From Acidobacteriaceae bacterium (GTDB lineage Bacteria > Acidobacteriota > Terriglobia > Terriglobales > Acidobacteriaceae), in the NCBI GenBank assembly GCA_030041435.1, contig JASHNW010000017.1, positions 1-64,000 on the forward strand: 64,000 nt of DNA. The letters run 5' to 3'. Shown here piece by piece: positions 1 through 64,000 of this stretch (position 1 is its first letter; each line of letters begins with the position of its first letter). Both the position numbers and the translations under genes were made by a program. The notes beneath the pieces were generated by a model that was given only the letters and a program-made list of their open reading frames with translations, did no database searches and had not been told where the DNA came from.

Positions 1-367
1 AATCGCCCACGCAGCGCCCCTGCGCGGATGAAGAACTCTTCCGCGGATACCGGATGCTGTTCGCGTGAGTTGGCGCAGAAACCCCTGGTTCAGAATGCCG
101 CCCAGATTTTCCGGGTTGTAGCGCGATCACCGCACCGGCCATGACGCACGGACGCGCGAACGCACACTGCGCAAGGAGTTCAGAATACGGGAATTCCGGG
201 CCGGAGTCAATTGTAAAGGGCGGCCCGAATCGGGAGGGGGATTCCAGGTCCGGAGGACGAATTCTGCGAAAATTGCTGTCCGGCGTGACAACGGTCACTG
301 GCAGGGGCGGCCGCAGCCGGGCACAATCCTGCTAAGCTCCCCGACTGAGCGGTAACCGGGCTCAAAC
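1..367. other. left-edge stretch without a supportable gene
   Basis: Short frames open on both strands, but none has a convincing ribosome binding site, a recognisable motif or a length above about 64 codons. It could hold the end of a gene lying outside the window. Confidence 0.4.
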
Positions 368-577
368 ATGCTGACGACGATCCTGCTGGAGAAGCTGCTG
401 GAAATTGAGCGCCAGGTTGGCCATGCCGACAACCTGGCAATCCGCAAAATGCTGATGGACGCCGAAGCAGACGTGATGCGCGTGCATCAGGAACTGATCG
501 AGACGCTGGAGCAGCTGCGCAGGCTGGGCGAGCAGCACAAGCACTGCGCGCAGCCGGCTGCCGCGGCACAAGCGTAG
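368..577 (+). CDS. small hypothetical helical protein
   Basis: A 69-residue protein that I do not recognise. It is rich in Leu, Glu, Gln, His and Ala and looks almost wholly alpha-helical, with heptad-like Leu/Ile spacing across residues 1-55 that suggests a short coiled coil, followed by an Ala-rich tail. No signal peptide, membrane segment or catalytic motif is visible. The ATG lacks a clear SD. The gene converges on the epoxide-hydrolase-like gene and ends 38 bases before it. Its existence rests on the ORF alone, so it could be spurious. Confidence 0.5.
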   Translation: MLTTILLEKLLEIERQVGHADNLAIRKMLMDAEADVMRVHQELIETLEQLRRLGEQHKHCAQPAAAAQA

Positions 578-615
578 AAACGCGGACCTTGCGGCTGCGC
601 GGGCGGGCTCCGCGC

Positions 616-1764
616 TCAGCGGTAAGGGCGGAAAAACTCGCGCATATCCGCGGCCAGGAGTTCCGGCTCCTCCGCAGCGGCGAAATGCCCGCCGCGCGGC
701 AGCTCCGTCCATCTCTGCACGTTGTATCCCCGCTCCACCCAGGGGCGCGGCGGAAACGGAGCCTCGCGCGGAAAGCGCGCGATGCCGGTGGGCACGGCGA
801 CGAAGTCGTGCTGCTTCAAATGCAGGGGCGCCAGTCTGCCCTCCATGTAGAGGCGGAACGAGGAAGCGATGGTCTGGGTCATCCAGTAGAGGGTGACGTT
901 GCCGAGCAGCTCATCGCGGCTGAAGCGGGCAAACAGGTCCCCATTGCAATCCGACCAGTCGCGAAACTTCTCGAGGATCCACGCCGCCAGTCCCGCGGGT
1001 GAGTCGTTGAGCCCCAGGGCAGCGGTTTGGGGGTGGGTTCTCTGGATGTGGGCGTAGGCGCCGCTCTGCTCGTACCATTGCGCCGCGTCTTTGAGGAACG
1101 CCTCTTCCTCGGGAGCGAGCACGGCGCCGGGCGCCAGCCAGGGCCGGTAACTGCCGGGAATGTAGTTGAGGTGAATGGCGGCCATGCGCCCGGGATGGCG
1201 CAGGCCGAGCAGCGTGGTGACCGCCGCGCCGATGTCGCCGCCCTGGGCGGCAAATTTCGGGTAGCCCAGCTCGGACATCAACTCCGCCCAGGCATCTGCA
1301 ATCGCAAACGTGTTGACGCCGCGCTCAACCGGGGGATCGGAAAATCCGTATCCGGGAAGCGAGGGAATGACGACGTCGAAGGCGTCGGCTGCATCTCCGC
1401 CATGGCCGGCGGGATCGGTGAGCAGGGGCAAAATCCGCGGCATCTCAAGAAATGAGCCGGGCCAGCCATGGGTGAGAACCAGAGGGAGCGGGTGAGGACC
1501 GTGGCCGCGCTCATGGATGAAGTGGATACCCTGGTTCTGCCGGGTGAAGCGGAAGTGATGCAGGCGGGAAAGCTCGTCGATCTGCCGTTTCCAGTCGAAC
1601 TCGTCGCTCCAGTATCGGCAGATCTCGCGGAGAAATTCGACGCTGAAGCCGTATTCCCACGCGGCGCCGGGAATTTCGTCGGGCCAGCGCGTGCGTCCTA
1701 GTCTTGCGCGCAGATCGTCGACCGCGGCCTGGGAAAACGGAAGGGAAAAGGGTGCTATCGGCAT
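616..1764 (-). CDS. epoxide-hydrolase-like alpha/beta hydrolase (EHN domain)
   Basis: Predicted 382-residue hydrolase of the microsomal epoxide hydrolase type, which opens epoxides to diols through an Asp-ester intermediate. The N-terminal ~110 residues fit the EHN domain. The oxyanion motif HGWPGS is at residues 99-104, the nucleophile elbow GGDIG at 175-179 (Asp177), and the catalytic His is in RGGHF near residue 360. No signal peptide is seen, so it is probably cytoplasmic. I chose the ATG at 1764 because GGTGGAG lies nine bases upstream; a longer frame from 1812 has weaker support. It stands alone. The natural substrate cannot be read from sequence; some family members act as ordinary esterases. 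Confidence 0.88.
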   Translation of the reverse strand: MPIAPFSLPFSQAAVDDLRARLGRTRWPDEIPGAAWEYGFSVEFLREICRYWSDEFDWKRQIDELSRLHHFRFTRQNQGIHFIHERGHGPHPLPLVLTHGWPGSFLEMPRILPLLTDPAGHGGDAADAFDVVIPSLPGYGFSDPPVERGVNTFAIADAWAELMSELGYPKFAAQGGDIGAAVTTLLGLRHPGRMAAIHLNYIPGSYRPWLAPGAVLAPEEEAFLKDAAQWYEQSGAYAHIQRTHPQTAALGLNDSPAGLAAWILEKFRDWSDCNGDLFARFSRDELLGNVTLYWMTQTIASSFRLYMEGRLAPLHLKQHDFVAVPTGIARFPREAPFPPRPWVERGYNVQRWTELPRGGHFAAAEEPELLAADMREFFRPYR

Positions 1765-1858
1765 GCCGTCATTCTCCACCATGGGGCGCCCGGAGAGAGA
1801 AACGGCTGTCAACCCGGACGCACAGCGGGTGGCGTCGTAATTTTGATGAAAAATTTCC

Positions 1859-1925
1859 CGCAGGGGCTAAAGCCCGGAGTATTTTGGCGGCTTACGGCAC
1901 GAGTGAACTCGCGCCCCGATACGAG
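1859..1925. repeat. dispersed double-hairpin repeat, copy A
   Basis: About 67 bases that match the element at 11061-11131. Two small stem-loops are kept: GGGCT-AA-AGCCC (1864-1875) and GGCACGAGT-GA-ACTCGCGCC (1896-1915). The second stem differs from the other copy at paired positions (GACT/AGTC there, GAGT/ACTC here), which looks like compensatory change. It has no coding potential. It resembles REP-type intergenic elements. Confidence 0.7.
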
Positions 1926-2098
1926 GGCGCTGTACTAACTGCCTATCTGCCTGCCTATCTGCGATCGGCTTCCGTTTGAGCGGAAAACTTTTGTCCCTAT
2001 TTTGTCTTTACCCCGAAGCACAGGGCGCGGAGAGATTATCGGGCTGGTAGTTTGCGGAAGGCGGACCTTACGGCCTGAAGTTGTCAATCAGTGCTAAG

Positions 2099-2130
2099 GC
2101 CGGTTGGCAACAGTTGACAGCCTAACCGGC
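2099..2130. other. intergenic hairpin
   Basis: GCCGGTT (2099-2105) pairs with AACCGGC (2124-2130), and an inner GGC/GCC pairing extends the stem past a one-base bulge. No T-tract follows on either strand, so its role is unclear. Confidence 0.4.
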
Positions 2131-2172
2131 TGGATCGCTGGACACTCGCCGACTTTCCGTTCCAGATCCGAA

Positions 2173-2208
2173 CTCGGTGAGTGAGTTGGCGATTATGCAC
2201 TCACCGAG
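2173..2208 (-). terminator. hairpin downstream of the SDR gene
   Basis: CTCGGTGAGTG (2173-2183) and CACTCACCGAG (2198-2208) form a perfect 11-bp stem with a 14-base loop, starting about a dozen bases beyond the SDR stop. There is no U-run, so it may be an RNA-stabilising end or an imperfect terminator rather than a canonical intrinsic terminator. Confidence 0.5.
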
Positions 2209-2219
2209 ATCCGCTGATA

Positions 2220-2954
2220 TCAGATCGCCGAGAAGCCGCCGTCGACGTTCAACTCCACCCCATTCACGAAGCTCGAATCGTCTGAAGCAAGAAACAGCGC
2301 GACCGTTGCGATTTCTTCAGGTTGACCCATCTTTCCCCGCGGGATTAAGGATTCGAACATCTCCTTCGCCTCTTTGGTGAGAACTTCTTCCTGCATCGGT
2401 GTGGCGATCGGCCCCGGGCCCAGCACGTTCACCCGGATATTCCTGCCCTTCAGTTCGTTGAGCCACGTGCGTGCGAAGGAGCGCAACGCCGCCTTGCTCG
2501 CCGCATACACGCCGAAACCAGGAAAACCCTTCACCGAAGCAACTGATCCGGTCATGATGATCGATCCACCATCGTTGAACAGCGGCAACGCCTTCTGGAC
2601 CGTAAACAGCGTTCCGCGAGTATTCAGGCCGAAGGCCGCATCGAAGTGCTGCTCGGTAATCTCGCCCAGTGGCAGGGCCTCGCCCTTGCCGGCGCTCGCG
2701 AACAGGACGTCGATCTTGCCCTTTTCCCGCTTGACCGTATCGAACAGACGGTCGAGGTCGTCGAGATTGGCTGCGTCACCGCGCACGCCGGTCACGTTCC
2801 GGCCAATCGACTTGACGGCCTCATCGAGCTGCTCCTGCCTCCGGCCCGTGATGAAAACGTAGGCGCCTTCTTCAACGAACCGCCTGGCGCTTGCCAGCGC
2901 CATACCGCTCGATCCACCGGTGATGACTGCAACCTTACCCTTAAGCTTTCCCAT
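2220..2954 (-). CDS. SDR family NAD(P)-dependent oxidoreductase
   Basis: A 244-residue classical short-chain dehydrogenase/reductase. The cofactor motif TGGSSGMA is at residues 12-19, and the catalytic set is Asn111, Ser137, Tyr150 and Lys154 (YAASK), close to the usual length of about 250. The TGRR segment after the second strand suggests an Arg-rich pocket favouring NADP(H). The ATG at 2954 has AAGGGAG five bases upstream, which rules out the longer open frame. It is divergent from the AraC regulator at 3075 with a 120-base gap holding spaced half-sites, so that regulator probably controls it. The substrate is unknown. Confidence 0.93.
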   Translation of the reverse strand: MGKLKGKVAVITGGSSGMALASARRFVEEGAYVFITGRRQEQLDEAVKSIGRNVTGVRGDAANLDDLDRLFDTVKREKGKIDVLFASAGKGEALPLGEITEQHFDAAFGLNTRGTLFTVQKALPLFNDGGSIIMTGSVASVKGFPGFGVYAASKAALRSFARTWLNELKGRNIRVNVLGPGPIATPMQEEVLTKEAKEMFESLIPRGKMGQPEEIATVALFLASDDSSFVNGVELNVDGGFSAI

Positions 2955-2976
2955 AACTGCTCCCTTCGGTTGATGT

Positions 2977-3000
2977 GTAGCATCCACTACAAAGGAGTAG
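2977..3000. promoter_or_regulatory. candidate operator between SDR and AraC genes
   Basis: Half-sites GTAG (2977-2980), CTAC (2987-2990) and GTAG (2997-3000) alternate in orientation with an exact 10-bp period, one helical turn, in the gap between two divergent genes. The outermost pair extends to TGTAG-N6-CTACA. Position and phasing suggest a regulator site; there is no binding evidence. Confidence 0.4.
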
Positions 3001-3074
3001 ATTTCTCTGGCGGTGGACGAGAACTGCCCGCGAGTCCTAATCTTTTGTCTATTCGTCCAAACTGAGAGGCTGCA

Positions 3075-4070
3075 GTGGATCCAATAACCGACATCTTCAG
3101 AACGATGCACGTGACCGCCTTCGGTCAGCACAGGCTCGAAGCTACAGCCCCGTGGGGCTTGATGCAGGAGAAGCAGAGCGAAGAAAAAGTCACGCCTTCC
3201 GGCAAAAAGATTCCACCCACAGATTTGGCGCACTTCGCCATGCTTGCGCGCGGCAACTGCTGGCTGAGTGTGGAAGGGATTCCGGAGCCGATTCCCCTCA
3301 CCGGTGGTGATTGCTTTTTGCTGGCGCGGGGGACTTCGATTGTTTTGCGCGACAGTCCGCGAACTCGTCCGAGATCAACCTTCCGCGAAATCGCCGCTAA
3401 AGCCAACAGCAATGTCGCTCATTATGGAGGCGGTGGCGCACCGACGACCATCGTCTGCGGCTCCCTGAGTTTCGATCGCGCCAGCCTGAAGCCGATCACT
3501 CAGTTATTGCCGAGCTTCATTCTGATTAAGGCCGATCAGGCACGCACGCTTGCTCTTCACAACACAATGCAGGCGCTGGCGTCAGAAATGGCAGAACAGG
3601 CGCCGGGATCTGAAGTGGTCGCATCTCGGCTAGCCGAGGTCCTGTTTATACAGGTACTCCGGGCGCATATCGCGTCGCGACCGGAACGCAACAAAGGCTG
3701 GCTTCGTGCGATTTTCGATCCTCAGATGGGCACTGCCCTGAGCGCCATTCACGACAGTGTGAATACACCCTGGACGGTCGAATCCCTGGCCGGAGCGGCG
3801 GGCATGTCTCGCTCCGCATTCGCGGCGCGCTTTAAAGAGCTACTCGGGCAAACACCACTGGAATATGTAACCGAGTGGCGGATGCAGAAGGCGATGCAGT
3901 TACTCGAAGAGCGTGACAAAAAGCTGATGGACGTTGCCCGGTCGGTCGGTTACGAGTCCGACGCTGCGTTCAGTAAAGCATTCAAGCGAGTTGTCGGGGC
4001 CAGCCCTGGTGCATACCTCAAACGTGGCTTTGGAGACCAGGGTCATGCCGGAATGGCGGAAAGTTTTTGA
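3075..4070 (+). CDS. AraC family transcriptional regulator (cupin N-domain)
   Basis: A 331-residue regulator. The N-terminal ~190 residues have the layout of the AraC cupin-type sensor domain, and residues ~225-325 hold the paired helix-turn-helix (SLAGAAGMSRSAFAARF, then VARSVGYESDAAFSKAFK). The GTG start at 3075 is preceded by GAGAGG with a five-base gap. It is divergent from the SDR gene, an arrangement in which such regulators usually activate the adjacent oxidoreductase gene and often themselves. The inducer is unknown. No membrane segment is visible. Confidence 0.92.
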   Translation: MDPITDIFRTMHVTAFGQHRLEATAPWGLMQEKQSEEKVTPSGKKIPPTDLAHFAMLARGNCWLSVEGIPEPIPLTGGDCFLLARGTSIVLRDSPRTRPRSTFREIAAKANSNVAHYGGGGAPTTIVCGSLSFDRASLKPITQLLPSFILIKADQARTLALHNTMQALASEMAEQAPGSEVVASRLAEVLFIQVLRAHIASRPERNKGWLRAIFDPQMGTALSAIHDSVNTPWTVESLAGAAGMSRSAFAARFKELLGQTPLEYVTEWRMQKAMQLLEERDKKLMDVARSVGYESDAAFSKAFKRVVGASPGAYLKRGFGDQGHAGMAESF

Positions 4071-4228
4071 AGCGGAGGATGCATAGGTCCCCTGAAACGG
4101 GCTCTGCTCCAGCAAAATGCGGGCCAGGACCGCAGGATATCGGTTGATGCCAAATCGCCGAAGCACTCATTCAGGTTCTGGTGCGGCCATTGGCGGATCA
4201 CTTGCGCCATTTCAATACGGCCCTGGAT

Positions 4229-4247
4229 CGTGCCCTGATACAAAAGC
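4229..4247. repeat. fragment of the dispersed double-hairpin repeat
   Basis: Nineteen bases identical to the right end of the copy at 11061-11131 (CGTGCCCTGATACAAAAGC). The rest of the element is missing, suggesting a decayed or partial copy. Confidence 0.55.
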
Positions 4248-4340
4248 CTGTCGCCAAAGGTTTTTCCGCAAGCTGCGAAGCCGAGCCCTTACAAAACACC
4301 GACAAGACGGGCCACCAGCGCACAACACGCATCCTAACAA

Positions 4341-4382
4341 GGCGACAACGGGGCGAGGCGACAACGGGGCCGGGCGACAACC
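4341..4382. repeat. 16-bp tandem repeat, 2.6 copies
   Basis: Units at 4341-4356 and 4357-4372 share GGCGACAACGGGGC and differ only in the last two bases; a ten-base partial unit follows. It lies about 90 bases before the TonB/TolA-like start. Confidence 0.65.
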
Positions 4383-4472
4383 AGGAGCGGCCCGGCAATC
4401 GGCGGGCGGTTGCGGGGGCGAGTTGTCTTCCCCTGCCCTCAGGCGTCAAACTGGAGACGGGATACGAGCGTC

Positions 4473-5276
4473 ATGCCGAGAGACATCATTCAGATCAACC
4501 GCGAGCCCTTCGGCCCTCCGGCGGCCGGATCGCTGCTGCTGCACGTTGTGGCGGTGGGCGCGCTGGCGCTGCTGATGTATGTGAACGGCCATTTTCGCGG
4601 CGCGGAGTGGGGCAACAATGCGCCGCCGGGGTCGATTCAGGCGACACTGGTCAACTCCGCGCCGTCGATCCCGCTGCCGTCGATCACGCCGCCGACACCG
4701 AACGTGCTGGCGACGCAGATGCCCAGCCCTTCGCCCGCGCCGCCGTCGAAGGCAACGATTCCGGTGCAGGAGCCGGACGCGATTCCGATTCCGACGCATC
4801 AGCCGAAGCTGCGTGCCGAAGAGAAGCCGCACGTGGCCTCGCCGCAGCACGCGCAGCCGCTGCACCAGGAGAACCGGGCGAATTACGGTGAAGCGGCGCC
4901 GACCCAGCTGAATCGCTCCATGGCGCAGAACCCGGCCAGCGTCAACAGCCCGGTGAGCGTGACGGGCGGGGATTTCGCGTCGCGTTTCCCCTGGTACGTG
5001 GCCCGCATTACGACCATGGTGAGCCAGGACTGGTATACGCAGCAGATCGACTCGAGCACGCCGATCGGCAGCCAGACCAGCGTGACTTTTACCATCGGCC
5101 GCGATGGCCGAGTGAGCAATATCCACCTCTCCTCGCCCAGCTCATCGCCGACGCTGAACATGACCGCGATGCAGGCGGTGCAGCGCGTAGAGACTTTCGG
5201 ACCGTTGCCTGATCAGTACACAGGGAGCAACGTTTCCGTGGAGTACACTTTTACTTACGACAGGCCGTCGAAGTGA
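4473..5276 (+). CDS. TonB/TolA-like energy transducer
   Basis: A 267-residue inner-membrane-anchored periplasmic protein. One membrane helix (residues ~19-36) is followed by a Pro-rich spacer (~50-135) and a C-terminal TonB/TolA-type domain (~165-265) with the pattern FTIGRDGRVSNIHL and an Ala/Val-Gln-rich helix. Such proteins couple proton-motive force, through TolQ/R or ExbB/D, to the outer membrane. Its position directly before tolB, pal and cpoB argues for a TolA role. The ATG at 4473 fits the membrane helix, though its SD is weak; an in-frame upstream codon at 4410 would add 21 residues. No TolQ/R genes precede it. Confidence 0.82.
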   Translation: MPRDIIQINREPFGPPAAGSLLLHVVAVGALALLMYVNGHFRGAEWGNNAPPGSIQATLVNSAPSIPLPSITPPTPNVLATQMPSPSPAPPSKATIPVQEPDAIPIPTHQPKLRAEEKPHVASPQHAQPLHQENRANYGEAAPTQLNRSMAQNPASVNSPVSVTGGDFASRFPWYVARITTMVSQDWYTQQIDSSTPIGSQTSVTFTIGRDGRVSNIHLSSPSSSPTLNMTAMQAVQRVETFGPLPDQYTGSNVSVEYTFTYDRPSK

Positions 5277-5461
5277 GCGTGCACGGCTGTCGCAGTTGAC
5301 GTGAAGCTCGAGACCTTGTTCATAGCGGCAACGGGAAAATCGTTCAGGGAACGGCACGTTCTCTGCGAAGCGAAGTTTGCATCTCGTCCAGGGCCCGTTG
5401 CGCATCGCCGCCCCGGGCGCGCCTGCCGAAACCAGCAACCGGAAAACGGAGAATTCTGAGC

Positions 5462-6799
5462 TTGCCGAAGAAACTCGACACTTTTCATATCTTTCTGCTC
5501 TCCGCGCTCGTTGCCTTCGCCTCTTCACTTCACGCTCAGGACTGGGTTCACACCGGAACCAATCTGGGCAACCCGAAAATCGTCATCGCGGCGGCGGATT
5601 TCAAGGCGGCCACAGCCGATCCGCAGACCGCACCGATGAAATCGGTCTTCGACCAGACGCTCTATAACGATCTGCGCTACGCGGGCATCTTCGACGTGGT
5701 CTCGAAGAGCATGATCCCGAATGCGACACCGGGGTCGCCGCAGGAGATCAATGTGGCGAACTGGTCGGCGGCGCCATCGAACGCGTCCTACGTGGCGTTC
5801 GGCAATCTGGCAGTCAACGGCGGGCGCGTGACCGTGCAGGGCTATCTGTTCGACACGCATAACACGCAGAACCCGCAGGTGCTGGGCAAGCAATACGCCG
5901 ATCAGGCGACGGTCGACGCGACGCGGGAGATTGCACACCGGTTTGCCGACGAGATCATCCAACAGCTGGGCGGCACGCCGGGCATCGCAGAGACGAAGAT
6001 CTACTACGTGTCGCAGCGCGGGGGAAGCAAGGAAATCTGGGTGATGGATTACGACGGATTCAATCCGCACCAGCTCACGCATCTGCACACGGTGTCGCTG
6101 TCGCCGCGGGTTTCGCCGGACAACTCGCGGGTAGCGTTCAGCTCGCTGGGCCGGAACGGCTGGTCGATCCGGATGTATTCGCTGGTGCTGAACCGCATGG
6201 TGGCGTTCCCGGAGTGGGGCGACACGACGCTGTCGCCGGCGTGGTCGAGCGACGGAACGAAGCTGGCCTATTCGTCGGCGCGGACGGGCGACCCGGATAT
6301 TTACGTGTGCGATGCATCGGGGGGAGGGGCGCATCGGATCACGGCATTCCGCGGGCCGGACGTCTCGCCGACATGGAATCCGAAGACGAATGCGCAGATT
6401 GCGTGGGTGAGCGGGCGGACAAACCTGCCGCAGGTCTACATCATGGACTCGGACGGGGCGAACGTGATGCGCATGACCGACGGCGGCTATGCCAGCGCGC
6501 CGTCCTGGTCGCCCAACGGACAGTTCCTGGCGTTTGCGTGGAACCGCAGCTACGGGCCGGGAGCGCCGGGCGGCGAAGACATTTACATCATGGACATCGC
6601 CAGCAAGCGCTGGACGCAGCTGACGCACGACAGCGGGGCCAACGACGCGCCTTCGTGGTCGCCGGACAACCGGCACCTTGTATTTCAGCGCGAGATGGGG
6701 GGCCGCTCAGAGATCTGGATGATGCTGGCTGATGGAAGCGATCAGCAGCAGCTAACCCATGACGGGGAAAACAGCCAGCCTAACTGGAGCTGGAAATGA
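5462..6799 (+). CDS. tolB: Tol-Pal system beta-propeller protein TolB
   Basis: A 445-residue periplasmic protein of the Tol-Pal envelope-integrity and division system. A signal peptide covers residues ~1-25 (cleavage after LHA). A TolB N-terminal alpha/beta domain follows (~30-165), then a WD40-like propeller (~170-445) with repeated motifs such as IWVMDYDG, LAYSSARTGDPDIYV and IYIMD. Length matches the family (~430-450). The start is TTG at 5462, with GGAG eleven bases upstream, and it gives a complete signal peptide. TolB normally binds Pal and the TolA C-terminus, both encoded beside it. Confidence 0.93.
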   Translation: MPKKLDTFHIFLLSALVAFASSLHAQDWVHTGTNLGNPKIVIAAADFKAATADPQTAPMKSVFDQTLYNDLRYAGIFDVVSKSMIPNATPGSPQEINVANWSAAPSNASYVAFGNLAVNGGRVTVQGYLFDTHNTQNPQVLGKQYADQATVDATREIAHRFADEIIQQLGGTPGIAETKIYYVSQRGGSKEIWVMDYDGFNPHQLTHLHTVSLSPRVSPDNSRVAFSSLGRNGWSIRMYSLVLNRMVAFPEWGDTTLSPAWSSDGTKLAYSSARTGDPDIYVCDASGGGAHRITAFRGPDVSPTWNPKTNAQIAWVSGRTNLPQVYIMDSDGANVMRMTDGGYASAPSWSPNGQFLAFAWNRSYGPGAPGGEDIYIMDIASKRWTQLTHDSGANDAPSWSPDNRHLVFQREMGGRSEIWMMLADGSDQQQLTHDGENSQPNWSWK

Positions 6800-6884
6800 A
6801 AGAGTACTCGAATTGGCGGGGTGGATGTCTGTCCAGCCTGCTTTGCCCTGGTCCTAACCGAAAACGCTCCTAAGGAGGAGAGAA

Positions 6885-7628
6885 GTGCACTACACGAACC
6901 GCAAGTCCCTGGCTCTGGCCGCAAGTCTGGCGGCCTTGCTGACCGTGGCGGGATGCCACAAGAAGAATCCCGCCCCCGCGCCGCCGCCCGCGCCCGCGCC
7001 AACCGCGCCGACGCCGACGGCCTCCATCACCGCGACACCCGACACCATCAATGCGGGTGAGACGTCGGTGCTGACATGGAAAACGTCCGATGCGACGGAT
7101 GTATCCATTGAGGGCCTGGGATCAGTCGCCTCCTCCGGCACGCAGTCGGTGCAGCCGACCCAGACCACCAGCTACCACCTGATCGCGCACGGCGACGGCG
7201 GATCGGCCGACGCCACGGCGACGGTCACGGTGAACGCGGCGCCGCCGCCGGCGCCGGCACCGAGCGAAACGAATATCGACGAAGCCGCGTTTGAAGCGGC
7301 GGTGAAGCCGGTGTTCTACGACTACGACAGCTACGATATCCGGCCCGACGCGCAGAGCACGATTCAGGCGGATGCGAACTTCCTGAACCAGCACCCGAAC
7401 CTGAAGGTGGTGGTGGGCGGCTACTGCGACGAGCGCGGCTCAACCGAATACAACCTGGCGCTGGGCGAGAATCGCGCCAACGCGGCGAAGCAGGCGCTGG
7501 TGACGGCCGGAGTGGCTCCAGACCGGCTGCGCACGGTGAGCTACGGCAAGGAAAAGCAGTTCTGCACGGAGCACAACGAGGCGTGCTGGCAGCAGAACCG
7601 GCGGGCGCAGTTCACGCTGGATCAGTAA
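6885..7628 (+). CDS. pal: peptidoglycan-associated lipoprotein Pal
   Basis: A 247-residue outer-membrane lipoprotein. The lipobox LTVAGC places the lipidated Cys at residue 24. A Pro/Ala linker (~28-48) leads to an Ig-like beta-domain (~48-120, with ETSVLTW near 59-65), which is extra relative to the short enterobacterial Pal (~170 residues). The OmpA-type peptidoglycan-binding domain (~130-247) has GYCDERGSTEYNLALGENRA; the Asp and Arg match the diaminopimelate-binding residues. GTG start at 6885 behind an excellent AAGGAGGAG. A strong terminator follows the stop. Confidence 0.94.
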   Translation: MHYTNRKSLALAASLAALLTVAGCHKKNPAPAPPPAPAPTAPTPTASITATPDTINAGETSVLTWKTSDATDVSIEGLGSVASSGTQSVQPTQTTSYHLIAHGDGGSADATATVTVNAAPPPAPAPSETNIDEAAFEAAVKPVFYDYDSYDIRPDAQSTIQADANFLNQHPNLKVVVGGYCDERGSTEYNLALGENRANAAKQALVTAGVAPDRLRTVSYGKEKQFCTEHNEACWQQNRRAQFTLDQ

Positions 7629-7630
7629 GG

Positions 7631-7651
7631 CAGCGTGTAGCGTGCAGCGAC
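7631..7651. repeat. heptamer array after pal (3 units)
   Basis: Units CAGCGTG, TAGCGTG and CAGCGAC lie in direct succession, beginning two bases after the pal stop codon and ending just before the terminator stem. It belongs to the 7-bp-period arrays seen at several gene ends in this window. Confidence 0.55.
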
Positions 7652-7652
7652 G

Positions 7653-7695
7653 GGACTCGGGCCGCGGGGAGTGCTCCGCGGCCTGAGTCCTTATT
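7653..7695 (+). terminator. intrinsic terminator after pal
   Basis: A 15-bp stem (7653-7667 with 7676-7690, one mismatch) of high GC and an eight-base loop, followed by TTATT. It separates tolB-pal from cpoB, so cpoB needs read-through or its own promoter. Confidence 0.8.
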
Positions 7696-7822
7696 GCCAG
7701 GAACGTCCCTGGTACATTGACGCGGATGGTGTGAGGATTGCGCCGCCGGGCGCAATGCACGCGGCTGCGGCAGACCTGTAAAATCGAGGTGAGCGCAGCC
7801 TGCGCTCCATTGAGGACTCATT

Positions 7823-8749
7823 ATGCGAAAGATCCTCGCTTCCCTTCCAGCGATTGGCGTGTTTTTGCTGCTGTGCCCCGCTCCGCAGGCGCACGCAGTT
7901 TCGAAGGAGATGATCCAGCTGCAGACGCAGGTGCAGCAGTTGCAGGACGCGGTGCAGCACCTGCAGACGTCTCAGGATCAGCAGCTGGCGGTGATGCAGA
8001 GCGTGATCCGGCAGATTGCCGACAGCGTGGGCAAAATGAACGACACGGTCAACGCGCTGCAAAGCCAGGTGCAGACACAGAGCCAGACGGGGGGCGGCAA
8101 GATCGATCAGCTCTCGACGCAGGTGCAGGGCATCAACGACTCGGTGGACGAGCTGCGGAGCCGGATCGACAAGCTGAATGCGCAGCTGCAGGCGATCCAG
8201 TCGCAGCTGCAGACGATGAGCGCGCAGCAGGCCGCGGCCCAGCAGGGCGCGCAGCCGGGTCAGCCCGGACAGCAGCCGGGACAGCCGGGGCAGCCGGGGA
8301 CAGACCAGACGCAGCAGCCGACGGCGCCGCCGCAGCCGCAGGCTCCGCCGGTGGCGCAGCTGTATCAGGGGGCGCTGACCGATTACAACGCGGGACGCTA
8401 CGATCTGGCGCTGAGCGAATTCAGCGACGTGCTGAAGTACTATCCGCAGGACGATCTGGCGGGGAATGCGCAGTTCTATCAGGGAGAAATCGCGTACCGG
8501 CAGCGGAAATTCTCCGAGGCGATCAGCGATTACAACACGGTGCTGCAGCAGTTCCCGGGCAGCGCCAAAGCGCCGGCGGCGCGGCTGCGCAAAGGCGAGG
8601 CGGAGCTGGCGATGGGGCAGCGCGACGCAGGCATTCGCGATCTGCGTGCGCTGATTGCGCGCTACCCGCAGGCGCCCGAAGCGCTGCAGGCGCGCAATCG
8701 CCTGAGCGGGATGGGCGTGAGGGTGAGCGCGAGGCCCAGCTCGGACTAG
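7823..8749 (+). CDS. cpoB: cell division coordinator CpoB / YbgF-like TPR protein
   Basis: A 308-residue periplasmic protein. The signal peptide ends near residue 25 (AHA). A Gln-rich coiled coil (~28-135) matches the trimerisation region of CpoB/YbgF; then comes a low-complexity Pro/Gln/Gly linker (~138-176) and C-terminal tetratricopeptide repeats (~180-300, e.g. LYQGALTDYNAGRYDLAL). In E. coli CpoB links TolA to septal peptidoglycan synthesis. The ATG at 7823 has GAGG at a good distance. It is the last gene of the Tol cluster here, 194 bases beyond pal. The longer Q/P linker is typical of non-enteric homologues. Confidence 0.87.
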   Translation: MRKILASLPAIGVFLLLCPAPQAHAVSKEMIQLQTQVQQLQDAVQHLQTSQDQQLAVMQSVIRQIADSVGKMNDTVNALQSQVQTQSQTGGGKIDQLSTQVQGINDSVDELRSRIDKLNAQLQAIQSQLQTMSAQQAAAQQGAQPGQPGQQPGQPGQPGTDQTQQPTAPPQPQAPPVAQLYQGALTDYNAGRYDLALSEFSDVLKYYPQDDLAGNAQFYQGEIAYRQRKFSEAISDYNTVLQQFPGSAKAPAARLRKGEAELAMGQRDAGIRDLRALIARYPQAPEALQARNRLSGMGVRVSARPSSD

Positions 8750-9097
8750 TCCGGACCGCGACCTCCGCGGAGCGTGACTCGGCCGGCAAGCCCGCCGGTT
8801 TTGAGGTTCGCATACGCCGTTTTCGCATGGTAACCAGCACCTTCCATTTTTCTCTTGACACCGAATTTGTGCGGAGTTAAGCCGCGTCAGGATACGAGAA
8901 ATGCAACGTTCACGCGGCGTTGACAAAGCGCGGCGCGAATCGCACAATCGGAGTTTCAGCCTGAAGCCATCGAACGAATGCAGGGACAGTATTCCTGCGC
9001 ATGGGCTTCCGATCCGACGGCGCCCCACGCGGTCCGGGATACCCAGGATGGCCACGGCAGACAACACACCGGACTACCGCAGGAAGGCCGCCTCGCA
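8750..9097. other. cpoB-purC intergenic region
   Basis: No complete gene is supported. It carries the purC promoter candidate (8920-8948) and a 17-codon frame (9048-9101) whose stop overlaps the TTG start of purC. Confidence 0.5.
8920..8948 (+). promoter_or_regulatory. candidate sigma70 promoter for purC-cvpA
   Basis: A perfect -35 TTGACA (8920-8925), a 17-base spacer and a moderate -10 CACAAT (8943-8948), about 150 bases upstream of purC in the correct orientation. Confidence 0.5.
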
Positions 9098-9997
9098 TTG
9101 AAAGCGCTGATCGAAACCGACTTCAGCAACCTGACGCTCTTCGCCCGAGGCAAAGTTCGCGACGTGTATGTGGCGGGCGACAACCTGCTGATGGTGGCGA
9201 CGGATCGCATCTCGGCTTTCGATCACGTGCTGGGCACGGGCATTCCGGGCAAGGGAAAGATTCTTACGCAGCTCTCGTTGTTCTGGTTCGATCAGCTGAG
9301 CTACATCGTGCCCAATCACCTGCTCTCGGCAAGCCCGCTCGATTACCCGGAGGAGGCGTGGCCGTACCGGGAGACGCTGCGGGACCGCTCCATGCTGGTG
9401 CGGCGCGCGGAGATGTATCCGGTGGAGTGCGTGGCGCGCGGCTACCTGGCCGGATCGGGCTGGAAGGACTACAAAGCGACGGGATCGATCTGCGGGATCG
9501 ACATCAGACCGGGGCTGTGGGAGAGCGAGCGGCTGCCGGAGCCGATCTTTACGCCGGCCACCAAGAGCCAGCAGGGCGCACACGACGAGAACATCAGCTT
9601 CGATCACATGGTGGAGCTGGTGGGCGGCGAGGTGGCGGAGAAGCTGCGCGAGCTGACGCTGGCGCTCTACAGCCAGGCGGCGGGCCACGCCGAGCGATGC
9701 GGGATCCTGCTGGCCGACACCAAGTTCGAGTTTGGCGCGATCGACGGCACAATCCTGCTGGCGGACGAGGTTCTGACGCCGGACTCGTCGCGGTTCTGGG
9801 ACGCGACGCGTCACCATCCGGGGAGGGCACAGGCTTCCTACGATAAGCAGTTCGTGCGCGATTACCTGGAGAACATCGGCTGGAACAAGCAGGCGCCGGC
9901 GCCGCATCTGTCGGAACTGGTGGTGAAGCAGACGCAGGAGAAGTACCTGGAAGCTTTTCGGCTGCTGACGGGCCGGACGTGTGCCCTGCAGGGATGA
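9098..9997 (+). CDS. purC: phosphoribosylaminoimidazole-succinocarboxamide synthase
   Basis: A 299-residue SAICAR synthetase, the ATP-dependent step of purine synthesis that ligates aspartate to CAIR. Family motifs present: GKVRDVY near the N-terminus, the ATDRISAFD nucleotide/CAIR loop, ECVARGYLAGSGWKDY, and DTKFEFG near the C-terminus. Length fits the long ~300-residue bacterial/yeast-type branch rather than the ~240-residue E. coli enzyme. The start is TTG at 9098, with AGGAAGG ten bases upstream; a longer frame from 8978 has no homology-like sequence. cvpA starts three bases after its stop, so the two are an operon. Confidence 0.95.
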   Translation: MKALIETDFSNLTLFARGKVRDVYVAGDNLLMVATDRISAFDHVLGTGIPGKGKILTQLSLFWFDQLSYIVPNHLLSASPLDYPEEAWPYRETLRDRSMLVRRAEMYPVECVARGYLAGSGWKDYKATGSICGIDIRPGLWESERLPEPIFTPATKSQQGAHDENISFDHMVELVGGEVAEKLRELTLALYSQAAGHAERCGILLADTKFEFGAIDGTILLADEVLTPDSSRFWDATRHHPGRAQASYDKQFVRDYLENIGWNKQAPAPHLSELVVKQTQEKYLEAFRLLTGRTCALQG

Positions 9998-10000
9998 GCG

Positions 10001-10537
10001 ATGGCGATTGTCGATTGGGTGATTATCGCGTTTCTGGTTGTATCGATTGTTACGGCGGCACGGTCGGGCCTGATTGTGGAGGTTTTTTCGCTGGCCGGCC
10101 TGATTTTGGGATTACTGCTGGCGAGCTGGGATTATCAGACGCTGATGCCGTGGGTAGGAAGATGGATCCACAGCCTGCCTGTGGTGGAAGCGATTTCGTT
10201 TCTGGCCATCGCGATCGGGGTGATGATCGGGGCCGCGCTGGCGGGTCAGCTGGTGCGGTGGTCGGCGAAGACGATCGGGCTGGGATGGGCGGATCGGATG
10301 GCGGGCGCGGTGTTTGGGCTGGTAAAAGGGTGCGCGCTGGTAACGATCGGGGTGATGGTGGTGGCGGCATTCTGGCCGAGGGCGACGTGGTTGCGCAGTT
10401 CGCGTCTGGCGCCGGGTTTTTTGTCGATGGCGCACCATGTTGCGGTGGTGGCTCCTCCGGATCTGGAGAATCGGATCCGCCACGGGGTTATGGTTTTGCG
10501 GAAAGATCAGCCGGAGTGGATGAAACCGGCAGCTTAA
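10001..10537 (+). CDS. cvpA: CvpA family membrane protein
   Basis: A 178-residue inner-membrane protein with four predicted helices (about residues 5-20, 25-42, 63-85 and 98-122) and a short cytoplasmic tail. The opening DWVIIAFLVVSIVTAARSG followed by EVFSLAGLILG is the CvpA/colicin V production family signature. In enterics cvpA sits before purF and affects colicin V export and envelope stress tolerance; here it is coupled to purC with a three-base gap, keeping the purine-operon association. Its molecular function is not settled. Confidence 0.88.
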   Translation: MAIVDWVIIAFLVVSIVTAARSGLIVEVFSLAGLILGLLLASWDYQTLMPWVGRWIHSLPVVEAISFLAIAIGVMIGAALAGQLVRWSAKTIGLGWADRMAGAVFGLVKGCALVTIGVMVVAAFWPRATWLRSSRLAPGFLSMAHHVAVVAPPDLENRIRHGVMVLRKDQPEWMKPAA

Positions 10538-10589
10538 TTGCGGGTTGAAGGAACATAGCAGAAACCAGGGCCGCACGGACTGGAAAAAT

Positions 10590-10607
10590 GCCCGGGAAAA
10601 GCCGGGC
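10590..10607 (+). other. hairpin before the Fis-type gene
   Basis: GCCCGG-gaaaag-CCGGGC is a perfect 6-bp stem located between the cvpA stop and the SD of the next gene. It could attenuate read-through or shape the 5' end of the downstream message. Confidence 0.4.
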
Positions 10608-10625
10608 TCATGAAAGAGGTTTCCT

Positions 10626-10904
10626 GTGAAACGCGAGCTGGACAGCCTTGTGACGCAAATGCACGCCGGCGGCATAACCTACGACGAAGCCGTGCGCGAG
10701 TTCAAGCGGCGCTTCATCCTGGAGGTGCTGGCCAGTCACCGGGGCAACCAGTGCAAGGCGGCCAAAGAGCTGGGTATGCACCGCAACACGCTGAGCCGGA
10801 CGCTGGTGGAGCTGAATATCGACCCCGGCCAGGTGAAGACGGGACTGCGGCGTCCGCCGCGCAGCGAACGGCTTGGCTTCGAGATAAAGCAGGGCACGCG
10901 CTGA
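10626..10904 (+). CDS. Fis-type helix-turn-helix DNA-binding protein
   Basis: A 92-residue protein whose centre (residues ~37-62) is the Fis/NtrC C-terminal HTH: NQCKAAKELGMHRNTLSRTL. Size and layout (N-terminal helix, HTH, basic tail) fit a stand-alone Fis-like nucleoid or regulatory protein, although the tail beyond the HTH is longer than in E. coli Fis. GTG start at 10626 with AGAGGT upstream. It lies 88 bases downstream of cvpA on the same strand and may be co-transcribed. Its targets are unknown. Confidence 0.85.
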   Translation: MKRELDSLVTQMHAGGITYDEAVREFKRRFILEVLASHRGNQCKAAKELGMHRNTLSRTLVELNIDPGQVKTGLRRPPRSERLGFEIKQGTR

Positions 10905-11060
10905 GAGCGCGGGGAAGATTTGCTGAGGATTTTTCGATGCCCGATTCCGGGCGATCGGCCCTGCCGTGTCTCCGATTCGCGCGGCAGCTTATACCCCAGG
11001 GGTCTTGTCTCTGAAGTTCCTTTCGTAATTCGACGCATCGAAGTGGCTGGAAAAACATCC

Positions 11061-11131
11061 GTCAGGGGCTGAAGCCCAACGTATTTTCAGGCGCTTACGG
11101 CACGACTGAAGTCGTGCCCTGATACAAAAGC
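11061..11131. repeat. dispersed double-hairpin repeat, copy B
   Basis: The best-preserved copy. Hairpin one is GGGCT-GA-AGCCC (11066-11077); hairpin two is GGCACGACT-GA-AGTCGTGCC (11099-11118), a perfect 9-bp stem. The order, the spacing and the closing CTGATACAAAAGC match the copies at 1859 and 4229. Intergenic, with no coding potential. Confidence 0.75.
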
Positions 11132-11176
11132 AAGGGAACATTCTTCAACGAACTTGAGAGACAGGACACTCGAGCT

Positions 11177-11968
11177 ATGAGCGATGTTGGCGCCCCGCGC
11201 GTCTACCTCTCCGAGGGCTTCCGCTGGGATGAGCAGCGAGCCTATCTGTTTGACATCGATGGAACGCTGCTACGACACCGCGACCGGGTTCACGTCGACG
11301 CTTTCTTTGCGAGCGTGCGGGCCGTGATGGGCCGCGAGCTGGCGCTGGACGGGGTGACGCTGTCGGGCAACACCGATCCCGGCATCCTGCGCGATGCGTT
11401 TCTGCTGGCAGGGGTGGAGGACGGCGCATGGCGGCCGCATCGGGAGGACATGCTGCAGGCGATGTGCGACCATGTTGCGGCGCGGCGAGCTGAGTTGATG
11501 CCGACGGTGATGCCCGGGGTCGAAGCGACGCTCGAGCATCTGGAGCGCAAGGGCGCGCTGCTGGGCCTGGCAACGGGCAACCTGGAGCAGATTGGCTGGC
11601 TGAAGGTGGAGAACGCGGGGCTGCGCTCGTGGTTCAGCTTCGGCGGCTTCTGCGACCGCTTTGAAGTGCGCGCGGACATGATCGCGCATGCCGCGGCCCA
11701 GGCGCGGGCGATTCTGCAGCTGGACGCGGGCGGGCACGAGCCCGGGCTGGAGGAGACGATCTGCGTGGTGGGCGACACGCCGTTTGACATCGATGCCGCG
11801 CGCGCGAATGGCCTGCCGACCATTGCGGTGGCGACGGGCCGCTCTTCGTTCGATCAGCTGATGGAGCACGGCCCGGCGGTATGCACGACAACGCTGGCGG
11901 CGCTGCTGGAAGCGAGCTTGCCGGAGCTGGCCGATGCGGGGGCGGAAGCGCGAGGCCATGCTTCGTAG
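11177..11968 (+). CDS. HAD superfamily hydrolase (phosphoglycolate-phosphatase-like)
   Basis: A 263-residue haloacid-dehalogenase-type phosphatase. Motif I is LFDIDGTLL (nucleophile Asp26, acid/base Asp28), motif II lies in GLATGN, and motif IV is VVGDTPFDIDAA. An alpha-helical C1 cap occupies about residues 35-120, as in Gph-type phosphoglycolate phosphatases. Its cytoplasmic location is inferred from the lack of a signal peptide. The gene end overlaps the start of the secretin gene by 11 bases, which implies translational coupling. The substrate cannot be deduced. Confidence 0.87.
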   Translation: MSDVGAPRVYLSEGFRWDEQRAYLFDIDGTLLRHRDRVHVDAFFASVRAVMGRELALDGVTLSGNTDPGILRDAFLLAGVEDGAWRPHREDMLQAMCDHVAARRAELMPTVMPGVEATLEHLERKGALLGLATGNLEQIGWLKVENAGLRSWFSFGGFCDRFEVRADMIAHAAAQARAILQLDAGGHEPGLEETICVVGDTPFDIDAARANGLPTIAVATGRSSFDQLMEHGPAVCTTTLAALLEASLPELADAGAEARGHAS

Positions 11969-13853
11969 CCTGGCGGCATGCGTCGCGCTGACGCTGGCCG
12001 TGGCCACCTGCGCGGCGGCGCAGGAGGAATCCGCTGCTGCGGCGGCGGTGACTCGGGCAAAAGCCAAAGAGCAGCACGTCTCCCGGCAGCAGCGGGATGG
12101 GGCGCAGAAGCTGTTTCTGGAGGGAGCCAGGGACATGGAGCGCAAGGATGTGCGCGCGGCCAGCGTTGCCTTCGAGCAGGCAGCCGGTCTGGATCCCGGC
12201 AATCGGCGCTATGCCCTTGCGGCGGAGGTTGCGCGGCAGCACCTCGTCGAGGGGTTGATCCAGCAGGCGGACAAGGACAGAATCCTGGGCCACGACGACG
12301 AGGCCCGGGCGGCCATCGCGGAGGCCTTCCGCATCGATCCGAGCGACCCGATGATCGCGCAGCACGCCGACGAGCTGGCGAGCGACAGGCTCGCCGAGGC
12401 GCCGGCGGTTCGCTCCGACGGCAATGGACTGGCAGCGCCCATCGTGCTGCAGCCGAAGCCGGGTAAGCGCAGCTTCCACCTGCACACGAACACGCGCGAG
12501 CTGCTGCGGCAGGTGCTGAGCGCATACGGCATCTCACCCACGCTGGACGATTCCGTGGGGGCGCAAACCGTCCGCTACGACGTGGACGACATCGATTTTG
12601 AGCAGGCCGAGAAGACGCTGGGCCTGGCGACGGGCACGTTTCTGGTGCCGCTCGACCCGGCGCGCGCGCTGGTGGCGAAGGACACGAAGGAAAACCGAGC
12701 GAAGTATGAGCGCCAGGCGGTGGAGACGATCTACCTGCCGGGCATGACGGCGGAGGACCTGACCGATCTGACCAGCGTGGCGAGGCTGGTGTTTGCCGCG
12801 GACAAAGCGTCGGCGACGCCCGGCCAGATGGCGCTGACCGTGCGCGCGCCGGTGGACGACCTGACTGCGCTGAACGCCACGGTGGCCGACCTGCTGGCAG
12901 GGCGGAGCGAGCTGCAGCTGGACGTGCGCATGTACGAGGTGGACCGCACCAAAGCGGTGGAGCTGGGCGCCATCCTGCCCAATCAGACGACGCTGTTCAA
13001 CGTCTACTCCGAGGCCTCGAGCATCCTGCAGAGCAACTCGAGCCTGGTGCAGCAGATCATTGCGAGCGGGCTGGCGGCGCCGGGCGACTGGGAGGCGATC
13101 CTCGCGATTCTGGTTGCTTCCGGGCAGCTCTCGAACAGCATCCTGACCAGCCCGTTCGGGGTTTTTGGAGGGGGCCTGAGCATGACGGGAGTGGAGTACA
13201 GCGGCGGATCGCTCAACATGCAGCTGAACTCGTCGGATGTTCACTCCGTGGACCAGATGCAGCTGCGCGTGCTGGACCGGGACGAGGCGGTGATCAAAGC
13301 GGGTGAGCGGTATCCCATCGAGACCTCGAGCTATTCGAGCCTCGGCGCCTCAACCTCGCTGGGGATTCCGGGACTGTCGACGGCGGGATTGTCGAGCACG
13401 CTGCAGAACCTGGGGGTAAATCTTTCCTCGCTGCAGTCGGCGGCGACCGAGGCGATTCCGCAGGTGCAGTATCAGGACATCGGGCTGACGCTGGATGTGA
13501 CACCGCGCATCGAGAGCCAGAGCAACCTCTCGCTGAAATTCGACCTGAAGCTCAGCTCGCTGGCCGGATCGACGATCAACGGCCTGCCGGTGCTGGACAG
13601 CCGCGAGTACCAGGCGATCACCTCTCTGGGCGTGGGCCAGAGCGCGGTGCTGGTGAGCACGCTGTCGCGCCAGGAATCGAACGCGCTCACCGGCATTCCG
13701 GGCCTGGCCGACATTCCGGGCTTCGCGGCCATGACGAACAAGGACACGAACGTCGATTACTCGGAGCTGGCGATCGTGATCACGCCGCATCTGGTGCGCC
13801 GGGCGCGTATGGAATTCGCCGAGCAGATGCACCCGATGCCGCATCAGCCGTGA
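11958..13853 (+). CDS. secretin-type outer-membrane protein with TPR-like N-terminus
   Basis: A 631-residue exported protein of the type II/III secretion and type IV pilus secretin family. Signal peptide ~1-22; helical TPR-like region ~40-130; STN/N0-like domain ~150-235; a further ring domain ~240-330; and a C-terminal secretin core containing VQYQDIGLTLDVTPRI and IPGLADIPGF, ending in ELAIVITPHLVRR, a hallmark of GspD/PilQ. I prefer the ATG at 11958, which overlaps the upstream stop; an in-frame ATG at 11934 adds eight residues. No other secretion or pilus gene is nearby, so its partner machinery is elsewhere or absent. Confidence 0.85.
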   Translation: MLRSLAACVALTLAVATCAAAQEESAAAAAVTRAKAKEQHVSRQQRDGAQKLFLEGARDMERKDVRAASVAFEQAAGLDPGNRRYALAAEVARQHLVEGLIQQADKDRILGHDDEARAAIAEAFRIDPSDPMIAQHADELASDRLAEAPAVRSDGNGLAAPIVLQPKPGKRSFHLHTNTRELLRQVLSAYGISPTLDDSVGAQTVRYDVDDIDFEQAEKTLGLATGTFLVPLDPARALVAKDTKENRAKYERQAVETIYLPGMTAEDLTDLTSVARLVFAADKASATPGQMALTVRAPVDDLTALNATVADLLAGRSELQLDVRMYEVDRTKAVELGAILPNQTTLFNVYSEASSILQSNSSLVQQIIASGLAAPGDWEAILAILVASGQLSNSILTSPFGVFGGGLSMTGVEYSGGSLNMQLNSSDVHSVDQMQLRVLDRDEAVIKAGERYPIETSSYSSLGASTSLGIPGLSTAGLSSTLQNLGVNLSSLQSAATEAIPQVQYQDIGLTLDVTPRIESQSNLSLKFDLKLSSLAGSTINGLPVLDSREYQAITSLGVGQSAVLVSTLSRQESNALTGIPGLADIPGFAAMTNKDTNVDYSELAIVITPHLVRRARMEFAEQMHPMPHQP

Positions 13854-13893
13854 CCGGCGTCACTTTCGATGCGGCGGCGGCGGAGATAGAGTT

Positions 13894-14280
13894 GTGGCAG
13901 TGAATGGCCGCTTCCATCTCCGCACCCGGCACTCGATGCATGGCGGCATGCGGTGCGCGGTGGCTCTGGCGCTGACCCTGACATGGATGACGACGGCAGT
14001 TGCAGCCTGCGCGGCAGTGACGCCCGCGATGCGCTGCCACGGCATCGACATGCCGTGCTGCCCGCCTTCGGGCGCGAACCATGCGCGCTGCGCCGCGGCA
14101 CAGTGCACCGAGCAAATCCCGCAGAAAGCGGAGACGGCGCCTCAGGCGCCGGTGCTGCAGCCCTCCTCCACGATGCGGTCCCCTGCAACACTGCAGGGGG
14201 CTGCTGGGATCCGCGAGCTGGCTTCGGGCCTGCGCTTCCAGGCTCAGGTCTTTCGACTAAAAGACGATTTCCGCATCTAG
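13894..14280 (+). CDS. small secreted Cys-rich hypothetical protein
   Basis: A 128-residue protein that I do not recognise by family. Residues ~20-38 form a signal-peptide-like hydrophobic stretch ending AVAAC; an internal ATG at residue 19 could be the real start. The mature part has closely spaced Cys/His ligands (CHGIDMPCCPP, then CAAAQC), followed by a Pro/Gln-rich tail without Cys. This looks like a soft-metal-binding exported protein, but that is inference. GTG start at 13894, 41 bases after the secretin gene; the metallothionein-like peptide gene follows 81 bases later on the same strand. Confidence 0.55.
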   Translation: MAVNGRFHLRTRHSMHGGMRCAVALALTLTWMTTAVAACAAVTPAMRCHGIDMPCCPPSGANHARCAAAQCTEQIPQKAETAPQAPVLQPSSTMRSPATLQGAAGIRELASGLRFQAQVFRLKDDFRI

Positions 14281-14361
14281 ACCTCGACGTGTGTCTCGCG
14301 CTCGATGGCGTGCGCCTGTGCGCACGCACGCCCGAACCTTCACACGGAAAGGAATCCGATC

Positions 14362-14541
14362 ATGAAATCGAAAATGATGGCTCTGTTTGCCGTTTCGCTG
14401 TTCTCCCTGTCCGCACTGGCGGCCACCGGCGCGAGCTGCTGCGGGAAGAAGGCGCAGTGTTGCCCGGGAAGCTGCTGCACGGCTGATTGCTGCCAGCAGA
14501 CCAGCTCGTGCTGCCCCGGCGATTGCTGCGCACACAAGTAA
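14362..14541 (+). CDS. exported metallothionein-like peptide with six CC pairs
   Basis: A 59-residue precursor. Residues 1-20 make a clean signal peptide ending ALA; the remaining ~38 residues carry twelve cysteines, all as CC pairs (ASCCGKK, QCCPGS, SCCTAD, DCCQQT, SCCPGD, DCCAHK), spaced five to seven residues apart. This density is comparable to metallothioneins, but adjacent-pair spacing plus a secretion signal is unlike the cytoplasmic bacterial SmtA type. The ATG at 14362 follows GGAAAGGA at a good distance, supporting translation. A soft-metal or redox role in the periplasm or outside is inferred. A heptamer array begins two bases after the stop. Confidence 0.78.
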   Translation: MKSKMMALFAVSLFSLSALAATGASCCGKKAQCCPGSCCTADCCQQTSSCCPGDCCAHK

Positions 14542-14543
14542 AG

Positions 14544-14571
14544 CAGCGGATAGCGTGCAGGGAACAGGGTG
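14544..14571. repeat. heptamer array after the CC-pair gene (4 units)
   Basis: CAGCGGA, TAGCGTG, CAGGGAA and CAGGGTG follow one another without gaps, starting just beyond the stop codon of the CC-pair peptide gene. Confidence 0.65.
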
Positions 14572-14620
14572 CGGGGGTAGAGCGCCGCAGTCGAGCTGGA
14601 TGCCGGCTCGGGTGCGTCTT

Positions 14621-14648
14621 CCTGATCCCTGTTCCCTATACCCTGTCG
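14621..14648. repeat. inverted heptamer array before the phosphodiesterase gene (4 units)
   Basis: CCTGATC, CCTGTTC, CCTATAC and CCTGTCG are the reverse-complement version of the CAGGGTA-type units and end two bases before the ATG at 14651. With the array at 14544 they face each other across 49 bases. Confidence 0.65.
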
Positions 14649-14650
14649 TT

Positions 14651-15112
14651 ATGCTGATCGGCGTGATCTCCGACACGCACGGGTTGCTGCGTGCCGAGGC
14701 GATGGCTGCGCTCGAGGGCTCGGAGCACATTCTGCATGCGGGCGATGTGGGCGACCCGGGGATTCTGGATCGGCTGCGGACGATCGCACCGGTGACGGCG
14801 ATTCGCGGGAACGTGGATGTGGGCGGGGCTTGTTCCCTGCTGCCGGATACGGAGCTGATCGAGCTGGGCGGGCACGCGATCTACATGCTGCACGACCGGC
14901 AGACGCTCGACCTCAATCCAGTGGCGGCGGGACTTTCTGTCGTGGTCAGCGGCCATTCGCATCATCCGGCCATGCAGTGGCACAAGGGGATTCTGTATTT
15001 CAATCCGGGCAGCGCGGGACCGCGGCGATTCTCACTGCCGGTGACGGTGGGATTCCTGACGATTACGGAAGCGGGGATCGAGCCGCGGGTGGTGGAGCTG
15101 GTGCAGCGGTAG
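14651..15112 (+). CDS. YfcE/MJ0936-type metallophosphoesterase
   Basis: A 153-residue calcineurin-like phosphodiesterase. All metal-ligand motifs are present: ISDTHG (Asp8, His10), HAGDVGD, RGNVD and the late SGHSH. Length and order match the small YfcE/MJ0936 family, which in vitro hydrolyses phosphodiesters with Mn2+. The ATG at 14651 opens directly onto the first beta-strand (LIGVISDTHG); no good SD is visible because a heptamer array sits immediately upstream. Convergent with the dppB-like gene. The physiological substrate is unknown. Confidence 0.9.
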   Translation: MLIGVISDTHGLLRAEAMAALEGSEHILHAGDVGDPGILDRLRTIAPVTAIRGNVDVGGACSLLPDTELIELGGHAIYMLHDRQTLDLNPVAAGLSVVVSGHSHHPAMQWHKGILYFNPGSAGPRRFSLPVTVGFLTITEAGIEPRVVELVQR

Positions 15113-15140
15113 ACATGGGGATCCGCACGTGGGCCAAGAC

Positions 15141-16067
15141 TCAGGAGCGGATGCGGGGGTTGACCACCATGTACAGGACGTCGGTGGCGAGGTTGACGAG
15201 GACGTAGGTGAGGCCGATGGCGAGGATGCATCCCTGCAGCAGCGGATAGTCGCGATTCTCGATAGCGGAGACGGTGAGGCGGCCGATGCCGGGCCAGCTG
15301 AAGATCTTCTCCGTAACGATGGCGCCGGCCAGCAGCGCACCGAACTGGAGGCCGATGAGCGTCAGCACCGGGATCATGGCGTTGCGCAGTGCATGCTTGT
15401 AGACGACGACTCGCTCGGGGAGTCCTTTGGCGCGCGCGGTGCGGACGTAATCCTGGCCGAGCTCTTCCAGCATGGATGTACGCACCATGCGGGTGAGGAT
15501 GGCTGCGAGCGCGCTGCCCATGGTGAGCGCGGGCAGGACCAGGTGGGCCAAATCGCCGGCGCCGCTGACCGGCAGCCAGCCGAGCCTGATGGAGACGAGG
15601 ATGATGAGGATCGGCCCCAGCGCAAAAGCCGGAAACGAGAGGCCAAGCAGGCTGACGACGCCGACGATGTGATCGCGTGCGCGCCCGCGATGCAGCGCCG
15701 CGGTAATGCCGGCGGGGATGGCGAGGAGCATGGCGATGAGCAGGGCTGCCGCGGTCAGCTCCACAGTGAACGGATAGCGGGTGAGCACGAGGTGGGTGAC
15801 GGAATCGTTGAGGCGGATGGAGCGGCCGAGATCCCCGTGCAGCACGCCGCGCCAGTAGTGGACGTACTGCGTACCGAGGGGCCGATCGAGGCCGTAGAGA
15901 TGGCGCAGGGCGACGATGTCCGCGGGGCGCGCGCCTTCGCCGAGCATCTGCTCGACCGGGTCGCCGGGGACGATGTGGATGAGCAGAAAGACCACCGACA
16001 CGACCAGCCACAGCACGGGCAGCGTGCAGGCGAGGCGCAGCAGCAGCGATTTCAGGAGCATGGGCAT
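15141..16067 (-). CDS. DppB/OppB-type ABC transporter permease
   Basis: A 308-residue inner-membrane permease of the dipeptide/oligopeptide/nickel importer family. It has an N-terminal helix with the usual IVPGDPVEQM, six predicted helices, and the cytoplasmic EAA loop near residues 200-225 (DYVRTARAKGLPERVVVYKHALRNA), with FSWPGIGRL later. It starts with TGATG, overlapping the corC-like stop by one base, so translation is coupled to that gene. No DppC, binding protein or ATPase gene is adjacent, which is unusual for this family. Confidence 0.9.
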   Translation of the reverse strand: MPMLLKSLLLRLACTLPVLWLVVSVVFLLIHIVPGDPVEQMLGEGARPADIVALRHLYGLDRPLGTQYVHYWRGVLHGDLGRSIRLNDSVTHLVLTRYPFTVELTAAALLIAMLLAIPAGITAALHRGRARDHIVGVVSLLGLSFPAFALGPILIILVSIRLGWLPVSGAGDLAHLVLPALTMGSALAAILTRMVRTSMLEELGQDYVRTARAKGLPERVVVYKHALRNAMIPVLTLIGLQFGALLAGAIVTEKIFSWPGIGRLTVSAIENRDYPLLQGCILAIGLTYVLVNLATDVLYMVVNPRIRS

Positions 16068-17422
16068 CAGCGGGTCTTCTCTGCCACGGGCTGGAGCTGC
16101 TCGACTCTGACTTTGCCGATGCGTCGGCCGGCCATTTCGAGAACGGTCATGCGGCGGCCATCGAAGTCGATGCTTTCGCCGCCCTGGGGAATTTTCCCCA
16201 GCCGGGTGAGCAGGAAGCCGGCCAGCGTCTCCACGCCGCCGTCGCGGGGCAGCTTCCAGTGCATCTGCGTTTCCAGGTCGCGCAGGCTCACGCTGCCGTC
16301 GAGGACCATGCCGCCGGCGGTGGCGAGCACGGTTCGCGCGCCCACGTCGAATTCATCTTCCAGCTCGCCGACGAGCTGCTCGAGGGCGTCCTCCACGCTC
16401 ACCAGGCCGACGGTTGAGCCGAACTCATCGACGACGATGGCGATGTGCCGGCGGCGCTGCTGGAACTCATGCAGCAGGTCGAGCACGGGCTTGGTTTCCG
16501 GAACCACCAGCACCTCGCGCATCACCTGGCGCAGGCGCATCTCGCTGAAGGGGACCACGCCAAACCGCGTTGTGGCCGAGGCGCGGAAGTGCATGAGGCG
16601 GCTGATGTCCTTGGAGTAGACGACGCCGACGATGAACTCCGGGCCGCGCGCGGGATCGTAGACGGGGACGCGCGAGTGCTGCTCGTCGACGATGCGGGCG
16701 CTGGCTTCTTCGACGAGCATGTCGCCGGGCAGAGAGAAGATGCGCTGGCGCGGAGTCATGATCTCGCGGGTCACGATCTCGTCGATTTCGACGGCGCGAT
16801 GAATCAGCGCCTCCTGATACTCCGGCAGCATGCCCATGCGGCGCGCCGCGGTGGCCATCAGCTTCAGCTCCTCGGGCGAGTGGATGCTGCCCTCCTGGGT
16901 GAGGGGAGCGTGAAACAGGCGCAGCACCAGGGTGGCGGAGCGGTTGAGCAGCCGCACCAGGGGCCGCGTCACGCGGATGAAGACATCCATGGGGCCGGCG
17001 ACGGCGATGGCCATCTGATCGGCGCGGCGCAGCGCCAGCGCCTTGGGCACCAGCTCACCCAGCAGCACGACGAAATAGGTGATGAGGGCGAAGGCCAGCG
17101 GCACGGCCAGCAGATGCGCGTAGAGGCGCGCGTGGGGCAGGCCGCCCATGGCCGCCTCAAACAGGCCCGCGATGGCCGGCTCGCCGAGCCAGCCCATGGC
17201 GAGGCTGCACAGGGTGACGCCCAGCTGCACGGCGGGCAGGAAGTCGCCCAGATTTTCCTGGAGGCGGCGCACAATGCGCGCGCCGGGCCGGCGCTCGGCG
17301 ATCAGCTGCTCCACGCGTGTCTGGCGCATGCTGACCAGCGCAAACTCCGCCGCCACAAAAAATCCATTCGCCAGGATCAGGAGGACAATGGCGACGCCGT
17401 GAAAGAGGAGGAACTCCGACAT
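16067..17422 (-). CDS. CorC/HlyC family CNNM-CBS membrane protein
   Basis: A 451-residue protein with the full family layout: CNNM/DUF21 transmembrane domain (~1-190, opening with several helices and a PKALA segment), a CBS pair (~205-330, including TPRQRIFSLPG and a typical VVDEFGSTVGLVS), and a CorC_HlyC domain (~345-440). Relatives are linked to Mg2+/Co2+ efflux or resistance; haemolysin in the old name is misleading. The stop overlaps the ATG of the dppB-like gene. A CAGGGTA heptamer array begins eight bases upstream of its start codon. Confidence 0.92.
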   Translation of the reverse strand: MSEFLLFHGVAIVLLILANGFFVAAEFALVSMRQTRVEQLIAERRPGARIVRRLQENLGDFLPAVQLGVTLCSLAMGWLGEPAIAGLFEAAMGGLPHARLYAHLLAVPLAFALITYFVVLLGELVPKALALRRADQMAIAVAGPMDVFIRVTRPLVRLLNRSATLVLRLFHAPLTQEGSIHSPEELKLMATAARRMGMLPEYQEALIHRAVEIDEIVTREIMTPRQRIFSLPGDMLVEEASARIVDEQHSRVPVYDPARGPEFIVGVVYSKDISRLMHFRASATTRFGVVPFSEMRLRQVMREVLVVPETKPVLDLLHEFQQRRRHIAIVVDEFGSTVGLVSVEDALEQLVGELEDEFDVGARTVLATAGGMVLDGSVSLRDLETQMHWKLPRDGGVETLAGFLLTRLGKIPQGGESIDFDGRRMTVLEMAGRRIGKVRVEQLQPVAEKTR

Positions 17423-17429
17423 TGGGATT

Positions 17430-17465
17430 CAGGGTACAGGGTACAGCGTGCAGGGGTACAGGATG
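17430..17465. repeat. heptamer array between corC-like and esterase genes (5 units)
   Basis: Units CAGGGTA, CAGGGTA, CAGCGTG, CAGGGGTA and CAGGATG fill most of the gap between the two minus-strand genes. It would form part of the 5' region of the corC-like gene. Confidence 0.7.
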
Positions 17466-17480
17466 CGGCGACCGGGGCGG

Positions 17481-18644
17481 CTACTTCCCTGCCCAGATGC
17501 CCGGCTGGGCGTCGATGACCTTCTCCAGATCCGCGGCAATGGTGCGGTCGTCGGCGAGCGAAGGGTGCCAGTTGCAGGCGGTGAAGCTGAGATTATCAAT
17601 CGGCAGGAAGGCGACTCTGCTTTCGCCGGTGGCCTTCCACTGCTCCATGACCCTGCGCTCTTCCGACTCGATTTCACCCTGGGCCATATTCGTGGCCCAA
17701 AGAATGAAGAAGGCGCGGGGATAGCGTGCGCGCAAGTTCTGGAGGAAGTGAAGGTACGTGGCTTCGTAGTCGGCGTGCAGAGCGTCGCGGGTCTTCCACT
17801 TTTCGCCAGGATGGAGGGGGGTGGTGAAGTCGTTCGTGCCCAGGGCGATGACAACGACCTCGGGCTGCCAGGCCGGGTCGCGGTAGAGATCTTTCTTGTC
17901 GAAGAGAACATACGGATAGGCAACGGGCACGGGGTCGCCGGGAGAACCGTTGTAGTTGCGGACGATGCCGTGACCGGAGATCGCATTCACCTGGTAGCCG
18001 GCTCCGTAGTGCGCGGCGACGAGCGGACCAAAGGCCTGAGAGCTGTCCGTTGTGGCCCAAACCTGGTGTTCGGAGCAGTCGCGGGTGGGCGACGTGTTGC
18101 CGTAACCGACGGTGTGCGAGTCGCCGATGAACTCGATCTGGCGCTGCCGGTGAGGAGGGTTGAGGGGCTTCTCTGTGGGCGGAATCGCAAAGCCGACGAA
18201 GGTGTCGGGCCCGGCCTGGCTTTCGGTGACGACGTCGATGCGAACGCGGTGCGGGCCGCTCGTGAGACCGGTGACCCCATAGACGCCTGGCGCGGGCGAC
18301 ACCAGAGCGATGGGAGGCTGATGGTCGAGGGTGACGTGGAGGATCTGATCGCCTGGGCCGGTTTCGAAGTAGACGGCAGAGCCCTGGAAGGCGGCTTCGA
18401 AGTAAGTGGCCGGCCACTGACAGACGTACTCGTGCTGACCGAAGCGCGCATCGACGGCAGCGGCCGGCAGCACTCTTCCGCCGACAGCGAAGACCAGAGG
18501 TTTGAGTTGCGGTGGATTCGCGACAGCGGCAATGTGCGCGGTCTGCGCGAAGGCGGGACAGGCGAGCGAGAGGGCGAGGAGCGCGGGAACGGTGAATCGA
18601 CGCAGAAGATGCTTTGGAGAAGAGGGTACGGCCGGATTGAGCAC
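17481..18644 (-). CDS. SGNH/GDSL acetyl-esterase (CE2-like)
   Basis: A 387-residue secreted hydrolase. The signal peptide ends near residue 33 (AFA). A beta-sandwich N-domain (~50-160) precedes an SGNH domain with IGDSHTVGYG (Ser176), the ALGTND block and NWHPS near the C-terminus (His360). This two-domain layout matches carbohydrate esterase family 2 enzymes, which remove O-acetyl groups from xylan or other plant polysaccharides. It could also be a general lipase-like SGNH protein. Its neighbours do not form an obvious polysaccharide locus, although a GH27 enzyme is encoded 39 kb away. Confidence 0.85.
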   Translation of the reverse strand: MLNPAVPSSPKHLLRRFTVPALLALSLACPAFAQTAHIAAVANPPQLKPLVFAVGGRVLPAAAVDARFGQHEYVCQWPATYFEAAFQGSAVYFETGPGDQILHVTLDHQPPIALVSPAPGVYGVTGLTSGPHRVRIDVVTESQAGPDTFVGFAIPPTEKPLNPPHRQRQIEFIGDSHTVGYGNTSPTRDCSEHQVWATTDSSQAFGPLVAAHYGAGYQVNAISGHGIVRNYNGSPGDPVPVAYPYVLFDKKDLYRDPAWQPEVVVIALGTNDFTTPLHPGEKWKTRDALHADYEATYLHFLQNLRARYPRAFFILWATNMAQGEIESEERRVMEQWKATGESRVAFLPIDNLSFTACNWHPSLADDRTIAADLEKVIDAQPGIWAGK

Positions 18645-18686
18645 TCACCAGTATTGCACCTGGCGAAGCAGCGGCCAGAAACAGAA

Positions 18687-18714
18687 GGGCCGCTCGTTGC
18701 ACGACGAGCGGCCC
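18687..18714 (-). terminator. hairpin after the S10 peptidase gene
   Basis: GGGCCGCTCGT (18687-18697) and ACGAGCGGCCC (18704-18714) form a perfect 11-bp stem with a six-base loop. It begins 16 bases past the peptidase stop; on the minus strand a T-rich tail (TTCTGTTTC) follows. Confidence 0.75.
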
Positions 18715-18730
18715 TCACGATTGCAGAGAG

Positions 18731-20371
18731 CTACTGGTTCCCGGCGTCCGTGCTTTTGATGAACTCCGCGACGCGATCGTGGAGCTGCTTCAGACATGCC
18801 TCTTTCACATAGACCATGTGGCCGGACTCATACCAGGCGTACTCGATGTTGCCGGCGAGTTTGTCCGGGATGGGCAGGTGCTTATCCTCGTAGAAGGCTC
18901 CGTAAAAGGGCGTGGCCAGGTCGTAGTAGCCGCCATTCACCAGCACTTTGAGCTTTGGGTTGGTGATCATGGCCGTCGCGAGGTCGGGGGCTACGTTCAC
19001 GTAAACCGGATTGCCGCCGTGCTTCATATCCCACTCAGTGCTCCCGAAGTCCGCTTCAGGCAAATAGGTTTGGCCTTCGCCGTACTTCAGCGTGTTGCGC
19101 ACATACTGATTGAACAGCGAGACGTAAGCCGAGCCGATGGCCGAGCTTTGCGGATCGTACTCAGAAGATTCGGCGAGCGGATCGATGGAGGGGCTGGAGA
19201 AGCGCGTGTCGAGCCGGCCCGTGATCATGCCGCTGTCGTCCTGCAGGCTCTTCTCGAACTGGCCGCCGGCGATGCGCAGATCGCCCTTTATCAGATAGTC
19301 GACGGGCAACCCGGTGTAGTCGTGCAGCTTTTCCGCGATGGCCTGCTTGTCAGCCTGGCTCAGGTCAGTGCCTTTGGCCAGCGCCTCGGCGTAGGGACCC
19401 ATGGCGAAGGCTTCCACCTCTTTCAAAAACGCCTCAAGATCGGGTGGCTCTGGATTCAGCTTGTGGTGGTAGCGCGCAGTGGCGGCGTAGGTGGGCAGGG
19501 CCAGCTCATAGGTGAGGTCGATGCCGGGATTGGTATGGGCCGCGTCGATGTCGGTACTGAAATCGAAGATCTGCGAGAGCAGCATCACACCGTTCAGGTC
19601 GATGCTGTATTCGTTCTCCAGAATGTTAGAGAGCACTGCGGAGCGCGTCGTCCCGTAGCTCTCGCCGAAGATGTATTTGGGGGAATTCCAGCGGTTGTAT
19701 TGAGAGAGGAAGCGCTGGATGAAGCGGCCGAAGGCGTGGCCGTCTTCGTCGATGCCCCAGAAGGCTTTGCCGGCATCTTTACCGGTGAGGCGGCCGAAGC
19801 CGGTGCCGGGCATGTCAATGAAGACCAGGTCGGACACATCGAGCAGGGATTCGGCGTTGTCCTCAAGGCGGTATGGAGCCGCGGGGAGATGGGTATCCAT
19901 CTCGGTGACAACATGCTTCGGTCCGAACGAGCCCATGTGCAGCCACACCGTCGAGCTGCCCGGACCACCGTTGTAGAGGAAGGTGATGGGGCGCTGATCG
20001 AAGTTGGCGTCCTTTTTGAAATAAGCGACGTAGAACATGCGCGCCAGGGGTGGGGCGTCAGCGGGATCCTTGGCGGCAGCGACGGCAGCGGCCAGGTTCG
20101 TATCGGGCAGCGGCTTGCCATCGGGGCCGAGCTGCGCGTCCTGCTCGTTGGTTGCGCCGACGGTGATGGTGCCGGCCACGGCGTCGTACTGAATGGTCTG
20201 GCCGTTCACCGTGACCGAGCCCTGCGTGGTGACCGACTGCGCGGGCGTCTTCTCGGCGGGCTTTTCGGCTGTTTTGTCGGCGGGCTTCTCATCGGCAGCA
20301 CGCGCGAGGGCTGGACAAACTGTAACAACGGCGGCGACACACGTCGCCAGCAGGCGTATCGACTTGCGCAT
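18731..20371 (-). CDS. secreted S10 family serine carboxypeptidase
   Basis: A 546-residue exported peptidase. A signal peptide (~1-24) is followed by a Lys/Glu/Pro/Ala-rich linker (~25-48). Catalytic signatures of serine carboxypeptidases: NGGPGSS, the nucleophile in FGESYGT, Asp in NGGYYDLATP and His in ESGHMVY. Bacterial S10 members of this size are common in soil Acidobacteriota and Proteobacteria and remove C-terminal residues at acid pH. The ATG at 20371 has AGGAG eight bases upstream; the longer open frame has no support. Monocistronic, with a strong hairpin at its end. Confidence 0.92.
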   Translation of the reverse strand: MRKSIRLLATCVAAVVTVCPALARAADEKPADKTAEKPAEKTPAQSVTTQGSVTVNGQTIQYDAVAGTITVGATNEQDAQLGPDGKPLPDTNLAAAVAAAKDPADAPPLARMFYVAYFKKDANFDQRPITFLYNGGPGSSTVWLHMGSFGPKHVVTEMDTHLPAAPYRLEDNAESLLDVSDLVFIDMPGTGFGRLTGKDAGKAFWGIDEDGHAFGRFIQRFLSQYNRWNSPKYIFGESYGTTRSAVLSNILENEYSIDLNGVMLLSQIFDFSTDIDAAHTNPGIDLTYELALPTYAATARYHHKLNPEPPDLEAFLKEVEAFAMGPYAEALAKGTDLSQADKQAIAEKLHDYTGLPVDYLIKGDLRIAGGQFEKSLQDDSGMITGRLDTRFSSPSIDPLAESSEYDPQSSAIGSAYVSLFNQYVRNTLKYGEGQTYLPEADFGSTEWDMKHGGNPVYVNVAPDLATAMITNPKLKVLVNGGYYDLATPFYGAFYEDKHLPIPDKLAGNIEYAWYESGHMVYVKEACLKQLHDRVAEFIKSTDAGNQ

Positions 20372-20442
20372 CCAGGTCTCCTGGGACTCAGAATGATTCC
20401 GGGGAAAAGGCCGATTATAGCTTTTACGCGAGGGAGGGGCTT

Positions 20443-21381
20443 TCAGTTCAATTCGAGTTCCCAGGTCTGGCCGACCAGGTCTTTGCCGAAGCTGTGGTGC
20501 GGCTCCTCGCGGACGAGGCGAAAACCGGCGGCCTGATAGATGCGGTGGGCCGCGCTGAGAATGCTCTGCGTCCAGAGCGTGATGCGGCGGTAGCCGGCGG
20601 AGCGCGCAAAGCGGATGCACTCGGCGACCAGCGCCTGGCCGAGACCCAGGCCGCGCGCGGACGGATCGACGTAGAGCAGGCGCAGCTTCGCGGCGCCGGG
20701 CTGCTCGGGGTGGCGAACCAGGAAGATGTGGCCGGCATGACGGCCGTCGATTTCGGCGATCCAGCAGCGCTCGCGCGCAGGGTCGAAGTTGGCGATGAAC
20801 TCCGCGACGATGCGGGCCGCCAGAGCTTCGAAGGTGTCGTCCCAGCCGAATTGCTCGACATAGCCTGCGCCTTCGAGCGCGACGACGGCGCCCATGTCAC
20901 CGGGGCGATGCGTGCGCAGGGTGAAGGGCGGGCCCTGGCGATGCGTGCACTGGACGGTTCCTTCGATCGTTCGCACCGCGGCGATGAACTGTGCGCGCTG
21001 CGCGACGGGCAGGTTTTGCAGCAGGGCGAGGGCCTGCTTCTCGGCTCGCGTGTTCAGGGTGCGAAAGGCGGAGCGGCCTTTTGCGGTCAGCTGCAGATCG
21101 GCTGCACGGTTATCGGCTTTCGACGGATTGCGGGTCATCAGGCCGGTCTTCTGAAACTTGCCGAGGATACGGCTCAGGTAGCCGGCATCCATGCCGAGGG
21201 CTTCGCAGATTTCTTTCGCCTGGATTCCGGGGTGGGTGGCCAACTCGTAGAGCACGCGCCCTTCGGCCAGGCTGTACTCGGTGCGCAGAAAGCTGTCGGT
21301 GAGCGTGCCGAGGAATCGCGTATACATGCGGTTGAACTGGCGAAAGGCGGCGGCATCGGCGGCGAGGGCAGCGTCGGGCAT
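20443..21381 (-). CDS. MarR-type regulator fused to GNAT acetyltransferase
   Basis: A 312-residue fusion. Residues ~1-150 are a MarR winged helix (EICEALGMDAGYLSRILGKF recognition region, then a wing around SKADNRAAD); residues ~160-312 are a GNAT acetyltransferase with the acetyl-CoA loop around SARGLGLGQALV. Such helix-turn-helix/GNAT fusions are a known bacterial family; the sensed ligand and acetylated substrate are generally unknown. It stands alone between the peptidase and methyltransferase genes on the same strand, with short gaps. Confidence 0.9.
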   Translation of the reverse strand: MPDAALAADAAAFRQFNRMYTRFLGTLTDSFLRTEYSLAEGRVLYELATHPGIQAKEICEALGMDAGYLSRILGKFQKTGLMTRNPSKADNRAADLQLTAKGRSAFRTLNTRAEKQALALLQNLPVAQRAQFIAAVRTIEGTVQCTHRQGPPFTLRTHRPGDMGAVVALEGAGYVEQFGWDDTFEALAARIVAEFIANFDPARERCWIAEIDGRHAGHIFLVRHPEQPGAAKLRLLYVDPSARGLGLGQALVAECIRFARSAGYRRITLWTQSILSAAHRIYQAAGFRLVREEPHHSFGKDLVGQTWELELN

Positions 21382-21462
21382 GCGTTGAGGCTGCGCCTAT
21401 TTAGTTGACTTTGTCAAGTAATTGCGGCGGGATGCGTCAATACAGGCCGGGAATGAGCCGGT

Positions 21463-22116
21463 CTAATTGCGACCTTCTCGCTTCTGGGCGATGACGAGGC
21501 CGCGGGGGGTGGGCAGGAGCACGACGGAGATGAGGCCTTCGGCTTCGAGGCGGAGGGCGGCCTCGCGGACTTTGCGCTGGTGGGAGCTGGCGTCGTGCAT
21601 GAGGATGAGGCCGGTGGGGCTGATCTGCGGGAGGAAGCGGCGGACCTCCTGCTCGCGGATGTCGAGGTCGCTGTCGCTGAAGAGGAGATCGATGGCGCCG
21701 GGGACCTGAATTTCGAGGCTGGAGCCGTTGCGCAGGTCGATCCACTCGGCGAGGCCGGAAGCGGCGATTTTCTCCTCGGCTTTCGAGAAGACCAAAGGGT
21801 CGAATTCGCAGCTGACGATGCGGCCGAAGCCGTTGGCGCGAAGGCCTTCGGCCATCCAGACGGTGGAGACGCCGAGGAAGGAGCCGGTTTCGACGATGAG
21901 GTTCGGCTTTATGGTAGTGACCAGGGTGCGCAGGAATTCGAGGACTTCGACCTCGGCGGTCATGGAGTCGACCATGTGCCAGCGCTCGGGGTGGGGACAT
22001 TCGGGAGTGGCACGGTGGTACTCGGGCAGGAGGGCTCCCTGGGCGCGCTCGGCCTGGAGCATGACTTTATGTTCCTGCTTGAGCTTTTTGCGGAAGAGGC
22101 GCAAGGGCGAGTCCAC
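21463..22116 (-). CDS. class I SAM-dependent methyltransferase
   Basis: A 217-residue Rossmann-fold methyltransferase. Motif I is IVETGSFLGVST (~74-85), the acidic end of strand 2 is SCEFDP, and a DLLFSDSD block follows strand 4. The fold resembles the O-methyltransferase/Methyltransf_24 group. A basic N-terminal region (~1-45) precedes the core. GTG start at 22116. The substrate is unknown; neither neighbour gives a pathway hint. Confidence 0.78.
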   Translation of the reverse strand: MDSPLRLFRKKLKQEHKVMLQAERAQGALLPEYHRATPECPHPERWHMVDSMTAEVEVLEFLRTLVTTIKPNLIVETGSFLGVSTVWMAEGLRANGFGRIVSCEFDPLVFSKAEEKIAASGLAEWIDLRNGSSLEIQVPGAIDLLFSDSDLDIREQEVRRFLPQISPTGLILMHDASSHQRKVREAALRLEAEGLISVVLLPTPRGLVIAQKREGRN

Positions 22117-22250
22117 GATCCGTTCGATGAGTTCGAAGTTCGATTATAGAGATTTGCCGGAGCGCAACCTGCACGGCGTGCAGCGGGACTATCATCCTTC
22201 TGGATCGACGCTGTGCGGTTGTGCGTGGAAAGAACCAGGAGGGATTCACG

Positions 22251-22838
22251 ATGAGCCAGGCGAAGCTGCTGATGATCGTGGGCGATTTTGCCGAGGACTA
22301 CGAGACGATGGTGCCGTTCCAGGCGCTGCAGATGGTCGGGCATCAGGTGGATGCGGTGTGTCCGGGAAAGATAGCGGGCGAGCAGGTGCGGACGGCGATC
22401 CACGACTTTGAGGGCGACCAGACGTACACGGAAAAGCGCGGGCACAACTTCACGCTGAACGCGACGTTCGCCGAGGTGCAGGCCGAGGACTATGACGGGC
22501 TGGTGCTGCCGGGCGGGCGGGCGCCGGAGTATCTGCGGCTGGACGCGAAGGTGGTGGAGATGGTGCGGCATTTTGCCCGGGAAAACAAGCCGATCGCGGC
22601 TATCTGCCACGCTGCGCAACTGCTGGCCGCGGCGGGCGTAGTGAAGGGGCGGAAGATCAGCTGCTATCCGGCGTGCGCGCCGGAGGTGGAGCTGGCCGGA
22701 GGGACGTTTGTGCCGGTGGAGATGACGGCGGCGGTGGTGGATGGGAATCTGGTGACGGCTCCGGCGTGGCCGGCGCATCCCCAGTGGCTGGGGAAGTTTC
22801 TCGGCGTGCTGAGTCGACACCGATTCCCCCCGTCATAA
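22251..22838 (+). CDS. DJ-1/PfpI family protein
   Basis: A 195-residue protein of the DJ-1/PfpI superfamily. The nucleophile elbow AICHAAQ puts the reactive Cys at 119 followed by His, and the [15 protein letters not shown] block is typical of the PfpI/YhbO branch, associated with stress protection, glyoxal detoxification or proteolysis. Glu15-Asp16 near the N-terminus matches the conserved acidic residue beside the Cys. The ATG at 22251 has AGGAGGG nine bases upstream. A DinB-family gene follows 50 bases later on the same strand. Confidence 0.92.
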
Positions 22839-22888
22839 AAGAGCGGCCGGTGAGGAAGCCGCCAATGACAGGCGCAAGGAGGCCACTG

Positions 22889-23437
22889 ATGAGACCGGAA
22901 GAGGCTGAGTTTCTTCGCTCGTATTTGCTCCCGCAGGTTCGTTCGGAGCAGACCGTCACACGCAGGATTCTGGCGGCGATTCCGGCGGGTCAGGAAGAGT
23001 ACCGGCCGCACGAGAAGAACTGGACGGCGCTGCGGCTGGCGCGGCATCTTGCCGGGACCGAGATGTGGTTTCTGCATGCCGTGATCCATCGGCAATTCGT
23101 GGACGGGCAGGGGCCGCCTGCCAAGGTGGAGACCGGAGCGGCGATGGCGGCGTGGTACGAGGCGGAGGGGGCGCGGCGCGTGGCGCAGATCGAGGCGCTG
23201 ACGGGCGAGGAACTGGCGGCGCCGGTGGACTGGCTGGGGCTGCGCAACGATCCGGCGGTGACCTATCTGAGCCTGGCGATCCGGCACACGGTGCACCATC
23301 GCGGGCAGTTATCGGCGTATTTGCGGCCGATGGGCGCGAAGGTGCCGGCGATCTATGTGGCCAGTGGGGACGAGCCGTTTGATGGGTCGCGGGAGGACAT
23401 TGCCGCGGGGAGGGTGGAGCGGCCGCCGGCATTTTGA
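22889..23437 (+). CDS. DinB superfamily protein
   Basis: A 182-residue four-helix-bundle protein of the DinB/YfiT type. Metal-binding His candidates lie in LARHLAGTE (after helix 2) and AIRHTVHHRGQL (helix 3), the usual three-His pattern. Relatives include thiol-transferases such as bacillithiol S-transferases and maleylpyruvate isomerases, but most are uncharacterised. I chose the ATG at 22889 because AAGGAGG lies six bases upstream; the ATG at 22865 is worse placed. Likely co-transcribed with the PfpI gene. Confidence 0.85.
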   Translation: MRPEEAEFLRSYLLPQVRSEQTVTRRILAAIPAGQEEYRPHEKNWTALRLARHLAGTEMWFLHAVIHRQFVDGQGPPAKVETGAAMAAWYEAEGARRVAQIEALTGEELAAPVDWLGLRNDPAVTYLSLAIRHTVHHRGQLSAYLRPMGAKVPAIYVASGDEPFDGSREDIAAGRVERPPAF

Positions 23438-23702
23438 GGGCGGGGCCGAAATGGGAGCAACCTGTACCACTTCGGCTCAATTCCCAGGAATTTCAAAGAA
23501 AACCCATTGACTGCCGAATCGCCACGGGCTACTCTGGCGGCAACTGCGACCCCTTGGCGCCGACTGCCAACTCGAAGCACGGGCTCTCTCTGAAGCATCC
23601 AATGAGTGTGGAGTGTCCTGCGCCGGCTTCGACCCCTTATCCAATCCAATCCCAACCACGCAGCCCCCGCTCGGCTGCGTTCGGAGGTTCTACCTTCGCC
23701 TG

Positions 23703-24725
23703 ATGAGAAAACATCTCGAGATCACGCCTAATCTTGAGCCCCTGTTCGGGACCCGCGACGAAAATCTGAGACTGATGGAGGACGCCCTCCACGCGCGCAT
23801 CGACCTGCTGTCCGATGCGGTGCTGATCGAGGGCACGGAGGACTGCGTCGCGCGCGTGGAGCGCATTTTCCAGGACTATGAGGCGCTCCGGCGGCAGGGC
23901 ATCCTGCTGCAAAACGGCGAGCTGAACGGCATGCTGCGCCTGGTGACGGCCGACGAGTCGGTGACGCTGCGCAGCCTGGCCGAGAGCGGCAAACAGCGCT
24001 CCGCGGGCATCAAACGGATGGTGCAGCCACGCTCGGTGAACCAGCGCCGCTACGTCGAGGCCATCGAGAAAAACGACATGGTCTTCGGCATCGGGCCCGC
24101 TGGCACGGGAAAGACGTATCTCGCGGTCGCGATGGCCGCCGCTGCCCTGCTGGCGAAGAAGGCGAGCCGCATTGTGCTGGTGCGGCCGGCGGTCGAAGCC
24201 GGCGAACGGTTGGGCTTTCTGCCTGGCACGCTGCAGGAAAAGGTCGACCCCTACCTGCGCCCGCTGTACGACGCCCTCTACGATCTGCTGGAGCCGGAGC
24301 GCGTGGACAAGATGCTGGAGCGCAACACGATCGAGGTGGCGCCGCTGGCCTTTATGCGCGGCCGCACGCTCAACGATGCGTTCATCATCATGGACGAGGC
24401 GCAGAACACCACCAGCGAGCAGATGAAGATGTTCCTGACCCGCATGGGCAACAATGCCAAAGCGGTGATCACCGGAGACATTACGCAGATCGATCTGCCC
24501 AACCCGCGCAAGTCGGGCCTGGTGGAGGCTCTGAACATTCTGGACGGCGTCGACGGCATCGGGTTCGTGCGCTTCGAAGACGGAGATGTGGTGCGGCATC
24601 AACTGGTGCAGCGCATCATCCGCGCCTACGAAGGCTTCGGCCGCCAGCAGCCGGAGCTGCCGCTGAGCCTGGGCGAAGACGAGCGCAAGGGGGAACCGGT
24701 GCGTCCGTCGCAGCAGCCGCAATAG
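23703..24725 (+). CDS. PhoH family ATPase
   Basis: A 340-residue PhoH-like protein. The P-loop GPAGTGKT is at residues 131-138, Walker B is FIIMDEAQN, and the arginine/sensor-like ITGDITQIDLP is conserved. A small KH-like N-terminal domain (~1-100) precedes the ATPase, as in the PhoL/YbeZ branch that usually neighbours ybeY; no ybeY follows here. PhoL proteins are linked to rRNA processing and ribosome maturation. The ATG at 23703 fits homologue length. A perfect 15-bp terminator follows. Confidence 0.93.
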   Translation: MRKHLEITPNLEPLFGTRDENLRLMEDALHARIDLLSDAVLIEGTEDCVARVERIFQDYEALRRQGILLQNGELNGMLRLVTADESVTLRSLAESGKQRSAGIKRMVQPRSVNQRRYVEAIEKNDMVFGIGPAGTGKTYLAVAMAAAALLAKKASRIVLVRPAVEAGERLGFLPGTLQEKVDPYLRPLYDALYDLLEPERVDKMLERNTIEVAPLAFMRGRTLNDAFIIMDEAQNTTSEQMKMFLTRMGNNAKAVITGDITQIDLPNPRKSGLVEALNILDGVDGIGFVRFEDGDVVRHQLVQRIIRAYEGFGRQQPELPLSLGEDERKGEPVRPSQQPQ

Positions 24726-24741
24726 CGGGAGCGAAAAGAGC

Positions 24742-24784
24742 AATACAACGGGCGCCTGATGAGGGCGCCCGTTGTATTTTCATC
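24742..24784 (+). terminator. intrinsic terminator after phoH
   Basis: A perfect 15-bp stem (24742-24756 with 24764-24778) and a seven-base loop, ending in a T-run. It isolates phoH from the toxin-antitoxin genes. Confidence 0.92.
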
Positions 24785-24796
24785 ATTTTAGAATAT

Positions 24797-24827
24797 TGAC
24801 ATCATTGTTTCGACCATGACATCATTG
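24797..24827. promoter_or_regulatory. direct-repeat operator before vapB
   Basis: TGACATCATTG occurs twice (24797-24807 and 24817-24827), exactly 20 bp apart, two helical turns, ending seven bases before the antitoxin GTG. That is the expected place for ribbon-helix-helix autorepression. Confidence 0.6.
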
Positions 24828-24834
24828 ATCCATT

Positions 24835-25056
24835 GTGCGCACCACCTGGCCGATCGATGATGACCTGCTGCAAAAGGTGAAGGAATATGCCACGAGCCGC
24901 AATTTGAGCGAAGGGCGCGCGGCGAACGAAATCCTGCGGCGAGGTTTTTCCCGGCCTTTCGTCACGAAAACGGCGGATGGTTTACATCTTCCTGTGCTGG
25001 CTGAGGACTCTCCGGTGGTGACGGCTGCTCATATAGCGGAGCTGGAAGACGAGTGA
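24835..25056 (+). CDS. VapB-like type II antitoxin
   Basis: A 73-residue protein. The N-terminal ~40 residues have the ribbon-helix-helix pattern (short basic strand with RTTWPIDDDLL, then two helices), and the acidic C-terminal tail (AELEDE) fits toxin neutralisation. GTG start at 24835; the stop overlaps the toxin GTG in a GTGA junction. The paired direct repeats just upstream suggest autoregulation. It is immediately followed by a PIN-domain toxin gene, which is the main reason for the call. Confidence 0.85.
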   Translation: MRTTWPIDDDLLQKVKEYATSRNLSEGRAANEILRRGFSRPFVTKTADGLHLPVLAEDSPVVTAAHIAELEDE

Positions 25057-25514
25057 ACGCCGGATATCTGCTGGACGTGAACACGCTGCTTGCCCTTTTC
25101 TGGCCGAAACACGAATTCCATCCGATTGTGCTGGCATGGTTTCGGAATCAGGGCAGCCGCAGGTGGGCGACCTGTCCGATCACCCAGAACGGCTTCGTGC
25201 GCGTGGTGTCGAATCCGGCATTCTCGCGAGACGCCCTGACCGTGAATGAGGCATGCATGCTCCTTAATGCCAATCTTGGCCATCCGGGGCATCAATTTTG
25301 GTCTGACGAAATCACGTTGGAGAACGCCATCTCTGTGTCGGGCGCACGGCTCCAGGGGCATCGACAAATCACCGACGCGTACCTGCTTGGTCTGGCGGTT
25401 CATAAAAAAGGTCTTTTGGTGACCCTGGATGGTTCCATCGCTTCTTTGGCTCCGGATGGACGCCGGGCGGCGGACTGGGTGGTCGATCTTTCCACAGCGC
25501 ATCGCCGCCCATAG
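25053..25514 (+). CDS. VapC-like PIN-domain toxin
   Basis: A 153-residue PIN endoribonuclease. The four conserved acidic positions can be placed: Asp8 in YLLDVNTLLAL, an acidic residue in the middle helix region (DEITLENA), Asp near 108 in RQITDAYLLGLA, and LVTLDGS near the C-terminus. The TQNGFVRVVSNP motif is typical of the TA-system VapC subfamily related to mycobacterial toxins. GTG start overlapping the antitoxin stop. Such toxins cleave tRNA or rRNA; the target here is unknown. Confidence 0.9.
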   Translation: MNAGYLLDVNTLLALFWPKHEFHPIVLAWFRNQGSRRWATCPITQNGFVRVVSNPAFSRDALTVNEACMLLNANLGHPGHQFWSDEITLENAISVSGARLQGHRQITDAYLLGLAVHKKGLLVTLDGSIASLAPDGRRAADWVVDLSTAHRRP

Positions 25515-25547
25515 AGTCCCCCTTCCAGGCGATACAATCAGCATTCG

Positions 25548-27449
25548 ATGGCTTACCAGGTTCTGGCCCGTAAATACCGTCCCCAGCGCTTTGCCGACGT
25601 GGCCGGGCAGGAGCACGTGACGCGCACGCTCGTGAACGCGCTGGAACAGGGGCGCATCGCCCACGGGTATATATTTTCCGGGCATCGCGGCATCGGCAAG
25701 ACGACCATCGCCCGCATCCTGGCGCAGGCGCTGAACTGCCGCACGGCGGTGGGCACGCCGGAGCGGCCGACGCAGGAGCCGTGCGGCATCTGCGACTCGT
25801 GCACGGAGATTCGCGCCGGCAATTCGGTGGATGTGCTGGAGATCGATGCGGCGACCAACCGCGGCATCGACGAGATTCGCGAGTTGCGTGAGGCGGCCCG
25901 CTACCGCCCGGCGCGCGACAAGTACAAGATCTGGATCCTCGACGAGGCGCACCAGATCACCGACGCGGCCTTCAATGCCCTGCTGAAGACGCTCGAAGAG
26001 CCGCCCGATCACGTGGTCTTTATGATGGCGACCACGCAACCCGAGGACATTCCGCAGACCATCCGCTCGCGCTGCCAGCACTTCAGCTTCCACGCGGTAA
26101 AGTTCGACGACATTCTGGCGCAGCTGCAGACGATCGCGGCACAGGAGGAGATCGACGCCGAGGACGCGGCGCTCTCGCTGCTGGCCGAAGCCGGCGACGG
26201 ATCGATGCGCGATGCCCTGTCGATCATGGATCAGGCAATCGCGTCGGCGCCGCTTGTTCCACCCGAGGGAGCAGGCTCGCCGGGGGCCCCGGATGCGAAC
26301 GGGCGTCCGCACCTTGCCGCCGAGCAGATTCGCGAGCTGATGGGCAGCGTGCCGAACACCGTCTTCGAGCGGCTGATGGAAGCGATCAGCGCCGGACAGA
26401 CGGCTGCGGTGATCGAGGAGACGAATACGCTGCTGAACGCGGGCAACAGCCCGGCAGCGCTGGCGCGGCAGTTCGTCCGCTATCTGCGCAACACGCTCAT
26501 GGCGCGCATTGGCGGCGAGAATTCCGACCTGCTGCAAATCTCCGCCGACGAGCGGGCGCGCGCGGGGCGCTCGGCGATGCTGTTTTCCGAAGAGGACCTG
26601 ACGCGGTTTCTCCAGGTGATGCTGCGCACCTTCGACGACCTGAATTACCGGCAGGAGCAGCGCTTCCATCTGGAGCTGGGGCTGGTGAAGCTGGTGCATT
26701 TGCAGCGGCTGCTGCCGGTGGAAGAGATTCTGAGCCAGGTGCAGGGCACAGAGCGCAGAGCGCAGGGCTCAGGATCCGGCGGGCGAAGCACGGGGCCTGG
26801 CGCGCAATCGGCGCCCGCTGCACCGGCACGCCCCGCTGCGCCGCGGCCTTCGCCGTTTGAATCCGATCGCAGCCGCAAAGCCACGGGAGAAATCAGCTCG
26901 GCACCGCCCGTGCCCGCTGCGCCCACGCCGCGCGCGCTCTCACCTGCCGAGAGCATGGCCCGCACGGTAGCGGAGGCCAGGCCGCCCGTTGCGGTGGGTG
27001 TGGCCGAGGCAATTCCCGAGGCGACCGATGGCGCGCTGGCGCTGGCGGCAGAGGCGCCGCCCGATCTGGACCGCATCCGCGAAGCGGTGTGCGCGGCGCT
27101 GGATGGCGAAGGCCACAACACCGCGGCGGCGCAGCTGACAGCGGGCAACTGGACGCAGCAGGGCAACAATATTCAGGTGGAGCTGCCGATGCGCAAGGCG
27201 ATGCTGGCGCTCACCATCAACGCCGGCGCTGAAGCCATCTGCCGCAAGGCGATGAAGGCGATCGGAGCCACGCAGAAAATTGCCTTCATCCCCGGCGAGA
27301 ACGGCGCTGCGCCCGCTGCCGCGAAGGCCCCCGCACCCATAGCGGGCAGCGCGCAGGCAGAGGCTCTGAAAAATCCGCTGGTGCGCAAGACACAGGAACT
27401 GTTCAAGGCCGAAATCCGCAGCGTGCTCGACCTCCGGGACCCGAACTGA
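25548..27449 (+). CDS. dnaX: DNA polymerase III subunit gamma/tau
   Basis: A 633-residue clamp-loader ATPase. Opening LARKYRPQRFADVAGQ; P-loop GHRGIGKT (45-52); zinc ligands Cys64, Cys79, Cys82 and Cys85; Walker B with DEAHQ; SRC sensor region RSRCQHF. Domain III ends near residue 395. A long Ala/Pro-rich linker (~400-490) follows; its first part is encoded by a tandem heptamer array (26736-26776). The C-terminal ~120 residues are a tau-like domain. ybaB follows 14 bases later, the classic dnaX-ybaB pair. I saw no strong slippery sequence for a separate gamma. Confidence 0.95.
   Translation: MAYQVLARKYRPQRFADVAGQEHVTRTLVNALEQGRIAHGYIFSGHRGIGKTTIARILAQALNCRTAVGTPERPTQEPCGICDSCTEIRAGNSVDVLEIDAATNRGIDEIRELREAARYRPARDKYKIWILDEAHQITDAAFNALLKTLEEPPDHVVFMMATTQPEDIPQTIRSRCQHFSFHAVKFDDILAQLQTIAAQEEIDAEDAALSLLAEAGDGSMRDALSIMDQAIASAPLVPPEGAGSPGAPDANGRPHLAAEQIRELMGSVPNTVFERLMEAISAGQTAAVIEETNTLLNAGNSPAALARQFVRYLRNTLMARIGGENSDLLQISADERARAGRSAMLFSEEDLTRFLQVMLRTFDDLNYRQEQRFHLELGLVKLVHLQRLLPVEEILSQVQGTERRAQGSGSGGRSTGPGAQSAPAAPARPAAPRPSPFESDRSRKATGEISSAPPVPAAPTPRALSPAESMARTVAEARPPVAVGVAEAIPEATDGALALAAEAPPDLDRIREAVCAALDGEGHNTAAAQLTAGNWTQQGNNIQVELPMRKAMLALTINAGAEAICRKAMKAIGATQKIAFIPGENGAAPAAAKAPAPIAGSAQAEALKNPLVRKTQELFKAEIRSVLDLRDPN
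26736..26776. repeat. heptamer array inside dnaX (about 6 units)
   Basis: Units CAGGTG, CAGGGCA, CAGAGCG, CAGAGCG, CAGGGCT and CAGGATC are contiguous and in frame with the dnaX linker. The units match the arrays seen at gene ends. Because seven is not a multiple of three, the encoded peptide changes from unit to unit. Confidence 0.75.
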
Positions 27450-27463
27450 TTGCGAAGGAACGA

Positions 27464-27793
27464 ATGTTGAATCCACTGAAATTGCAGGAAATGCTGGGCC
27501 AGGCAAAGCAGATGCAGGAGGAAATGCAGCAGAAGCTGGCCGCCACCATCGTTGAAGCCTCATCGGGAGGCGGGGCCATCACCGTGCGCATGAACGGCAA
27601 GAAGGAAGTGCTGAAAGTGACCATCGATCCGGCCGCGGTGGCCGGCCTCACGGGACCCAGCCCGGACGTGGAGATGCTGGAAGACCTGGTGGCCGCCGCG
27701 GTGAACGAAGCGGGCCGGCGCGCCGAGGAGATCCTCAAATCGACTGTGCAGGGCATGATGGGCGGGCTGAATCTGCCGCCTGGCCTGTTCTGA
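27464..27793 (+). CDS. ybaB: YbaB/EbfC family nucleoid-associated protein
   Basis: A 109-residue protein of the usual length for YbaB/EbfC, a dimeric DNA-binding protein. The N-terminal helix is Met/Gln-rich (MLGQAKQMQEEMQQK), followed by GGGAITVRMNGKKEVLKVTIDP and a conserved C-terminal helix. Its position directly after dnaX (14-base gap, GAAGGA before the ATG) is widely conserved, with recR often next; recR is absent here. Likely co-transcribed with dnaX. Confidence 0.95.
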   Translation: MLNPLKLQEMLGQAKQMQEEMQQKLAATIVEASSGGGAITVRMNGKKEVLKVTIDPAAVAGLTGPSPDVEMLEDLVAAAVNEAGRRAEEILKSTVQGMMGGLNLPPGLF

Positions 27794-27809
27794 ACATCTA
27801 AGCAAAACG

Positions 27810-28826
27810 ATGACGACGCGCCGCGATTTCCTCCTCCAGTCCGGCATGGCAACGGCAGCAGCTTTGCTGGCGCGAGGAGACCTGACGGCGCAGCAAACCC
27901 CCGCACAGAGTGCCACTCAGCAAAACCCAGCACCGGCGCCGGCTCAGCCGAATGCGAACCCCGCCGTCCAGCCCAATCCCGGCCTGCTCGAGAAGCTGCG
28001 GGCGGCGGCCAGCGACGAGACGATAAAAACCACGAAGCTGACCGACACCATCTTTCTGCTGCAGGGGGTGGGGGGCAACATCGTGTGCCAGATCGGCCCC
28101 GACGGCAAGCTGCTCATCGACTCGGGCATCGACACGGGCACGCATCATCTGCTCGACGCGCTGGCCAAACTCGACGCGCACCACCTGAGGGTGCTGATCA
28201 ATACCCACTGGCACTTCGATCACACCAGCGGCAACGCGGAACTGCATCTGGAAGGCGCGTTCATCACGGCGCAGGACAACACGCGCGTCCGTCTCTCCTC
28301 GGCCCAATACATGGCGGTGTACGACCTGCACATTCCCGCCACCTCCGACGCCGCGCTGCCCCAGGAGACGTTCCCGGAGACGCAGACGCTGTGGGTGAAC
28401 AACGATCAGATCGACCTGGTGCACGCGCCCTTCGCCCACACCGACTCGGACATATTCATCCACTTCAACAAGGGCAACGTGATCCACACCGGCGATCTGT
28501 GGTTCAACGGCATGTATCCGCTGATCGATTTGTCGAGCGGCGGCAGCATCAACGGGATGATCCGCGGCGTCGATCAGGTGCTGGCGCTGGCCGACGATCG
28601 CACGAAGATCGTCCCAGGCCACGGAGCGCTGGGCGACAAGGCGGCGCTCGAGGCCTACCGGCAAATGATGGTGACGGTGGCGGACCGCGTGGAGAAACTG
28701 AAGGCTACCGGCAACACCGTGGAGCAGGCCATCGCCGCGAAGCCGACCGCCGACCTGGACGCCGCCTGGGCGAAGGGCAGCATCGAGCCCAACACGTTTG
28801 TGGCGCTGGTGTACGACTCGCTGTAG
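27810..28826 (+). CDS. Tat-exported MBL-fold metallo-hydrolase
   Basis: A 338-residue metallo-beta-lactamase-fold enzyme. The Tat signal TRRDFLLQ and a hydrophobic stretch are followed by a Pro/Gln/Ala-rich spacer (~29-57). The zinc motif THWHFDH carries His133, His135, Asp137 and His138; later ligands sit in APFAHTDSD and IVPGHG. This resembles the quinoprotein-relay / subclass-B-like hydrolases with cofactor loaded before export. ATG 16 bases after ybaB, but unlikely to be functionally linked. The substrate is unknown; there is no specific evidence for beta-lactamase activity. Confidence 0.88.
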   Translation: MTTRRDFLLQSGMATAAALLARGDLTAQQTPAQSATQQNPAPAPAQPNANPAVQPNPGLLEKLRAAASDETIKTTKLTDTIFLLQGVGGNIVCQIGPDGKLLIDSGIDTGTHHLLDALAKLDAHHLRVLINTHWHFDHTSGNAELHLEGAFITAQDNTRVRLSSAQYMAVYDLHIPATSDAALPQETFPETQTLWVNNDQIDLVHAPFAHTDSDIFIHFNKGNVIHTGDLWFNGMYPLIDLSSGGSINGMIRGVDQVLALADDRTKIVPGHGALGDKAALEAYRQMMVTVADRVEKLKATGNTVEQAIAAKPTADLDAAWAKGSIEPNTFVALVYDSL

Positions 28827-28858
28827 ATTCCGATTCTTCCCTGCCCCGCAGGCGACGA

Positions 28859-29305
28859 TCAGGCGAGAGCGCGCAGACCGTTCCGCAGGCCATCCGGGTC
28901 GCCGTCCGGCAGAAGCGCCTCCACGTCGCGATGGGTGCGCTGCCAGATGGGCAAGGCTTCGGCAAGCAGGGTCCGGCCTGCGGGTGTGAGGTGCAGCAGG
29001 CGCCCGCGCCGGTCCGAGGGGTCGGGGGCGACTTTGACCAGGCCGCGGCGCTGGAGCGGCTTGAGCGCAGCGGTCAGCGTGGTACGATCCATAGCGAGAA
29101 GCGCGGCCACCTGAGCCATGCCCGGGGACTGGGGGCGATTCAGCGACATGAGCAGCGAAAACTGGCCGTTGGTCAGGCTGAGGGGGCGCAGGGCATCGTC
29201 GAAACGCCGCGCCAGCGCCCGGGCCGCGCGCTGCACGTGGAGGCAGAGGCAGCAGTCCCGAACCTCGAGGGTAGCGGCAAACGGAACGGCTGCGGCCCTT
29301 GACAT
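28859..29305 (-). CDS. MarR family transcriptional regulator
   Basis: A 148-residue winged-helix regulator. The recognition helix region is VAALLAMDRTTLTAALKPL and the wing DPSDRRGRLLHLT. The N-terminal helix contains CCLCLH, three closely spaced cysteines that could allow redox or electrophile sensing; this is inference. Divergent from the ABC permease gene; the shared gap carries a perfect palindrome over both predicted promoters, so the permease is a probable target together with autoregulation. Confidence 0.9.
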   Translation of the reverse strand: MSRAAAVPFAATLEVRDCCLCLHVQRAARALARRFDDALRPLSLTNGQFSLLMSLNRPQSPGMAQVAALLAMDRTTLTAALKPLQRRGLVKVAPDPSDRRGRLLHLTPAGRTLLAEALPIWQRTHRDVEALLPDGDPDGLRNGLRALA

Positions 29306-29340
29306 AGCTCCAATATGTTGATATCAACGTAAAAAGTCAA
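29299..29340. promoter_or_regulatory. divergent promoters with MarR-type palindrome
   Basis: The 12-bp palindrome GTTGATATCAAC (29317-29328) lies between TTGACA (29299-29304, plus strand, 17 bases before TATCAA) and TTGACT (29340-29335, minus strand, 17 bases before CATATT). The palindrome covers both -10 regions, as expected for a repressor of both the marR and permease genes. Confidence 0.65.
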
Positions 29341-29426
29341 GGGCTGTGCGGAGCATCCCCGGCGCAGGCTGCGCAGCATCCCTCGATTCCCCGGTCGGCA
29401 AAACGATTCCCGCATGGAGGACGGCC

Positions 29427-31889
29427 ATGTCATTCCTTCGCGATCTGAAGTTTGCAGTGCGGTCGCTGGCGCGCGTGCGCGCGCTGTGGATTACGGTAGC
29501 CCTGACGCTGGCGCTGGGCATCGGCGCCAACGCGGCGATCTTCAGCGTGGTGCGCGCGGTGCTGCTGCGGCCGCTGGCCAACCGGGACGAGGACCGGCTG
29601 CTGTACCTGCAGCAAAGCGCGCCCGGGATTCACGAGGAGAATGCGACGTTCTCGATTCCGGAGATCGACGATTTGAGCAAAGGAATGAAGACCATCAGCG
29701 AATTCGGAACGTTTTCCGAGATCGACTTCACGATGGTGGGGCTGGGGACGCCGCGGGACATTCCTGCCGGGGTGGTGGATGGGCACTATTTCGATGTGAT
29801 GGGCCTGCGGCCGGTGCTGGGGCGGCTGCTGGGCCCGGGAGACGACGGTCCGAACGCCGCGGGCGCGGTGGTGCTGACGTACAAGTTCTGGAGATCGTCG
29901 CTGCACAGCGACCCGAGCGTGCTGGGCAAGACGATTCGGCTGGACAGTTTCGCGGGATCGCGCACGGCGACGATTGTGGGCGTGCTGGAGCCATCGATTC
30001 CCTACCCCGTGGCGACGGAGATTATCGCGAACGTAGTGACCAGCCCGCACCATCTTTCGGCAACGATGGTGACGGGACGCGAGCATCGCATGACGGAGCT
30101 GTTTGCGCGGCTGGCTCCGGGCGCGACTCTCGATCAGGCGCGGGCGGAGCTGCGCGCACGCTACGCGGCCATTCTGGCGGCACATCCCGAGGTGTACAAG
30201 GCGGACGATCATTTTGAGATCGGCGTGACGCGGATGCACGAACAGATCAATGCGCGGGCAAACACGATCCTGTGGGTGCTGTTTGCGGCGGCGGCGCTGC
30301 TGTTCGTGATTGCCAGCTCGAACGTGGCCAATCTGGTGCTGGCGCGGACGGTGCGGCGCGAGCCGGAGCTGGCGGTGCGCGCGGCGCTGGGGGCGAGCAC
30401 CGCGGCGCTGCGGCGGTCGCTGCTGGCGGAGAGCCTGGTGCTGTGCGGCAGCGGGGCGCTGGCGGCGCTGGCGCTGGCCGCTCCCATGGTGAGCGTGCTG
30501 GGCAGATATGCGTCGCGCTTCAGCGTGCGGGCCGACGGACTGACGCTGGACTTCAACCTGGTGTGGTTCGGCATTGGATTGGCGCTGGCAGCAGCGGTGT
30601 TTCTGGCCTACATTCCGCGGCTGCCGGGCGCGGATGTTTCGCGCGGGCTGGGAATGGCGAGCAGCGGAACGCGGGTGACGGGAAGCGGCAACCGCAAGCT
30701 GAGGATCTTCGCGATCACCCAGATTGCAGCGTCGTTCCTGCTGCTGGCAGGCGCGGGCGTGCTGATGCGGACACTGTACGACCTGGAAAGCACGCGACCG
30801 CCCTTCGACACGGCGAAGGTGCTGGCCGTGAACCTGCCGGTGCTGACGTATGGGAGAACGCCGGAGCAGATCAGCGAGTTCTACCGCGACGTGAAGCAGC
30901 GGGTGAGCGCGCTGCCCGGCGTGCAAAGCGTGGCGACGGGCTTTGCGGTGCCGTGGCGCGACGACCAGGAGAACAACATCAGCTTCTCGTTTGCGGTGCA
31001 GGGCGCGGTGCGGAAGAACGGCGCGGACGATCCGCGGGCGCGGTTCCGCAGCATCTCGCCTGGCTACTTTGCGACGCTGGGCGTGCCGCTGCTGGAGGGG
31101 CGCGACTTTCGCGATACGGACCGCGAAAACACGGAGGCGGTGGTGATCATCAGCCAGAGCGTGGCGAAGACGCTGTTTCCCGGGCAGGAAGCGATCGGCC
31201 GGGAGCTGCACTGGACGGACGGCGTGATGAAGTTCATCGGCATCAGCTACGCGCCGCGGCGGATTGTGGGGGTGGTGCCCGATCTGGACGACGAGAACAT
31301 CATTCCCGAGCCGGCGATGACGGTGTATCAGCCTGAGGATCAGGAGGGATGGGCCGGGCGGATGCTGGTGCGCACGCACGGCGACGCGTACGCGATGGTC
31401 CCGGCAATCACGCGGACGATTCACGAGATGAACGGCGACCAGCCGGTGGAGCGCGCCAGTACGCTGGGCGACATTCGCGCCGAAGTGCTGACGCCGGACA
31501 AGCTGAATGCGATCGTGTTCGGCGGATTCGCCGCGGTGGCGCTGCTGATCTCCGTGGTGGGTGTGGCGGGCGTGCTGGCGTTTTCCGTGAGCGGACGCAC
31601 GCGCGAGTTCGGCATCCGCATCGCGCTGGGCGCGCAGCCGCGCGACATCCTGACCAGCGTGCTGCGCGAAGGAGCGGCGATGGCCGGCGTGGGGGTGGCT
31701 GCCGGGATGGCGGCCGGCCTCGTCCTGATGCTGCTGGTGCGCCGAAGCCTCGTGCATGTGCATGTGCCCGGCCCACCGCTGTTCGTCGCCTCCGCCTTCG
31801 TCATCCTGGCCGCGGCGGTGATCGCATCGGCGGTGCCTGCGGCGCGGGCCGCGCGGGTGAATGCGGTGGAAGCGCTGCGGGCGGAGTAA
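29427..31889 (+). CDS. ADOP-type ABC transporter permease (MarR-linked)
   Basis: An 820-residue MacB/FtsX-type permease with two copies of the MacB periplasmic core plus FtsX unit, the layout named acidobacterial duplicated orphan permease. First helix at ~20-40 (ALTLALGIGANAAIFSV signature), FtsX segments at ~280-410 and ~690-810, periplasmic regions between. The C-terminus ends in the usual AARVNAVEALRAE. It lacks the N-terminal prefix domain found in its paralogue at 35750. The ATG at 29427 has GGAGG six bases upstream. No ATPase gene is adjacent. The transported substrate is unknown. Confidence 0.9.
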   Translation: MSFLRDLKFAVRSLARVRALWITVALTLALGIGANAAIFSVVRAVLLRPLANRDEDRLLYLQQSAPGIHEENATFSIPEIDDLSKGMKTISEFGTFSEIDFTMVGLGTPRDIPAGVVDGHYFDVMGLRPVLGRLLGPGDDGPNAAGAVVLTYKFWRSSLHSDPSVLGKTIRLDSFAGSRTATIVGVLEPSIPYPVATEIIANVVTSPHHLSATMVTGREHRMTELFARLAPGATLDQARAELRARYAAILAAHPEVYKADDHFEIGVTRMHEQINARANTILWVLFAAAALLFVIASSNVANLVLARTVRREPELAVRAALGASTAALRRSLLAESLVLCGSGALAALALAAPMVSVLGRYASRFSVRADGLTLDFNLVWFGIGLALAAAVFLAYIPRLPGADVSRGLGMASSGTRVTGSGNRKLRIFAITQIAASFLLLAGAGVLMRTLYDLESTRPPFDTAKVLAVNLPVLTYGRTPEQISEFYRDVKQRVSALPGVQSVATGFAVPWRDDQENNISFSFAVQGAVRKNGADDPRARFRSISPGYFATLGVPLLEGRDFRDTDRENTEAVVIISQSVAKTLFPGQEAIGRELHWTDGVMKFIGISYAPRRIVGVVPDLDDENIIPEPAMTVYQPEDQEGWAGRMLVRTHGDAYAMVPAITRTIHEMNGDQPVERASTLGDIRAEVLTPDKLNAIVFGGFAAVALLISVVGVAGVLAFSVSGRTREFGIRIALGAQPRDILTSVLREGAAMAGVGVAAGMAAGLVLMLLVRRSLVHVHVPGPPLFVASAFVILAAAVIASAVPAARAARVNAVEALRAE

Positions 31890-32018
31890 GAGGCGGTTAC
31901 GAAACTTGCAGATCTCGCGCTTCCAGCCTTCGAACGGATAACTTCCGAGAAGCCGACTTGCCGTTACGAATGCAGGCCGATGAGCCTCTCGACGGTCTCA
32001 GTCAGCCTGGAGGGAATC

Positions 32019-32480
32019 CTATTTCACGCTTTTATAGTCCTTATCGCTGACCGGCTCTAACCAGATGGTCTTTCCTTTTTGAGTGGGTGTCACCGCGATA
32101 TAGGCAAAGCGGCTCCCGGGTGCTGCGCCATGCCAATGCTCCACTCCCGGAGCACATTTGATGACATCTCCCTTGTGAACGACTCGTATCGGCTTTCCCC
32201 GTTCCTGATAGTAGCCGGTGCCTTCGGTAATGAGCAGAACCTGACCCCCTGGATGAATATGCCAATCCAGCCTTGCACCGGGATCATAGGTTGCCATGGC
32301 AATGCTGGGATCAAAGGTGCTGTCCCCTGCGTTGAGCTCATTGAGCCAGATGTTCCCCGTATGATTTCTCGCTGTGGAGAGTTCGCCCTTCGGGAAAACC
32401 GAGTTGGCTATTTGGGCCCGGGACTGAAAGACGAATAAAAGGCTCGCCGCGAAGACGATGGCCTGAAGTTTGTTTCTCAT
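32019..32480 (-). CDS. secreted cupin-domain protein
   Basis: A 153-residue single-cupin protein with a signal peptide (~1-22). Cupin motif 1 is HIHPGGQ (His74, His76, Gln80) and motif 2 EHWHG (His115, His117), so a metal site is intact. Similar small cupins are annotated as carboxymuconolactone-decarboxylase-linked or quercetinase-like proteins, often beside aldo/keto reductases; the next minus-strand gene upstream here is an aldo/keto reductase, 202 bases away. The exact function is unknown. Confidence 0.88.
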   Translation of the reverse strand: MRNKLQAIVFAASLLFVFQSRAQIANSVFPKGELSTARNHTGNIWLNELNAGDSTFDPSIAMATYDPGARLDWHIHPGGQVLLITEGTGYYQERGKPIRVVHKGDVIKCAPGVEHWHGAAPGSRFAYIAVTPTQKGKTIWLEPVSDKDYKSVK

Positions 32481-32682
32481 GTTCTCCGTTTCTCCTTCGG
32501 CACGTTTTGGTTCGGTGCGCGCCGCAAACTCGATTTCACGCCGCGATGCTCGGCCAGGGTTCCTTGCCCCAGTTGTCGTCGTTCACTTCCTGCTCCAGCA
32601 TGAACTCTCCTTCAAACTATGGGTTGTGGCTCAGCGCGATGGCCACGAATGTCCCTATGAAGTGACTCGCCTCCGGAAGCGC

Positions 32683-34787
<2,105 letters not shown>

Positions 34788-34990
34788 CGGCGAATCGTTC
34801 GACTTGTCGCCGAATCCTGTCGTCGGTTGTTGCTCTCAAGACAATGCGCCGACAGAAGGCAGCCGACGGGAAAGAGAAACAGATATCGATCAACGGGGAT
34901 CTCGTCACCGATCCTGGGCTGCTGTGATGCCGTTTTTCCCAGATTGTCAGAGCCCGCGCTTGAAGAAACGCGGTCTTCCTGAGAGGGGAG

Positions 34991-35179
34991 TTACGCAACC
35001 AATGCGGGCACGGCCGCCTGGAGAAAGTCGCTGACGGACATGGGGGCTCTTCGGGTGAGATTTGTCACCGCAGGCGTGACCATCGCCTGATAGCCGCAAG
35101 ACGCTTCCTCATCCAATTCACGAATGCCCTTCGCAGCGATCTGAGGAATACCGGCTGCCACCAGGCCCTTTTCAACTCC
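34991..35179 (-). pseudogene. C-terminal remnant of an NmrA-like NAD(P)-binding protein
   Basis: About 62 residues ending at a stop codon resemble the C-terminus of NmrA/azoreductase-like NAD(P)-binding proteins: a helix like GIPQIAAKGIRELDEEASCGY, then VTNLTRRAPMSVSDFLQ, matching the family pattern of a TGR(P/A)P(R/M)S-FxDF tail. No Rossmann GxxGxxG region precedes it; padR and its control region occupy that space. So the N-terminal ~200 residues are lost. Recognition rests on tail pattern only. Confidence 0.4.
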
Positions 35180-35339
35180 GGAACGTCTGAAGGATTCAGG
35201 GTCTGAAGTTGCGCATCCACAGCCTGATCGACATTTTTTCTCCCACAGAGATTCGAAGTCATTACAAAGATTCGTAACGGCCTCAGTAAGGCCATGTTCA
35301 GAGAGCTCTTGACAATCGTGGATTCCGTGATCAGACTGA

Positions 35340-35354
35340 CATAGATAAACTATG
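35340..35354. promoter_or_regulatory. inverted repeat upstream of padR
   Basis: CATAG-ATAAA-CTATG lies 21 bases before the padR start, where an autoregulatory PadR operator would be expected. The arms are only 5 bp. Confidence 0.4.
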
Positions 35355-35374
35355 CCAGCAGCACGGAGGCACCG

Positions 35375-35740
35375 ATGGCCGCTCTGATTCGCCGCAATGC
35401 AGCCGCTGACCGCGGCCGCGACGAGATTCCTCCTGGGACGCTCTACCTGCTCATCCTGAAGACGCTTGCGGTGCGCGGCCGGCTGCATGGCTATGAGATT
35501 GCCGAATCGATTCTGAGCTGCTCGGATGAGGTGCTGCAGGTGGAAGAGGGGTCGCTCTACCCTGCCCTGCAGCGGATGCTGATCCAGGGCTGGGTGCAGG
35601 CGGAGTGGGGGGTGACGACGGGCAATCGGCGCGCCCGCTATTACACGCTTACGGGCGCCGGCAAAAAACAACTGGGCATCGAGATCTCGCAGTTCGAACG
35701 CGTGATGGGGGCGATCTCGCGCGTGCTGGAGACCGCCTGA
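35375..35740 (+). CDS. PadR family transcriptional regulator
   Basis: A 121-residue PadR winged-helix regulator: PPGTLYLLILKTLAVRGRLHGYEIAESI recognition region, EEGSLYPALQRM and a GNRRARYYTLTGAGKKQL wing. In Acidobacteriota PadR genes of this length very often precede ADOP permease genes; here the permease starts nine bases after the padR stop. The ATG has GGAGG five bases upstream. The ligand is unknown. Confidence 0.95.
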   Translation: MAALIRRNAAADRGRDEIPPGTLYLLILKTLAVRGRLHGYEIAESILSCSDEVLQVEEGSLYPALQRMLIQGWVQAEWGVTTGNRRARYYTLTGAGKKQLGIEISQFERVMGAISRVLETA

Positions 35741-35749
35741 GGGGGACCG

Positions 35750-38479
35750 ATGAGTCTGACCGGGGAATTGAGACGACGGCTGCAGATGTTGTTTCACCGG
35801 GGCCGGTTCCAGCAGGAGCTCGACGAAGAGATGCGCCTGCACGTGGAGCTGCGGCGGGAACAGCAGATGGCAGCGGGGGCGGACGCGGAGGCGGCACGCC
35901 GGGCGGCGCTGCGGCGATTCGGCAACACGGCGCGCATCCGGGAGGAGAGCCAGCGGGCGTGGGGCTGGGAGTGGCTGGAGACGCTGCTGCAGGACGCCGG
36001 CTATGGAATGCGCGCGATGCTGCGGACCCCGGCGGTGACGGCGGTGGCGCTGCTGTCGCTGGCGCTGGGGATTGGCGCGAATACTGCCATTTTCAGCTTC
36101 TTGAATGCGGTGATGCTGCGGACGCTTCCGGTGAAAGATCCGCAGCAACTGGTGAAGCTGGGCGCCGAAAACTGGGACGGCATCACGGACAGCTTCGCGT
36201 GCACGGAGCTGTACTCCTATCCGTTTTATCGCGAGTTCCAGCGGAATAATGCGGTCTTTTCAGACACCGCCGCCTGGTTCAGCATCATCAACGACGTGCA
36301 CGGATTCCTGGACGACCGCAGCGAGCCGGAGCCGATCCAGGTGCTGACCGTGTCGGGCACGTATTTTCAGACGCTGGGCGTGGAAGCGCAGCTCGGCCGG
36401 ATGCTCGACGAGGCTGATGACTCGAGCGAGGGCGATCATCCGGTGGTGGTGATCAGCGACCGCTTCTGGAAGCGCGAACTGGGACGGGACCCGGGCGTGC
36501 TGCACCACACGATCAAACTAGGTGACGTGGTCTACCAGATTGTCGGCGTCGCGCCAGCGGAATTTTTCGGGACCAAGGTGGGACAACTGCCGGACGCCTG
36601 GGCGCCGCTGTCGATGGCAGGATTGATACCGCCGCACTGGGGCCAGTACAAAGGCGACTTCTCCGAATCGCTGTACATTGCGGGACGGCTGAAGCCCGGC
36701 GTCAGCATGGCGCAGGCGACAGCGAATGTGAATGTGCTGTTCCGGTCGATTCTGCTCAGTTTTCCTGACGCCCTGTTGACGAAACAAAACCTTGTCAACC
36801 TGAACCGCGCACACGTTCAGCTGGAGAGCATGGCCCGCGGGCTCTCCGACCTGCGCCATGAATACTCCGAGCCGCTATTCGTTCTGATGGCGATCGTGGC
36901 TCTGGTTCTGCTGATTGCGTGCGCCAACATCGCCAACCTGCTGCTGGCGCGCTCGACGGCGCGGGCGCGCGAGCTGGCGCTGCGGCAGGCGCTGGGAGCC
37001 GGCCGGATGCGGATGATCCGGCAACTGCTGACGGAGAGCATGGTGCTGGCGCTGGCCGGAGGGGCGCTGGGGATCGGCTTTGCCGCGGCGGCGAATCGAA
37101 TTCTGCTGCGGATGATCTCGCAGGGAGCGGAAACGGTTCCACTGGATGTGAGCCTGAACCTGCGCCTGCTGGCCTTCACCTGCGCGATCACTATCGGCAC
37201 GGCGCTGCTGTTTGGAACGCTGCCAGCTCTGCGAGCCACGAGGCTGGACCTGATGGAAAGCCTGAAGAGCGGCCGAGGCGCCACGGCCGGCGCCGGCAGA
37301 ACCCCGCTGGCGAGAATTCTGGTGGTGTCGCAGGTGGCCATTTCTCTGCTGCTGATGGTGGGTGCGTGCCTCTTTCAGCGGACGCTGATCAATCTGAGCC
37401 ACGTGAACACGGGCTTCAATCCAGACCACGTGCTGACGCTGAGCATCGATTCGGATGCGAAGAATTTCAAAGACAATGACCCGCGCGAGAATGCATTGTT
37501 CCAACAGATCGAGACGCGCGTCGGTGCGCTGCCGGGCGTCGAAGCGGCCAGTTTCTCAGCGTTTACGTTCAACCAGGGAAGCTGGAACACGACGATCGTG
37601 GTTCCTGAGATGCCGCTGCGCCGCGACGCAGATGTGATGCACAACATCATCGGCAACGACTACTTCCGGGTGATGCAGATTCCGCTGATTGCCGGCCGTT
37701 CGTTCGGACCGCAGGACACGGCCACGTCGCAGCACGTCGCGATCATCAGCGAGCATATGGCGCGCACGCTGTTTCCCGCCGGCTCGCCCATTGGACGCAC
37801 CTACACGATCGGCTCACCGGACGATGGCGATACGCCTTTGCAGGAACAGGTGATCGGCGTGGCCCAGGACGTGAAGTTCGGCGGTCTCACAGAACCGCCG
37901 CGGTACATCGACTATCTGCCCTACACGCAGCGGGAATGGGGGTATGGGGATTTTGAGGTTCGGTACACCGGCGACCTGGGCGCCATCTCGAAGGAGGTGC
38001 AGGAGGCGATCCACGACGTTGACCGTAGTCTGCCCATCAGCGATGTGAGCACCATGAGCGAGCAGGTGAATCATTCGTTCACCAACGAGACCATCATCGC
38101 GGAACTGTCGGCTTTCTTTGCGCTGGTGGCGGTGTTTCTTTCCTGCATCGGGATCTATGGGGTGATGTCGTATCTGGTGGGACGGCGGACGGGTGAGATC
38201 GGGATTCGCATGGCGCTGGGCGCGGGGCGCGCAGCGGTGGCGTGGCAGGTGATGCGCGAAATTGCGGTGCTGGTCGCGGCGGGAATCGCGATCGGACTGC
38301 CGGCGGCGCTGGCGGGAGGCCGGCTGGTGGGAGGAATGCTTTACGGGGTCAGCGGAACGGACCCTGTGAGCGAGGCGGCAGCGGTCGCGGTGCTGATTGC
38401 GGCAGGGCTGCTGGCCGGATACCTGCCGGCGCGCAAGGCATCGCGGATCGATCCGCTGACGGCGCTGCGCTGCGAGTAG
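35750..38479 (+). CDS. ADOP-type ABC transporter permease (PadR-linked)
   Basis: A 909-residue acidobacterial duplicated orphan permease. It has the N-terminal helical prefix domain (~1-80, ELDEEMRLHVELR then AARRAALRRFGN), a first MacB core and FtsX unit (~90-480, with LALGIGANTAIFSFLNAV), and a second (~510-900) ending ARKASRIDPLTALRCE. Most such permeases lack a neighbouring ATPase, as here, and probably share one encoded elsewhere or act in another way. Operonic with padR. The substrate is unknown. Confidence 0.95.
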   Translation: MSLTGELRRRLQMLFHRGRFQQELDEEMRLHVELRREQQMAAGADAEAARRAALRRFGNTARIREESQRAWGWEWLETLLQDAGYGMRAMLRTPAVTAVALLSLALGIGANTAIFSFLNAVMLRTLPVKDPQQLVKLGAENWDGITDSFACTELYSYPFYREFQRNNAVFSDTAAWFSIINDVHGFLDDRSEPEPIQVLTVSGTYFQTLGVEAQLGRMLDEADDSSEGDHPVVVISDRFWKRELGRDPGVLHHTIKLGDVVYQIVGVAPAEFFGTKVGQLPDAWAPLSMAGLIPPHWGQYKGDFSESLYIAGRLKPGVSMAQATANVNVLFRSILLSFPDALLTKQNLVNLNRAHVQLESMARGLSDLRHEYSEPLFVLMAIVALVLLIACANIANLLLARSTARARELALRQALGAGRMRMIRQLLTESMVLALAGGALGIGFAAAANRILLRMISQGAETVPLDVSLNLRLLAFTCAITIGTALLFGTLPALRATRLDLMESLKSGRGATAGAGRTPLARILVVSQVAISLLLMVGACLFQRTLINLSHVNTGFNPDHVLTLSIDSDAKNFKDNDPRENALFQQIETRVGALPGVEAASFSAFTFNQGSWNTTIVVPEMPLRRDADVMHNIIGNDYFRVMQIPLIAGRSFGPQDTATSQHVAIISEHMARTLFPAGSPIGRTYTIGSPDDGDTPLQEQVIGVAQDVKFGGLTEPPRYIDYLPYTQREWGYGDFEVRYTGDLGAISKEVQEAIHDVDRSLPISDVSTMSEQVNHSFTNETIIAELSAFFALVAVFLSCIGIYGVMSYLVGRRTGEIGIRMALGAGRAAVAWQVMREIAVLVAAGIAIGLPAALAGGRLVGGMLYGVSGTDPVSEAAAVAVLIAAGLLAGYLPARKASRIDPLTALRCE

Positions 38480-38565
38480 GGGAGGACGCGGTCAGAACGC
38501 ACGCCGGGCGGGCGTTTCGCCGAGTCCGGATTCGATCTTCCAGGAGATGACGCCGCGGAGCTGGG

Positions 38566-39387
38566 TTACTCTTCCGCGGAAGCCGTCGCGCCTGGAGCGT
38601 GTGCGCCCTTGACGCGAACCACGGTGATCTTCGAGAAGCCTTCCTTGAAGTCCGGGGCGCGCAGGCGCTCGGCCATCTTCTTCATCACGTCTTCGCTGAC
38701 CGTGCGTTCGCGGCGCTTGTTGCGCTCGATGCAGACTTCCAGCGGAACATCGAAGAAGACCGCCTGGACGTCGTAGCCGAAGCTCTTCGCCATCTTGATC
38801 CACTGGCGGCGCTCGTGCGGCGAGAGGTTCGTCGCGTCGACGTAATTCCAGGGCATTTTGGCGATGAGGCGGGCGCGCAGCAGGGAGCGCAGCGTCGAAA
38901 AGACGAGGCCCTGCCAGCGCTGCTCGGTAATGTCGTCGAAGAGCAGCGAGCGGAGCAGATCGCTGGAAAGGGGCGTGACGCCGCGGCGCTTGAACCAGGT
39001 GGTCTTGCCCGAACCGGGCAGGCCGATGGTGAGCACCACGTAGCCGCGCGCTCCTTTCGCTGCCCCGGCAGGTTCCGGCGGCGGTGTGGACAGCGATTCC
39101 GGCTGCGTTTCCATCACCATTTTGCCGCGCGGTTCAGGGGCCGGAGCCTCAACAGGGGCCGCCTTCGCTGGCTGCGGGGCGGGCTCCGGCACGGTTTCCG
39201 GCGCGGCCGCAGCGGCCAATGGCTCTGACGCGTCGCCGGGAAGGGGGGCGGCGCCGCCGTGGTACGAAGGCTGCAGCGGGGCCGGCTGATTCTGGGGCAG
39301 TTCCTGGCCAATTTTTCCCGTGGACTCCGATGTGTTGGGTCCACGCTTCGAACGTCGTCTCATGCGTTCGCGCATCCATTCGCGCAT
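38566..39387 (-). CDS. P-loop kinase-like ATPase with Ala/Pro linker
   Basis: A 273-residue protein. A strongly basic N-terminus (MREWMRERMRRRSKR) and a low-complexity Ala/Pro/Glu region (~25-112) precede an AAA_33 / polynucleotide-kinase-like P-loop domain: IGLPGSGKTTWFKRRG, SSDLLRSLLFDD, then VDATNLSPHERRQW and FFDVPLEVCIERN. This pattern is close to the kinase domain of T4 Pnk and related nucleoside or RNA kinases. Start uncertain: ATGs at 39387, 39375 and 39363 are all in frame. Convergent with the ADOP gene. Confidence 0.78.
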   Translation of the reverse strand: MREWMRERMRRRSKRGPNTSESTGKIGQELPQNQPAPLQPSYHGGAAPLPGDASEPLAAAAAPETVPEPAPQPAKAAPVEAPAPEPRGKMVMETQPESLSTPPPEPAGAAKGARGYVVLTIGLPGSGKTTWFKRRGVTPLSSDLLRSLLFDDITEQRWQGLVFSTLRSLLRARLIAKMPWNYVDATNLSPHERRQWIKMAKSFGYDVQAVFFDVPLEVCIERNKRRERTVSEDVMKKMAERLRAPDFKEGFSKITVVRVKGAHAPGATASAEE

Positions 39388-39656
39388 ATCCAGGATGTAA
39401 CACAGTCCACGGCCTGCCGCAAACGCGCGAGGCACAAACGTACCACGTTGAATACCGTTTTGCGGCGGTCTTCCCTATGTGACGTTGGTGCATAAATTTA
39501 TGGCTCTGCGCGCCCCTTGAACTATTTTTCCCTTGACTGTAGTGCTAGCATCGGAAATTGGGTGGTTCCGGGCGTTTTGGACTGTTACTCACCGTCGGAC
39601 CCGGTTACCGCGGAGACCAATGGACGCATTTAGAAAACAGCAAGGAGACAAAAAGT

Positions 39657-40661
39657 ATGGCCGTTAAGGTTGGAATCAACGGGTTCGGGCGCATTGGCCG
39701 CAACGTTCTGCGTGCATCGCTCGGCAATCCCGATATCGACTTTGTTGCCGTCAACGACCTCACCAGCCCCGCAACCCTCGCCCACCTGCTCAAGTACGAT
39801 TCCATCCTCGGCAACCTGAAGAATGACATCGTCGCCGGCGAGGACTTCATCTCGGTCGATGGCAAAAAGATCAGGGTCTTCGCGGAAAAAGACCCCGCCC
39901 TGCTGCCCTGGGATTCCGTGGGCGCGCAGGTTGTGATCGAATCGACCGGCCGCTTTACCGATGCCACGAAGGCGAAAGCCCATCTGCGCGGGCCGGTGAA
40001 GAAGGTCATCATCTCGGCGCCGGCCACGAACGAGGACATCACCATCGTGCTGGGCGTCAACGAGAAGAAATACGATCCGGCGAAGCACAACGTCATCTCC
40101 AACGCCTCCTGCACGACGAACTGCCTGGCGCCGGTGGTGAAGGTGCTGGTGGAGAAGTTCGGCATCGTGTCCGGCATCATGACCACGATCCACAGCTACA
40201 CGAACGATCAGGTCATCCTTGACTTCCCGCACAAGGACCTGCGGCGGGCGCGCGCGGCTGCGCTGTCGATGATTCCGACTTCGACCGGAGCAGCCAAGGC
40301 GCTGAAGCTGGTGATCCCTGAGGTGGAAGGCAAGCTGGACGGCTTCGCTATCCGCGTGCCCACCCCGAACGTTTCGGTGGTCGATCTGACCTTCCTGGCG
40401 GAGAAGCCGATCACGAAGGACGCCGTCAACGGCGCGCTGAAGGCGGCGGCTGCGGGCGAGCTGAAGGGCATCCTCGGCTACGACACGAACGAGCTGGTGT
40501 CGAGCGACTTCAAGGGCGACGACCGCTCCTCGATCGTCGACGGGCCGCTGACCAAGGTGGTCGGCAACATGGCCAAGGTCATCAGCTGGTACGACAACGA
40601 GTGGGGCTACTCGAACCGCGTCCGCGATTTGGTCCTCTTCCTCGCGAAGAAGGGCCTCTAA
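39657..40661 (+). CDS. gap: type I glyceraldehyde-3-phosphate dehydrogenase
   Basis: A 334-residue NAD-dependent [19 protein letters not shown] nucleotide-binding motif, catalytic Cys in SNASCTTNC near residue 151, HSYTNDQ with the catalytic His, and the C-terminal [12 protein letters not shown]. It converts glyceraldehyde-3-phosphate to 1,3-bisphosphoglycerate in glycolysis. The ATG at 39657 has AAGGAG ten bases upstream. It heads a cluster with ridA and pgk. A TTGACT at 39533 may be part of its promoter, but I could not place a convincing -10. Confidence 0.97.
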
Positions 40662-40681
40662 ACCCATCCCTTCCAGCTTCA

Positions 40682-40710
40682 CACCGGGCTGTCGATGCGG
40701 CGGCCCGGTG
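40682..40710 (+). other. hairpin between gap and ridA
   Basis: CACCGGGC (40682-40689) pairs perfectly with GCCCGGTG (40703-40710) around a 13-base loop, ending just before the ridA SD. It may be a processing or attenuation element adjusting expression within gap-ridA-pgk. Confidence 0.5.
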
Positions 40711-40722
40711 CGCGGAGCGCCT

Positions 40723-41106
40723 ATGCGACAGAATATTCCAGGCAAATCTCCGTATGAGCCGATCATCGGCTTCTCGCGTGCAGTGCGTGTGGGCGACACC
40801 GTTCACGTTTCCGGCACCGCGCCGGTGGGCGCCGATTTGGCCGACGCGGCGACGCAAACCCGGCACGTCCTTGAGATCGTTCGCGCCACTCTCAAAAAGG
40901 CCGGCGCGCGCCTCGAAGACGTGGTCCGCACCCGCATGTATCTGACCCACGTGGAGGACTGGGAGGCGGTAGGCAAGGCGCACGGGGAATTCTTCGGCAC
41001 GATCCGCCCCGCGGCCACCATGGTGGTGGTCGCCGCGCTGCTGCAACCCACCTGGCGTGTGGAGATCGAGGCGGATGCCGTGATTGGCGCCGCGCCCAAA
41101 AACTGA
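40723..41106 (+). CDS. RidA/YjgF family reactive-imine deaminase-like protein
   Basis: A 127-residue RidA-family protein; trimeric relatives hydrolyse reactive enamine/imine intermediates. Conserved parts: GFSRAVRVGDTVHVSGTAP, the active-site Arg in VVRTRMYLTHVED, and the late Glu in VEIEADAVIG. The ATG at 40723 has GGAG six bases upstream. It lies between gap and pgk with gaps of 61 and 10 bases, so it is probably co-expressed with two glycolytic enzymes, an unusual position for this family. Confidence 0.9.
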   Translation: MRQNIPGKSPYEPIIGFSRAVRVGDTVHVSGTAPVGADLADAATQTRHVLEIVRATLKKAGARLEDVVRTRMYLTHVEDWEAVGKAHGEFFGTIRPAATMVVVAALLQPTWRVEIEADAVIGAAPKN

Positions 41107-41116
41107 CGGAGGCTTT

Positions 41117-42331
41117 ATGGCAAAACTTTCGATTCGCGATCTGGATTTGGCCCACAAACACGTCTTTATGCGCGTGGATTTCAACGTGCCGCTCACCGAG
41201 GACGGCTCGGAGATCACCGACGACACCCGCATCAAAGAGACGCTGCCGACGATTGAATACGCGCTGCGGCACAAGGGCAAGCTGATCCTGGCCTCGCATC
41301 TGGGCCGCCCCAAGGGCAAGGTGAACCCGAAGTACAGCCTGCGCCCGGTGGTCGACCGGCTGCGCACGCTGCTGGACCACGCGCTTGGTTCCAAAACGAA
41401 CGTGGCCTTCGCGCCGGACTGCGTTGGCGACATCGCGAAAGAGATGGCCCGCCAGCTTGAATCGGGCCAGGTGCTGCTGCTCGAAAACCTGCGCTTCCAC
41501 GCCGAAGAGGAAGCGAACGATCCGGAATTCGCGAAAAAGCTGGCGTCGCTGTGCGATCTGTACGTGAACGACGCCTTTGGCTCGGCGCACCGCGCCCACG
41601 CGTCGACGGAAGGCATCACGCACTTTGTGAAGCAGTCGGCAGCCGGGCTGCTGATGGAAAAAGAGCTGAACTATCTGGGCAAAGCCCTCGAAGATCCTGC
41701 CAGGCCTTTTGTCGCCATCCTGGGCGGATCCAAGATCTCGGGGAAGATCGACGTGATCAACAACCTGCTGGACAAGGTGGACACACTGGTGATCGTTGGG
41801 GGCATGGCGTACACGTTCGACCGCGCGCTGGGCGTGACCACGGGCAAGTCGCTGGTGGAGGAAGACAAGATCGACGTGGCGAAGCAGGCGCTGGAGAAGG
41901 CGAAGGCCAGGGGCGTGCGGCTGCTGCTGCCGATCGACAACATTCTGGCGGACAGCTTCTCCAACGACGCGAAGACCCAGACGTGGGACAGCACGGTGAA
42001 CTTCCCCGCAGACTGGCAGGGGCTGGACATCGGGCCGAAGGCGATCGGGGCCATCGAGGGCATCGTGAGGGACGCGAAGACCATCGTGTGGAACGGGCCG
42101 GCGGGAGTGTTCGAGTTCCCGCGCTTTGCGGTGGGGACCAACGCGATTGCCGAAGCGGTAGCGGCGAACCAGGACGCCATCTCGATCATCGGCGGGGGCG
42201 ACTCGGTGGCTGCGATCAAACAGGCCGGCGTGGCCGACAAGATCACCCACATTTCGACGGGCGGCGGGGCGAGTCTCGAGTTTCTGGAAGGCAAGAAGCT
42301 GCCGGGGGTTGAGGCGCTGACGGACAAGTAA
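41117..42331 (+). CDS. pgk: phosphoglycerate kinase
   Basis: A 404-residue PGK converting 1,3-bisphosphoglycerate and ADP to 3-phosphoglycerate and ATP. Signatures: MRVDFNVPL, DDTRIKETLPTI, LASHLGRPKG, LENLRFHAEEEAND, NDAFGSAHRAHAS, LGGSKISGKI and the C-terminal GGGDSVAAIKQAG plus HISTGGGASLEFLEGK. The ATG at 41117 follows GGAGG. Its length is slightly longer than the usual ~395. Last gene of the gap-ridA-pgk cluster. Confidence 0.97.
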   Translation: MAKLSIRDLDLAHKHVFMRVDFNVPLTEDGSEITDDTRIKETLPTIEYALRHKGKLILASHLGRPKGKVNPKYSLRPVVDRLRTLLDHALGSKTNVAFAPDCVGDIAKEMARQLESGQVLLLENLRFHAEEEANDPEFAKKLASLCDLYVNDAFGSAHRAHASTEGITHFVKQSAAGLLMEKELNYLGKALEDPARPFVAILGGSKISGKIDVINNLLDKVDTLVIVGGMAYTFDRALGVTTGKSLVEEDKIDVAKQALEKAKARGVRLLLPIDNILADSFSNDAKTQTWDSTVNFPADWQGLDIGPKAIGAIEGIVRDAKTIVWNGPAGVFEFPRFAVGTNAIAEAVAANQDAISIIGGGDSVAAIKQAGVADKITHISTGGGASLEFLEGKKLPGVEALTDK

Positions 42332-42348
42332 CGCTGGGCGGGGGTTCC

Positions 42349-42771
42349 GTGTACCAGGTCGTGGTCGATACCAATGTTCTGGTCGCCGGACTTCGGTCCA
42401 GGAACGGAACCTCCTGGCGCCTGCTCAGCATGCTCGGCAACGGCCAGTGGCGGCCGAATCTGACAGTCGCCCTTGTCCTGGAATATGAAGCAATCCTCAA
42501 GCGGGACCGCGCTGCCTCAGGGCTCACCGAGAACGACATCGACACCGTGTTGGATACAGTCTGTTCACAGGCAGGCCTCCACCGCCAGTACTTCTCGTGG
42601 AGACCAACTCTGCCCGATCCGGACGACGATCTGGTTCTTGAGGCAGCAATCGCCAGCAACAGCGACTACATCGTCACCTTCAATCGGCGCGATTTTAGGG
42701 GGATCGAGAAGTTTGGAATTCGTTGTCTGACCCCTGGAGAGTTCCTTATACTGTTGGGGGCGCATCCATGA
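42349..42771 (+). CDS. PIN-domain toxin, PIN_3 / COG1569-like
   Basis: A 140-residue putative toxin of the PIN family: VVVDTNVLVAGLRS (Asp7), LVLEYEAIL (middle Glu), LPDPDDDLVLEAAIAS (acidic pair) and IVTFNRRDF. This matches the group usually annotated as putative toxin component, PIN family. GTG start at 42349, 17 bases after pgk. Its stop overlaps the start of a small partner gene (ATGA), so the toxin comes first, reversed from the usual antitoxin-toxin order. Confidence 0.85.
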   Translation: MYQVVVDTNVLVAGLRSRNGTSWRLLSMLGNGQWRPNLTVALVLEYEAILKRDRAASGLTENDIDTVLDTVCSQAGLHRQYFSWRPTLPDPDDDLVLEAAIASNSDYIVTFNRRDFRGIEKFGIRCLTPGEFLILLGAHP

Positions 42772-42989
42772 AGACCGTCCAAATTCCTGACGACCTCTAT
42801 GCCCGCGCGGCTGCGCTGGCCGCAGAGGACGCTGTCTCCGTGGATCGCCTGGTTGCGGCTCTCGTCAACGAGCGCGTCAGTGACTGGGAGCGGGTGCAGA
42901 TCCGCGCCGGGCGCGGCTCTCTGGAGAGGCTGCACGAGGTGCTCGCGCGAGTACCGGACGTTCCCGCCGAAGCGGTCGATAAGCGATAA
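42768..42989 (+). CDS. putative antitoxin partner of the PIN toxin
   Basis: A 73-residue protein. The first ~45 residues (MKTVQIPDDLYARAAALA, then VDRLVAALVNERV) have a ribbon-helix-helix-like pattern seen in many antitoxins; the rest is a charged helix with ERLHEVLARVPDVPAEAV. The ATG at 42768 overlaps the toxin stop. The antitoxin assignment rests on size, RHH-like start and coupling to a PIN gene. Confidence 0.7.
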   Translation: MKTVQIPDDLYARAAALAAEDAVSVDRLVAALVNERVSDWERVQIRAGRGSLERLHEVLARVPDVPAEAVDKR

Positions 42990-43021
42990 CCACTGCCGTC
43001 GGGGTGTCAGTCCCGGTTCTC

Positions 43022-43855
43022 TCAGCCCGTCCAGCCCAGCGACCGCAGGAACACCCGATCCGGCTCGGTCAGCTCCGCGTCAGCCAGCAAGTCCGGGCGG
43101 TTGCGCCAGGTTTTGGCGAGGGCCTGCTGGCGGCGCCAGCGGCGAATGGCCGCGTGGTCACCCTGGGCCAGGACCTCGGGCACGGCCAGGCCGCGAAACT
43201 CGGCGGGGCGGGTGTAGTGGGGGTAGTCGAGCAGGCCGCCGGAGCCGTGGGTCGAGCGCGGCGGCCCTCCCTCGTCGCTCAGAGGGCCCAGATCGGCCGG
43301 CCCAAAGCTCTCGAACTCGCTGGAGGCCTCGTTGCCCAGCACGCCCGGCAGCAGCCGCGCAGTCGCGTCCACGACGACCGCTGCCGCGAGCTCGCCGCCG
43401 GAGAGGACATAGTCACCCAGGGACAGCTCGCGGTCGCACAGCAGCTCGTTCACGCGCTCGTCTACCCCCTCGTAGCGCCCGCAGAGCAGCACCACGCGGT
43501 CCAGGGCAGCCAGTTCGCGCGCGACCGCCTGGGTGAAGCGGACGCCCTGGGCGGAGAGCAGAATCACCTGGGTGCGGGCAGGGTCGCGGCTGGAATCGCG
43601 GCGACCGTCCGGCCCGGCTTTCGGCGCGATACCCAGCGACTCGACAGCTTCGGCCAGCGGTTCAGGCTTCAGAACCATGCCTTCCCCGCCGCCAAACGGC
43701 CGGTCGTCCACGGTGCGGTGCCGGTCGTGGGTGAAGTTCCTGAGGTCATGGACGTCGATCCCGACCAGACCGCCGGCGACGGCACGCCGCAGCACCCCAT
43801 GGCTGAAGATACCGGCAAAAAAATCGGGAAAGATGGTAATCAGATCAAATCGCAT
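43022..43855 (-). CDS. trmD: tRNA (guanine-37-N1)-methyltransferase
   Basis: A 277-residue TrmD (SPOUT knot methyltransferase) that makes m1G37 in tRNA to prevent frameshifting. Motifs: MRFDLITIFPDFF start, FGGGEGMVLKPEP, LLCGRYEGVDERV and SLGDYVLSGGELAA of the trefoil knot, then a C-terminal DNA/tRNA-binding part with RPAEFRG and RRWRRQQAL. I chose the ATG at 43855; a longer frame to 43897 is not conserved-looking. It is separated from rimM by about 1.6 kb, although the two usually sit side by side. Confidence 0.96.
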   Translation of the reverse strand: MRFDLITIFPDFFAGIFSHGVLRRAVAGGLVGIDVHDLRNFTHDRHRTVDDRPFGGGEGMVLKPEPLAEAVESLGIAPKAGPDGRRDSSRDPARTQVILLSAQGVRFTQAVARELAALDRVVLLCGRYEGVDERVNELLCDRELSLGDYVLSGGELAAAVVVDATARLLPGVLGNEASSEFESFGPADLGPLSDEGGPPRSTHGSGGLLDYPHYTRPAEFRGLAVPEVLAQGDHAAIRRWRRQQALAKTWRNRPDLLADAELTEPDRVFLRSLGWTG

Positions 43856-43924
43856 GGCGGGCTGTAGCGCCGCGCGCGAAACAGCGCAGCGCCGCATCTC
43901 ATTGTGTCATGCGGCCGGCGCGCA

Positions 43925-43955
43925 TTGGCAACGACCTGCGTCCTGTTGCTATAAT
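43925..43955 (+). promoter_or_regulatory. promoter of the histone-like gene
   Basis: TTGGCA (43925-43930), a 19-base spacer and an extended -10 TGCTATAAT (TATAAT at 43950-43955), about 80 bases before the start at 44038. Confidence 0.6.
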
Positions 43956-44037
43956 CCGCCCCGCGGAGTTTTGCCGATTTTCTGGCATACTCATACAGCA
44001 GTCAAATCACTGACTCGGAGCCCGGAGGGCATATTCG

Positions 44038-44544
44038 ATGCAGGACGACTACAGACTTTATGCAAGCGCTGACGGCGAATTCGAACCCGAAGCCGATGAC
44101 GAGATGGAAGAGATGGAAGAGGGATTCGGCGAAGACGAAGAGGAAGAGGAAATCTCGACTTCTGTCTCCTCCGACGACGACGACATGGCAGACGAACCCG
44201 AGGTCGCGGTGGTGATCGAAGCGCCCAAACCGCCGCCTCCGCCGAAGCCGGCGAAGAAGGCGGCAGCAAAGAAGGCGGCAGCAAAGAAGGCGCCCGCGAA
44301 AAAGGCTGCGGCAAAAAAGGCCGCGCCGAAGAAGGCTGCGAAGAAAGCTGCACCAAAGAAAGCGGCGAAGAAAGCTGCAGCAAAGAAAGCTGCGAAAAAA
44401 GCGGCGCCAAAGAAGGCCGCGAAGAAAGCGGCGAAAAAAGCGCCCGCGAAGAAGGCCGCCAAAAAAGCGGCGAAAAAGGCGCCTGCAAAGAAGGCCGCGA
44501 AGAAAGCGGCGAAGAAAGCTGCAAAGAAGAAGTCCCGCCGTTAA
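44038..44544 (+). CDS. histone-H1-like Lys/Ala-repeat protein with acidic N-terminus
   Basis: A 168-residue polyampholyte. Residues ~12-57 are strongly acidic (runs of Glu/Asp), residues ~62-70 are Pro-rich, and residues ~71-168 are a Lys/Ala/Pro repeat of KKAA, KKAP and AAKK units ending KKKSRR. The basic half matches eukaryotic H1 tails and bacterial H1-like proteins (e.g. Hc1/AlgP-type), so DNA binding is likely; the acidic half could self-shield or bind partners. ATG at 44038 with GGAGG nine bases upstream; clear promoter and terminator. It interrupts the expected rpsP-khpA-rimM-trmD order. Confidence 0.88.
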   Translation: MQDDYRLYASADGEFEPEADDEMEEMEEGFGEDEEEEEISTSVSSDDDDMADEPEVAVVIEAPKPPPPPKPAKKAAAKKAAAKKAPAKKAAAKKAAPKKAAKKAAPKKAAKKAAAKKAAKKAAPKKAAKKAAKKAPAKKAAKKAAKKAPAKKAAKKAAKKAAKKKSRR

Positions 44545-44554
44545 TCAGGCAAAG

Positions 44555-44591
44555 GGGCCGCCGGGCGCTGCACGCGTCTGGCGGCCCTTTT
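44555..44591 (+). terminator. intrinsic terminator after the histone-like gene
   Basis: GGGCCGCC (44555-44562) pairs with GGCGGCCC (44580-44587), followed by TTTT. The loop is 17 bases. Confidence 0.75.
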
Positions 44592-44640
44592 GCTTTCTGC
44601 GCATCGACGGGCGGCGCCGGGGCCGGGAAACGGCGTGCGC

Positions 44641-45138
44641 TTACGGCAGCTTCCAGTTGGCTGTCAGGTCGGAATGCAGCAACTGGTAAAAATCGTAGCT
44701 CTCGTTGTCGACCTGGCTGCCCAGCTCGAACAACCCGCAGGGCGTCGGAATCGGCGGTGCGACCACGGGCAGCGCCGGAACTGAAAAATCCGGGCTGCTG
44801 AAGTTCAGCGCGTGCGCCAGACTGGCGATTTCGCTGGAAGCGTCGCGCTTCGTCAGCGGCGGCAGGTTGTAGCGCCACTCGATCAGCTTCAACACCGATG
44901 TGTGGTCGCAGAGGGCCGAATCGATCCTCGGCGTCGCCGGATTGCCGCGAGAGAACGGCGAGATGACCAGGGCAGGCACCCGGCATCCCAGCAGCGCATT
45001 GCCGTTCACCAGATCGGTGTCCACATGGTTGGGGGCAGTCACCCGCGGCGGCGTCACCGTGTCGAAAAAGCCGCCCCACTCGTCGCGATTGACGATCAGC
45101 ACGAAACGACGAGGGAGAGGCTGATCCGGTGAGCCTGA
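44641..45138 (-). pseudogene. truncated phosphoesterase/phospholipase C C-terminal fragment
   Basis: About 165 codons are open in this frame. The conserved start of the fragment, VNRDEWGGFFDTVTPP, is the C-terminal half signature of the phosphoesterase family (non-hemolytic phospholipase C / acid phosphatase type); normal proteins are ~450-700 residues with a catalytic N-terminal half. An in-frame stop lies at 45139-45141, so the N-terminal catalytic half is missing. Convergent with the histone-like gene. Confidence 0.7.
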
Positions 45139-45476
45139 TCATGATCGACGGGTTGCCGAGCTCAAGGAACAGGGAGATGCAACTGGATCTGCTGGAAACG
45201 GCGTGGCGCGATCCAGAACGCGTGCCCTCGGGTACGCTGCACTCGGCGCTGCGCGCTGCCAGACAACTTACGCAGCAAACGTGGGTGTCGGATGAATTCA
45301 ATGCGTCAACGGCGGAAGACCGGGAGTGGAACCTCGACGAAGATCGGCGCGAGGTGAACGAGCTGCTGGCCACGCTGCCACAGCGCACGGACGCGAACCG
45401 TACAGCGACCATCGAGTTTCTGAAGAGGTGGGCTGTGCCGAATCCGCTCAACCATCTTCGATGGCCGCAGGAGTGA
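45129..45476 (+). CDS. hypothetical protein next to the truncation point
   Basis: A 115-residue protein that I do not recognise. Hydrophilic, with several Arg/Glu/Gln-rich helices and no signal peptide or membrane segment; it ends with a short Trp/Pro-containing segment (KRWAVPNPLNHLRW). GTG start at 45129, overlapping the broken end of the phosphoesterase fragment on the other strand. It may be a gene brought in with, or left over from, the insertion that split rimM from trmD. Existence uncertain. Confidence 0.35.
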   Translation: MSLIMIDGLPSSRNREMQLDLLETAWRDPERVPSGTLHSALRAARQLTQQTWVSDEFNASTAEDREWNLDEDRREVNELLATLPQRTDANRTATIEFLKRWAVPNPLNHLRWPQE

Positions 45477-45489
45477 CCCAGTTGGGAAT

Positions 45490-46257
45490 TCAGGTATGGC
45501 CTTCGTGACCGGGAACGGCCGGATTCAAGTGAGTTGCGCGCTTCTCTTCGTCGGTTATTGGGGCGTTGATCTCCAGCAGGCCCTCCGGAAGGCGCATTTC
45601 GACGCGTCGCTCCGGGAGCGCGATGCGCACCAGGTAGTCGCGCACGAACGGGATGAGCGCCTCCGCGTGGCCTTTGCGCGCTCCCGGCAGGCGCACCACC
45701 AGCAGATCGGTGCTCGAAGATCCGCGCTCGAGGTCGGCGATTTCCCCCACAACCGCGCCCGCGCGATTCAGATCGATCACAGTGCAGCCGATCAGATCGC
45801 TGATGTAGACGGAGTCGTCGTGGAGGGCAACGCGCTCGGCTGCGGGAATGGCCACACCGAATCCGCGCAGGCTCTCGGCGTCGTTGATGGAGTCGATGCC
45901 CTGGAGCTTGACCACGATGCGGCTGCGCAGGAACCAGAAATTTTCCAGGCGAACCTCGCGGACGCCGGTGCCGACGCGTTCCGGGGGGACCAGGAAGAGG
46001 CGCGAGCGGTCGTGAAAGCGTTCCGGGAAGTCGGTGAGGATTTCGGCGACGATTTCGCCGCGCCGCCCATGCGGGCGGATCAATCTTGCCACCAGCACCC
46101 ACTCACGGGCAGGCCCGGAACGGGATGCCGTCAAGCGGTCGCCAGGGGTGAAATTGGGCGCAGAAGGACCCGCTGGGACTGCCGCGTGGTGCGCGCGTGC
46201 GAAGCGCCCGGCGTTTTCCTGGCCGGGCCGTGAATGGACTGGACGGGGGAGATCCAT
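45490..46257 (-). CDS. rimM: ribosome maturation factor RimM
   Basis: A 255-residue RimM that assists 30S assembly by binding S19. The N-terminal beta-barrel opens with VLVARLIRPHGRRGEIVAE and includes the typical FPERF; the PRC-barrel domain (~150-230) has LIGCTVID. An N-terminal extension of ~50 residues precedes the core; GTG codons just before the core could be the true start, but none has a good SD. It lies 15 bases after khpA on the same strand. Confidence 0.9.
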   Translation of the reverse strand: MDLPRPVHSRPGQENAGRFARAHHAAVPAGPSAPNFTPGDRLTASRSGPAREWVLVARLIRPHGRRGEIVAEILTDFPERFHDRSRLFLVPPERVGTGVREVRLENFWFLRSRIVVKLQGIDSINDAESLRGFGVAIPAAERVALHDDSVYISDLIGCTVIDLNRAGAVVGEIADLERGSSSTDLLVVRLPGARKGHAEALIPFVRDYLVRIALPERRVEMRLPEGLLEINAPITDEEKRATHLNPAVPGHEGHT

Positions 46258-46272
46258 TCCTTCAGGCTATCG

Positions 46273-46566
46273 CTACTCCTCGCTGCGGACTGCTCCCTGG
46301 TGATCCTCTTCGAGGATATCCAGCGTGTAGCGGTGATGGTGCTTCATGCTGACCGCACCCAATATGGTCCGAACCGACCGCGCGGTACGGCCCTGCTTCC
46401 CGATCACCTTGCCCACATCCGTGGGGGCAACCCGGAGCCGGAGCACCGTGCTCTCGTCTCGTTCGACCGCTTCAACAACGACTGCCTCGGGAACATCCAC
46501 CAGCGCGCGTGCAATCTGAGTTACCAACTCCTGCATATCGTCGGGTCTGTCTGCTGTCTGTTTCAT
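46273..46566 (-). CDS. khpA: KH-domain RNA-binding protein KhpA
   Basis: A 97-residue single-KH protein, the YlqC/KhpA family, which binds RNA, often as a partner of KhpB/EloR. The GxxG loop is VIGKQGRTARSVRTIL at residues ~53-68. The ATG at 46566 is preferred over 46590. Its position between rpsP and rimM is strongly conserved across bacteria. Confidence 0.93.
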   Translation of the reverse strand: MKQTADRPDDMQELVTQIARALVDVPEAVVVEAVERDESTVLRLRVAPTDVGKVIGKQGRTARSVRTILGAVSMKHHHRYTLDILEEDHQGAVRSEE

Positions 46567-46757
46567 CGTGCCCCCCCAAGTGGAAGACATACGTCACTCA
46601 TCTTCCGGGGCTACCGCGGATACTACCGTAAGGCTGCGACGGACAAAAGAACAATCCGCAGACCCGGTGGCCGGAAGATGTCAAAAAGTAACCTTTTGGG
46701 AGGTATCGGGAGCAGGGGAACGAGCGACCCCTCCATCGTGGCGGCTGGGAACTGGAC

Positions 46758-47051
46758 TCAGGCTGCTGCTGCGTCCGTATCCCCGTCCGGGCCCGCCTTG
46801 GGCGCCGGCGGCTGACCAGCCGCAGAAGGGTTGGACTTGAGCAGCTTCCCGACCCGGTCGGACAGCTGCGCTCCCTTACCCTTCCAGTACTCGATGCGTT
46901 CCACCTTCAGATTGACTGAAGCGGGGCTGGTTCTGGGATTGTAGGTCCCAACCACTTCCACGGAACGACCATTCCGGGCGCGATCTTTTTCGATCACGAC
47001 CACGCGATAATAGGGTTGTTTGCGCGCTCCAACGCGCGCCAGGCGAATCAT
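46758..47051 (-). CDS. rpsP: 30S ribosomal protein bS16
   Basis: A 97-residue ribosomal protein S16. MIRLARVGARKQPYYRVVV is the family start, followed by GTYNPRTSP and RIEYWKGKGAQLSDRVGKLL; an Ala/Pro/Asp tail follows. The ATG at 47051 matches homologues; an AGGA lies about 17 bases upstream, better spaced for a GTG two codons earlier, so the start could be 47057. A 191-base gap separates it from khpA. A TATATT -10-like element lies about 100 bases upstream. Confidence 0.95.
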   Translation of the reverse strand: MIRLARVGARKQPYYRVVVIEKDRARNGRSVEVVGTYNPRTSPASVNLKVERIEYWKGKGAQLSDRVGKLLKSNPSAAGQPPAPKAGPDGDTDAAAA

Positions 47052-47265
47052 CAACACAATCGGACTTTCCTTTCGGTCTCTGGGTAATGGCGAATCTGAT
47101 CTGGGTGGAGTGGGAATTCCAATGCCTGCAGGCACGCGCTCCAGCTTCCTAATATATCAGGGATTTACGGTTTGGCGTACAGGTTACTGAGGGAATCTGG
47201 ACGGTAGCACCGAGGGGTGCCACGGGATGGCCTGAGCCGGTTTCAGGGGGAAGGCGGGAGGCGGG

Positions 47266-49761
47266 TTAGACCGCAGCCGGCGCCGCCGACGCGCTCCACA
47301 GCGCCATGTTGTTCCTGGCCTCGATCAGTTCGGGGATGCGCGCAGCCGGCTGCGGGCGGGCGAACAGGTATCCCTGCATCAGATCGCAGTTCATGCGCAG
47401 CAGAGTATCCATTTGCTCCCGGTTCTCTACGCCTTCGGCTACCACCTGCAGGCCGAGATCGTGCGCCAGGGACAGGATGGCCTGTACCAGGGCGCTGGTT
47501 CCGTTCGGCTCGGATACCCTCTCGACGAACGACCGGTCGATCTTAAGTGTCTGAATCGGCAGCTGATGCAGGTGGCGCAGGGAGGAGTAACCGGTACCAA
47601 AATCATCCACGGAAAACTGCACGCCCAACTCGGCCAAGTCGCGCATCTGGCGCGCCACGTCATCTAGGTTGCGCATCACCGTGGTCTCGGTCATCTCGAT
47701 TTCCAGATTCGACGGGGCCATGCACAGTTCCGCCAGCACCTCCCGGACGTGTCTGGAAAAGTCCATCCGCATAAACTGCAGGGGGGAGACGTTGATGGCA
47801 ACGCGGTCGACGCAAAGCCCGCGGCTGCGCCACTGTTGGCTCTGAGCGCAGACTTCGCGCAGAACCCAGTTCCCGATGGGCACAATGAGCCCGCTCTCTT
47901 CGGCTATGGGGATGAAGCGGTCGGGGCTGACCAGCCCATATTTGGGATGGTGCAGGCGCAGCAGAGCCTCGAGGGCGCGCAAACGGCCGTCGGTCCCGTA
48001 TTCGGGCTGGTAATACATCTCGAACCCGCCCTCTTTCAGGGCACGGCGCATGAAGAGCTCCAGCTCGTTGGACTCGGCGGTGGACTGGCTGATCTCCTGA
48101 GAGACGAGCACGAACTGGTTGCCGCCCGATCGCTTGACGCGATACATGGCGGCGTCCGCATTTCTCCACAATGTTCCCGCGTCCGCGCCGTGATCGGGAT
48201 AAATGGCGATGCCGAAGCTGGCCGATATGTCGACGGGATACTGGTCGGCAACGAACGGGGTGCGCAAGGCGGCCAGCAGATCCTCCGCGATGCGCTCGGC
48301 ATCGGCCACTGAGGTCAGGTCGCCGGCGACGATGGTGAACTCCTCGCCGCCGGACCGGGCTACGGTATCGGTGGCGCGCAACCTGCTTTTCAGCCGCTCG
48401 GCCACCTGCTTCAGGCACAGGTCGCCCACGGCGTGGCCATAGGTGTCGTTAATCTGCTTGAAGCGGTCGAGATCGATGCAGACGACCGCGGCCCGGGTGG
48501 CGCGCCTGGCGGCCAAGGCCAGCGCCTGCTCCATCCGGTCCAGCAGCAGCGAGCGGTTGGGCAGCCCGGTCAGCATGTCGTGATGCGCCTGGTGCAGCAA
48601 CTGGTGGTGCAGATGCTGGCGCTCGGTGACGTCCTGCACCAGCGAGAAGCGCGCCTGTTGCCGCTCGAAGCGAATGCGGTGCGAGGAGACCTCCACCTGG
48701 ATGCGCCGGCCATCGCGGAGGATGTGCGTCCAGGGACCGGAAATCAGAACCGATTCCAGATTCGCCGCATTCGAGACGGTCTGTTCCAGGGCTTCCACTT
48801 CATCCGCGGGCCGGATATCCCGCAGCGTCATGTTCAGGAATTCGTCGACCGAATATCCGTAGCGGCTCACCGCTGCATCGTTCACCTTCAGGAAACGCAG
48901 CGTCTCCACTTCGAAGATCCACATGGGGTGGGGATTGTCTTCGAACAGCACGCGATATTCTTCGCTGCGCGCATCGGCGTCCCGCTTTTGCTCTTCCAGC
49001 AGGGTGAGAATCATGCCGAAGGCGACGAAATACTTCGGCACATTCCACAGCTCGCCGGGTGCGTCGAGATGGGGAAAGAACAACTCGAGGAACAGGGCGC
49101 AGGGAAAGACGCCGCCCCATGCGATGAGCCCCAGAACCGACGCCAGTACGCCTGCGGAAACGCGGCGGAAGTCCTCCCAATACAGCACTGCGTTGATGAG
49201 GTAAATCTCGGTGGGGATGGCGTAAACGCTGTTGTCGGCACGATGGCGCAGGATTTCCGCCGCCATCCAGACCGCGCCCGCGGCCAGAATGAGGCCGGTC
49301 CACAGCCGCGCGCGATGGGCCCGGGCACCGGTTTCCGCGCTCAGTGTCCCTTTGCCCAGCCGGAGGCCGACGGCAGCGAAACCGGCATGCACCGCTGCGC
49401 CGATCGCCAGCAGAACCAGCAGTGGGCACTGCCAGAGAGAGCTGGCCAGGACGTACGCGATGCCCGGCAGCGCCAGAAGAGTGCCAGGGACGGCCGCTCT
49501 CCAGCCCTGCTCCCAGACAAGGCTCGAGGAGAGCGCGAATGCCGCGCCGCACACCACCAGGGCGCTCTCTGACAGCGCGAGAACCAGGCTGGCGGCCCAG
49601 GCGTCGCGAGGATTGAGCAGCAGCAGGCCGAAGTGGACAAGGACCAACAGCCATCCCAGCAGCCAGTAGCGAACGCGGTTGGTGGCATTCTTGCGGTAAA
49701 GCGACCCGAAGAGGACCAGCAGCAGGCCGAGGATGAGGATGTCCAGAAGGATGTTCTGCAT
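47266..49761 (-). CDS. membrane PAS-GGDEF-EAL cyclic-di-GMP protein
   Basis: An 831-residue protein. Residues ~1-265 form several transmembrane helices (integral membrane sensor), ~270-390 a PAS domain with RVLFEDNPHPMWIFE, ~395-560 a diguanylate cyclase domain with an intact SGGEEF, and ~570-825 a phosphodiesterase domain with ALEALLR and DDFGTGYSS, both expected to be catalytically complete. It could both make and degrade c-di-GMP. Monocistronic. A structured 257-base leader region lies between it and the SIS gene. Confidence 0.93.
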   Translation of the reverse strand: MQNILLDILILGLLLVLFGSLYRKNATNRVRYWLLGWLLVLVHFGLLLLNPRDAWAASLVLALSESALVVCGAAFALSSSLVWEQGWRAAVPGTLLALPGIAYVLASSLWQCPLLVLLAIGAAVHAGFAAVGLRLGKGTLSAETGARAHRARLWTGLILAAGAVWMAAEILRHRADNSVYAIPTEIYLINAVLYWEDFRRVSAGVLASVLGLIAWGGVFPCALFLELFFPHLDAPGELWNVPKYFVAFGMILTLLEEQKRDADARSEEYRVLFEDNPHPMWIFEVETLRFLKVNDAAVSRYGYSVDEFLNMTLRDIRPADEVEALEQTVSNAANLESVLISGPWTHILRDGRRIQVEVSSHRIRFERQQARFSLVQDVTERQHLHHQLLHQAHHDMLTGLPNRSLLLDRMEQALALAARRATRAAVVCIDLDRFKQINDTYGHAVGDLCLKQVAERLKSRLRATDTVARSGGEEFTIVAGDLTSVADAERIAEDLLAALRTPFVADQYPVDISASFGIAIYPDHGADAGTLWRNADAAMYRVKRSGGNQFVLVSQEISQSTAESNELELFMRRALKEGGFEMYYQPEYGTDGRLRALEALLRLHHPKYGLVSPDRFIPIAEESGLIVPIGNWVLREVCAQSQQWRSRGLCVDRVAINVSPLQFMRMDFSRHVREVLAELCMAPSNLEIEMTETTVMRNLDDVARQMRDLAELGVQFSVDDFGTGYSSLRHLHQLPIQTLKIDRSFVERVSEPNGTSALVQAILSLAHDLGLQVVAEGVENREQMDTLLRMNCDLMQGYLFARPQPAARIPELIEARNNMALWSASAAPAAV

Positions 49762-49931
49762 GGAGGCTTGCTTTTCGCTCCGGAAACACTCGACCCAAGG
49801 TGATGAAATGACAGGAGTATCCGCATGAGAGTAACGCGAAAACGGGTCGAGGGGCCAAAACTATAGTCACCACGGGTTAACACTTTTGTGGAGTGAACCT
49901 GGGGCGATTTCCCCCGGGCAGCGGGGAGGCA

Positions 49932-49984
49932 AGCAGGCCAATGCAGGCTGCGGATCCCTGCAACGCCGCTCAAGCCGGCCTGCT
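49932..49984 (-). other. structured region upstream of the GGDEF-EAL gene
   Basis: An outer 8-bp stem, AGCAGGCC (49932-49939) with GGCCTGCT (49977-49984), encloses an inner 6-bp stem TGCAGG (49942-49947) with CCTGCA (49957-49962). It sits about 170 bases before the start codon. I could not match it to the c-di-GMP-I or -II riboswitch core. Confidence 0.4.
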
Positions 49985-50018
49985 ACCCAAGTCACACCGT
50001 GAGCGATGAGGTCTGGGC

Positions 50019-51143
50019 CTACTCCCGCACCACCGCTTTCACCAGGTTGCGCGGGGCATCGACGTTGATACCGCGCTGCACCGCGATGCAATACGCGAGC
50101 ATCTGCAGCGGGACGACTTCCAGCATGGGAAGCAGGAACTCGTCAGCGGCCGGGACGGCGACGGAATACTGGCTGAGGCTGGCGGGCTCGGCATCGCCCT
50201 CTACGTGGAGGGCCACGATCTGCGCGCCCTGGGCGTGCATGTCGCGCATCAGCTGCACGGTCTTCTCGTAGCGCAGGGTGGAGTCGGGATCGTTGCGATC
50301 GCGCGTCGCCAGCACCACGAGCGGCGCTTCCGGGCTCACCAGCGCGTTGGGGCCGTGCTTCAGCTCGCCAGCGGGCAGGCCCTCGGCCTGCACGTAGGCC
50401 GACTCTTTGAGCTTGAGAGCGCCTTCGCGGGCGATGGAGTAGTGGATCGCGCGCCCCAGGTAGAGAAACGTCCGCGCCTCGCACAGATTGCCGGAAATGT
50501 CGCGGATCCGCGCTTCCCAGGTTTCGAGACTCGCCTCCAGCAGCTCCGGCAGGCGCGCCATCTGCTCGCAGTGCGCGGCCACTCCGTGGCTGGTCATGCG
50601 TCCGCCCAGCCGCGCCAGGAAGAGCGACAGCATGTACAACACGCTCAGCTGCGTGGTGAAGCTTTTCGTGGCCGGAATCGCCACTTCCCTGCCCGCCATG
50701 GTCGGGAGAGACGCGTCGGCCTCGCGGGCCATCGACGACTCCGCGTTGTTCGTGATCGCCACCGTGGCCAGCCCGCGGGCTTTTGCTTCGCGCAGAGCGG
50801 TCAGGGTGTCGGCCGTCTCGCCGGACTGCGAAATGACCACTACGCCGGGATCGTGCAGCGTGTGCGTGGAGCGATACATGTATTCGCTCGAATACTCGAC
50901 GTCGACAGCGAGCCCGGCATAATCCTCGAGCATGATTTCGCCGGCCAGGCCCGCGTGCCGGCTGGATCCGCTGGCGGCGATGACCACGCGCTGACGTCCG
51001 CGCAGCGCCTCAGCAACGGTGGCAAAAGCGTTGGCATCGAGTACGCCGCCGGGAGCGTAGCGCGCGATGGTGCGGGCCAGCGCTTCCGGCTGTTCGTAAA
51101 TCTCGCGCAACATGGCGTGAGGAAAAGTGCGGGTGGCTTGCAT
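50019..51143 (-). CDS. SIS-domain sugar isomerase/aminotransferase-like protein
   Basis: A 374-residue protein with two SIS domains, like the isomerase half of GlmS or AgaS, without the N-terminal glutaminase domain. SIS1 has IAASGSSRHAG and ISQSGETADTLTAL (the SxSG phosphosugar motif); SIS2 has YLGRAIHYSIAREGALKLKES. Such stand-alone forms may act as glucosamine-6-phosphate deaminase/isomerases. The ATG at 51143 has GGAAG five bases upstream. It lies 131 bases after gcvPB on the same strand. Confidence 0.88.
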   Translation of the reverse strand: MQATRTFPHAMLREIYEQPEALARTIARYAPGGVLDANAFATVAEALRGRQRVVIAASGSSRHAGLAGEIMLEDYAGLAVDVEYSSEYMYRSTHTLHDPGVVVISQSGETADTLTALREAKARGLATVAITNNAESSMAREADASLPTMAGREVAIPATKSFTTQLSVLYMLSLFLARLGGRMTSHGVAAHCEQMARLPELLEASLETWEARIRDISGNLCEARTFLYLGRAIHYSIAREGALKLKESAYVQAEGLPAGELKHGPNALVSPEAPLVVLATRDRNDPDSTLRYEKTVQLMRDMHAQGAQIVALHVEGDAEPASLSQYSVAVPAADEFLLPMLEVVPLQMLAYCIAVQRGINVDAPRNLVKAVVRE

Positions 51144-51274
51144 AGACACTTCCGATCTTAGCGAAAAAGCAGGTCGCGAGTGAGGGTGCGGTCAGAGAAC
51201 AGACAACACTGAGAAACGGAACCTTTCCTTCAGCTCTTCGCTCTCCGTGCCCTCTGTGGTGGAATGCCCTTCTG

Positions 51275-52786
51275 CTACGGCTTCCGCCAGCGCAGAACTG
51301 GCTTGCGTGCCGCCGTGGTCTCGTCGAGACGCGAAACGCGCGTGGAATGCGGCGCGTCGAGCACCAACTGCGGATTCTCCTCGACTTCGCGCGCGATCTG
51401 CCGCATGGCGTCGACGAAGAGGTCCAGCTCTTCGCGCGACTCGCTCTCCGTCGGCTCGATCATCAGCGCGCCCGGCACGATGAGGGGGAAGGATACGGTG
51501 TAGGGGTGGAATCCGTAGTCAATGAGCCGCTTCGCGATGTCGCCGGTTCTGACGCCGTTTCTCAACTGGCGCCGGTCACTGAAAACCACCTCGTGCATGG
51601 AAGGCGTGTTGTAGGGAAGCTCGTAGAGATCTTCGAGCTTTTTGCGGATGTAGTTGGCGTTGAGGACGGCGTCCTCGGTAGTCTGGCGCAGACCGTCAGG
51701 CCCGTTGGCCAGCGTGTATGCGAGGGCGCGGACAAACATGCCGAAGTTGCCGTAGAAGGCGCGGACGCGGCCGACGGATTGCGGGCGATCGTAGTTGAGA
51801 TGGAGCAGGCCGTCGCTTCCCTGCTCCACCACCGGAATGGGCAGGTACGGCTCGAGAATTTTTTTGCAGGCGACCGGGCCGGAGCCGGGACCGCCTCCAC
51901 CGTGTGGGGTGGAGAAGGTCTTGTGCAGGTTGAGGTGCATCACGTCGACACCGAAGTCGCCCGGGCGCGTCTTGCCGCAGAGCGCGTTCATGTTGGCGCC
52001 ATCCATGTAGAGGAGCGCGCCCTTGCTGTGCAGGATGTCGGCGATACGGTGAATCTCGTTTTCAAAGACGCCGATGGTCGAGGGGTTGGTGAGCATCAGC
52101 GCGGCGGTGTCTTCATTGACGGCCTGGGCCAGCGCCTCCACGTCGATGCCGCCCTGCGCGTTCGATTTGAAATTGACGACGTCGTATCCGCAGACGGCCG
52201 CAGTCGCGGGATTGGTGCCGTGCGCCGAGTCGGGAATGATGACGTTGCGGCGCGGATTCCCCTTTGCCTGGTGATACGCGCGCACCAGCAGGATGCCGGT
52301 AAACTCGCCGTGCGCGCCGGCCGCCGGCTGCAGCGTGATCGCGTCCATGCCGGTGATTTCGAGCAGGCATTGCTGCAGCAGCCGGATGATGCCCAGCGAT
52401 CCCTGCGACAGCGACTCCGGCTGATAGGGATGCGCCTCCGCGATGCCCTCGAGCCGCGAGACGAACTCGTTGACGCGCGGGTTGTACTTCATGGTGCAGC
52501 TGCCCAGCGGATACATGCCGAGGTCGATGGCGTAGTTCCACGTGGAAAGGCGCGTGAAGTGGCGGATGATTTCGATCTCGCTCAGCTCCGGCAACTCCGC
52601 GTTGTGCGAACGCCGGGCTTCGCCGAGAAGCGCCGAGGGGTCCACCTCCGGCACATCCAGCGGTGGAAGGCGGTAGGCTTTCTTGCCGGGCGCGGACTTC
52701 TCGAAGCTCAGGCCCTCGTTCTGCGTCTGATGCGCGGTGACCTTGCGGGTTGTGCCGATGAATTTTTCTTCTGTCTGCGTCGTCAT
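51275..52786 (-). CDS. gcvPB: glycine dehydrogenase (decarboxylating) subunit 2
   Basis: A 503-residue C-terminal half of the P-protein, carrying the PLP-binding site. LNLHKTFSTPHGGGGPG contains the PLP Lys; YPLGSCTMKYNPR and QPAAGAHGEFTG are also typical. It pairs with GcvPA to decarboxylate glycine and pass aminomethyl to GcvH. ATG at 52786; the gap to gcvPA is 8 bases. Confidence 0.96.
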   Translation of the reverse strand: MTTQTEEKFIGTTRKVTAHQTQNEGLSFEKSAPGKKAYRLPPLDVPEVDPSALLGEARRSHNAELPELSEIEIIRHFTRLSTWNYAIDLGMYPLGSCTMKYNPRVNEFVSRLEGIAEAHPYQPESLSQGSLGIIRLLQQCLLEITGMDAITLQPAAGAHGEFTGILLVRAYHQAKGNPRRNVIIPDSAHGTNPATAAVCGYDVVNFKSNAQGGIDVEALAQAVNEDTAALMLTNPSTIGVFENEIHRIADILHSKGALLYMDGANMNALCGKTRPGDFGVDVMHLNLHKTFSTPHGGGGPGSGPVACKKILEPYLPIPVVEQGSDGLLHLNYDRPQSVGRVRAFYGNFGMFVRALAYTLANGPDGLRQTTEDAVLNANYIRKKLEDLYELPYNTPSMHEVVFSDRRQLRNGVRTGDIAKRLIDYGFHPYTVSFPLIVPGALMIEPTESESREELDLFVDAMRQIAREVEENPQLVLDAPHSTRVSRLDETTAARKPVLRWRKP

Positions 52787-52794
52787 CCGATCCC

Positions 52795-54159
<1,365 letters not shown>

Positions 54160-54234
54160 GGGTTCTCAGTGGTACTGATTCCAGGTCCATCGACTCCGCG
54201 CCTGCGGCGCTTCGCTCAGGACGACAAGTGGGCT

Positions 54235-54624
54235 CTAATGCCCGGCTTCTTCCCTGGCATAGGCTTCGTAGTCAGCCGCCGTCAGCAGCGAGTCGATTTC
54301 CGAAGGATTGCTCAGCTCGATCTTCATGATCCAGGCAGCGTGCGCGTCCGCGTTGATCTTTTCCGGCGCCGTAGTCAGGTCCTCGTTGATCGCGGTCACC
54401 GTGCCGGAAGCCGGCGCGTACAGGTCGGAAACCGCCTTGACGGACTCGACGCTGCCGAAGACCTTGCCCTTCTCCACCCTGTCGCCGACTTTGGGCAGTT
54501 CAACGAAGACGATGTCGCCGAGTGAATCCTGGGCGTGGTCCGTGATGCCGACGGCAGCGGACGAGCCGCTTACGTCAATCCACTCGTGCTCGCGCGTATA
54601 GCGATAGTTTGCCGGGTATGCCAT
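54235..54624 (-). CDS. gcvH: glycine cleavage system H protein
   Basis: A 129-residue lipoyl carrier. The lipoylated Lys is in GSVESVKAVSDLYAP. The start MAYPANYRYTREHEW is typical, and the ATG at 54624 has GGGAG upstream. It shuttles aminomethyl and electrons between P, T and L proteins. No lpd (L protein) gene is present in the window. Confidence 0.97.
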   Translation of the reverse strand: MAYPANYRYTREHEWIDVSGSSAAVGITDHAQDSLGDIVFVELPKVGDRVEKGKVFGSVESVKAVSDLYAPASGTVTAINEDLTTAPEKINADAHAAWIMKIELSNPSEIDSLLTAADYEAYAREEAGH

Positions 54625-54710
54625 TGCGATTGAGTTCTCCCTCTCATTGTAAGGGCTGCCCGCATCACAACCGGGCGCCAGACTACGATCGCGACTGGGC
54701 CACGACGCGA

Positions 54711-55853
54711 TCAGACGGCCGACGCCGCCACCTTCTTCGGCTTGCGGTAGAACGGAATCGGAACCACCTTTGCCTTCACCGGGCAGCCGCGAATCTCCAC
54801 GGCAACTTCCATCCCCGGCTCGGCAAGCGCGCGCGGAACATAGGCCAGGGCGATGTTCTTCTTCAGGAACGGCGCGGGCGATCCGCTGGTGACATTTCCA
54901 ATCGCGTTTCCTGCGAGGTCGAGCACGCGGTAGCCGTCGCGCGCGATGCCGCGCTCGATCACCTCCAGCCCTACCAGCCTGCGCTCGGGCCCGCCTGCCG
55001 CCTGGACGCTCTGCAATGCCTCCGACCCGATGAACGGCCCCTTCTCCAGCTTGCAGAATCGATCGAGCCCGGCCTCCCACACGTTGATGGAATCGGAAAT
55101 CTCATGCCCGTAGAGAGAGAGCGCGGACTCCAGACGCAGGGTATTGCGCGCGCCCAGCCCACACGGGACGATACCGAATTCCCTGCCCGCCTCCATCACT
55201 TCCTTCCAGACGCGCTCGCTGGTGGCTTCAGAGGAAGGCACGTATATCTCGAAGCCGTCTTCGCCGGTGTAGCCGGTGCGGGCGATGAGGGTATTCGGCA
55301 GCCCGCAGACGGTGCCCCAGGTGAACCAGTAGAACTTCACCTGCGACAGGTCGGCATTCGTGAGCCTCTGCAGCGTTTGCTCGGCGCGCGGCCCCTGAAT
55401 GGCCAGCTGCGTGTAGTAGTCGCTGTAGTCGCTCACGTGGCAATCGAAGCGCCCGGCCTGGCTGCGCACCCAGCTGTAGTCTTTCTCGCGCGTGCCGGCA
55501 TTGATGACCAGCAGATAGTCGTTGTCGCTGAACTTGTGGACGATTACGTCGTCGACAAAGGTTCCCTGCGGATAGAGCAGCGCCGAATACTGGGCCTGGC
55601 CGGTCTGCAGGCGCGATGCATCGTTCATGGAGACGTGCTGCACGGCGTCGAGGGTGCCCCGCCCGCGCAGCTGGATGTCGCCCATGTGGCTCACGTCGAA
55701 CAGGCCCACCCCGGTGCGCACCGCCATGTGCTCGGCGATAAGGCCGGAATACTCGACGGGCATGTCCCACCCGCCGAAGTCGACCATTTTGGCCCCCAGG
55801 CGGCGGTGCAGGGCGTTGAGCGGAGTTTTGCGAAGCGTGGCAGGCGCAGACAA
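54711..55853 (-). CDS. gcvT: glycine cleavage system T protein (aminomethyltransferase)
   Basis: A 380-residue tetrahydrofolate-dependent aminomethyltransferase. Motifs: [23 protein letters not shown], the folate-site [14 protein letters not shown], and [11 protein letters not shown]. The start is TTG at 55853 with GAGGG upstream. First gene of the gcv cluster; a membrane-protein gene precedes it by 73 bases. The upstream region does not fit a glycine riboswitch. Confidence 0.96.
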
Positions 55854-55926
55854 ATCGACCCTCGGATGGAAAGAGAAAATCGGGAAGAACAGGAACTTCT
55901 AAAGTTACAACCGCGCCGATTGCGGG

Positions 55927-56256
55927 TCAATGCGCGCGAGAAAGAGCCGGCTTCCGCAATCGCAGGCGGAGCCAGCGACCCGCGGCGATGCAGCCGGCTG
56001 TGAGCAAAACGGTGTGAAGATAGCCGGCGCCGACGAAAACCAGAATCTCCGTCAGCGCCGAGACCCCTCTCTGCTCCAGCCATGGCAGCGAAAGCACGCC
56101 GACCCAGTGCAGCGCCAGCCAGAGGTAGGCCAGCATGCGATGGATGAAGCTGTCATCGGGGTCGAATACGGAACCGACCGGGTAGGAGAATAAGGAGTAA
56201 ATCGCAAATTCAGCCGGAATCCCAATCAGGAGCGCGAGTTTGAATATCCGCCGCAT
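55927..56256 (-). CDS. small multi-helix membrane protein
   Basis: A 109-residue protein that I do not recognise. Three probable membrane helices (~6-24, ~40-60, ~69-93), a basic C-terminus (RWLRLRLRK) and short loops. It lies 73 bases upstream of gcvT on the same strand and could be co-transcribed. No catalytic motif is visible. Confidence 0.65.
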   Translation of the reverse strand: MRRIFKLALLIGIPAEFAIYSLFSYPVGSVFDPDDSFIHRMLAYLWLALHWVGVLSLPWLEQRGVSALTEILVFVGAGYLHTVLLTAGCIAAGRWLRLRLRKPALSRAH

Positions 56257-56359
56257 ATCCGGGTGATGGGGGCCTGGTCCGTCGCACTCATTGTAGCCTC
56301 GCCGCCGCAGGAATCGCAGCAGGGATTCGCGCGCCGCCCGGCGGAGCTAGGATAAGCGT

Positions 56360-57241
56360 GTGGAACTCCCCTGGATTTCCGGCGGCCTCGCGCTGGCAAT
56401 CCTGCTTGTCCCGGTGTTTGCCTTTGGATTCGCCGGCGAGCGTTGTGCGCGCTGGGCGGATTCGCTGCCTGTGGGACCGCGGCTCGCCCTGCCTGCCGTA
56501 TTGGCTATTCCCTGGCTGATGGTCGCGCTGGCCACGCACATGTTCGCGATGCGCTGGCTCGCGGTCTATCTCCTGGTGCCGGTGGCCGTGTCGCTTTTCC
56601 TCTTCGCTGCGGGCCGGCTCGATCCTCAGCAGCGCGGGCATCTGCTGGATTTCGTCGTGCTCATCCCGCTCGGCCTCGCCGTGGATCTGCGCTGGCTGGA
56701 GCCGGCCTGGCCACATCGGCTGGCTCTGCTGGGCAAACTGGTGCTGCTCGACGCCGGCCTTTACGGATTCCTCGTCATCCGCCGCCTGAGCGGCGTGGGC
56801 TACGATCTGCGCCTGCGCGCGCGCGACTGGCGCGTGGGCCTGCGCGAGTTCGCCTTCTACATGCCCATCGCCATTCCCCTGGGGCTGGCGATTGGCTTCC
56901 TGCACCTCCATGCACACGTCGCCCGGCTGTGGTGGGTCCCCCTGGCCTGGCTGTTCACCTTCATTGGCGTGGCTCTGCCGGAGGAGATTTTCTTCCGCGG
57001 CTGGATGCAGAACCTGCTGGAACGGCGCATGGGGCGCACGGCTGCCCTGATCCTCACCGCGTGCATCTTCGGGCTCTCCCACTTCAACAAGCGCACCGCG
57101 CACTTCAACTGGAGATACGTATTGCTGGCGGCCATCGCGGGCATCTTCTACGGCCGGGCGTGGCGGGCCGACCAGCGCGTGGGCGCGTCGGCAATTACGC
57201 ACGCAACTGTGGATACAATCTGGGGCGCTCTGCTGCGGTAA
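56360..57241 (+). CDS. CPBP family intramembrane glutamic endopeptidase
   Basis: A 293-residue polytopic membrane protein of the CAAX protease/bacteriocin-processing (CPBP) family. The active-site motif EEIFFRGWMQN (~211-221), the FGLSHFN block and the late His in ITHATVD fit the catalytic Glu/His set. Eight or so helices. GTG start at 56360. It precedes the alpha-galactosidase gene by 55 bases on the same strand. The substrate is unknown. Confidence 0.9.
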   Translation: MELPWISGGLALAILLVPVFAFGFAGERCARWADSLPVGPRLALPAVLAIPWLMVALATHMFAMRWLAVYLLVPVAVSLFLFAAGRLDPQQRGHLLDFVVLIPLGLAVDLRWLEPAWPHRLALLGKLVLLDAGLYGFLVIRRLSGVGYDLRLRARDWRVGLREFAFYMPIAIPLGLAIGFLHLHAHVARLWWVPLAWLFTFIGVALPEEIFFRGWMQNLLERRMGRTAALILTACIFGLSHFNKRTAHFNWRYVLLAAIAGIFYGRAWRADQRVGASAITHATVDTIWGALLR

Positions 57242-57296
57242 ACTGGCGGACGGCTTCCTGAGGCCCCCAGTTCCGTCTTGAAAGGAAGGTTCTCTC

Positions 57297-58478
57297 GTGT
57301 CGCTCTTCAGAACTGCTGTTGCCGCAATCCTCCCTCTCGCTCTGGCCGGTGTGGCCCTCGCGCAGGATCCGACCCTCGCCGCAACTCCGCCCATGGGCTG
57401 GAACAGCTGGAACCACTTTGCCGGGCGCGTGAACGACGCCGATGTTCGCGCCGCCGCCGACGCCATTGTCTCCAGCGGCATGCGCGACGCGGGCTACATC
57501 TACGTCAACATCGACGACACCTGGCAGGGTGAGCGCGATGCGCAGGGCTTCATTCAACCCAACAGCAAATTTCCCGACATGAAGGCCCTGGCCGACTATG
57601 TTCACTCGAAAGGGCTCAAGCTGGGCATCTATTCGGGGCCCGGACCCAAAACCTGCGCCGGCTTTGCGGGCAGCTACGGCCACGAAGAGCAGGACGCGCA
57701 GACCTACGCGAAGTGGGGCATCGACTATCTGAAGTACGACCTGTGCAGCTACGCCCAAATCATGCGGCAGCAGGCCCCCCACGACCGGCAAAAACAGATG
57801 GAAATGATGAAGGATGCCTACGCCAAAATGCATCAGGCGCTGCTCGCCACCGGCCGGCCTATCGTCTTCAGCCTCTGCCAGTATGGGTGGGACGACGTGT
57901 GGACGTGGGGCACCTCGGTGGGCGGCAACCTGTGGCGGACCACTGACGACATCAATGACACCTACGAGCGCATGGCGGACATCGGGTTCAATCAGCTTGG
58001 CCTTGCGCAGTATGCCGGCCCCGGCCACTGGAACGATCCGGACATGCTGGAAGTGGGCAACGGGGGCATGTCCGACGACGAATACAAAACCCACATGAGC
58101 CTGTGGTCCATCCTCGCGGCTCCGCTGCTGGCGGGCAACGACCTGAGCAAGATGACGCCGGAAACCCTGGCGATCCTGACGAATAAGGAAGTGATCGCTG
58201 TCGATCAGGACCCGCTCGGCAAGCAGGGCGACCGCGCTTTTGCCGTCGGCCTCACCGAGATCTGGACCAAGCCCCTCAGCGGCGGCGCGCTGGCGGCCGG
58301 CCTCTTCAACCGCGACACCGAGGCGCACTCCGTCACGCTGAAGCTGAAGGACATCGGCTTCTCGAACCACGCGAAGCTGCGCGACCTGTGGACACACCAG
58401 GACGTTACGGCCAGTGATGGCAGCTACACCGTTACCGTCCCGCCGCACGGCGTGGTGATGCTGAAGGTGAGCCGGTAA
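57297..58478 (+). CDS. GH27 alpha-galactosidase
   Basis: A 393-residue secreted glycosidase. Signal peptide ~1-22; (beta/alpha)8 domain starts PPMGWNSWNHFAG; the nucleophile is Asp148 in YLKYDLC; the acid/base is Asp218 in RTTDDI. A C-terminal beta-domain follows. It should remove terminal alpha-galactose from plant oligosaccharides or galactomannan. GTG start at 57297 with AAGGAAGG upstream. A 15-bp-type repeat array begins 16 bases after its stop. Confidence 0.93.
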   Translation: MSLFRTAVAAILPLALAGVALAQDPTLAATPPMGWNSWNHFAGRVNDADVRAAADAIVSSGMRDAGYIYVNIDDTWQGERDAQGFIQPNSKFPDMKALADYVHSKGLKLGIYSGPGPKTCAGFAGSYGHEEQDAQTYAKWGIDYLKYDLCSYAQIMRQQAPHDRQKQMEMMKDAYAKMHQALLATGRPIVFSLCQYGWDDVWTWGTSVGGNLWRTTDDINDTYERMADIGFNQLGLAQYAGPGHWNDPDMLEVGNGGMSDDEYKTHMSLWSILAAPLLAGNDLSKMTPETLAILTNKEVIAVDQDPLGKQGDRAFAVGLTEIWTKPLSGGALAAGLFNRDTEAHSVTLKLKDIGFSNHAKLRDLWTHQDVTASDGSYTVTVPPHGVVMLKVSR

Positions 58479-58493
58479 AAACAGCGAAGAGGC

Positions 58494-58543
58494 GGTCAGC
58501 GAAAAGCCGGTCGGCGCAGGAGCGGTTAGCGAGAACGGTCAGC
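58494..58543. repeat. imperfect tandem array before sucA
   Basis: GGTCAGC/GGTCGGC/GGTTAGC/GGTCAGC cores recur at 58494, 58509, 58524 and 58537 with spacings of 15, 15 and 13 bp. The cores resemble the TTAGCTG units of the array at 61214, on the other side of sucA. Confidence 0.6.
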
Positions 58544-58739
58544 CAATGGCGCGTGGACACGGGGCAGCGATGCGGAGCGATCCGGCAGCCGCCCCTCTTT
58601 GCGCCGCGGGACGGCTCGCGGTCCAGCGGGTAAAATTGAGGAGGATGCGATTCCCTGCAGCGCGGCTGCGCGCCGCTCGCATCGCCGATATTTCCGGACC
58701 CCGCTGCGGGTTTTTCCTGAGACTGGACTCATATTCCTA

Positions 58740-61213
<2,474 letters not shown>

Positions 61214-61217
<4 letters not shown>

Positions 61218-61262
61218 TTGTTAGTTTTTAGTTGTTAGTTGTTGGTTTTTAGCTGTTAGCGA
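61214..61262. repeat. heptamer array containing the sucA stop (7 units)
   Basis: TTAGTTG, TTAGTTT, TTAGTTG, TTAGTTG, TTGGTTT, TTAGCTG and TTAGCGA occupy 61214-61262 without gaps. The sucA stop codon TAG (61215-61217) is inside the first unit. Confidence 0.85.
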
Positions 61263-61270
61263 CAAGCACG

Positions 61271-61299
61271 AAGCGGCCGGAAGTTCCGGCCGCTTTTTT
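61271..61299 (+). terminator. intrinsic terminator after sucA
   Basis: AAGCGGCCGG (61271-61280) pairs with CCGGCCGCTT (61286-61295), followed by a T-run. It also lies just beyond the isomerase-like gene end on the minus strand and may serve both. Confidence 0.88.
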
Positions 61300-61327
61300 G
61301 GGTATACGCAAAGCGCAGTACGCTTCT

Positions 61328-62740
61328 TTACCGCTCGTGCCAGTACATATCCCAGCCGAGGTAGCGAATTGCGGCTTCGTAGACGGGGCTGGCCACGTGG
61401 GAGAAGTTCGCCGCGACGTGGTGCTCGAAGCCTTCTTCGCAGATCTTGTGCAGCAGCTTCTGCATCTGCGGAATCTTTGCCACGCCCGCGCCGCCGAAGG
61501 TTTCGAGCGGATCGTTGGTGAACTCGCCCTCGCCCACGTAGCCGCGAATTTTTCCCTTGTAATCGTCGGTCGAGAAGCGCACGTAGCTCATCGCGCCGGC
61601 CTTCACGCGGCCCACACAGGTGCCGAAGGTGTTTTCCTTGCCCACGGTCCCCGCAATGATCGCCTGGAAGTCCATCACCACGTTGGCGAAGAAATGTTTC
61701 GGCAGGTTGGAGCAGTGGAAGCAGACGCACTTGTTCTCGTCGTCGCCGTAGTTGTTGTTCCAGTCCAGCAGTGCGCTCGGGGTTTGGCTGGCGAGCGCCA
61801 GTGCATGCATAGAAACCGTTCCCATCACATCGGTTTCGCACGCCGCCGGCAGCAGGTTGTCGCTCATCATGCTCATGATGGTGCAGGGCACTACGCCGAA
61901 GTTCTCTTCGAGCGAGGTCCAGCACTGCACCGCGCTCACGGTGCAGTGCGAATCTTTCATGAAGCGCTCGATGGCCACGCCCAGCTTCGCCATCTTCAGC
62001 AGCGCCGGAGCCGGCACGCCGCCGGTGGGCACGTACGCCTCAATCGCCTTCAGCTTCGCCGCCACATCGCCGTCGTTGTCCTTCATGCGCCCGACAGCGC
62101 CGAAGATATCCGAGAGATCGAGCGTGACCACAGAAATCCCGTAGCGCTCCAGCAGCTTCTCGCTGTAGCGGACGGTGTTGAAAGCCTGCGGCCGCGCGCC
62201 GATGGCGCCGATGCGCAGCTTTTTGAGCCCATTCGCCACGCGGCAGACCTTCGCGAACCAGTCGAGGTCCCTGGCGAATTCCGCCGAGCTGGGCTGCACG
62301 GTGTGCTTTGCCGTGATGGAGTACGGAATGCCGTACTGCATGAGGTTGTTGCAGGCCGACATCTTGCCGCAGAAGCTGTCGCGGCGGTCGGAGATCTTCA
62401 TATCGTCGCGGCGGTCGGGCGTGGCCTGCACCAGCACCGGCACATCGAGCTTCGAGTAGCGGATGGAGTCCGCGATGCCGCGCTCGTCTCCGAAATTGGG
62501 CAGCGTGACGACGATGCCGTCGATCTCGTCGCGATGCGCGCGGAACAGATCGCCGCAGCGGATGGCGTCGTCGTGGGTTTCGACCGAGCCGAACTTCGAC
62601 TGCTCGGGGGTGAGCGTGATGGCCCGGATGCCGGCTTTTTCCAGCACGCCCAGCATCTCTTCGCGTCCTTCTTTGGCCAGATGATCGGGGAAAAATCCGC
62701 GGTTCCCCACAATAACGCCGAATGTCAGTTGCTTCGTCAT
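61328..62740 (-). CDS. L-fucose/L-arabinose isomerase family protein
   Basis: A 470-residue protein of the fucose/arabinose isomerase-like superfamily. The N-terminal domain opens with FGVIVGNRGFFPDHLAKEG; a VQCWTSLEENFGVVPC block and EADVNG-like ACETDVMGTVS (metal/substrate region) follow. The closest general annotation is L-fucose isomerase-like or sugar isomerase. The ATG at 62740 has AAAGGA nine bases upstream. It is the third gene of a minus-strand set with a small membrane protein and an SSS symporter, suggesting a sugar-uptake operon. Confidence 0.85.
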   Translation of the reverse strand: MTKQLTFGVIVGNRGFFPDHLAKEGREEMLGVLEKAGIRAITLTPEQSKFGSVETHDDAIRCGDLFRAHRDEIDGIVVTLPNFGDERGIADSIRYSKLDVPVLVQATPDRRDDMKISDRRDSFCGKMSACNNLMQYGIPYSITAKHTVQPSSAEFARDLDWFAKVCRVANGLKKLRIGAIGARPQAFNTVRYSEKLLERYGISVVTLDLSDIFGAVGRMKDNDGDVAAKLKAIEAYVPTGGVPAPALLKMAKLGVAIERFMKDSHCTVSAVQCWTSLEENFGVVPCTIMSMMSDNLLPAACETDVMGTVSMHALALASQTPSALLDWNNNYGDDENKCVCFHCSNLPKHFFANVVMDFQAIIAGTVGKENTFGTCVGRVKAGAMSYVRFSTDDYKGKIRGYVGEGEFTNDPLETFGGAGVAKIPQMQKLLHKICEEGFEHHVAANFSHVASPVYEAAIRYLGWDMYWHER

Positions 62741-62769
62741 AATGCCGTCCTTTTGATGAATTCCCTGTA

Positions 62770-62976
62770 TTAGTGGTGACTCCGGAACCTGATGGTGTAG
62801 AACAGTCCGCCTGCCGTCATCATGCCGCCCCACCAGATGGGCGCATGCAACTGCCACAGCACCGGCTCAACGGCCGGCGGGTGCACAAGCTCCCACAACC
62901 CGGTGGCCGTAATCAGCAGGCCGTAGCAGAGCAGCAGGATGCCTGAGAAGAACCAGATGGATGTATGTCCGCGCAT
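62770..62976 (-). CDS. small two-helix membrane protein
   Basis: A 68-residue protein with two predicted membrane helices (~8-28 and ~46-62) and a basic C-terminus (IRFRSHH). It lies between the symporter stop (10-base gap) and the isomerase-like start (29-base gap), so it may be an accessory to the symporter. No family motif recognised. Confidence 0.7.
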   Translation of the reverse strand: MRGHTSIWFFSGILLLCYGLLITATGLWELVHPPAVEPVLWQLHAPIWWGGMMTAGGLFYTIRFRSHH

Positions 62977-62986
62977 AGCCGCTCTC

Positions 62987-64000
62987 CTACCAGAAGATGA
63001 TGTTGAGCCCGATGAAGACGACCGCTATCACGCTGGCCCACACAATGGGCTTCTGATACCAGTGGTCGTCGTGCTCCTCGGGAAGCTTCGTGGCCCCATA
63101 GACCAGGCCTTCCAGCTCCGACTCCGGACGCGGCTGCGTCATGAGGCTGACTACGACAGTGACGATGACGCACACCAGCCACGACCAGAGGGCCCGGTAC
63201 ATATCCTCGGCCATCACTTTCGCATCCGGCGACAGCGCCACATAGCGGAGCGCTGCGGGGTTAAAGTGCACCCACACCCACAGACCGATGGCCGTACAGG
63301 TTCCCGCCAGCAGCCCCCAGAAGCCGCCCGCTTTCGTGGCGCGCTTCCACAGCATGCCCAGAATGACGGTGCCGAACAGCGGCGCGATGAAGAAGCTGAA
63401 CAGGGCCTGCACGTAATCCATAATGCTGGCTGCGTGCTGCACGATGTACGCGGTGCCCACCGAGATGAGCACGCCGATGAACGTGCACCAGCGGCCCATT
63501 GCCACATAGTGACTGTCGCTGGCCTTTCGGTTCAGGAAGGCGCCGTAGATGTCGTAGGTCCAAACCGTGGCGAAGGCGCTTACGTTGCCTGCCATGCCGG
63601 ACATGAAGCCGGCAATCAACGCCGTTACGCCCAGGCCGAGCAGTCCCGGTCCGCAGTAGCGCACCAGCATCAGCGGCAGCACTTCGTTATAGCTGTGCTG
63701 CCCCGTCGCTGCCGCCACGTTGGCCGGCACCAGATGCACAGGCAGCACGGAGAGCGCCAGCAGTCCGGGCAGAATCACGATGAAGGGCACGCACATTTTG
63801 AAGGCCGCGCCGATAATGGGCGACATGCGCGCGGCGCGCAGGTTGTGCGCCGAGAGCACGCGCTGCACCACCAGAAAATCCGTCGTCCAGTAGCCGAAAC
63901 TGATCACGATGCCAAGGCCAAAGACGATCCCCGTCCAGTGAATGCCCATGGGATTGTCTTTGAAGTGCGCGGTCGTGCTCCACAGATGCGTGTAGTCGGT
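62987..64000 (-). CDS. SSS family sodium:solute symporter (partial)
   Basis: The C-terminal 337 residues of a sodium:solute symporter; the frame stays open to the right edge, so the N-terminal part is outside the window. Visible features: TGIVFGLGIVISFGYWTTDFLVVQRVLSA, a GxxG-type helix in ALIAGFMSGMAGNVSAFATV, six or more helices and a typical C-terminal extension. Sugar transport is likely from context (isomerase-like gene downstream), by inference only. Confidence 0.93.
   Translation of the reverse strand, partial: TDYTHLWSTTAHFKDNPMGIHWTGIVFGLGIVISFGYWTTDFLVVQRVLSAHNLRAARMSPIIGAAFKMCVPFIVILPGLLALSVLPVHLVPANVAAATGQHSYNEVLPLMLVRYCGPGLLGLGVTALIAGFMSGMAGNVSAFATVWTYDIYGAFLNRKASDSHYVAMGRWCTFIGVLISVGTAYIVQHAASIMDYVQALFSFFIAPLFGTVILGMLWKRATKAGGFWGLLAGTCTAIGLWVWVHFNPAALRYVALSPDAKVMAEDMYRALWSWLVCVIVTVVVSLMTQPRPESELEGLVYGATKLPEEHDDHWYQKPIVWASVIAVVFIGLNIIFW

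Follow-up and report, generated by a model that had tools for sequence, protein, structure and literature searches.

A conserved two-gene cassette of Acidobacteriaceae: a paired-cysteine peptide behind a candidate nascent-chain metal sensor

Do bacteria keep periplasmic metallothioneins? The question is raised here by a short gene in a stretch of 64,000 nucleotides from an Acidobacteriaceae bacterium (the window, meaning that whole stretch), and it brings with it three others: whether the gene encodes a real protein, how its translation may be controlled, and which ion its product might hold.

The paired-cysteine peptide

The open reading frame at 14362-14541 (+) encodes MKSKMMALFAVSLFSLSALAATGASCCGKKAQCCPGSCCTADCCQQTSSCCPGDCCAHK, a peptide of 59 residues (the CC peptide) whose 12 Cys all lie within six CC pairs, separated by gaps of 5, 3, 3, 5 and 3 residues; its mature part is a CC-x5-CC-PG[S/D]-CC unit, present twice.

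14362..14541, + strand: CC peptide gene, 59 aa (sequence, homologue alignments, dN/dS)
14362..14421, + strand: probable Sec signal peptide, MKSKMMALFAVSLFSLSALA (inspection; the K-start and A-x-A recur in homologues)
14437..14529, + strand: twelve-Cys region, (CC-x5-CC-PGx-CC) twice (sequence; all six pairs in 5/12 window-genus peptides)

Judged by eye, the N-terminus has a K-rich start, a hydrophobic core and an A-x-A site (SALA followed by A), and the gene is preceded by an SD, AAGGA, at 14349-14353. An alternative in-frame start at 14305 would give 78 aa; the SD and conservation favour 14362 and support it as the start. The original prediction had described a peptide of twelve Cys in six CC pairs with a signal peptide, a good ribosome site and a family that could not be named, and had proposed the CC spacing in relatives as a check. 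Reading of 14362-14541 bore out the cysteine pattern, the SD and the signal-like N-terminus agree with the description, Pfam and NCBIfam supply no name, and homologues with the CC pattern were found, in part with fewer pairs.

The CC peptide is coding, conserved among a set of soil bacteria and under purifying selection. Twelve Cys among 39 residues would all fall into exact pairs with an exact probability of 9.6e-5, about 1e-4, and did so in 14 of 200,000 shuffles. Pairwise dN/dS among homologues is 0.08-0.59 for ten pairs from the window's genus and 0.07-0.35 in the sister clade (pairs where it was computable); because these values lie well below 1, we take the peptide to be a protein under selection. 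Its Cys codons are silently variable, with 150 TGC and 29 TGT across 23 peptides. A chance or non-coding ORF is ruled out by the dN/dS, the pairing odds and the silent Cys codon changes.

Cys content differs among the homologues of the window's genus, where five of twelve peptides retain all six CC pairs and the rest have fewer, and the CC pattern is poorer in the ars-linked peptides. Sister-clade peptides are shorter, with three CC pairs (for example ATTVASCCGEPDCCTGSSCC), and their six Cys are invariant as CC-x4-CC-x3/4-CC in 14/14 aligned. The AlphaFold model of the peptide shows no fold (pLDDT 53). The peptide search matched 20 of 200 genomes at E<=0.01, of which we kept ten with a partner gene (the window's own genome twice) and G177 as a distant relative; L012, L014, L015, L017, L019, L021 and L022 were checked for Cys-rich frames alone and then left out, and L020 and L023 also lie outside the set.

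No family in Pfam or NCBIfam matched the window peptide at E<=1, and 14 homologues searched against Pfam returned only two weak, unrelated families; assignment to a described metallothionein family was dropped, as no curated model matches. Bufferins are peptides of the DUF2282 family encoded alongside an MNIO enzyme (DUF692), and the Pfam scan gave no DUF2282 match to the CC peptide homologues. A literature search on vicinal Cys, ArsM and exported metallothioneins, of a kind that misses most subscription papers, found no published description of this family. From its sequence, a metallothionein-like role as an exported metal or thiol buffer is plausible for the CC peptide.

The upstream partner and the two-gene cassette

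Directly upstream on the same strand lies a second gene, whose product we call the partner.

13894..14280, + strand: upstream partner gene, 128 aa (ORF list, alignment; paralogue and relatives)
14035..14106, + strand: codons of the partner Cys motif (C-HGIDMPCCP-...-C-....-C), proposed metal or metalloid sensor (alignment)
14248..14277, + strand: codons of the partner C-terminal VFRLKDDFRI, putative site of stalling or slow termination (codon comparison, 23 loci)

The partner starts at GTG 13894 (alternative ATG 13936). Its N-terminus is hydrophobic and is followed by the motif PCCP...C...C; a linker of variable sequence then leads to the conserved end, VFxLKDDLRI. It is probably an exported protein. 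Across 19 others, identity to the window copy is 25-46%. The CCP and the next Cys are invariant among 22 aligned partners, and many partners of the window's genus carry His and Met ahead of the CC (by eye; for example MRCHGIDMPCC). At 23 loci the last ten codons read V-F-x-L-K-[DE]-D-[LF]-R-I, with seven positions changing synonymously only, two conservatively (D/E, L/F) and one freely; the partner of one further relative ends in V, and VF-x-L-K-D/E-D-L/F-R-I/V holds in all 22 aligned rows. The linker from the last motif Cys to VFxLK is 47-57 aa long (mean 50.7, sd 2.1, n=22) and variable in sequence (median pairwise identity 27%, n=22), and the last motif Cys lies 58-68 residues from the C-terminus in 22/22. 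In the AlphaFold model (pLDDT 61) a single N-terminal hydrophobic helix, 3-27, is followed by coil. By analogy with CutF and CruR, a nascent-chain sensor would combine a thiol motif, a probable export signal and an extreme C-terminus that is conserved and set at a fixed distance, and we infer that the partner may act as one.

Twenty members of the partner family gave no Pfam match below E 0.05, and PF11162 (DUF2946) was not among the matches of these 20 partners at E<=10 with HMMER filters on. The window's own genome gave 0 matches to DUF2946 at E<=0.001, with the control detected in Caulobacter. RAPP, PPP and proline-rich arrest motifs are absent from the partner C-termini in the 22 aligned rows.

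The partner and the CC peptide form a two-gene cassette: behind every one of the 28 distinct intact partners, a short, probably exported peptide rich in Cys is encoded on the same strand (25 counted automatically; L071, the window copy and L077 by hand). In L077 the peptide frame continues beyond the Cys region, and the G195 partner, split over two contigs, stands outside the 28. Of the original prediction, the exported paired-Cys product of no known family is supported; it missed the upstream partner, the intergenic RNA, the second copy in the genome and the arsenic and copper-enzyme neighbours found in some relatives. That second copy lies about 71 kb off on the same contig, on the opposite strand (G000:C80:85074-85652; L002, L084; peptide G000:C80:85076-85231, minus strand), and has a different Cys layout, most like that of the ars-adjacent cassettes L068 and L070. 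Its partner (L002 1727-2074) is related to window 13894-14280, and both own-genome partners end in VFRLKDD[FL]RI.

A partner profile search matched 28 of 398 family genomes. In 25 of them, spread over five genera, the partner is good; the other three are G723, whose copy is degenerate, and two marginal matches left out, G169 after reading and G646 after the motif filter. Within the window's genus a good partner is present in 9/12 genomes, one of them being G195 with its split gene. In G723 (L166/L151) the partner frame is broken and motif residues are altered, as in a decaying cassette. A partner search of 200 genomes matched 31; the cut was set at about E 1e-5, and of the weaker matches we kept only the motif-bearing G035 and G141. 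Spread of the cassette beyond Acidobacteriaceae was rejected after searches of 396 phylum genomes, in which there was no strong match outside the family and non-family rows reached E 9e-5 or weaker (L080 and L082 were read and then left out; L081 and rows weaker than the own-genome match were left out). All 20 loci from a scan of named genomes are labelled as Acidobacteria/Acidobacteriaceae or their genera, including Granulicella, Edaphobacter and Silvibacterium. A plasmid-borne cassette was also set aside, one partner (L068) having given no match against plasmids.

Most loci of the window's genus share their surroundings; between clades few flanking genes are in common among the 20 loci compared, the exception being a four-gene block that L060 and L071 both have 2-6.6 kb upstream of the cassette. 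In the window, a secretin-like gene (Pfam Secretin; 11934-13853) lies directly upstream of the cassette, as it does in six relatives of the genus, and read-through transcription from it into the cassette is possible. A diverged cassette in a further genus (G177; L100 8962-9572) adjoins a NuoI-like gene, by eye, and consists of a partner-like protein ending in PVYVLNRVFRI, then a three-CC peptide.

The RNA between the two genes

The intergenic region of the window copy is predicted to fold with the SD of the CC peptide in a stem.

14282..14293, + strand: 5' arm right after the partner stop, CCT...CGTGTG (MFE and centroid fold)
14308..14327, + strand: central G+C-rich hairpin, intergenic (fold; RNAalifold consensus hairpin at the same place)
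14341..14353, + strand: 3' arm, CACACG...AAGGA, with the CC peptide SD (fold, duplex test)

Intergenic lengths are 68-187 nt, the mean folding z against dinucleotide shuffles is -2.40 (23 loci), and TARACCTC...GTGTG is largely conserved among 11 loci of the window's genus. Control of the SD by arm pairing is well supported for this genus, not for the window copy alone. The arm-to-SD duplex beats shuffled 5' arms (p<=0.05) at 9/12 of the genus's loci, and cognate arms reach -14.28 vs -12.36 kcal/mol for swapped ones (permutation p 0.0004). As a control, 0/34 ordinary neighbouring gene pairs, with start codons guessed from SD positions, pass the duplex test (Fisher 2e-7 for genus against controls, with related loci treated as independent); the loci share ancestry, so the duplex p values do not come from independent cases. 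Pairing-preserving changes are visible by eye in L002 (CAGTGTG/CACACTG) and in L070 (CAATGTG/CACATTG).

For the window copy alone, neither the arm duplex (p 0.083) nor the fold (z -1.40 and -1.75) is significant, 63/100 shuffles have an SD opening energy as high, and the mean paired probability of the SD is 0.43. SD opening energy stands above shuffles (<=4/100) at just 10/23 loci. In the sister clade 2/11 loci pass the duplex test (Fisher vs controls 0.056), and swapped arms are nearly as good as cognate ones (p 0.117). RNAalifold, run on a MAFFT alignment in which the 5' arms are out of register, recovered the central hairpin only, with no double-sided change.

In L071 (9671-9857) an inverted-repeat stretch has grown the intergenic region to 187 nt, with a local hairpin still over the SD; in G177, CAATCTC follows the stop and GAGATTG lies at the SD, and the predicted minimum-energy fold pairs CAATCTC elsewhere. 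Just 3' of the CC peptide gene, an inverted repeat, AGGGAACAGGG / CCCTGTTCCCT (window 14559-14569 and 14627-14637), is not repeated exactly elsewhere in the window and is possibly an mRNA 3' hairpin. A known RNA element was rejected, Rfam's two matches lying over this downstream repeat with scores far below gathering. No promoter or terminator was recognised in the scan.

Proposed control, candidate ion and known systems

The reading that fits best is a periplasmic thiolate trap for soft metals or metalloids under CutF-like translational control, to which we give even odds. Computation shows a coding, conserved peptide, its one-to-one pairing with gene 1, the conserved C-terminus and spacing of the partner and the SD-arm pairing of the genus; that the proteins are exported, that they bind metal, that ribosomes stall and which ion is the ligand are inferred. 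Gene 1 (13894-14280) would give a short-lived leader protein that is exported co-translationally, such that PCCP...C...C, ~60 residues behind, reaches the periplasm while the C-terminal VFxLKDDLRI is at the ribosome catalytic centre. A thiophilic metal or metalloid bound by the Cys motif in the periplasm would then slow the last translation step or termination. Going by the usual ribosome footprint, a ribosome held at the gene 1 stop would cover the next ~11-13 nt, which is the 5' arm, and with this arm covered the SD of the CC peptide would be freed and gene 2 translated. The product, an exported CC peptide unstructured without metal, would trap the ion in the periplasm via vicinal thiols (CC-x3-CC).

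For the ion, arsenic is suggested by a few neighbourhoods. The search covered 47 locus records, in which several loci appear twice; 4 records have ars genes nearby, representing 3 distinct loci: two adjacent (L068, L070) and one, with acr3 and arsR, 6.5 kb from the cassette (L057). In L068 (JASHVU010000342.1) a divergent arsR precedes the partner and CC peptide, which are followed by arsM, a MIP channel and an ArsC-like protein; arsM scores 358 bits vs a cut-off of 263, and neither the MIP channel nor the ArsC-like protein reaches its cut-off. The gene directly upstream of the L070 cassette (JASHNS010000039.1) belongs to the ArsR family (84 bits vs a cut-off of 55). In the remaining records of the 47 no ars gene was found, bar a weak resemblance to ArsM in L067 (111 residues at 31% identity). 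ArsM exceeds its cut-off in 107 of 150 family genomes; since it is so common in the family, adjacency and not presence counts as the clue. By eye, the cassette-linked ArsR proteins carry CVC, which from sequence we take to be in the place of Cys32/Cys34, given as the site of R773 ArsR (PMC11868830).

Acidobacterial ArsM proteins (L167-L196) themselves have a CC-x3-CC tail, such as CCGPTCCN, in 18/28 ORFs read from the 30 best-scoring loci, and the looser CC..C pattern in 20/28; the spacing is that of CCPGSCC, CCTADCC and CCPGDCC in the window. We recognised no literature on these tails. A specific form of the proposal is a long shot, namely that Acidobacteriaceae have a nascent-chain sensor of arsenite or a similar soft ion, an arrest leader with a proline-free VFxLKDDLRI end, which frees the SD of a CC-x3-CC peptide that is exported as an arsenic or soft-metal sponge; if true, no earlier leader of the kind would, to our knowledge, sense a metalloid or control a natural tetracysteine peptide.

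The same cassette may instead be a copper or general soft-metal buffer with Cu(I) as ligand and the arsenic neighbourhoods incidental, to which we give a chance a little short of even. Both characterised leaders of such a layout, CutF and CruR, respond to copper, His and Met precede the CC in many partners of the window's genus, and ars genes are absent near most cassettes. A Cu/Zn superoxide dismutase gene (L067 1252-1800; Sod_Cu E 1.2e-40) lies 182 nt downstream of the L067 peptide on the same strand. This SodC is, however, the only copper protein among 30 ORFs flanking 11 cassettes (Pfam, E<=1e-5), and the only one there recognised as a metal-linked protein of periplasmic type, with zero copper-handling families besides L067, and most cassettes have no neighbouring metal gene at all; the cassette lies within or adjoining ars genes at two loci, and vicinal CC pairs are an As(III) ligand type too. 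The same 30 ORFs include no MNIO/DUF692 or DUF2282 genes; one beside L056 encodes a cytochrome c protein. Both As(III) and Cu(I) are candidate ligands, and the three neighbourhoods (L068, L070, L067) are all compatible with a trap for soft ions in general.

Plain translational coupling, in which the partner is an ordinary periplasmic protein (for example a metal carrier to the CC peptide) and the stem couples the genes without sensing, is on the unlikely side. An SD-sequestering stem near the upstream stop would suffice for it, and the partner's invariant Cys would fit; yet conservation sits in the Cys motif and the C-terminus, and the linker that joins them varies in sequence but hardly in length, which suits a nascent-chain sensor, and the lack of a predicted fold in the partner (pLDDT 61) is less expected for a folded carrier. 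Improbable, too, is a redox or disulfide peptide, oxidised in the periplasm and serving to buffer thiols, as a structural knot or as a bioactive peptide that is secreted, rather than as a metal ligand: adjacent Cys pairs can form vicinal disulfides, twelve is an even number of Cys for an oxidising compartment, AlphaFold shows no fold (pLDDT 53) and the superoxide dismutase beside L067 would suit oxidative stress, but the varying Cys content in the window's genus would be poorly tolerated by a fixed disulfide knot, the partner has an invariant CC of its own, and the ars linkage also speaks against it.

If the thiolate trap under leader control is real, the partners of Acidobacteriota would join the few nascent exported proteins known to sense metals as a second family, to which the searches found no tie with DUF2946. 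Their C-terminus resembles neither the RAPP nor the poly-proline stalling motifs, and they would be linked to a minimal exported thiolate peptide. Even without the leader idea, the CC peptides are a conserved, probably exported Cys-pair family that the family libraries searched do not recognise.

Like SmtA/BmtA and MymT, the CC peptide is small, Cys-rich and without other fold; unlike them it is probably exported, has adjacent CC pairs only and has no Pfam/NCBIfam match. The CC-x3-CC spacing in the window is that of the ArsM tail (CCGPTCC). The engineered CCPGCC tag is also close, tetracysteine tags being described as binding biarsenicals; ArsM is a cytoplasmic enzyme and the CCPGCC tag is synthetic, and the similarity to the CC peptide is one of short motifs, not homology. 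SecM-type arrest peptides have an exported leader, a conserved extreme C-terminus and a downstream SD in a stem. The partner would share these three features and differs in being without R-x-P-P-like arrest residues; it would sense through its Cys motif and not through the state of secretion. Relatives of the SecM type are treated in PMC12992588 and PMC10987492.

CruR of Bordetella pertussis (DUF2946) is reported to respond to copper by repression, using termination by Rho (PMC9426467). As in CruR, the spacing from Cys to C-terminal motif is near-fixed (45 residues in CruR vs 47-57 here), and the protein is exported (probably so for the partner), heads an operon and is predicted to be poorly structured; unlike CruR, the partner has no RAPP or DUF2946 match, and its Cys pattern differs (PMC9426467).

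CutF, the Rhodobacter capsulatus cutFOG leader, is described as an exported nascent-chain copper sensor, with intergenic regions of CutF-like loci mostly <100 nt (PMC9973294), a length matched by the cassettes here; the terms 'arsen', 'metallothionein' and 'acidobacteri' are absent from the main text of that paper. Set against that description, the partner is without a DUF2946 match or a proline-rich C-terminus, has CCP..C..C instead of CxxxC, and precedes in most loci a CC peptide of 41-59 aa, not a multicopper oxidase; the cassette was found only in Acidobacteriaceae. From profile search, we would call the cassette CutF-like in layout and not a shown member of the family. As with CutF, a small, probably Sec-exported protein with a Cys motif and a conserved C-terminus stands directly upstream of a putative exported metal protein (PMC9973294). 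A CutF-like stem-loop over the downstream SD in the short intergenic region is supported for the window's genus (9/12 loci), but not for the window copy alone (p 0.083), and weakly for the sister clade (2/11).
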